Shown: piece after piece, positions 1-27,260 of the stretch | Layout: each line of letters starts with the position of its first letter | How positions within the stretch are numbered: position 1 is the stretch's first letter | Virus record (IMG/VR): IMGVR_UViG_3300027833_000184 | Coordinates: 1 to 27,260 of that record | Strand: one strand, 5' to 3' | Length of the DNA stretch: 27,260 bases | Source of the DNA: a virus | The notes under the pieces: model-generated | What the model was told of the DNA's origin: nothing | The model's database searches: none | Seen by the model: the letters and a program-made list of their open reading frames with translations, nothing else | Position numbers and translations under genes: made by a program

Positions 1-101
1 AGCTTCTCTTCAACACGAGCCACGTTAGTCAGCACCTCGGTCAGTTTGTCTATCTTCAGTTCAAGACGATCAAAACGTCGGTTTGTTTCTGGGTCGGTCA
101 T
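1..101 (-). CDS. Small coiled-coil protein, 3' end outside window
   Basis: The first 33 codons of a leftward gene are present; the rest lies beyond the window edge. The peptide begins MTDPETNRRFDRLELKIDKL and continues with spaced Leu, Ile and Val (LTEVLTNVARVEEK), a heptad pattern typical of a short coiled coil. The ATG overlaps the TGA of the upstream holin-like gene (ATGA). The ending RVEEKL recalls XhlA-type haemolysin or lysis accessory proteins, which have an N-terminal coiled coil followed by a membrane helix, and the position just after a holin-like gene fits a lysis role. That function is inference: the part that would carry a membrane helix is not visible. Confidence 0.6.
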   Translation of the reverse strand, partial: MTDPETNRRFDRLELKIDKLTEVLTNVARVEEK

Positions 102-475
102 TTGCGCATTCCCATTAGTTTTGATGCACCCTTGATCCCAAAGGAACTCGAGATCGCAATAAATAGTAAGTACTGATACCACTCTGGTAGATCGTTCAGC
201 GTCGAGAATGCTTGCCGCACACGATCTACAACTGTCATGTCGTTAGCTATGATTGCGTAGCCAACCATGAATATTGGTACAGCTAATATTATAGTCCAAA
301 ACTCATCTTTCCACGAGCTGCCAGAAGCGTCTGCCATCTTCGCTTCCCAGTCTGCATCGTTCTGAATAACGTTCATTTTGGCTTCGTGCTTAGCCTGCTT
401 CTCAGCAGCCTTGTTAGCCAAAAACGTTTTGCCGATATCGGCCACAGGGCCTAGTAGTGCTGTAAATATGCTCAT
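98..475 (-). CDS. Holin-like membrane protein (GTA-holin / 3TM type suspected)
   Basis: 125 aa. The N-terminus (MSIFTALLGPVADIGKTFL) is mildly amphipathic and is followed by a charged Lys/Glu/Ala helix. Two hydrophobic segments then follow at about residues 60-78 (FWTIILAVPIFMVGYAIIA) and 100-118 (YLLFIAISSSFGIKGASKL). Charged helix, Trp-rich entry to the first membrane segment and a Gly-Ser-rich last segment resemble the phage holin family also found in gene transfer agents (GTA_holin_3TM). Such proteins oligomerise in the inner membrane and release or activate endolysin at lysis. AGGAG lies 6-9 bases before the ATG. The gene is 9 bases after the giant virion gene and overlaps the next gene by 4. 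An operator-like palindrome (271-289) lies within its coding sequence. The membrane topology is visible; the holin role is inferred. Confidence 0.6.
   Translation of the reverse strand: MSIFTALLGPVADIGKTFLANKAAEKQAKHEAKMNVIQNDADWEAKMADASGSSWKDEFWTIILAVPIFMVGYAIIANDMTVVDRVRQAFSTLNDLPEWYQYLLFIAISSSFGIKGASKLMGMRK
271..299 (-). promoter_or_regulatory. Intragenic operator/promoter-like site (site A)
   Basis: The 19-mer ATATTGGTACAGCTAATAT (271-289) differs at one position from the palindrome upstream of the capsid gene (15147-15165). Read leftward it has a -10-like CAATAT (276-271), a 17-base spacer and a -35-like TTGGAC (299-294), the same register as the other sites. It lies inside the holin-like gene and points toward the small gene at the left edge. 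It may be a promoter for the last genes of the cluster or a stoperator. The 19-mer match is observed; promoter activity is not shown. Confidence 0.4.
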
Positions 476-484
476 AAATTTCTC

Positions 485-3400
485 CTAAAGTACTAGACTG
501 TATCCAGGGATTATCCGAGCAGGCACTACGTCCCAGCCTTTACCGCTGTAGAGGCCTAACGCTATATCGTCGACAAGGAATCCGTATGTGGGGCCAAAGA
601 TAGGCGATAACGCTTTGGCGGTTTGTCCAATTGGGCCAAGCCCTTGCGACTCGCCCCATTCAGCGCTTTTACCAATCATGCCGAATATGGCCATTGGCCC
701 AGCTAAACCGCCCCTGTCAAATAGCTCACCCATGTAAGTCATAATATCCATTCTGTCAGAACGGAAATAACGAGCGTTCGCTTCTACACCAGGGAGTACG
801 CCTGCAATACCTGCTTTTGCAATTTCTCGTAATTCCAAAGACAGTGCGGCAAGCGGCATAAACGCTGCGGCAGTAAGGAGCCCCATCATCCCGACGCTGC
901 TAAGTTTCGCGAGCGTGGTGTCACCCTCTGCTAACCGCATCTGCATTTCGCGTTTAATGCCGCCTAGGATTACTTTACCGAACGAGAATAGGTATGACTT
1001 TAGCGCCCAGATAAGCTGATACTTCGGGTCGTTACCCCAGCTAGTACGCTCAGCTGCATTCGGCTTCAACATAGAGTTATCTACAAAGCGTTGCATAGCG
1101 CCCATCACCGCTTTTCCGTCTTCACCCTCGAAGGTGTAGTGAGCACCATCGACTTGACGGTTGTGCCATGACTTTACTTGCTCAGCCGTTACGCCGTGAT
1201 CCTTTAAGTACCGCTCTGACCTATCTATCTGAGTTTCTGGGTTAGCATGAGTAGTCAAAAACTCTACGCTCATTACAGACGCAAACTCTCTGGTGTAGCG
1301 GGTAAAGTAATCCAAGCCGATCTTCGAAAAGAACGCGTCAGAGTATTTACGTACTCTAGGGTCTAAGTATTCAGCATCTGCTTCAGTAAGCCCGAGATTA
1401 CCCATCACTGTGCTGTGAGTTACACCAAGTGTTCTAGCGAGTTGGATAGCTTGCTCGGGATTCTGGACACGCGAGAGTATGGCGTTCTTAGCCATGCCAA
1501 AACCGTTAAACTCTTTAGTGTTGACGATAGCGCCACCAAACTCTGGGATAGACCCAATAGTAGCTAGCGGCAACAACGTAACCCAGTTGAACAGTTGCAT
1601 CCAAGACATAGCTTTAGAAAGCCTTGGGTTTAGTGGCTTATCTGTGTAACCGAGGTATCGCTCTAGGGTGGTGACCGCTTCTTTGCGCTTCGCTTCAGGT
1701 AACTTAGCCAACTCAGGCGCAAGCATGTCGTTGCCGTCTGCGTCGTGGGTATTACGTTTCCATTCAGAACGTGTAATTACGTGCCGTATGTACTTCATCA
1801 ATGCCACTTCTGGCTTTTCAATGAACGGCTTCAACTCACTGTGCGGTATGTTTTCTGTCAGTACTCGCGCTTTTTCAACGACGCTCTGTGGGTTTTGAGC
1901 GTCAAAGGTAATCTCATTGTCATTTACGATACTTTGCTGTCTTGCGACAAGACCGCTTACCGCTTGGCGAATGGTCTCCTCGTTGGCAAGTGGGTTGTAC
2001 TTAATGACAAGCTCAGTAAACGTAATTTCAGGGCTGGCTAATCTAAGCCGTTCCCGCATACGGAGCTCCGTCATTACACCTTTTTCTACACGGGTCATTT
2101 CCTCAAAAGGTTTTTCCGTTCTGAAATCTTGTTTCAGAAAGCTATCAATCTCTTCGTCCGTAAGTTCTTTAATCGTCTTAAGATCTTGAATATCAATAAA
2201 ACCGTTCGGGTCAACGCCGTCTTTCAAAAACCCAGCCTCTGGAGGCATACTCATCTCAGAGTACTGGTGCGTTGTATCTGTAGCATCAACGAACATCCGA
2301 CGGGTTTCGTTGTTAAAAATAGCCGCCAAGTCTAACGCCACGGGGAAATAGTCATCCCGCTTGGCTATCTCATTGCCTGGGGTTTTGGCGATGTAGTCGT
2401 CGTAAAATTTGTTTAGCCAGTCTCTAATCTCACGAGCCTTGCCGTCCAATGCCTCAGTCTTCTTGTCTTGGTCTGCCGCAAGCTCAAATGCATCTTGGAT
2501 TTCTTTAGATTCCCAGTTTGTACCGAGAATCTTTTCGAGTTGGTCATACACTTGTCCGCGTACATGGTCTTTCGACTTGAGGTAACCAAACTGGTTGTTG
2601 GCCCGAGATTTAGCATTCGAACGCGCGTACATCATGTCGGCTATTACTGGGCTAATACCGCGAAGAATGTTGTCCTCCGGTAGCACCATTTTAAACATCG
2701 TGTGGCCAGCAGCGGTGCCATCGATATGATCTTTAAAGTTGCGAAGCATTGAGTTAACGCTTTGCTGAGCATCGGGGTTCTTTGTAATCGACTCTTCCAT
2801 CGCCCGAACAAGCGATTTTTTGCTGTAAGCCACTTCTCTTGACGCCTTGCCAGCCACTTGTCGCAAATGCGCTCGTTCTTTAATGATGGTGTTTTCTATG
2901 TAGTCATCAAAGCTCTTTGAGTAGGAGTCTTTACCAAATCGGCGTTTGAACTCCGCGCTTAGCGAGTCCCACATAGCTTTTAGCTTCTCAGCTATCTTCG
3001 CAAAGGTTCTGCCGACAACACCGTTGGGCTGCTTCTGATCTCTGATGTATATGTTCTTAGCTGTGATTGCAGTCTGATCCGCAAACCATTCTTCGAACCC
3101 GTGTTCAGTTTGATACTGTGCAGGTGCATCTGGAGCCGTGCGCGCTTTCTCAAAGTCACGTTCAAGCCTCTTTCTCAAAGCAGGGTTAGCTAGTGTGCCT
3201 TCAATCTCTTCATTAAACAGAACATGCCCCAGCGCTTCGTGGGCAGAAATTAAAGCAGTTTGTAAGTCATTAGCTACACTAATATCATCAATCAAAGCAA
3301 CGTGAGCATTGGTGAAACCGATATACTCCCCGCGTTTATCGTTGTTGCTCGCTAACTCAGCTGCAACGTTCGTGATCATAGCGGCGACTTGCGGATCGTT

Positions 3401-6400
3401 AAACTGCTCTGCAATTTTTGCAGGAGTAAGTTTTTTAAGTTGCGAAAGACCAATAACGATTACCGGCTTCTTTGGCTTAATCTTGGCAATGGTTTTGGTT
3501 ACAAATTCGGTCGATATCGTACCCAAGCTACCAAAGGGGTATTCAGCGCCACGATAAGTCTGACGGCCGTAAGTTTGTTTAGTCTTCCCGCCCAAGCTGC
3601 GATCAACGTCGCGCCGTGGGTTCATCTCCAGATTTAATCGTGTCTTTGGCAGGTCTGGGTCAGCAGCATCAAAACCGTCTTTGTTGTAGTTCGCCGTGCT
3701 CATGCCTGCTACTTCGTCGCCAAGACCTTGCTCCGTGTCTCGGTTAGCGCCTTCGTTTACGACAGGGTCTTTGACAGTGACGTTATCGAAGCCTTCTGTG
3801 TCGCGCAGCCTAGTTGCGTAAGCATCAGCTTCTTCTGCGCTGTAGAAGTACTCTTCTACGTTTTCTACTTCAGTAAATTGATCGCGTGCTAAAGCCTCAT
3901 CAACAGCTTTTGCTCTGGTGGTTTGAGTCTGTTTAGCTGTGATTATCTGCTCAACTCTGGCTTGGCTAGCGGGCTGAGGTGCTCCCGCTAAGTTGGAACC
4001 GAGTTCGGAAGGCTGCGGGTCACGCTCGCGAAGCGTCGGAGCGTTTACGGCATCACCGCGCGATACACGTCGCGTTGCAGTCACAACGAAAGCGCTGTTC
4101 TTAGGCGTGAGACGCAATTCCGGTTTGAAACCATCTCGCTCGAGGCGAGCAACCTCTTTCTTTGCAGTCTCGAGTGTAAGTAGCTTACCGTCAGGACGGT
4201 TGTTTTCGCGGCGGACAGAATACTGCTCTCCGAACGAATCCGTGAATTCTACACTGACGAAATTATCTGACTTACGATCCGTGACAACTGTGTTTCTAAC
4301 CCGAGCACCACTGGCGGTCTGTTCTACGGTTGTCTCAACGCGCGAGTCTCCCATCTGGCCTCTAGCGCCTAGCACATCACGGAGCTGTACATCGGCACCG
4401 TCTGCTCTTGCCGCCACAACGTCGCCTATTGGGCCTAACAAGTCTTGGCTAGTGATATCAAAGATCGACTTGCCTTGTATGCGTATGTCGACAGTAGGCT
4501 TACCTTCATCCGCCAGCTTAACGTTTAGCTCTGTTATCTCAGTAATAAACTCGGGCAGACCCTGTCTCGCCATTTCGGCTAACTTGTCGCCCTGATAAGT
4601 ACTGTTACCACGCTGTCGAACCAACTCTCGGCCAGCGTCTGTCAGATTAACTAGGTTGATTTCTTTTGGCTCAAGACCAGCCTCGATGAGTTCAACGCCT
4701 GATCCAGACGCAAACTGACTGCGTTTAGCGCCGCGTAGCGTCTTCAGAACAAACTGATCATCGAGAGCGTCGGGGTCTTTAATGAACGACGTTTTCTCGA
4801 GCACGTAGCCTTTTTCAGTAGCTACAATCTTAAAGTCAGACTGCGGGTCGCCCTCGGCAGTGACATCTGCCATCTTCGCTTCGGCGGCTCGTCTCAAGAA
4901 CGATTCAGTCATATGAGCGTAGAAGGGGTCGCTCCAATCTTTCTTACCGAACGCTTCTTCAAACTGGGCTCGAGACGCTTCGGTATTCTTAAAAGTTTTC
5001 TTCGGGTCTTTCTTTCGCGAGTAGCCTTTGGTCTCAATTGTTTCGACATTCTCTTGGAAGCCCTGACCCTGGAAGTAGTCTTGTACTTCTTCCATCGTCG
5101 CTTCTTCATCGCGAGTATCTGTTCTTGCTAGCTCTTGCTTCTCTGCGTATAGCACGCCAAGGATTTCGTCTTTACGCGCGTTGTCGCCTTCGCGGTACTG
5201 CTTCTCAAGGGCTACAAGACGGGCGTTGTCAGGATCTTCTGCAACTAGTGCGGTTAGGTTCTCACCAACCGAAGCTCGGAACTCTTCGCGTTTCGGCTCA
5301 AGGTCTGGTTTCTGTGGGCGAGTAGACTTAGGCTCGCTGACAGGAGTAGGTGCGGGTTGCCGGTTAGTTGGACCACCAAGGTTCAACTGTTTCTGAGAAA
5401 AACCCTCTGCATCAGTAGGAGTAAAAGTCTCCATCGACCGTTGCGTTGGCTCGTCGTCTTGCTCGTTGCCGTAGTACTCGTTGTACGCGTCTTCAAGGCT
5501 CTGCTCGGTTGGCCCCTTAACAGCTGTGAAGTAAGGGGTTTCAGGGTCTGCAAGTGCGTTAACTAAGTCGTCGAGTAAATCGTTGGCACCAAAATTGTCT
5601 GGTCGACCCTGCGGAGCGTCGTTGTAGTAACCCAATTCACGCAGCGCTGTGACCATGTCATCAAGCTGTAAACCGCCTTCCTTTCGAAAGACAGAGCGTC
5701 CTTTTACTCGAGCGGTCTTGAATGCTTCTGTAATTTGAGACCCGTCTCGCTCAACTGAGCTGCGAGATATACCCCCAGCAGCGACGATTGCCGCTAGTAG
5801 CCCATCTTCTGGGTCAGCGGAAAAGTTCTTTTTAGCCTGCGCCTGACGTTTCTTTCTCTGTGCCGCTTTACGCTGGACCTCTGCCTCTTCTAGCTGTTTA
5901 CGGTAAGCAGCTGCTCTTTCAGTACGGTCTGCTTCCCACGCGGCTTTCTCTTCGGGGGTGCGCTCGGGCTGAAGGTTCTCAGGCGCAAACAGGTCATCTG
6001 ATCTTTCTTCGCTCTGCATACGACTTTTTAGTAAGTCAGCACGTTCTTTTTGTAGAGCCTCCATATACTCTCGCGGAGGATTAACTACATAACTGCCATC
6101 GGCTAGCTGCGAGTCGCTCCACGTAATGTTTTGACCGTCTTCGGTCCTACCTAGATATTGGGTATTTCCATTATCGTCTTTCTTAACCTTTATGATGGTA
6201 ACTTCGTCTGGCGTAATTTCGCGCTCAGTGAGAATAGACCCATCACCAGCTTCTACCGCAGATCTTGCGCCAGACCCACCTTTCAATACGGTTACAACTT
6301 GTCCTTCAGCAAACTCTGATTGGGGCGCTTGTGCACCTTGAGCTTCTTCTTCATCAATCTTGTCGTTTTGCCGACGCTCGATTGCGTCTTCCCAGAGCTT

Positions 6401-7468
6401 TCTGGACTTCTCAAATATCGGAGCTGCTTTCTCAGCGGCAGCGCCTCTGTTCTGGTAAAGAGTGGATACAGCGCCGCCAGCACCACCAGCGAAACCACCA
6501 ACGACCGCGCCTGCGAAGAAAGACTCCATACGGCGGAGGTTTCGCTCTTCTTGCGAGTAGTCAGGGTCGTAGCTGAGTCTATTTTGTATAGCAATTTCAG
6601 TTTGCGCGTATTCTGAAACGCCCTCTAGGCCAGCGCCTCTCCCAATTTTTTGACCTATGTTGCTAGCTAATTGACCGAAAACTGATCCTTCGCCAGTCGA
6701 TCGTGAAGCCGCGCTCTTCCCGAGGAGTTTTAAGAACGCAACTTCTGTACCTACACCAATAGCCGCTTGAGGCACGGCTACTAAAGCAGACTGTAAAGCT
6801 GTCTCAAGATCTCTGTTTTGCCCAGCACCTAGGGCTTCAGAGAAATTCTCACCCGCTAGTGATGGGTATTCACCTGCGGCAAGACCCGCGTAGCTACCAA
6901 ACTTAGCGCCTTTTCTGGTCGCTGCTTTCTTGGTTAGATCGTAAGCCGCCTGAGCCAGTTCAAGATCGCGTGGGTTAGCTGAACCATCTAAAACTTTTTG
7001 GGTGGCGTCATCTATTAGTCTTTTAGCTGCTTTCTTGGAGCCAGTTCTAGCAAGCGCTCCACCAGCCGCGCCCAATACGCCACCTGTGGCTAGCGTGCCG
7101 ATGCTGTAAAGAAGAGAGGGTAAGCCTTGACCGCCAGCTTTTGCGATCTGAGTAAATGCGCCACCAACGGTAGGTTCTTCGAGAAACTCGCCGAACTCCT
7201 CAACGCCTGCTAATGCTGCCCGACCAGTTGCGTTTGCGAATTCAGCTTCTGCAATATTCTTTTCCGCAAATTCGTCTGCGCCTACAGCCGTGCCAAGTAG
7301 GGCTTGGAAGTAGTCGATTGACGCGCCCATGCCTTCGGTGCCAGCAATGAGCCCGCCGCTAAAAGCGTTACCCATGCTGTTGTCGGCTTCAAGCTCTATG
7401 GGCTGGTCTTCGTCAACTGAAGACCCATCTAAGTTGCTCGCGTAAAACTGCTCGAGAAGTTCATCCAC
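485..7468 (-). CDS. Giant internal virion / polyvalent-type protein, 2327 aa
   Basis: This is the largest gene of the window. The N-terminal ~330 residues are Ala/Gly-rich with hydrophobic patches (LPSLLYSIGTLATGGVLGAAG; AVVGGFAGGAGGAV), suggesting membrane insertion. The middle is hydrophilic and repeatedly charged. HEALGH at residues 1410-1415 looks like a metallopeptidase site of the HExxxH kind seen in phage polyvalent proteins, one residue longer than the classical HExxH. Near residues 1950-1985 and 2190-2215 are further hydrophobic stretches (LFNWVTLLPLATIGSIPEFG; LLTAAAFMPLAALSL), followed by a Gly-rich tail. Its place after the transglycosylase virion gene and before the holin-like gene matches the T7 gp16 / polyvalent proteins ejected with DNA. 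The start is GTG, whose G is shared with the upstream stop (TAGTG), with GGAAG upstream. The ejection role is inferred; the peptidase activity is untested. Confidence 0.75.
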   Translation of the reverse strand: MDELLEQFYASNLDGSSVDEDQPIELEADNSMGNAFSGGLIAGTEGMGASIDYFQALLGTAVGADEFAEKNIAEAEFANATGRAALAGVEEFGEFLEEPTVGGAFTQIAKAGGQGLPSLLYSIGTLATGGVLGAAGGALARTGSKKAAKRLIDDATQKVLDGSANPRDLELAQAAYDLTKKAATRKGAKFGSYAGLAAGEYPSLAGENFSEALGAGQNRDLETALQSALVAVPQAAIGVGTEVAFLKLLGKSAASRSTGEGSVFGQLASNIGQKIGRGAGLEGVSEYAQTEIAIQNRLSYDPDYSQEERNLRRMESFFAGAVVGGFAGGAGGAVSTLYQNRGAAAEKAAPIFEKSRKLWEDAIERRQNDKIDEEEAQGAQAPQSEFAEGQVVTVLKGGSGARSAVEAGDGSILTEREITPDEVTIIKVKKDDNGNTQYLGRTEDGQNITWSDSQLADGSYVVNPPREYMEALQKERADLLKSRMQSEERSDDLFAPENLQPERTPEEKAAWEADRTERAAAYRKQLEEAEVQRKAAQRKKRQAQAKKNFSADPEDGLLAAIVAAGGISRSSVERDGSQITEAFKTARVKGRSVFRKEGGLQLDDMVTALRELGYYNDAPQGRPDNFGANDLLDDLVNALADPETPYFTAVKGPTEQSLEDAYNEYYGNEQDDEPTQRSMETFTPTDAEGFSQKQLNLGGPTNRQPAPTPVSEPKSTRPQKPDLEPKREEFRASVGENLTALVAEDPDNARLVALEKQYREGDNARKDEILGVLYAEKQELARTDTRDEEATMEEVQDYFQGQGFQENVETIETKGYSRKKDPKKTFKNTEASRAQFEEAFGKKDWSDPFYAHMTESFLRRAAEAKMADVTAEGDPQSDFKIVATEKGYVLEKTSFIKDPDALDDQFVLKTLRGAKRSQFASGSGVELIEAGLEPKEINLVNLTDAGRELVRQRGNSTYQGDKLAEMARQGLPEFITEITELNVKLADEGKPTVDIRIQGKSIFDITSQDLLGPIGDVVAARADGADVQLRDVLGARGQMGDSRVETTVEQTASGARVRNTVVTDRKSDNFVSVEFTDSFGEQYSVRRENNRPDGKLLTLETAKKEVARLERDGFKPELRLTPKNSAFVVTATRRVSRGDAVNAPTLRERDPQPSELGSNLAGAPQPASQARVEQIITAKQTQTTRAKAVDEALARDQFTEVENVEEYFYSAEEADAYATRLRDTEGFDNVTVKDPVVNEGANRDTEQGLGDEVAGMSTANYNKDGFDAADPDLPKTRLNLEMNPRRDVDRSLGGKTKQTYGRQTYRGAEYPFGSLGTISTEFVTKTIAKIKPKKPVIVIGLSQLKKLTPAKIAEQFNDPQVAAMITNVAAELASNNDKRGEYIGFTNAHVALIDDISVANDLQTALISAHEALGHVLFNEEIEGTLANPALRKRLERDFEKARTAPDAPAQYQTEHGFEEWFADQTAITAKNIYIRDQKQPNGVVGRTFAKIAEKLKAMWDSLSAEFKRRFGKDSYSKSFDDYIENTIIKERAHLRQVAGKASREVAYSKKSLVRAMEESITKNPDAQQSVNSMLRNFKDHIDGTAAGHTMFKMVLPEDNILRGISPVIADMMYARSNAKSRANNQFGYLKSKDHVRGQVYDQLEKILGTNWESKEIQDAFELAADQDKKTEALDGKAREIRDWLNKFYDDYIAKTPGNEIAKRDDYFPVALDLAAIFNNETRRMFVDATDTTHQYSEMSMPPEAGFLKDGVDPNGFIDIQDLKTIKELTDEEIDSFLKQDFRTEKPFEEMTRVEKGVMTELRMRERLRLASPEITFTELVIKYNPLANEETIRQAVSGLVARQQSIVNDNEITFDAQNPQSVVEKARVLTENIPHSELKPFIEKPEVALMKYIRHVITRSEWKRNTHDADGNDMLAPELAKLPEAKRKEAVTTLERYLGYTDKPLNPRLSKAMSWMQLFNWVTLLPLATIGSIPEFGGAIVNTKEFNGFGMAKNAILSRVQNPEQAIQLARTLGVTHSTVMGNLGLTEADAEYLDPRVRKYSDAFFSKIGLDYFTRYTREFASVMSVEFLTTHANPETQIDRSERYLKDHGVTAEQVKSWHNRQVDGAHYTFEGEDGKAVMGAMQRFVDNSMLKPNAAERTSWGNDPKYQLIWALKSYLFSFGKVILGGIKREMQMRLAEGDTTLAKLSSVGMMGLLTAAAFMPLAALSLELREIAKAGIAGVLPGVEANARYFRSDRMDIMTYMGELFDRGGLAGPMAIFGMIGKSAEWGESQGLGPIGQTAKALSPIFGPTYGFLVDDIALGLYSGKGWDVVPARIIPGYSLVL
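3269..3285. promoter_or_regulatory. Operator-like palindrome inside giant gene (site B)
   Basis: ATTAG-CTACA-CTAATAT has the same arm sequence and 5-base spacer as the intergenic sites. It lies in the coding sequence of the giant virion gene just upstream (in its reading direction the far side) of the HEALGH codons. Neither strand has a convincing -35 at 17 bases. It may be a decoy or silencing site, or chance. Confidence 0.25.
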
Positions 7469-10086
7469 TATGAAGAGCTTCCGTATCTTTTGGTGTTTTC
7501 TTTAGCTGCTTTCAACAAGAAGTTGCCCGCTACTGAGTTAGCGCTTAAGACGTCTCTAACACTGAACGCTTCGCTAGCAGGCTCGTACTGCCACTGACCA
7601 TTAACTAGCGTTGGCTGGGTTATGTACGTGATTTGACCTTTTGCCTCATTGTATATAACCCTACTCAGGAACTGATCGCTCGCTCCAACGTTATCCTCGG
7701 CATCAGGTCTGACGAAAGAAGCTATGGTCTCCCATACACCGCCCTTATCTTTGGACGCTTCACCAGCAGCAATCTGACTGAAAACCATATTCGCCGACTT
7801 CATCAGCATCTTGTGCTGTTCGGGGTAATCCTTAGCGTTAAAAACTGACAGCTTGTTCCAGAAAGTGTTCAGTACTCCGCTTTGCAAAACCGTGTCTGAT
7901 CGCTCGCCAAGGTTGCCAAGCTCGTCATTACCCATAATCTCAGCGACGCCGTTTACTAGATCGTCTGCGTACCCAATAGCGGTTTTATCCTGGTCGGCTT
8001 CGAATTTTTTTAATTGTAAGGCGAGCGTCTTGTTAGCTGCTTCGCGTCTCTGCTGGATAGCAGCGAAGTCTTTTGGACCTATAGCCTGACCGTAAGGAGA
8101 CACAAGCCCGAGCACTTGCTGTCGAAGAGCCGCCGCTTCTGTGCCCATACCTGCGTTAGATCCAGCAGCACCACTGTTGACTGTAGAGGCAAGTGCCGCA
8201 AGAGCGAGTGCGCGGTCTTTGTTATTCAAACGACGCATGTCTTCAAGCGTTTGTATGCCTTCGGCTTGCAGTTTCTCTGCAACTTGTTGGCGAGCCTGCG
8301 GAGAAAGATTCACCTCGCCTGAGATGATCATGTCAGCTAACTCGTCGTTAGTTTTACCTTCAGATACTTTGGCAAAGTCGTCGAACTGCTGTTGAACCGC
8401 ATTATTCGAAGAGGTGATCTTCGGTTCAACCGTCTCTTCCTCTACTTTAGGCTTTATTGAATCTTCAATCTCAGCTTTTTCAGCCTCGAGTTTCTGCCTA
8501 TTCGCGTCTGTGATATTCCTTTTTAACTGAGCATCAATAGCGGTTACGCGCCGTTGCTGGTTCTTAGTTAATTCTGGCCCTGGCTCTGGAGCCAATTCAG
8601 GATTATCTCTCGCGACTAAGGCGCTAAAACGCTTTTTGGTTTCTTCCAAGCGTTTGTTTATTTTCTGATATTCGGGTTCACTTCTAGTGTTGGCCAGTGC
8701 TTCCTTGTCTGCTTGTATCTGCCGATTCAGATTAGTGTAAATAGAGGGTGTGCCCGTCACTTTATTTCCGGACAGCTCTCTCAGCTCTTCTTTCGAGTAG
8801 TCGATATCAGGATCAAAATTCTTTATGTCCATTACGACGGGACTAGGTTTTTCGGGAGGGGCAGGGTCCGCCGTAGGCTTACCGCCCATCTGGGCAAATA
8901 CCTTACCAGCGTACTCTTTAGTCTCTTTACCCCCAGGCATTTTGTCTGGGTCAGCACCAGCAGCTATCCAGTCGTCTGTAGCCCCTGGACCCTGATTATA
9001 TGCGGCTAAAGCATACTCAACGTTACCGTTGTACTTCTTGAGCATCGCATCGAGATACTCTCGGCCAACTCTGCGGTTCTCTGCTTCACTATCATCTTTA
9101 ACGCCCTCGATCCCATAACCTGGGTTCTTGGCAGTAGCAGGCATCAACTGCATTACGCCCTGAGCGCCAGCTGGGCTGACTGCACTATGATCGCCACCGC
9201 TTTCAACTTGCTCGACGGCGTTGTACAGCGCTTCGTTGCCCTTGAGCATTTTTCCGTCGTTGGGCTTTTGTGCCTGTGCCTGTGCTTGGCGGAGTGCTAC
9301 TTGTTCGTTCTGCGCATCTGTTAGATCAACGCCGGTTTGTTTTGGTGGTGTGAGCGGCTCAAGGCCTTGATCTTTAGCCATCTCGTTAACGACTTCGAGC
9401 TTTTCTTCGGGGGTGTCAGCGGCGGCAACAACGCCCATAGCTCGCGTTTTAGCTGCCCCTTTGGGGAATCCATTCAAGACTTTGCCAGTGAGTATGCGCA
9501 AGTCTCTTTGAGCCTGTATTTCCTCAGCATTTGCACCAGCGTTTGCAGCGATTAGGTTCTCAGTCGCCCCCATAACAGAGACGCCTATCTCGTTCTGGTA
9601 GGCCATAACGGTTGAGTCCCAGGCCGTGTTCACTGTATCCAAGATCTTACCGTCGGGGATGAATATGGCGGGATCTTCTGGATCCTTAGTACCGTTCTGA
9701 GTCTTAACTCCAGGCGAACCGTCGTTGTTGGTTACATCTATTAGGTATCCACCATTAACGTTGTCGCGCGTAAGTCCTGTAACCTGCGAATCGTCATCAA
9801 CAATGTCTGACTCATTAAGCATTTTGATGGCAAGGTCTACGCCATTTTTATCGCCATTTTTTAGCGCTTCCGCAAAACCCGCGCCCAGTCCAAGTCGATC
9901 GCCGTCTAAGAAGTTACCAGCGCTGGCTCCTTTGTAAAGTTCGTTTGTAATCTTGACTTGATTCTCTTGCGCTCGTTTCTCTTGGTCGAGCAACAAATTG
10001 TCGCGGTAAAGATCATTGCGATCTCTGGATGTCCGCGCGGAAGCGGCTTGTTGACCGCTTGCAAATAAACCCTCAAAAAAACTCAT
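7468..10086 (-). CDS. Internal virion protein with lytic transglycosylase (SLT) domain
   Basis: 872 aa. At residues ~285-375 a goose-type/SLT fold is recognisable: the catalytic Glu is E295 in VEQVESGG, followed by GAQGVMQLMPATA, then LDAMLKKYNGNVEYALAAYNQGPG. These enzymes cleave the MurNAc-GlcNAc bond of peptidoglycan to form 1,6-anhydro ends; in podoviruses they sit in the virion and open a local hole in the wall for DNA entry (compare T7 gp16). The rest is mostly helical: a long Lys/Glu/Gln coiled-coil-rich centre (residues ~440-570) and an Ala/Gln-rich part before a beta-rich C-terminus. AGAGGT precedes the ATG. The stop overlaps the GTG of the giant gene by one base, so the two are probably made together as ejection proteins. 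Confidence 0.88.
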   Translation of the reverse strand: MSFFEGLFASGQQAASARTSRDRNDLYRDNLLLDQEKRAQENQVKITNELYKGASAGNFLDGDRLGLGAGFAEALKNGDKNGVDLAIKMLNESDIVDDDSQVTGLTRDNVNGGYLIDVTNNDGSPGVKTQNGTKDPEDPAIFIPDGKILDTVNTAWDSTVMAYQNEIGVSVMGATENLIAANAGANAEEIQAQRDLRILTGKVLNGFPKGAAKTRAMGVVAAADTPEEKLEVVNEMAKDQGLEPLTPPKQTGVDLTDAQNEQVALRQAQAQAQKPNDGKMLKGNEALYNAVEQVESGGDHSAVSPAGAQGVMQLMPATAKNPGYGIEGVKDDSEAENRRVGREYLDAMLKKYNGNVEYALAAYNQGPGATDDWIAAGADPDKMPGGKETKEYAGKVFAQMGGKPTADPAPPEKPSPVVMDIKNFDPDIDYSKEELRELSGNKVTGTPSIYTNLNRQIQADKEALANTRSEPEYQKINKRLEETKKRFSALVARDNPELAPEPGPELTKNQQRRVTAIDAQLKRNITDANRQKLEAEKAEIEDSIKPKVEEETVEPKITSSNNAVQQQFDDFAKVSEGKTNDELADMIISGEVNLSPQARQQVAEKLQAEGIQTLEDMRRLNNKDRALALAALASTVNSGAAGSNAGMGTEAAALRQQVLGLVSPYGQAIGPKDFAAIQQRREAANKTLALQLKKFEADQDKTAIGYADDLVNGVAEIMGNDELGNLGERSDTVLQSGVLNTFWNKLSVFNAKDYPEQHKMLMKSANMVFSQIAAGEASKDKGGVWETIASFVRPDAEDNVGASDQFLSRVIYNEAKGQITYITQPTLVNGQWQYEPASEAFSVRDVLSANSVAGNFLLKAAKENTKRYGSSS

Positions 10087-10094
10087 AGCTACCT

Positions 10095-10877
10095 CTAAAC
10101 TCTTCTGAACTCAACGTCGACCTTGTTGTAGTCAACCATGTTGTAACCTACGCTCCGCTCGACAACTGCCCACGGAACTTCGTCTGCCATTACGCCTTGG
10201 TAGCGCTCATCTGAGCCTTTGTAACTAAACTCATAAATATTAATGCCATTGTCGGAAACGCCGATTTGCTCGATGTTCTCTTTCATGCGCCGGTCGCTCG
10301 AGAATATTGCGTACGCGATAATTGCGCTTGAGGCTATATTCCCAACGGTAGCCATCGTCTGTGCTTTTGCAGACGCTTTTGCTTGGGTGTAGGCGTTAGC
10401 TCGGGATTGAGCATCAGACGCAGCTGAGCCAAGTTGACTCTGGGAAGATCGATTAACACCTTGCCCGATATTAATTAAGTCCGACTTTAGCGCAGTATTC
10501 GCTTCTTGCTGTGCAATACGGGCGTCTCCAACTGCTTGTATTGAACCAAGAGTTGTTCCTCTATCAAGAGCCCGTTCTTGTTGCTGAAGCTGGGCTGGAG
10601 TCAATGCAGCTCCGTAACGTGAGGCGTTACGTTCTGATACGGCTGACATGAGACCAGCCGCTCGTCCACTATCTTCTTTAGCGGCGTCGATAAGACTCGT
10701 ATCATTCTTAGCCTTTTCAAGTAGTCCATCTTCAAAAGAACCATACTTTTCCTTGAAATTTAGGTACTCGTCACGAGTGATGTTTGAGTAAGTCTGTCTT
10801 GGGTCGCTTACGTAGGGTAACGCGTTAGGGTTGGGGTTGTACCCGTACCCGTACCCTGAAGTTGCACCTATTCTCAT
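10095..10877 (-). CDS. Internal virion protein with C-terminal S74 autoprocessing domain
   Basis: 260 aa. Residues 1-185 are helical and Ala/Gln/Ser-rich, with a hydrophobic stretch (VGNIASSAIIAYAIF) at 178-192. From S194 a Peptidase_S74 (intramolecular chaperone) signature begins: SDRRMKENIEQIG, then NIYEFSY, then YQGVMADEVP. The Ser-Lys catalytic pair of this family (SDxxxK) is intact as S194 and K199. In the family this domain helps a trimer fold and then cuts itself off; it normally ends tail spikes and fibres. Here it ends a small core-type protein beside the ejection genes. The upstream half resembles the neighbouring gene at 10877-11539, suggesting a duplication in which only this copy has the S74 tail. 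GGGGAG precedes the ATG and the start overlaps the upstream stop (TGATG). Confidence 0.8.
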   Translation of the reverse strand: MRIGATSGYGYGYNPNPNALPYVSDPRQTYSNITRDEYLNFKEKYGSFEDGLLEKAKNDTSLIDAAKEDSGRAAGLMSAVSERNASRYGAALTPAQLQQQERALDRGTTLGSIQAVGDARIAQQEANTALKSDLINIGQGVNRSSQSQLGSAASDAQSRANAYTQAKASAKAQTMATVGNIASSAIIAYAIFSSDRRMKENIEQIGVSDNGINIYEFSYKGSDERYQGVMADEVPWAVVERSVGYNMVDYNKVDVEFRRV

Positions 10878-11539
10878 CAGTATCTCCCCAAGCGGTTACC
10901 ATTTGCCATACCAGTCACGAAGTTATAGCCGAAAGACCCTTTGGTTGCGGGTGTTTCCATAACTGTCCCAACCCCTTTCTTGTTGGTAAAAGTAGCGGCC
11001 TGTGGCGCTTCACCAAACATGCCTTTCTCTGCGCCCAACTGAAGTGCGGCCCCAGCAACTTGACCGATGGCTTTGGTTCTAGCCGCGCGTACATCTTGTT
11101 TACCTTTAGCTCTTGTTAAGGCATCGGAAGTCGCAAGTCTGGAGGCTTTAGCCATACCTGTCTGAGCGTCAGCTTGCTGGCCTCTGGCAGTACCTAATAC
11201 GTTTGCGCCTAGTTTGTCTTGGATATCTTTGCCTGACTGGTTAGCTACGCCCATCTGACCCTGCAAAGCCTGTGACATCTCAGACGATTTGTTATTCGCT
11301 TGCGTATCTTCGTAGTTAGTATCAGAAGTTAGAGCCTGCATAGTGTCTGCGTTTGCTCTACCTCGAAGCGTATTTGTCGGATCTTCAGTCTTAGACTGAT
11401 CGCGCATCTCTTCGAGCAGGGGGGAGTATTTTTGCTTGAAGCTGTTGTACTCAGCCAAAGCTACGCTAGCAGACGTTTTCTCGTCTGCTGACGGTTCGTA
11501 TTCTTGTTTCTTAGGATTTGAACCAAATATAAAACTCAT
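10877..11539 (-). CDS. Internal virion protein, paralogue of the S74 protein's N-terminal half
   Basis: 220 aa from the ATG at 11539, chosen because it forms TAATG with the upstream stop and has GAGAG in front. An upstream in-frame start at 11578 would run into the neighbouring gene and lacks support. Composition is Ala/Gln/Lys-rich and helical. The motif EYNSFKQKYSPLLEEM parallels EYLNFKEKYGSFEDGL in the next gene; both then have a GRA motif and an Ala/Gln coil (RATKAIGQVAGAAL-like here, AQTMATVGNIASSA there). It ends with a Gly/Asn-rich tail. A T7 gp14-like core or ejection role is inferred from position and composition; no enzymatic motif is visible. Confidence 0.65.
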   Translation of the reverse strand: MSFIFGSNPKKQEYEPSADEKTSASVALAEYNSFKQKYSPLLEEMRDQSKTEDPTNTLRGRANADTMQALTSDTNYEDTQANNKSSEMSQALQGQMGVANQSGKDIQDKLGANVLGTARGQQADAQTGMAKASRLATSDALTRAKGKQDVRAARTKAIGQVAGAALQLGAEKGMFGEAPQAATFTNKKGVGTVMETPATKGSFGYNFVTGMANGNRLGRY

Positions 11540-11994
11540 TAAATTTCTCTCGTATAGGTTGCAGATTGCCTCTCCCAACCGTCAGACAACATACTTCGTT
11601 CTAAGTCTGATACGTTTGTTCGAGCCTCAATCCTTTTAAAGCCCATCTCCTTGGCTGTCTCGGCGAAAAAAGGCACGTACTTCTCAATTACCGTTTTTTG
11701 ACCGCGTTTCTTCACCCACACTAGCCAGAAAAAGAATATGTGCTCGCCTGAGTATTCATCTTTCTCTGCTGTGCTTATTAAAAACCCCTCTGGGAATACC
11801 CAAAGAAAAGCCTCTTCGTTTAAGCACGCTGCGTAGACGTCTTCAGCCCTATATGTCAGCTTAGGTTGCTCTCGTAAAATCTCTTCAACGCCTTGCTTTA
11901 CCCAATCCCATTCTTTGCGGATTGATGCTAGCGTTGGTTTAACCGCCGCTGCCGTACCTGCGTCTTGTTCGCCACGCTCGTGTGACACCACCAT
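11539..11994 (-). CDS. GNAT-like phage protein of the connector region
   Basis: 151 aa. The pattern is that of the acyl-CoA N-acyltransferase-like proteins often encoded between adaptor and internal core genes of podoviruses: YRAEDVYAACLNEEAFLWVFPEGFLIS, a hydrophobic strand (EHIFFFWLVWV), then VIEKYVPFFAETAKEMGFKRIEART and a C-terminal ERSMLSDGWERQSATYTREI matching the usual last GNAT strand and helix. A classic acetyl-CoA loop (Q/RxxGxG/A) is not evident, so catalysis is doubtful and a structural role is possible. AAGGTG lies upstream of the ATG. The start lies 56 bases inside the preceding gene, an unusually long overlap. Confidence 0.6.
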   Translation of the reverse strand: MVVSHERGEQDAGTAAAVKPTLASIRKEWDWVKQGVEEILREQPKLTYRAEDVYAACLNEEAFLWVFPEGFLISTAEKDEYSGEHIFFFWLVWVKKRGQKTVIEKYVPFFAETAKEMGFKRIEARTNVSDLERSMLSDGWERQSATYTREI

Positions 11995-12625
11995 AATTCA
12001 CCTTCCTAGCTACGCCTTCGTCCGCATGACGGGCTTTTCTTTCTGCGTTAGTGATCCCTTCGGCGAAGAGTGCGCCGTAAATCTGCGCTCCGGTTAGATC
12101 GGTCCAAGCCTGACCTGGGGTACGTAACAACCGAAACAAAGTGCCGTTAATAATGCTGTCGCGGTACTCTGCAATTAGATCTGAGTCGCAGGATGCAGAT
12201 GTCGCCGTAGGCTTCAACTGGGCTCTAATTACTGTACTAGAGACCATAGTCGCTGAAGGTGTCGGCACTAGCCAAACCAGTCTTTGACCTTGCTTGACAT
12301 AATATTCTGGCGAGCCCGTGTTCTCTGATTTGCGCCAGTCTGGTTTTCTTTGATCTAGCAGTTCGGGAGACACGGCTTCTAGGTTCTTACCATCAAACAC
12401 TGTGTTCATGATCTTATGAACCACGGTGTCGCTAGGCGGCTCTAAGTCGTATTCGTAAATACCACTAACAGTTGTTAGAGGGTCTAGTTCCGCTTGATAA
12501 ATACCGGTCTTCTCGCAGAACTCAATAACTGCTGATCGAATGTTTCTCTCAATCAAGCTATCGGGACAGGCGGGCACGACGGGTAAAATGTCTGGGAACA
12601 GTGTTTCGTAGCTGACCTTAGCCAT
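11939..12625 (-). CDS. Head-tail connector / adaptor-like protein
   Basis: 228 aa. Pattern: MAKVSYETLFPDILPVVPACPDSLIERNIRSAVIEFCEKTGIY, then alternating beta segments (GIYEYDLEPPSDTVVHKI; PEYYVKQGQRLVWLVPTP), then a helical C-terminus rich in Arg. An N-terminal helix that covers every integer number of incoming bases of the tail channel plus a beta domain is typical of podoviral adaptor or nozzle proteins that dock below the portal. TAGGA lies upstream of the ATG. It is 11 bases after the other adaptor gene, which suggests a two-part connector. Role is inferred from order and fold pattern. Confidence 0.6.
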   Translation of the reverse strand: MAKVSYETLFPDILPVVPACPDSLIERNIRSAVIEFCEKTGIYQAELDPLTTVSGIYEYDLEPPSDTVVHKIMNTVFDGKNLEAVSPELLDQRKPDWRKSENTGSPEYYVKQGQRLVWLVPTPSATMVSSTVIRAQLKPTATSASCDSDLIAEYRDSIINGTLFRLLRTPGQAWTDLTGAQIYGALFAEGITNAERKARHADEGVARKVNYGGVTRAWRTRRRYGSGG

Positions 12626-12636
12626 AAACTAATTTC

Positions 12637-13329
12637 CTACGCCATCACTGGAGCGTTTGGGCGGTTTTCAGGGTTCGGGGTAGTCACCATATCTATTTGT
12701 GCTTTGCCCGTTACCGACGTAGTGAATATCTGATAATGGCTAGCAGCACGTTGTTGGTTACCAGAGTACTCAGCGTCCTTCATGTAAGCCATGTAGAGCA
12801 CATAGTTCATAACTGCGTTAGCGAATATGTCTGGCAAACCCAGATTGTCACTAGCTGTAACAGTGGTTGGGTTTGTTGAGTAGATAACCTCGATGTAAGC
12901 GTTTCCACTAACACCTGGGTATACATAGAAGTTACGGGGGTTAGCCTCGTCATACATATAATGCTTAACAATGTTTGTATGAGCAGCATCACCAGTTACG
13001 GTAGGGTCATGCCAGTCGGGACTCTGAGTATCCAAGATGTCACGGCCTACTAACCTAATTGATCGTTTGCCTGTGCCGCTGTTAGCAGCTGACATGTTGC
13101 GTACAACTTTGAGCAGTCTATTACCGGTGCTGGGGATATCTTGTTTTGTACCTGCAGCGAGCGTGATCGTTGCATTAACGGCACTAGCATCGGGTTTTAG
13201 TAGGGCTATTTCTCGTTGGGCGTCATTTACCCACAATACAAGCTCTGAAGTTGCAGGCCAGCGAACGCCGGTCGTGTCTTGCAGTACGGTTTGTACTCGG
13301 TCGATGACGCTCTGTACTGTTACTGCCAT
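12637..13329 (-). CDS. Phage adaptor protein (DUF6682-like)
   Basis: 230 aa. Recognised from the opening (VQSVIDRVQTVLQDTTGVRW), the motif WVNDAQREIALLKPDA, the segment AGTKQDIPSTGNRLLKVVRNM, the motif RDILDTQSPDWHD and the strand RNFYVYPGVSG. These match the phage adaptor family I know as DUF6682, which forms a ring between the portal and the tail tube or nozzle and helps hold the packaged DNA. AGGT lies upstream of the ATG. It sits between the capsid-adjacent small gene and the second connector gene, the expected place. Confidence 0.75.
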   Translation of the reverse strand: MAVTVQSVIDRVQTVLQDTTGVRWPATSELVLWVNDAQREIALLKPDASAVNATITLAAGTKQDIPSTGNRLLKVVRNMSAANSGTGKRSIRLVGRDILDTQSPDWHDPTVTGDAAHTNIVKHYMYDEANPRNFYVYPGVSGNAYIEVIYSTNPTTVTASDNLGLPDIFANAVMNYVLYMAYMKDAEYSGNQQRAASHYQIFTTSVTGKAQIDMVTTPNPENRPNAPVMA

Positions 13330-13338
13330 GCTGTATAC

Positions 13339-13716
13339 CTATGAGTTAAGTGCTAATTCCCAAGCTGCTTCTCGCTCATCAGTTCGTACCGTGCGACCTA
13401 GCATCTTGTTAACGACGGCTGCTTTGGGGGTGCCATCGGTTTTAAATGAGTTGGGGTCAGCTTCTTCGATCAGCTTTTGAAGGGCTTCAACTAATTCAGC
13501 GTCAGTCTGTACAGGATCCTGTACAACTACCTCTTCAAACTCAGCGATCTCAGCTGTTTCCTCTTCGACATACTTGTCGTTGTATTCTTTTGCGCCCATC
13601 TGAATGGCTAACAAGCCAATTTCTTCGGCGATTTCTCTTGGTACGCCTGCTTCAAACAAAACAGCTGTGCCACCCATAGTGGTGACTCGCAAATCTTCAC
13701 TACATACAATCTTCAT
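13339..13716 (-). CDS. Small acidic protein next to capsid gene
   Basis: 125 aa. The N-terminal ~50 residues form a compact part (MKIVCSEDLRVTTMGGTAVLF, then REIAEEIGLLAIQMG) reminiscent of small head-completion domains that open with a beta hairpin. A Glu-rich linker (EEETAEIAEFEEVVVQ) and a C-terminal domain follow (LVEALQKLIEE, then DGTPKAAVVNKMLGR, then TDEREAAWE), which looks like a small helical tail. It is the first gene after the capsid terminator; AGGA lies before the ATG. I do not recognise the family beyond its position; head completion or stabilisation is a guess. Confidence 0.65.
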   Translation of the reverse strand: MKIVCSEDLRVTTMGGTAVLFEAGVPREIAEEIGLLAIQMGAKEYNDKYVEEETAEIAEFEEVVVQDPVQTDAELVEALQKLIEEADPNSFKTDGTPKAAVVNKMLGRTVRTDEREAAWELALNS

Positions 13717-13729
13717 GATTAGGTCCTAT

Positions 13730-13766
13730 ATAAAAGAAACCTCTCCCCCCGAAGGAGGAGAGGGTT
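13730..13766 (-). terminator. Strong intrinsic terminator after the capsid gene (UUCG loop)
   Basis: Read leftward, CCUCUCCUCC-UUCG-GGGGGAGAGG forms a 10-bp stem (one G-U) with a UUCG tetraloop (13763-13740), followed by UUUCUUUUAU and preceded by AAA. It lies between the capsid stop (13776) and the next gene (13716), which would limit transcription into downstream genes relative to the capsid. Confidence 0.9.
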
Positions 13767-13775
13767 TAATCTTAC

Positions 13776-14927
13776 TTACTGGGCAGTATCTAGAGCGATG
13801 ATGCCGAAGTCCTGTACAGAGCCACTGATGTCGCTGTTGTACTTAGGCTTACGGAGACCGAAGATCTTGCCTACGCTGATACCAGACTGATTGCCATAGT
13901 CGAAAGTATCTTCAACCATTTCAGGCAGACCGATGTCAGCCATTGCCAGGGCCTGAGCACCACAGAACAGAGCGCGTCCACCAACTACGTCGGCGTCAGC
14001 ACCCCACTTGTAGCCAGCTGCGCCAGCGTTAGAGGAAGTACCAGTAGTAGCGCCAGAAGTGTTAAACACATGGCGGAACTCATGGATCATTACACCGTCA
14101 ACCATCAACGAAGCAGAACCAGAGAACAGGCTGTTGCCAGTTCCTCGAACGCCAGCGTTACGGACGTTAGCTAGGAAGTCAGAATCTAACTTCAGAGCAG
14201 CCATCTGCTGAGGGGTAACAAACATGTGGAAAGTTTCTTGGTTACCAGCACCACGAATCCCACGAATATAGTTGTCTTTGGCATAAGCCTTCAGCTCAAC
14301 AATATGCTTGTAACCGATCTTGTCAGTCCCTGTAACAGCAGTAGTGTCGCCAGCAGCAATAGAAGTACCGCTGATTCGACGATGACGATCACCAGTTGGA
14401 GCAGAAACGTCTGATGCAAACTCCAGATCTTCTAAATCGTGACCAGCAGTACCAGAACCAGCGTGCGCACGAAGAGCACCGTTGTTTTTGTGAGTATAAG
14501 CAACACCTGACATGGTCAAGAATGCCAACTGGTCACAACGGTCAGCAATTGCATAGGCAAGTGCGTCGCGAGACTGCTCACGGAAGTTAACAACAGTCTT
14601 CTGGTCGGTCATACGGCCAGCGATGCGGTTAGCAAAACGTAACTGATCCAGCTCAATGGTGATGTCAAACGCGCGGAGGGCTTCTTCGTTGCCTTCCAGA
14701 GTGTTGTCACCAGTGATACCGTCGGTAGTCATGTCAGCTAGCAAAGTGATGTTAGCTTTTGTGCCTTTCTGGTTCTTAGTCAGTTCAGTTACTCGCTGAA
14801 CCATAGCGTTAGAACCTGTGCCAGCGAACTGGTTGATGAAAGATTGGTTGCGAGCTACTTTCCAGAAGTCGCGGCTCCAAGTTTGGAGTTGGTCGCCTGT
14901 AAGCGTACCGAAATTTGTTAAAGCCAT
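13776..14927 (-). CDS. Major capsid protein (N4-gp56 / DUF4043 family)
   Basis: 383 aa. It opens MALTNFGTLTGDQLQTWSRDFWK, followed by ARNQSFINQFAG, the motif ITLLADMTTDGITGDNTLEGNEEAL and the stretch DITIELDQLRFANRIAGRMTDQ, the pattern of the N4-gp56 major capsid family, an HK97-fold shell protein. No N-terminal delta domain is seen, consistent with a separate scaffold gene (16247-17224). AGGAGG lies 6 bases before the ATG. Expression looks separately controlled: it has its own promoter/operator (15147-15175), a 200-base structured leader and a strong terminator directly after the stop, as expected for the most abundant virion protein. Confidence 0.93.
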   Translation of the reverse strand: MALTNFGTLTGDQLQTWSRDFWKVARNQSFINQFAGTGSNAMVQRVTELTKNQKGTKANITLLADMTTDGITGDNTLEGNEEALRAFDITIELDQLRFANRIAGRMTDQKTVVNFREQSRDALAYAIADRCDQLAFLTMSGVAYTHKNNGALRAHAGSGTAGHDLEDLEFASDVSAPTGDRHRRISGTSIAAGDTTAVTGTDKIGYKHIVELKAYAKDNYIRGIRGAGNQETFHMFVTPQQMAALKLDSDFLANVRNAGVRGTGNSLFSGSASLMVDGVMIHEFRHVFNTSGATTGTSSNAGAAGYKWGADADVVGGRALFCGAQALAMADIGLPEMVEDTFDYGNQSGISVGKIFGLRKPKYNSDISGSVQDFGIIALDTAQ

Positions 14928-15140
14928 GATGGCCTCCTATTAAATGGACAAAATAATTTATGCGGCACACGCCGCCTTATCAGCCGACTTAAAGGAGCGG
15001 CTAATCCGTATCTACGTATCGTGTAGCAACGAACTAGCGCTTATTTACGAGGTGCGACCTCGGCAGGTTTTACGCCTGTGCAGGCGAGGGGTACGTTTTT
15101 TACGGCTACGGGCCGACCAGTTATCGTACTGATAGACGTA
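14928..15140 (-). promoter_or_regulatory. Structured 5' leader of the capsid mRNA
   Basis: About 210 bases between the predicted capsid promoter and its ATG hold no convincing gene but several hairpins. These are CGCCTG/CAGGCG (15086-15073), CGAGGT-CGC-ACCTCG (15062-15048) and GCGGC-GTGT-GCCGC (14975-14962), the last just before an AT-rich stretch and the ribosome site. The sequence CCTCG at 15089-15085 could instead pair with CGAGG at 15062-15058, which is itself one arm of the 15062-15048 hairpin, so two exclusive folds are possible. A stabilising or regulating leader is inferred. Confidence 0.5.
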
Positions 15141-15146
15141 TAAATC

Positions 15147-15175
15147 ATATTAGTACAGCTAATATTGCAATGCAA
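15147..15175 (-). promoter_or_regulatory. Leftward promoter with embedded palindromic operator (site C)
   Basis: Read leftward: -35 TTGCAT (15175-15170), 17-base spacer, -10 TAATAT (15152-15147). The palindrome ATATTAG-CTGTA-CTAATAT (arms 15165-15159 and 15153-15147) fills the second half of the spacer and the -10. A dimeric protein bound there would block polymerase. It would start the transcript of the capsid gene. It is the best copy of the family. Confidence 0.7.
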
Positions 15176-15183
15176 CAACTATC

Positions 15184-15540
15184 TCATTCTGGGGTTATAC
15201 CTTTTTCTACAGTGGCAAGCCTTAGCTTGAGGTTATGTATGTCATCTAAGAGTTCTTCGCTCTTAGTTATTTGTTTATCGACGAGACCGGCTGTGTATTC
15301 AATTAGCATGTCTTGGCGCGCGTCAGCAGGGAGCGCTCCCAATTCGCCTCTGGGCCATTTAATACGAAACTCAGAGTTGGCCCCTATGTCCATATGAGTT
15401 TTGTCTAAGGCATGCTCAAGGGTGTTTAACCGCTCTTGTACAGAGAAGTACGCCATTGTAGATACTGATGTAAATGCAATCATTGCAATCAGATTCCTCA
15501 GCGGAATTGTTACCGCTGTGTCCTCAGATAATTCGGCCAT
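15184..15540 (-). CDS. Membrane-anchored coiled-coil protein, probable virion component
   Basis: 118 aa. It opens MAELSEDTAVTIPLRNLI, followed by one membrane segment at about residues 16-34 (LIAMIAFTSVSTMAYFSV) and a first heptad stretch (QERLNTLEHALDKTH). A central motif (FRIKWPRGELGALPADARQDMLIEYTAG) and a second coiled coil (KSEELLDDIHNLKLRLATVEKG) follow. I recall similar proteins in marine phages annotated only as virion or hypothetical. It is last in the cluster that starts with TerS, just before the capsid promoter. Only a weak ribosome site is visible. Function unknown. Confidence 0.65.
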   Translation of the reverse strand: MAELSEDTAVTIPLRNLIAMIAFTSVSTMAYFSVQERLNTLEHALDKTHMDIGANSEFRIKWPRGELGALPADARQDMLIEYTAGLVDKQITKSEELLDDIHNLKLRLATVEKGITPE

Positions 15541-15545
15541 TTAGG

Positions 15546-15941
15546 TCACCTATGTCGTGCTGTTTTCTTCGCTATCTTTTTAGGTTGCGAGGAAAATTGT
15601 TTACCGGCCTTAGTATCTCGGCGCTTCTTTGCGCTGGTTTTTGCGTACTCTTTCTTGCTCAAAGACTCTCGAGCCTTCTTAGGCAGATAGCGTTCGCCAG
15701 TAGCTTTCTTACCTTGGGTACTATTCTTGCCAGACTTAGTACCCCATTTCTCTTTGGTCCACTTGGACAGGGACTTCTGAGCCTTAGTTTTAGCTCCAGA
15801 GTACCCGCCACCAGATTTCTTGTAGCGTTGCGTTGCCAGTTGAGCCTTGCGGGCCGACCATTGCCCAGGTTTACCGCCTTTCGAGCCAGCTTTAACGGCT
15901 GCGACGATCCGTTTCCACTTAGTTTCGTCGGTTCTGGCCAT
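15546..15941 (-). CDS. Lys-rich protein (DUF5872-like)
   Basis: 131 aa, extremely basic. It reads KWKRIVAAVKAGSKGGKPGQW, then ARKAQLATQRYKKSGGGYSG, then KSLSKWTKEKWGTKSG and GERYLPKKARESLSKKEY, ending KKIAKKTARHR. I recognise this as the DUF5872 pattern found in phages and large viruses. The charge suggests binding to DNA or to the acidic scaffold, perhaps in the capsid interior; no experiment supports this here. It forms a pair with the next basic gene, 4 bases apart. Confidence 0.75.
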   Translation of the reverse strand: MARTDETKWKRIVAAVKAGSKGGKPGQWSARKAQLATQRYKKSGGGYSGAKTKAQKSLSKWTKEKWGTKSGKNSTQGKKATGERYLPKKARESLSKKEYAKTSAKKRRDTKAGKQFSSQPKKIAKKTARHR

Positions 15942-15945
15942 TAGA

Positions 15946-16236
15946 TCACCACTTAACTCGGTTTGCCCAATAGGCCGCGCTCATCTTGCCCTTCGAAATG
16001 TTACGGCGGTGCCTAGCCTTGAAAGAAGCACGCTTCTTCTTCATCTTTTCGGACTCGCCAGCCTTCGGTTTGCCTGCGGTAGATGCGCCTTGCTCACCAA
16101 AACGTATGGTTTTGATCTTGTCACCTTCTTTAGCCACAACAATGTGTGACTTCTTGGGGTGACTGGGAGTTCTTTTAGGCTTGTTAAAGCCCGAGACTCC
16201 AGCTCGGGCTAATCGTGGGTCTTTTTTAACTGGCAT
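15946..16236 (-). CDS. Lys/Arg-rich protein (DUF6321-like)
   Basis: 96 aa. It reads MPVKKDPRLARAGVSGFNKP, then KRTPSHPKKSHIVVAKEGDK, then IKTIRFGEQGASTAG, and ends FKARHRRNISKGKMSAAYWANRVKW. This is the pattern of DUF6321, a short conserved basic protein frequent in marine phages. The KTIRFG segment and the terminal AYWANRVKW are the most conserved-looking parts. GAGGT lies upstream of the ATG. Packaging-related nucleic-acid binding is plausible from charge and neighbours only. Confidence 0.75.
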   Translation of the reverse strand: MPVKKDPRLARAGVSGFNKPKRTPSHPKKSHIVVAKEGDKIKTIRFGEQGASTAGKPKAGESEKMKKKRASFKARHRRNISKGKMSAAYWANRVKW

Positions 16237-16246
16237 AGTTACCTCG

Positions 16247-17224
16247 TTATAAAATATCGCCTCTAAGACGTTTTAACGTTGCTTCTGGTAGGGCGTCGAA
16301 CTCTTCTTCAGTCATGCTAGTCAGATCGAGTGCTTTTTCGCCTCGGGTAGCTGCGCCTTCGCCGCCCATTTCAGGTGGTTGAGCATCAGCCGCTTTCAGT
16401 TTCTTGTTAACTTCCGCGCGTTTCTTGGACATTTCGTCGGTTGTGCCCAAAGTCGAGCCTGTTTCGCTGTTATCTACCAAATTATTCTCGTTGATAACGA
16501 ATTTCGCTGCTCTGGAGAGCGCTGCAACAGGGTTTGCGCCTTGAACCATGAACGCATCGCGCAGTTCTATGACCTCAGTAGTCAGAGCCTCGTCGTAAGC
16601 AGTGCTTTTCTGGTCAAAAACAGGGAAATCTGCTTCGAGCGCAGCTGCAGCTTGCTGCAAAGCGTTAGCCTGATGGTTGTTCGAGACCGTGTCGGTCATT
16701 TTTTGAGTCATTTCGTACTCAATCTGAACGCGTTCTGCTTGACGTATCTCAGCGCGCACTGAAGCGGCCTTTTCTGCGTCGCCATCTAACAAATGGTTCT
16801 GGTAGTCCATCTCCTTTGCAACGAAATCAAACTCTTCGGGGGCGTCCGGTGCAGGCTGCTGAGCAGCTTTCATGTCATCAATCTGTTTTTGCAGTGCCTT
16901 CTGCTTGTTAAGTACCTCATCAAGGCGAGCTTTCGGCACCATAGGCTTCTTGGTGGGCTTTTCTTCTGCTAACTCGGGTTTTGTTTCTTCTTCTGTGCTT
17001 TGTTCATCTTCAGAAACAGTCTCTTCGGGTTTTTCGGCAGCGGGTTTTTCGGTTTCATCCTCTGCCACAACTTCCTCTTCGTCAGCAACGTCTTCAGGCT
17101 CCTCTTCAGGGGTTTCGAAATTAAGATCTAACTGGGGAGTGTCGTCCTCTTCAACCTTGTCGGCTCCAGGCATTACGTCAAACTCCAGTGCTTTATCTTC
17201 AACTGCTTCTTCTTTCTTGCTCAT
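16247..17224 (-). CDS. Scaffolding protein
   Basis: 325 aa. Residues 1-95 are almost all Asp/Glu with Pro/Thr (for example EEPEDVADEEEVVAEDETEK). A coiled coil (VPKARLDEVLNKQKALQKQIDDMKAAQ) follows at about 95-120, then helices, and a C-terminus of mixed charge (TSMTEEEFDALPEATLKRL). Acidic N-terminus, central coiled coil and position between portal and capsid are the standard features of a phage scaffold that directs shell assembly around the portal and leaves or is degraded before packaging. AGGAGA lies upstream of the ATG. It is 1 base from the portal gene end, so both are co-translated. Confidence 0.8.
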   Translation of the reverse strand: MSKKEEAVEDKALEFDVMPGADKVEEDDTPQLDLNFETPEEEPEDVADEEEVVAEDETEKPAAEKPEETVSEDEQSTEEETKPELAEEKPTKKPMVPKARLDEVLNKQKALQKQIDDMKAAQQPAPDAPEEFDFVAKEMDYQNHLLDGDAEKAASVRAEIRQAERVQIEYEMTQKMTDTVSNNHQANALQQAAAALEADFPVFDQKSTAYDEALTTEVIELRDAFMVQGANPVAALSRAAKFVINENNLVDNSETGSTLGTTDEMSKKRAEVNKKLKAADAQPPEMGGEGAATRGEKALDLTSMTEEEFDALPEATLKRLRGDIL

Positions 17225-17225
17225 A

Positions 17226-19352
17226 TCAATCTCCTATTGGGGTTTTGTTTTTTTCTTGCTTCGCAGCCGTCTGCATAGCGGTAGCTGCTATGCGTGTTGC
17301 TGCATTAGTTTCTGATTGGTTGGTGCGGGTGGTGTTGGTGAGATCTGCCAACTCTCTACGCAGCTGCAGCTCTTGCATCTTCATCTCCATCTTCGTTTGC
17401 AGTTCTTGCAAGCGAATCTGAGGATCTACGTCAGCTATGTCTTGTACTTTGGCGATGTTCACTGCTGCTTCAGAAGAGATCTTCTTAACTTCAGCTTCCA
17501 GCTTCGCGATCTCGAGCTGTACTTGCTTCATCTGGACCTGCTGTTGCATAGCCGCTGCTTCTTGCTGCTCTGGCGATTTCTCAATGCCGGTCAGCATGCG
17601 AATACGCTTAGCTAGTTCGCCTTTCTTAGTGAGGTGGCTGTACTCAATGATTGCGTCGTCGGGAATAGCCACGCCGACCTGTCGCAGATTAAGTGCTTCG
17701 GCAAACTGAACTTCGTCAAAGCTATCGCGAGCGGGGGCAGTAGATATAACAACGTCGTATTCGCCGATGGTAAGATCATTAACGATCTGTCCTTCTGGCG
17801 TCATCTGGTTGACTACTATTTCTTCACGGGGCTTCATCGGATCAGATTCGTTGGTGATCTGAATAAGACGTTGCTCTGAGTAAAACGTTTGGATGAGGTT
17901 GAGGACTTTTTCTGCTAGGTACTGGCGGGCCTTCTTCAGATTATCTAGCGGCACCTGAATCATGATCGCGCCACGAGCGCTTTTTTCGCGCATTGCGATA
18001 CCAGACACTTCTGCAGAGTCCGACCCCAGCATAGAGTCGTTAACGCCTGATATAGCTTTGATATTGATCGCAGCTTTCTGGCCAATGCGATCCAGTCCCG
18101 TGGGGATGCTGTTGGGCTGAATCTTTGTCGGGGGGTTAGTGCCACGAGCGTACTCAAGTACGAGGCCAGTCTCAGCGCCATGCTCCTCGAGGTCGTCGGC
18201 GGTCATACCTACCAACGAGCCGCTCTCAACCATCCAGCCACTATTAGCTGTAGTATTAACTATGTGCAGCTCTTGAGATGCAATCTTGTTCAACTGCTCC
18301 TGTGGGCTGATCAAGTTACGGATAGCTCCGAAAGGGCGTCCTCTTCGGAAGTATGAGAAAAACGGAACGATCGTAAACTGATTGTATGGAGACCAGTCAT
18401 CGTGCAATACGACCTGATCACATGTCACAGTCCAGCGGACTTTCTTTTTGAGTTTTGTGATAACGCTCAGTCCGTACTGCTTAGCGAACTTCTTTACCTT
18501 TGACTCTTTCCAAGCGTCAGGTGCCTCGCGTTGGTCGCCAGTGTTGGGGTCTACAAAACAAGTGACCCGCGACATCTTCTTATGCTGACGTTCAACTACT
18601 CGTAAAGACTTGATGTTGCGGTAGTCATCGTCATCAACATTCGTAGCGCCAAACATGTCGTCTTCTGGTTCAACGTCTCCATAACGGTTCTCTTCATACT
18701 CGATAGAGTCCCGACCAAAACTGTTACCGTTCTCGGCAATAAACTGCAGCTCTTCAGCTTTCTTCTTACCGTAGTGCTCCTCGATGTCGTCGAGGGTCAT
18801 CCACTTTGTTTCGAACACTTCGTTCCAAGTCTTGGGGTCGTAGTCTTTTGCATCTGGATCGATGAGGATGTCCAACGGATCTTTGGCAGTTATCCGGATC
18901 TCACCTTCAACGTGATCGCTAAAGTCCATGCGAACATCGAAGTATCCACGGCCATCCATAATCAGACCGTCAGAGAAGACTTGTTGCTCGACCCAATCCA
19001 ACTTGTTGTTGTCGGATATTTGCATGTAAACCTTAGTTAGGGTCTCAGCTACAGCCTGATCGCCGCCTCTTCGCGGTTTGAACTGCACGTCCGCTCTACG
19101 TGTGGACTGCTCACCAAGAATCGTATTAATAGTAGGCAGTATCGTATTGATGGTAAGCGCGGGGCGACCTTCAGACTCAAGCATTGCCTCGTCTTCGTCG
19201 TCCCACTGATCACCTCGATAGAAGTCATCACACTTCTTGGCCATGTAGATATATTCGAGATGGCCGTGATCTCGTGCTCTTACGTATCTATCCCATTGGA
19301 AACTAGCAATCTGCTGCTCCTTCTCGGGGGTGAGTCTTGTTGTCTTTTTCAT
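17226..19352 (-). CDS. Portal protein (P22-like)
   Basis: 708 aa, close to the size of P22-type portals. Typical parts: an N-terminal helix region ending in CDDFYRGDQWDDEDE, the motif GRPALTINTILPTINTILGEQ shortened here, RRADVQFKPR, then GLIMDGRGYFDVRMDF and DPLDILIDPDAKDYD, a wing-and-stem pattern of the P22 portal family. From about residue 600 it becomes a Gln/Glu/Lys coiled coil (QMKQVQLEIAKLEAEVKKI), reminiscent of the extended P22 barrel. It forms the dodecameric DNA gateway that docks terminase and adaptors. It starts 2 bases after the TerL stop with a poor ribosome site, so translation is probably coupled to TerL. Confidence 0.92.
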   Translation of the reverse strand: MKKTTRLTPEKEQQIASFQWDRYVRARDHGHLEYIYMAKKCDDFYRGDQWDDEDEAMLESEGRPALTINTILPTINTILGEQSTRRADVQFKPRRGGDQAVAETLTKVYMQISDNNKLDWVEQQVFSDGLIMDGRGYFDVRMDFSDHVEGEIRITAKDPLDILIDPDAKDYDPKTWNEVFETKWMTLDDIEEHYGKKKAEELQFIAENGNSFGRDSIEYEENRYGDVEPEDDMFGATNVDDDDYRNIKSLRVVERQHKKMSRVTCFVDPNTGDQREAPDAWKESKVKKFAKQYGLSVITKLKKKVRWTVTCDQVVLHDDWSPYNQFTIVPFFSYFRRGRPFGAIRNLISPQEQLNKIASQELHIVNTTANSGWMVESGSLVGMTADDLEEHGAETGLVLEYARGTNPPTKIQPNSIPTGLDRIGQKAAINIKAISGVNDSMLGSDSAEVSGIAMREKSARGAIMIQVPLDNLKKARQYLAEKVLNLIQTFYSEQRLIQITNESDPMKPREEIVVNQMTPEGQIVNDLTIGEYDVVISTAPARDSFDEVQFAEALNLRQVGVAIPDDAIIEYSHLTKKGELAKRIRMLTGIEKSPEQQEAAAMQQQVQMKQVQLEIAKLEAEVKKISSEAAVNIAKVQDIADVDPQIRLQELQTKMEMKMQELQLRRELADLTNTTRTNQSETNAATRIAATAMQTAAKQEKNKTPIGD

Positions 19353-19354
19353 GG

Positions 19355-21007
19355 TTAAGCGCCCATAGCTGTTTTGCTTCGTACCTCTTTACCGAGGAAG
19401 GAGAGACGATCACGCCATGAGGCGACGTGAACAACGGGTGCTTGGTATGTGGCAAATTCAGTCATCATTAGACCTAACCACGCCAGTGCATCCACCTGAT
19501 CGTCATGTACGCCATTTGGAAAGCGTAGTAACTCTGCTACCAAAGGGCCCGTAAATTGTTCGTCTTTGGGCAACCAAACCATGCCCTGTTGCATTCGTCC
19601 CTGGATAGCTCGTGCTCGAGCCTCTTTGTCTCTGCGTCCTGTTTTGAGGTCCTTGAAATAGGCTTCATACAACCCGCGTTCGCGCACGCGTTTCTCGAGA
19701 AAAGGTCCGAGGGCCATCTCGATGTGTCCTTTTTCAATGCCAATTATTGATGGCTTCCACTCTTCGTAGAGGTCAAGTATCCGCTCAACTATTTCGAAGC
19801 CGTCGTACTTGCCGCGAACCACATCAACAACGAATAACTGGTCGTACTCATCGACACCCACCACCATGCCCACAGTGAAGTCGTTCCGATCCTTCTTACC
19901 GATCGCCAAGTCCCACGCCGCGTAGAAACGCATTTGGCTGTAGTCGACTTCGTCTCGGTCGTAGTACTGAATCATGTCTCTGGTGAAGTAATCACCGTCA
20001 TCTGACACAGGATTCTGTTGGTAGAGCGCTGACCAATCGCGGGGGCCAACTGCCTTTTCAATGCGTTCTAGTGCTGTTTCGTCGTAGCGTTCACGGTGAA
20101 GTGCCTCACCGGCCTTTCTAAATTGTTCGTCGACCTCTGCCCGTGCTGGGTAGTTAACGACCTCCCACTGTTCTCCATTATCTGCCGCTGCTTTAAGTAG
20201 TCGCCCCGCAAGATCGTCATCATGCCAACGAGTAAGAATAACCAGCACACCGCCACCAGGAGCGAGACGCGTATACGCCGTTGACGTATACCAGTCCCAA
20301 GACGAATCTCTGGCGTTTTGGGATTCTGCTTCATCTCGGTTCTTTACCGGATCGTCGATGACAAGGATATGAGCACCCTTACCAGTAATACCGCCACCAA
20401 CACCGGCAGCAACAAAACCCCCGCCATTAGTAGTAAGCCACGCTTCAGCAGACTGTGAATCTGGGTCGAGTCTGGTAGAGAAGGCAGTTTTATAGGTCGG
20501 TTCACGTAGGAGTTGACGTACTTTACGGCTGAACCCCATAGCGAGCGAGCCCGAGTAAGAGCAACTAATAAACTCATGTTGAGGATTTCGACCGAGGTGC
20601 CAAGCTGGGAACGCAACTGATGCCAGTGTGCTTTTACCGTGTCGAGGCGGCATAAAGAGCATAAGTCTTGGAGACTTTTTCTCAGATACGTCCTGAGAGA
20701 ATTGCTCCAGTCTTCGGCATATATCTTTATGGACCCAACCAGCTTGGTAATCTGGATTGAATCTTTCAACGAACGGAAGAAGCCTTTTTCTTGTGAGGAA
20801 ACGGAGGGCGAGTTCTGCTTTTGCTTTTTCTTCAAGAGATAACTCCTCTGCCTTGGACTCAGACTCGTCAGTAGTAGTTGGTTCTGGCAGCGCATCAACG
20901 TCGTCGGCCTTGCAGTAAACGCAGAGTCCGCTGGACTCAGAATAAAGAGTCTCTGGGTGTAATTTTTTACACCTAATACAGGTCCGCTTGGGGATGTCTA
21001 CTGTCAA
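19355..21007 (-). CDS. terL: Terminase large subunit with N-terminal zinc ribbon
   Basis: 550 aa. ATPase: Walker A PPRHGKST (120-127), Walker B ILVIDD (214-219), motif C LTRWH (258-262). RNase H-type nuclease: D366 in AAWDLAIG, E425 in IGIEKG, and the DD at 502-503 plus D506 in HDDQVDALAW. It drives ATP-dependent DNA translocation through the portal and cuts the concatemer. Odd feature: the N-terminus carries C10-x2-C13 and C29-x2-C32 (CIRCKK, CVYCKA), a zinc-ribbon pattern I do not expect in most TerL proteins; it resembles the knuckles in the nearby HNH nuclease. The start is TTG, overlapping the TerS stop (TTGA); no in-frame ATG lies early enough to keep the ribbon. Confidence 0.93.
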   Translation of the reverse strand: MTVDIPKRTCIRCKKLHPETLYSESSGLCVYCKADDVDALPEPTTTDESESKAEELSLEEKAKAELALRFLTRKRLLPFVERFNPDYQAGWVHKDICRRLEQFSQDVSEKKSPRLMLFMPPRHGKSTLASVAFPAWHLGRNPQHEFISCSYSGSLAMGFSRKVRQLLREPTYKTAFSTRLDPDSQSAEAWLTTNGGGFVAAGVGGGITGKGAHILVIDDPVKNRDEAESQNARDSSWDWYTSTAYTRLAPGGGVLVILTRWHDDDLAGRLLKAAADNGEQWEVVNYPARAEVDEQFRKAGEALHRERYDETALERIEKAVGPRDWSALYQQNPVSDDGDYFTRDMIQYYDRDEVDYSQMRFYAAWDLAIGKKDRNDFTVGMVVGVDEYDQLFVVDVVRGKYDGFEIVERILDLYEEWKPSIIGIEKGHIEMALGPFLEKRVRERGLYEAYFKDLKTGRRDKEARARAIQGRMQQGMVWLPKDEQFTGPLVAELLRFPNGVHDDQVDALAWLGLMMTEFATYQAPVVHVASWRDRLSFLGKEVRSKTAMGA

Positions 21008-21522
21008 GAGGCATCTGGCTCCAAGTAATTAGTTTGTTTGCCTGCAATCTCTAACAGCTCTTCATCGCTAAGCCTTTCGAGTTGCTTGGATGTAGCATTC
21101 ATATTTACGTTTACCTGCACAGCTGTATCTGGCTGAGACAATCCGTGCAGCTTAACGAGCGAATCTACCGTGTTCTTCATTTCGGTAGCTGTCGCCGACG
21201 CTTGGTACGCGTCCATATACATGAGATGAGCGTTTTGCCGCTCAAATTTCACTTCCTCCCGCATTTGTTCACGGAAGTACTGCAATGCTTGTTGCACCGC
21301 AGGTCTGATTGACGCTTCTCTGGCAGATTGTGCGCTCGCATAACCTGCGCCACGTCCTGCAGCGGCGATTGTCATGCCACTAGCAATTAATGTGACGAGC
21401 TTTTCCTGCTGCACCGTAAGATCATTCAGTGACAGCCCCATATAGGGCATGTGCGACTGAAAATCCGTATGCTCACTGACTAGGTCAGTGGATGGTTGCT
21501 CCTGGGGGTGCGCTTGATCCAT
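21004..21522 (-). CDS. Terminase small subunit-like DNA-recognition protein
   Basis: 172 aa from the ATG at 21522 (AAGAG upstream); a longer reading from 21567 is possible but overlaps the previous gene more and lacks a site. The N-terminus is disordered (DQAHPQEQPSTDLVSEHTDF). At about residues 28-70 is a helix-turn-helix-like part (LNDLTVQQEKLVTLIASGMTIAAAGRGAGYAS), as in small terminases that bind the packaging site. A central helical part (REQMREEVKFERQNAHLMYMDAY) and C-terminal helix (KQLERLSDEELLEIAGK) follow, suited to ring assembly. It directly precedes TerL and overlaps it. The role rests on position and HTH pattern. Confidence 0.75.
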   Translation of the reverse strand: MDQAHPQEQPSTDLVSEHTDFQSHMPYMGLSLNDLTVQQEKLVTLIASGMTIAAAGRGAGYASAQSAREASIRPAVQQALQYFREQMREEVKFERQNAHLMYMDAYQASATATEMKNTVDSLVKLHGLSQPDTAVQVNVNMNATSKQLERLSDEELLEIAGKQTNYLEPDAS

Positions 21523-21751
21523 AGAACTCTTGGTCGTCGTCAAAATAAACAAACGCAGGCGCGCCATCGAACTCTCTCGATGCCACGTCTGCGATCCATT
21601 CTTCGGCGTACTCCTCGGAGTGGCCTTTGGATATGATTATTGCGATGGCTTTGTCGTAGTTGTAGGCGAGTACTTCACGGCCATTTCGGACTGTGGAGCC
21701 TATGATTGCGGCGTCTAAGCCCTCAATAGCTACTACTTCAATGTCGCTCAT
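21485..21751 (-). CDS. Small conserved phage protein, unknown function
   Basis: 88 aa. The middle (REVLAYNYDKAIAIIISKG, then SEEYAEEWIADVASREFDG, then PAFVYFDDD) resembles a small acidic protein family in many phages whose pattern is Y.YDK...IL...G...EEA.E......G...P.F. I know no proven function for that family. It ends in a hydrophilic SSAPPGATIH tail that overlaps the start of the TerS gene. The ATG lies only 5 bases after a predicted -10 (21757-21762), so a transcript from that promoter would be nearly or fully leaderless; read-through from the HNH gene is the alternative. Confidence 0.7.
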   Translation of the reverse strand: MSDIEVVAIEGLDAAIIGSTVRNGREVLAYNYDKAIAIIISKGHSEEYAEEWIADVASREFDGAPAFVYFDDDQEFYGSSAPPGATIH

Positions 21752-21756
21752 CCTAC

Positions 21757-21785
21757 ATATTAGCCCTACTAATAATTAATCACAA
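21757..21785 (-). promoter_or_regulatory. Leftward promoter/operator (site E), possibly leaderless
   Basis: Leftward -35 TTGTGA (21785-21780), 17-base spacer, -10 TAATAT (21762-21757); palindrome TTATTAG-TAGGG-CTAATAT in the same register as site C. The 17-mer at 21757-21773 recurs exactly at 24358-24374. It overlaps the 3' end of the HNH gene and points at the 88-aa gene and the terminase genes. Confidence 0.6.
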
Positions 21786-22246
21786 GAAAAATCGTTAATA
21801 GTCTTAACCCACCAGTAAAACATGTCCTCGGAGAGGGTGTGTTTCATGATGTTAATTCGATAGCAGACAAGTTGGATGTTATTAATCGTATAACCTTTGT
21901 CTCCACAGATTCTGTCGATAGAGGCGTTGTACTCTTTCTTACCACTTCCATCGACGTGATGTGTAAGGTACACACCGGATATGGCGCATCTTCCGTTTTG
22001 CTTTTCCCATAGTGCAATAACATCTTCTGGCGAGATTTCGAATGTGACATGAGCGTCCCGCAATCCCCTCGTAACATTAGACTTGCTCTTGGAACATAAG
22101 TTACGCAGGAAACTTTCATAGGACGCTGATATCCCGCTAGCTGCCTTTTTGATTTTACATGCCGCGCATATAGTGCGTCCTTTGCCGAATTCCGACTCAT
22201 CCAGAGTCTGTTTACATGATGGGCACACTTTTGTGCTTAATGTCAT
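21776..22246 (-). CDS. HNH endonuclease with N-terminal zinc knuckles
   Basis: 156 aa from ATG 22246. Two CxxC knuckles open it (VCPSCKQ and ICAACKIKK). After a basic linker comes the HNH core: EKQNGRCAISGVYLTHH, then ASIDRICGDKGYTINNIQLVCYRINIMK, where the SIDRI...GY...N.QLVC pattern is typical of phage HNH nucleases. Such enzymes next to terminase genes are known to assist packaging cleavage or to home; position directly before TerS fits the former. A longer GTG start at 22264 would fall inside the promoter and is less likely. There is no clear ribosome site; the ATG is 8 bases from a predicted -10, so translation may be near-leaderless. Confidence 0.85.
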   Translation of the reverse strand: MTLSTKVCPSCKQTLDESEFGKGRTICAACKIKKAASGISASYESFLRNLCSKSKSNVTRGLRDAHVTFEISPEDVIALWEKQNGRCAISGVYLTHHVDGSGKKEYNASIDRICGDKGYTINNIQLVCYRINIMKHTLSEDMFYWWVKTINDFSCD

Positions 22247-22254
22247 GGTTGAGC

Positions 22255-22315
22255 ATATTAGCACAGCTAATTGTTTACAAAGAATTTTTTAGAAAATTTT
22301 TTTGAAAAAAGCATT
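22255..22315 (-). promoter_or_regulatory. Leftward promoter/operator (site F) with A/T tracts upstream
   Basis: The palindrome CAATTAG-CTGTG-CTAATAT (22271-22255 core ATTAG-CTGTG-CTAATAT) contains -10 TAATAT (22260-22255). The -35 at 17 bases (TCTTTG) is poor, but 22281-22315 consists of runs of A and T (AAAAAAATTTTC, TAAAAAATTC leftward) like an UP element or bent DNA. It would start the whole leftward terminase cluster. Confidence 0.55.
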
Positions 22316-22643
22316 CCAAATCGCTCACCCATTATCTTCGTATCCCCTCAGTCCGGCCACGGCTTTCCCGATTTCGGATTTTGGAACCTTGTTACATGTC
22401 CATTATTCGGAACCTTGTCTGCCAGTAACCCCTTTGCATCTGGCCACGGTCACATGTCCAATGCCCGCTGCCACTCGACAGGGGTCATAGGTCATCTGCC
22501 CATTAATATATAACGCGCGTCCGGTAACCTTTAACGAAGGGGTAGCTCGCATTAGCAATTTATATAATGGATCAACGGACATAGGTCATATGACATGGGT
22601 CAACGGCCACTCGCCAGAGGCTCGCGTCCCTTGCCCGACGGGG
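22316..22643. other. Gene-free left part of divergent control region
   Basis: No credible gene. It holds short repeats: GGAACCTTGT twice (22383-22392, 22409-22418), ACATGTCCA twice (22394-22402, 22452-22460), GGCCACGG twice (22355-22362, 22442-22449), ATAGGTCAT twice (22488-22496, 22581-22589) and the perfect palindrome GTCATATGAC (22585-22594). These may be protein-binding sites for replication or early regulation. Their function is unknown. Confidence 0.5.
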
Positions 22644-22940
22644 TGTGTGTCACGACTTACAGAACAGATTTTGGTGGCACACATTCTGGCACACATTATT
22701 CTCTATACATATCAATGACTTACATAAGTGTGTGTCATGTGTGTCATGTGTGTCACCTAATTCCTACTTACATTTTATTACATATACTAATATTGACTTT
22801 TAAAATACCAATAAGACTAATTTAGGTGGCACACATGGCACACATTTGCTCTAGCCCGTGTCGTTGCTGACTTTCTTACCTTTTCGTTGGTGGCACACAA
22901 GCGGCACACAAGCGGCACACATCTCATTTGGTGGCACACA
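22644..22940. repeat. Array of twelve 9-bp TGRCACACA units (iteron-like)
   Basis: Forward units TGGCACACA or CGGCACACA start at 22675, 22687, 22827, 22836, 22891, 22902, 22913 and 22932. Reverse units TGTGTGTCA start at 22644, 22729, 22738 and 22747. Two blocks are head-to-tail with a 9-bp period (22729-22755, three units; 22827-22844, two units); another block has an 11-bp period (22902, 22913). Four forward units extend to GGTGGCACACA. A strongly AT-rich stretch (22757-22826) lies between the reverse and forward blocks. Iterons flanking an AT-rich unwinding region would fit a replication origin; an array of operators is the alternative. Confidence 0.8.
22793..22821 (+). promoter_or_regulatory. 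Candidate rightward early promoter
   Basis: TTGACT (22793-22798), 17-base spacer, ACTAAT (22816-22821), set in AT-rich DNA. The next units of the repeat array begin 6 bases downstream, so a protein bound to the array could control it. It points at the early genes starting at 23075. Confidence 0.4.
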
Positions 22941-22952
22941 TTTCACTCCGTT

Positions 22953-22988
22953 GTTAACCAAAACCACGGACAAAGGTTAACTGTCCGT
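22953..22988. repeat. Nested inverted repeats before first early gene
   Basis: GTTAACC (22953-22959) and GGTTAAC (22975-22981) are inverted copies, and ACGGACA (22966-22972) pairs with TGTCCGT (22982-22988). The two pairings overlap, so it could be two operators or alternative folds. Confidence 0.5.
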
Positions 22989-22989
22989 T

Positions 22990-23074
22990 GATAACTGTTC
23001 GCATTCGCTCTCAGTTGTCTGTCTTTTCTTCGATATGGGGCAATTCTGTCCCATCAAACATCGGAGTATTTAAT
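22990..23074 (+). promoter_or_regulatory. Duplicated upstream element, copy 1
   Basis: It shares with 23614-23697 the ordered blocks ATAACTGT, CAGTTGTCTG, a T-rich run, GAT..GGG.AATTCTG, TCA, ACAT.GGAG, then the ATG 8 bases after GGAG. Arms AACTG and CAGTT are inverted in both. No standard sigma-70 pair with normal spacing is evident, so it may be a special promoter or a regulated leader. Confidence 0.55.
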
Positions 23075-23506
23075 ATGAAATGTCCAACCTGCAACTCGGA
23101 TATGTTGGGTGATGGAGTCACGTCACCCTTGCACTGCGAATTTATAGACGTTGATCCTTGGGTTGAGCCTGATGCAGATCCTGTCTTCTGCGATGCAGTT
23201 CCAACCCCTAAACCAGCTGGCTATAAAGTTGGTATTCGCGATCTGCTTAAAAAACAGTACGTCGACGACTACGGCTCATATCCAAACTCAATCATGCGCC
23301 TACTCGATTTCTACGAGAGGTACGACTTGCTGATGCTCAATTCTTGTGAGGTAGACCATGACGTTATGGGCAATGAAATAAAAGACCTGATCGAATCGGC
23401 CATGTACGACCACAACGTCGAGCGAGGTTGGAAGCGATCCCTAGCCAACTCATGGAAAGTCGCTTGGCAAACTTATGACTGCGACTGGAGGGTTGATCTG
23501 ATATGA
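23075..23506 (+). CDS. Early protein with N-terminal CxxC, unknown
   Basis: 143 aa from ATG 23075 (GGAG 8 bases upstream). C3 and C6 (MKCPTCNSD) with C21 and C39 could bind a metal, though the spacing is not a standard ribbon. A Pro/Asp-rich stretch follows, then helical parts (GIRDLLKKQYVDDYG; RLLDFYERYDLLMLN) and a C-terminus with Trp and Cys (RSLANSWKVAWQTYDCDW). The protein is acidic. I do not recognise it. It is the first gene of the rightward cluster, right after the repeat region, and its stop overlaps the next start (ATGA). Confidence 0.75.
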   Translation: MKCPTCNSDMLGDGVTSPLHCEFIDVDPWVEPDADPVFCDAVPTPKPAGYKVGIRDLLKKQYVDDYGSYPNSIMRLLDFYERYDLLMLNSCEVDHDVMGNEIKDLIESAMYDHNVERGWKRSLANSWKVAWQTYDCDWRVDLI

Positions 23507-23607
23507 CACACGATTTCGCTAAGGCACTCGTCATCATCACCGTTATGTGTATTGCGATCCCTGCATTACCCATAGCGACAATTCATCTACTGGAGTGGTT
23601 GCGGTAA
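23503..23607 (+). CDS. 34-aa single-pass membrane peptide
   Basis: MTHDFAKALVIITVMCIAIP is followed by ALPIATIHLLEWLR and a TAA. Almost the whole peptide is one hydrophobic helix (residues ~8-28). The start overlaps the preceding stop by 4 bases (ATGA), a strong sign of translational coupling and hence of a real gene. Small phage membrane peptides often alter host membrane proteins or exclude other phages; here that is speculation. Confidence 0.55.
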   Translation: MTHDFAKALVIITVMCIAIPALPIATIHLLEWLR

Positions 23608-23613
23608 GCCCGA

Positions 23614-23697
23614 ATAACTGTCCCCTGTCAGGGACAGTTGTCTGTTGTCTTTTTGATTAGGGTAATTCTGCCTTCATCTTACATTGGAGCAATGAAC
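23614..23697 (+). promoter_or_regulatory. Duplicated upstream element, copy 2, with perfect hairpin
   Basis: AACTGTCCC-CTGTCA-GGGACAGTT (23616-23639) is a perfect 9-bp hairpin, followed by GTCTGTTGTCTTTTTG, then the blocks shared with copy 1 down to GGAG and the ATG. The hairpin plus T-run could end the upstream transcript while the following part starts or controls the next. Confidence 0.55.
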
Positions 23698-23859
23698 ATG
23701 AATCGACGTGATTTTATGTTTATGGAATGGGCAAAGCGTCCATCCGTCAAATCACCTGTGCAACTAATGACCTACGAGGAACGTGTTGCACATTTCCACA
23801 AACTTCTCGGGTACAGCGACATACATCGCGCCCGAGATCTAGCAAGGGAGTACAGATAA
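23698..23859 (+). CDS. 53-aa early protein, unknown
   Basis: Start ATG 23698 is chosen over ATG 23692 because GGAG is then 8 bases upstream, exactly as in the first copy of the duplicated leader. Sequence MNRRDFMFMEWAKRPSVKS, then PVQLMTYEERVAHFHKLLGY and a basic end (SDIHRARDLAREYR). It is a basic, helical peptide without known motifs. The stop overlaps the next start (TAATG). Confidence 0.6.
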   Translation: MNRRDFMFMEWAKRPSVKSPVQLMTYEERVAHFHKLLGYSDIHRARDLAREYR

Positions 23860-24029
23860 TGATCGGCACTCTTTTATTTCTTGGCGGCATGGTTACTGGT
23901 TGGTTCTTATTCCAGCTTGGTATCACACGCGCCATCGAATTAAACATCGACGGCATTCGCGATCAACTGTATTGCGAACTGCAAGAACTCAACGCTCAAG
24001 ATCGGAGGGCACATGAAATTACTCAGTAA
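23859..24029 (+). CDS. 56-aa membrane-anchored protein
   Basis: It begins MIGTLLFLGGMVTGWFLFQL, a single N-terminal membrane helix (residues ~3-22), followed by a cytoplasmic-type helix (RAIELNIDGIRDQLYCELQEL) and a charged end. The start is fixed by the TAATG junction; longer in-frame readings would run across the previous gene. It overlaps the next gene by 17 bases. Function unknown. Confidence 0.6.
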   Translation: MIGTLLFLGGMVTGWFLFQLGITRAIELNIDGIRDQLYCELQELNAQDRRAHEITQ

Positions 24030-24261
24030 GGCGAAAGCCGCAGTCCAGTCTCAGCTGACCCCATCTCGCACTAAACAAGCGCGAGAGTTTTTCAGCAAGA
24101 CCGGCACCTACATCAAAGAGAATCCCGAACAAGCATTCCAAAACGCTTGCATCGGTATCGTGACGGTAGTGATTGCCGACACCTCGGGCGATGTAGAACT
24201 CATGGCAGATGCAACTAATGTGTCTGCTGCAATTGATGTTTGGGAATATAGCGGGAGTTAA
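24013..24261 (+). CDS. 82-aa early protein, unknown
   Basis: ATG 24013 with GGAGG upstream, inside the end of the previous gene. The N-terminus is basic (MKLLSKAKAAVQSQLTPSRT), a helix follows (ARE FFSKTG, ENPEQAFQNAC), then a hydrophobic segment (IGIVTVVIADTSGDVELMAD) and an acidic end. It has no recognised motif. It is part of the tightly packed early cluster and probably co-expressed with its neighbours. Confidence 0.7.
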   Translation: MKLLSKAKAAVQSQLTPSRTKQAREFFSKTGTYIKENPEQAFQNACIGIVTVVIADTSGDVELMADATNVSAAIDVWEYSGS

Positions 24262-24263
24262 TT

Positions 24264-24401
24264 ATGGACGGTGAATTAAATTTTAACGCAATGAATTGGT
24301 CAATCCTTGATCAGTTCGAAGAAGACCAAGCCGATTGGCACTCAAATGGGGCTGTAGATATTAGCCCTACTAATCTTTTTGAAATCGAAACTGGAGAATA
24401 A
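24264..24401 (+). CDS. 45-aa protein with no Lys or Arg, very acidic
   Basis: MDGELNFNAMNWSILDQF leads into EEDQADWHSNGAVDI and SPTNLFEIETGE. It has 11 Asp/Glu in 45 residues and no basic residue except one His. GGGAG lies upstream and the gene is 2 bases from both neighbours, supporting a real gene. Such composition is seen in proteins that mimic DNA charge or bind polymerase, but it is no proof. Its coding sequence contains an exact 17-base copy of the site-E palindrome. Confidence 0.6.
   Translation: MDGELNFNAMNWSILDQFEEDQADWHSNGAVDISPTNLFEIETGE
24358..24374. promoter_or_regulatory. Operator-like palindrome in coding sequence (site G)
   Basis: ATATTAGCCCTACTAAT is identical over 17 bases to 21757-21773. 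It encodes part of the 45-aa protein and lies 30 bases before the start of the 235-aa gene. No good -35 fits on either strand, so binding without promoter function is the likelier role. Confidence 0.35.
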
Positions 24402-24403
24402 AT

Positions 24404-25111
24404 ATGACTAAAGCTAAAACTCAGGCTACCCCAGTAGTAGCTATCGACCGCAACTCATTGATCGACGCAACTCTTACTCGCATGTCCGAGAAATCCAACA
24501 AGGATTCCTACATCGCTCGTAAGGCACAGGGCATCGATCACCCCTTTCCACTTGTCCGTCTCGGCAAGACATTCACTGCATTGCAGACCCACCGCGAAGT
24601 AGAGAACGCACGCGCCAAAGAGACTGGCGTACCTGCCGAGATCATCTGCAAGCCAGAGGCTATTGTCAGCTTCACTCAGAAGCTCGCCAACAACTGCATC
24701 TGGACTGCACTCGCGCTCAAAGAAAAGATGGACAACGCCGACGATTGGGACAACAACCTTGGCGGCGGCACTGGCACTGATTGTTACGCTGATGCTTGCG
24801 ACGAGTACGGCATCGACCCAATCATGCCAGAGCATCTGGAAGAACTGGTCTTGGCAGACTTTGCAGAGATCGAGAAGTTCTACTCAATGCTCAAGCGCAA
24901 GACGATGTACTTGCCATCACACGATGATCTGCACTTGTATCACGACAAGATGCCTGATCCTGACAGTGATAACCCTGAAGCACCTTGGGTTACCAAGCGC
25001 TCTGCCGCAACTCTCGACGAGGCGTTCGACATTCTTGCTCAGATCCGCGAAGAGATGAAGGCAAACAAAGCTGAAAAAGAGAACGCCGACTGGGAATCTT
25101 TGGCCGCTTAG
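24404..25111 (+). CDS. 235-aa early protein, unknown
   Basis: The largest gene of the rightward cluster. N-terminus MTKAKTQATPVVAIDRNSLI, helical part (EAIVSFTQKLANNCIWTALALKEKM), a Gly-rich turn (NNLGGGTGTDCYADACDEYG), an acidic-aromatic middle (LPSHDDLHLYHDKMPDPD) and an Ala/Glu/Lys helix at the end. GGAGAAT lies upstream. It is followed at 13 bases by a strong terminator and appears to use a restricted, C-ending codon set (GCA/GCC, ATC, AAG), suggesting high expression. I do not recognise the family. Confidence 0.8.
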   Translation: MTKAKTQATPVVAIDRNSLIDATLTRMSEKSNKDSYIARKAQGIDHPFPLVRLGKTFTALQTHREVENARAKETGVPAEIICKPEAIVSFTQKLANNCIWTALALKEKMDNADDWDNNLGGGTGTDCYADACDEYGIDPIMPEHLEELVLADFAEIEKFYSMLKRKTMYLPSHDDLHLYHDKMPDPDSDNPEAPWVTKRSAATLDEAFDILAQIREEMKANKAEKENADWESLAA

Positions 25112-25123
25112 ACATTCCCCCTT

Positions 25124-25155
25124 CCTGCCACACCTTCGGGTGTGGTGGGTTTTTT
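25124..25155 (+). terminator. Intrinsic terminator after 235-aa gene (UUCG loop)
   Basis: CCUGCCACACC-UUCG-GGUGUGGUGGG (25124-25149) forms an 11-bp stem with two G-U pairs and a UUCG tetraloop, followed by six T (25150-25155). It has the same loop type as the capsid terminator and ends the first early transcription unit. Confidence 0.92.
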
Positions 25156-25172
25156 GCCGTGACAATGCTCGG

Positions 25173-25242
25173 CTGATGCATAGGCGAATTAATACCAGGC
25201 GTTCGCTAGCTCACTCTTGGAATCAATCCGCCTATGCATCAG
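25173..25242. repeat. Long perfect inverted repeat (14-bp arms, 42-base loop)
   Basis: CTGATGCATAGGCG (25173-25186) and CGCCTATGCATCAG (25229-25242) are exact reverse complements; each arm includes ATGCAT. The loop has no clear T-tract or tRNA features. It lies in a gene-free gap after a terminator, so it may be a separate small RNA, a processing site or a recombination or origin site. Confidence 0.65.
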
Positions 25243-25292
25243 GTCTCGCCACGCTCCGACCACCAACGCCCTAACCGGACCGACGGGCTACG

Positions 25293-25377
25293 GCAGTGTG
25301 CTCACTATCATCACTGACGAAGTCAGTGTGCCTAGACGTTCACTATCATCGCGAGCGGAGCGAGCGAGGCAGTGTGC
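25293..25377. repeat. Interleaved direct repeats and hairpin in early gap
   Basis: CAGTGTGC occurs three times (25294-25301, 25324-25331, 25370-25377) and TCACTATCATC twice (25302-25312, 25340-25350). CACTGAC-GAA-GTCAGTG (25312-25328) is a 7-bp hairpin. A purine-rich run (GCGAGCGGAGCGAGCGAGG) lies between the last copies. These look like duplicated regulatory units upstream of the gene at 25421; function unknown. Confidence 0.55.
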
Positions 25378-25420
25378 AACGGACAACGAACCGATGACAA
25401 ATGACCGAGGACAAATGCCC

Positions 25421-25585
25421 ATGAACATCTACAAAATCACCGTGCGCGAAGCATCCAACGTTGAGTACAAAATAGAAGCTGACTCCAAAGAAGAAGCGAG
25501 CGACCTACTTTATATGGGTGATCAACGAATTGTTGATGAACATATCGTCTTTTGGGACATCATCGAAATCGAGGAATACAAATAA
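25421..25585 (+). CDS. 54-aa early protein, unknown
   Basis: MNIYKITVREASNVEYKIEA is followed by DSKEEASDLLYMGDQRIVDE and a strand-rich end (HIVFWDIIEIEEYK). Beta-alpha-beta pattern with an acidic tail, as in many small phage proteins whose motif is a strand, then ADSKEEA, then strands. ATG 25421 has GAGG 10 bases upstream; ATG 25415 in the same frame is possible. The stop overlaps the next start (TAATG). No function known. Confidence 0.65.
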   Translation: MNIYKITVREASNVEYKIEADSKEEASDLLYMGDQRIVDEHIVFWDIIEIEEYK

Positions 25586-25743
25586 TGAACCGCGAACAAC
25601 TGCTACTCAACACTAAACTGTATGCGTCGTTAGCCGCAGCCAAAACGTGCGCATCTTTTGCAACCGCGTTTACCTGGACTGCAGAGTGTTGCGACGACGC
25701 CAACACTTTCTTTCTAGCCCTATCAACCAAGTACAGGAGATAA
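25585..25743 (+). CDS. 52-aa early protein, unknown
   Basis: MNREQLLLNTKLYASLAAAK, then TCASFATAFTWTAECCDDAN, then TFFLALSTKYRR. Ala/Thr/Phe-rich, semi-hydrophobic, with three Cys; could be an amphipathic helix or weakly membrane-associated. It is fixed by a TAATG junction and by the good ribosome site for the next gene within its end. No function recognised. Confidence 0.55.
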   Translation: MNREQLLLNTKLYASLAAAKTCASFATAFTWTAECCDDANTFFLALSTKYRR

Positions 25744-25746
25744 ATT

Positions 25747-26046
25747 ATGTTTGTTACTGGAATTATTGCCGCAATCGGCATCATCTTTTTACTACTCAAG
25801 TTCGGACTCAAGAACGTTGTCAAAGCCGACATCCTTGTAGACGTCGGTGCCACATTCTTCTTGATCTGGATATTTGCAGGCACATTTGCAGGCATGATGA
25901 GCGGGCTCATCGCTGGCGCAATCATCTCAGTGTTCTTGTACATAGCCAAAAAAGCGCAACCAAAGCCACCCCCCAAGCCACCAAAGCCAAAGCGCAACTA
26001 CCGTTTCTGGCAACGTAAGGAGGTACCAAATGAGCAGAACATATAA
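25747..26046 (+). CDS. 99-aa membrane protein with Pro/Lys tail
   Basis: Hydrophobic segments at about residues 3-18 (VTGIIAAIGIIFLLLKF) and 35-66 (ATFFLIWIFAGTFAGMMSGL continuing into AGAIISVFLYIA), long enough for two passes, so two or three in total. They are followed by KPPPKPPKPKR, a basic Pro-rich tail expected in the cytoplasm. AGGAGAT precedes the ATG. It overlaps the next gene by 17 bases. It could be a superinfection-exclusion or membrane-modifying protein, or a holin-like protein; nothing decides this. Confidence 0.7.
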   Translation: MFVTGIIAAIGIIFLLLKFGLKNVVKADILVDVGATFFLIWIFAGTFAGMMSGLIAGAIISVFLYIAKKAQPKPPPKPPKPKRNYRFWQRKEVPNEQNI

Positions 26047-26341
26047 CTACGATTTCCCGTTTGCAGAACTAAAAACGCCGACAGGTGACTACTACGACAA
26101 CCGCAGTGAAATGGAGCGTGCAGGATTCCAAGAATCTCAAATGTGGTCAGTTGTAGAAGCCGACGCTGACGATGGTTCCGAATACCTCGTCTACGGACCC
26201 GTCCACCACTACGTAAATCTACTAGGGTACATCTGCACCGCTGAGCATCACGACGGCGATACCTACTACTACGAATGTGTCAAGACTGCGGAAGAAGCGG
26301 CCGAACAAGCTGCCTACTTCTGCGACTCTTGCGACGACTAA
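26030..26341 (+). CDS. 103-aa strongly acidic early protein
   Basis: About 22 Asp/Glu against 5 Lys/Arg. Aromatic residues are also frequent (YNYDFPF, GDYYDN, DTYYYECV), and it ends FCDSCDD. The ribosome site AAGGAGG is the best in the right half, suggesting strong expression. Small, early and very acidic phage proteins include DNA mimics that block restriction enzymes (Ocr, ArdA types), but I see no sequence match to those; the comparison is by charge only. Confidence 0.7.
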   Translation: MSRTYNYDFPFAELKTPTGDYYDNRSEMERAGFQESQMWSVVEADADDGSEYLVYGPVHHYVNLLGYICTAEHHDGDTYYYECVKTAEEAAEQAAYFCDSCDD

Positions 26342-26504
26342 TTCAGGGTAGGGTCCATATTTTTCCCATACTTTTGGGATGCTCCGCCGCAGCGGTCACT
26401 GCGGTACTAAGTTCTGATGCTTGCTCCGCCGCTCCCCTAAATCAATGTGGTGGCGAAAGCACGTCAAAGATGGGGCCCGTAATGAACATACATCAAATCA
26501 GAAC
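26342..26504. other. Gene-free gap with GC-rich repeats before regulator gene
   Basis: It holds GCTCCGCCGC twice (26381-26390, 26423-26432), a hairpin CCGCAG-CGGTCA-CTGCGG (26387-26404) and TCCCA-TACTTT-TGGGA (26364-26379). No T-tract follows the hairpins, so they are not clear terminators. No credible gene is seen. Confidence 0.5.
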
Positions 26505-26533
26505 ATGACCACTGTTATTAGTTCCACTACTAT
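26505..26533 (+). promoter_or_regulatory. Rightward promoter/operator of the HTH gene (site H)
   Basis: -35 ATGACC (26505-26510), 17-base spacer, -10 TACTAT (26528-26533). The imperfect palindrome TTATTAG-TTCCA-CTACTAT sits in exactly the register seen at sites C and E. With the HTH gene starting 24 bases further on, autoregulation is the natural reading. Confidence 0.55.
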
Positions 26534-26556
26534 TCACCAACCAACAGGAGGCTGTT

Positions 26557-26973
26557 ATGCCCTCAACTAACTATCGCCAACATAAAGTTGGTAAAACATT
26601 TGAAAACGCAATTGCCCGAGCACCAATCACTCGTACAGAACTCGCAGACTTATTAGGTATCCACGCAACTTCACTAACTTATTGGTACAAGCGCGGCGTC
26701 ACCGCTGACTACGCTAACCAAGTTGCTGATCTGCTTGAGCTTGATGTCAAAACCATTCAAAGCAAGCAAATACGATCGCCACGCCGCACGTTTCTTCGCG
26801 CCGTACCTGAAGGCAAGAGCGAAATGATTGACGAAATAGTCAAAGAACTCGAAGAAGAATTACGGACCGTGAACATCGAGCTTCTGGCAATTATCGCAAA
26901 CATGCGTCTCTCAACGCAGCAGGAAGCGACGCTTCATTCACTCGCACTCACATTCTTGGGCGAAGAGTCGTGA
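26557..26973 (+). CDS. Cro/XRE-type helix-turn-helix regulator
   Basis: 138 aa. HTH at about residues 24-58 (ITRTELADLLGIHATSLTYW followed by YKRGVTADYANQVADLL): the pattern ..LADLLG...TSLTYW...GV...YA..VA.LL is the XRE/Cro fold, with the recognition helix around HATSLTYWYKR. The C-terminal half is helical and acidic (EMIDEIVKELEEELRTVNIEL) and probably mediates dimerisation; no S24 peptidase is present, so it is not a cleavable CI-type repressor. AGGAGG lies upstream of the ATG. A palindromic operator overlaps its predicted promoter. It is the only DNA-binding regulator seen in the window. It overlaps the next gene by 4 bases. Confidence 0.85.
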   Translation: MPSTNYRQHKVGKTFENAIARAPITRTELADLLGIHATSLTYWYKRGVTADYANQVADLLELDVKTIQSKQIRSPRRTFLRAVPEGKSEMIDEIVKELEEELRTVNIELLAIIANMRLSTQQEATLHSLALTFLGEES

Positions 26974-27152
26974 ACCCTGAACCTACCTTGGGCCGCTTCT
27001 CTGGCCCTTGGTATGTCATTCGTTCAAAGGACGGCTACAAATTAGAAGGTTACTACTGGGAAGAAAACGCAATTGAAGCGGCTGAATACCTAACGAAAGT
27101 TGAGCCAGACAATAGTTATTACGTTGAACAATTAGAAGGAGACGAATCATGA
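26970..27152 (+). CDS. 60-aa acidic protein, unknown
   Basis: Start GTG 26970 overlaps the regulator's stop (GTGA), with GAAGAG upstream. Sequence MNPEPTLGRFSGPWYVIRSK, then DGYKLEGYYWEENAIEAAEY, then LTKVEPDNSYYVEQLEGDES. Strands at both ends and one helix; acidic and Tyr-rich. The WYVIRSKDGYKLEGYYWEEN part resembles small phage proteins without known function. It is co-translated with the HTH gene. Confidence 0.6.
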   Translation: MNPEPTLGRFSGPWYVIRSKDGYKLEGYYWEENAIEAAEYLTKVEPDNSYYVEQLEGDES

Positions 27153-27260
27153 GCGAACAATATTCAATCGCAGTGTGGGACTTAACATTCTACAAAGTAG
27201 CCGAAGACGGCAACCCACTGACTGATAACAGGGGCAACGTCCAACTTTATAACGCGCCTA
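27149..27260 (+). CDS. Early gene, cut by window end
   Basis: The ATG at 27149 overlaps the upstream stop (ATGAG) and has AAGGAGA upstream. 37 codons are visible: MSEQYSIAVWDLTFYKVAED, then GNPLTDNRGNVQLYNAP. It is hydrophilic; nothing can be said about function. Confidence 0.6.
   Translation, partial: MSEQYSIAVWDLTFYKVAEDGNPLTDNRGNVQLYNAP

Follow-up and report, generated by a model that had tools for sequence, protein, structure and literature searches.

In lambdoid phages the origin consists of iterons bound by the O protein followed by an AT-rich region, and both unit and initiator are type-specific between related phages. The origin of satellite phage P4 contains short iterons that are read by the C-terminal winged-helix domain of alpha, a primase-SF3 helicase. 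Work on the lambda origin (PMC4488673, PMC7466680) includes the finding that extra origin copies arrest lambda replication (PMC4488673). For the polymerase of Nitratiruptor phage NrS-1, the available portions of PMC7102993 and PMC8718748 report an 8-nt site, a priming recognition sequence present twice in the NrS-1 genome, and no iteron array was found described in them. In the PLE satellites, the three ~30-bp semi-palindromic RepA iterons diversify by restructuring or whole-module exchange, proposed to be an escape from an origin-directed nuclease, ICP1 Odn (PMC8263062). The stoperators of Cluster A mycobacteriophages are asymmetric short sites, dispersed genome-wide and read by a repressor; among related phages, sites and repressor diverge in parallel (PMC6550527, PMC9283540).

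The locus described here lies in a 27,260-bp marine phage fragment from IMG/VR (the window, i.e. the whole stretch analysed). Like the lambdoid origins it has short, type-specific repeated units adjoining an AT-rich stretch; unlike them it comprises some 12 units, each of 9 bp, arranged as two opposed blocks, and is intergenic, whereas lambdoid iterons lie inside the initiator gene. Its candidate initiator is a primase-polymerase/SF3 helicase rather than an O-like loader, and many more unit types occur on one scaffold. The P4 origin, as generally described, is alike in its short iterons and the C-terminal winged helix of its primase-SF3 helicase initiator, but the present array is single, with no second crr region seen, and its unit varies among close relatives. 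NrS-1 polymerase (PMC7102993, PMC8718748) is alike in its homologous helicase region and in a C-terminal winged helix on which the predicted one superimposes. Diversification of replication-origin repeats is shared with PLE (PMC8263062), although here the 9-bp units are all rewritten in place between largely conserved spacers. In contrast to the stoperators, the array forms one compact cluster with an AT-rich core.

Twelve exact YGRCACACA units are present in the window, all within 22644-22940 and none in the remainder. The number expected by chance is 0.91, and 100 dinucleotide shuffles of the window gave at most four. The four reverse units, all TGACACACA, start at 22644, 22729, 22738 and 22747; the eight forward units, TGGCACACA or CGGCACACA and all of the form YGGCACACA, start at 22675, 22687, 22827, 22836, 22891, 22902, 22913 and 22932. 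The 12-unit array around an AT-rich core that was proposed in the original prediction is thus real, and the AT-rich stretch, put there at about 70 bases, measures 71 bp between 22755 and 22827. The predicted layout of reverse units on the left and forward units on the right holds except for forward units 22675 and 22687, both of which lie in the left block, so that the array is not simply reverse-left/forward-right. The predicted 9-bp and 11-bp steps are both present, with a 12-bp spacing in addition. The features of the array are as follows.

22644..22652, reverse strand: unit 1, TGACACACA
22675..22683, forward strand: unit 2, TGGCACACA
22687..22695, forward strand: unit 3, TGGCACACA
22729..22755, reverse strand: units 4-6, three head-to-tail TGACACACA in 9-bp steps; left border of the AT-rich core
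22756..22826, no strand: AT-rich core, 71 bp, ~80% AT; presumed unwinding element
22827..22844, forward strand: units 7-8, head-to-tail TGGCACACA; right border of the core
22891..22921, forward strand: units 9-11 in 11-bp steps, TGGCACACA, CGGCACACA and CGGCACACA
22932..22940, forward strand: unit 12, TGGCACACA

The units are CA-rich, as a chance or low-complexity repeat without function might be. The excess of 12 over 0.91 speaks against such an origin of the array, and a scaffold conserved across diverged genomes despite rewritten units (see below) already refutes it; its probability is practically nil.

The array separates two gene sets. The neighbouring genes used below are the following.

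19355..21007, reverse strand: large terminase (TerL), anchor for relatives; PHROG terminase, 2.9e-122
21004..21567, reverse strand: small terminase-like gene (TerS by position; no Pfam hit), anchor for relatives
21776..22264, reverse strand: endonuclease VII/HNH-like gene, left neighbour of the array; PHROG endonuclease VII, 1.6e-22
24404..25111, forward strand: C33-family early gene, right of the array, common to most relatives
26557..26973, forward strand: small XRE-type helix-turn-helix protein C59

The endonuclease VII-like, TerS, TerL and portal genes run leftward and the early genes, mostly of unknown function, rightward, which confirms the predicted position at a transcriptional divergence. 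GC skew, suggested as a check on an origin, does not change sign at the array within the window. TA skew has its maximum at the array in near-complete genomes, but divergent transcription alone can produce it; both skews were rejected as evidence of an origin. To the right of the array, at 22966-22988, an inverted repeat (ACGGACA..TGTCCGT) scored as leftward terminator-like and is kept in relative L202.

Relatives were gathered by TerL and TerS searches of IMG/VR, which returned many with TerL identities of 80-99% (the gene at 23075-23506, to the right of the array, retrieved none when used as query); their arrays were located by a search for clustered words. Absence of the array from close relatives had been named as grounds for rejecting an origin. 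It was found wherever a contig clearly covers the locus, mostly with another unit, at the same place ~2-3.7 kb upstream of TerL. About 35 relatives with differing units share one scaffold of reverse units, core, a forward doublet with a 9-bp step and more forward units, and most keep the 9-bp reverse doublet or triplet at the left border of the core. Their cores measure 68 +/- 11 bp with a mean AT content of 73.5%, compared with roughly 50% genome-wide; length and base composition are conserved among relatives, the sequence is not. Outside the array the unit word occurs in 0-1 copies (five near-complete genomes).

The array was not found in G024, G034, G035, G037 and G041. The G024 contig runs from just ahead of the C33-family gene to a point within TerL, so that exactly the array piece is missing, while in the other four no terminase-side gene was found and the locus is probably uncovered; in G036 and G038 it is likewise uncovered or unclear. 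Contigs with a primase-polymerase gene but without an array were probably cut before the locus, as is clear for G024. Many metagenome contigs (G013, G022, L203, G033 and G028) end inside the array or a few hundred bases away, possibly since the spacers, unlike the units, are common to different strains.

Among relatives covering the locus the unit differs from phage to phage and is nearly uniform inside each. The words include TGGCACACA, TGGTACACA, TGCTACACA, TGACACACA, CGACACACA, GGACACACA, CGTCACACA, TGGCACGAA, TGGCACAAA, TGGAACACA, CTGCACACA, TGTCTCACC, TGTCACACC and TTACACACA, among others. The closest comparison is with L202, which is 96.6% identical to the window in DNA across 17602-23078 and differs by three residues in TerL, one in TerS and two in the portal protein. 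In the L202 array every unit is TGTCTCAC, with positions and orientations as in the window; identity of the two arrays is 79% in the spacers and 61% in the units. L008 and L203 keep the word of the window, though slightly more distant by TerS. The complete rewriting in L202 means that units change in step, and origin and reader protein apparently switch specificity together. The gene at 23075-23506 is present in the window and absent from L202, and a ~90-bp similar stretch (22991-23079) recurs at its junction, suggesting gain or loss via recombination between repeats.

The change of all units beside near-identical TerS and TerL argues strongly against these proteins as the determinant, and they were rejected as binders even though their windows correlate with the unit. 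It likewise speaks against a pac/cos packaging site to which the small terminase would bind. An array ~1-2 kb upstream of the TerS/TerL genes, with several contigs ending inside or beside it, would suit such a site, but contig breaks are also expected where strains differ, and pac/cos sites need no AT-rich core between inverted unit blocks; packaging is extremely improbable. In L070, L072 and L076, short tandem-like TAAAGCTAA / AAGCCTAA repeats are located directly upstream of TerL.

In layout, the clustered asymmetric 9-bp units resemble DnaA boxes and also the repeats of centromeres, which could point to partition, copy control or binding of a host protein such as DnaA. Pfam and PHROG scans of selected genes revealed no ParA/ParB/ParR-like gene, and host DnaA specificity is conserved, yet the units differ between near-identical phages; function of this kind is very improbable.

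Other neighbours were considered as binders. The C33-family protein correlates with the unit but is absent from G012 and G011, both of which have an array, so it is not a required binder. The endonuclease VII-like gene was rejected since it also varies between phages of the same unit (L008). Its product shows 23 differences between window and L202, of which 20 fall in residues 15-72; this variable part is the Cys-rich, fast-evolving N-terminal half, and the flanking TerS and TerL are almost identical. In the G001 contig (TerL-minus orientation), five TGTCACA words on both strands occur at 58753-58995 and in a terminal copy at 1017-1259, beside an integrase and a tRNA-like stretch, and are perhaps integrase arm sites.

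In most of these phages there is an integrase and an excisionase-like gene along with XRE proteins, and the array stands at the divergence of two operons. An XRE-type repressor, C25 or C59, might thus silence divergent early and late promoters from an operator array, the variety of units reflecting immunity groups as with mycobacteriophage stoperators. C59 is strongly different between window and L202 (66% identity, against 96% for the preceding gene and 96-100% for nearby genes), and its recognition helix changes from HATSL to HQTSF. Despite these attractive changes C59 was rejected as the common binder, being missing from most array-bearing relatives, and related C59 helices pair with different units. 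The cultured Pseudomonas phage KPP25 keeps the array, and neither C25 nor C59 was found in the examined 72% of its genome. Confinement of the units to one array is unlike dispersed operators, and a conserved AT-rich core of fixed length is unneeded by operators. An operator array is therefore considered unlikely.

The original prediction knew of no initiator for these repeats. A good candidate was found, and it lies beyond the end of the fragment. Near-complete relatives encode an integrase, an excisionase-like protein, a family-A polymerase, an SNF2-type helicase, a PDDEXK exonuclease and, ~10 kb right of the array, an 830-residue NrS-1-like primase-polymerase/SF3 helicase. This gene lies past the end of the window contig and is cut by the end of the L202 contig. 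The protein matches DUF5906, PHROG DNA primases and NrS-1 primase, and its SF3 helicase region is homologous to the NrS-1 primase-polymerase (PDB 6k9c/6k9e, E 1.1e-26). The N-terminal part, where an NrS-1-like protein would have its archaeo-eukaryotic primase/polymerase domain, is overlapped solely by PHROG_3712 ('replication origin binding') and the full-length unknown family phrog_24712. The last 200 residues, modelled with AlphaFold from an alignment of 77 relatives, are predicted to include a winged helix (pLDDT ~90), whose best match is the C-terminal region of NrS-1 polymerase (Z 7.8, rmsd 3.4 over 97 residues), the next fold entry scoring Z 4.3. This match comes from a second aligner and whole-protein homology; with Foldseek alone the best hit of the C-terminal domain had E 0.09, which is not significant. 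Among the fold matches listed for this domain, the P4 origin-binding domain did not appear. The primase-polymerase/SF3 helicase is a well-supported candidate and the likely reader of the units. In G005 (TerL-minus orientation, 21888-24412) the gene is spread over three frames, an assembly error or a broken gene.

The primase-polymerase/SF3 gene accompanies the array in contigs with enough of the right arm, in two prophages and in KPP25. The prophages, both in large bacterial contigs, are found in Parendozoicomonas haliclonae, with nine copies of TCCTCTACC, and in Motiliproteus coralliicola, with 10 clustered copies of TGACACAA. KPP25 has an AT-rich stretch with eight copies of TGTTACGA around it, in an intergenic gap of 677 bp (26,218-26,895 of NC_024123). 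Its group possesses both array and primase-polymerase, the protein being only ~31% identical in KPP25. In the sequence examined from KPP25 (72% of the genome) and from the two prophages, no homologue of C25, C59, C33, the endonuclease or the integrase was found. Aeromonas phage phiA008 has the primase-polymerase, and its divergence point shows only a weak one-strand repeat (four ACGACTG). A separate run of 15 perfect tandem 9-bp units of the AGCCAGCCC type is found inside hypothetical ORF036 of KPP25 (record 29981-30123; L393 11982-12124).

Covariation of proteins with the unit was scanned by Mantel tests in 23 dereplicated genomes, controlled for the polymerase or the rest of the protein. The four of 159 primase-polymerase windows best correlated with the unit are all located in the wing (r 0.42, family-wise p 0.002-0.004). 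Windows of other proteins reached 0.40 (PDDEXK exonuclease), 0.42 (SNF2 helicase), 0.43 (TerS), 0.31 (C33) and, over 11 genomes, 0.71 (TerL); C25 was represented by seven genomes. Similar values in other proteins indicate that shared ancestry is not fully removed, so that the scan supports the primase-polymerase but does not single it out as reader. The wing is fast-evolving in general, with an identity deficit of ~23 points in different-unit pairs and ~17 in same-unit pairs, and it diverges even among phages with one unit, as in the CTGCACACA group; the units of G009 and G017 are similar, their C-termini just 36-38% identical. In the wing motif RKR, R is replaced by Q in all four genomes with unit TGCTACACA (G032, G005/G023, G022) and retained in 28 of 28 with other units. 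The Q genomes form three lineages on a tree of the rest of the primase-polymerase, and the association is post hoc, the G022 unit having been read after the pattern was noticed. G033, with unit TGCTACACC, has R; contigs with other QKR wings in the 77-sequence alignment end before the array.

Taken together, these data favour reading the array as an iteron-type phage replication origin, with a probability of about 0.7 judged from sequence and model. The predicted iteron origin with an unwinding element is thereby partly supported, by the conserved scaffold and AT-rich core, the confinement of the units and the accompanying primase-polymerase. Opposed blocks and an AT-rich core of fixed length are what an SF3-type initiator would need, to judge from known SF3 viral origins. 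In the mechanism proposed, the primase-polymerase/SF3 helicase would bind the 9-bp units through its C-terminal winged helix. Opposed units on either side of the core would allow two helicase rings to assemble head to head, a double-ring loading suggested by the anatomy of the array and by analogy with those origins. The core would then melt and replication start there, with one protein both priming and unwinding and the phage family-A polymerase extending in both directions. Units and reader would have to change together, which would make the array uniform within a phage and different between phages.

More tentatively, the origin may be a specificity locus under diversifying selection, a possibility given rather less than even odds. 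A fixed scaffold would carry more than 12 unit words, each matched by the wing of its own phage, and the array would be rewritten in place. Such selection would be driven by relatives with a common word interfering with one another, through origin decoys in prophages or satellites or through origin-directed nucleases, one of which the adjacent endonuclease VII-like protein might be. The arrest of lambda by extra origin copies and the escape of PLE from a nuclease would both favour rare words.

No published description of the array was found in a limited search of the open-access literature. As far as that search shows, the iteron-type origin is of a known kind, new for this phage group and unusual in its in-place specificity switch. 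Joint changes of specificity in a multi-site DNA target and the protein that reads it pose a long-standing question, for which this large and abundant group of marine phages supplies dozens of natural word changes on a common scaffold. Some of these separate phages with almost identical terminase genes, which makes the path traceable and testable. If the reading is true, it would provide an origin for this phage group with KPP25 as a culturable model, and would point to origin reading as a function of the winged helix in NrS-1-type polymerases.
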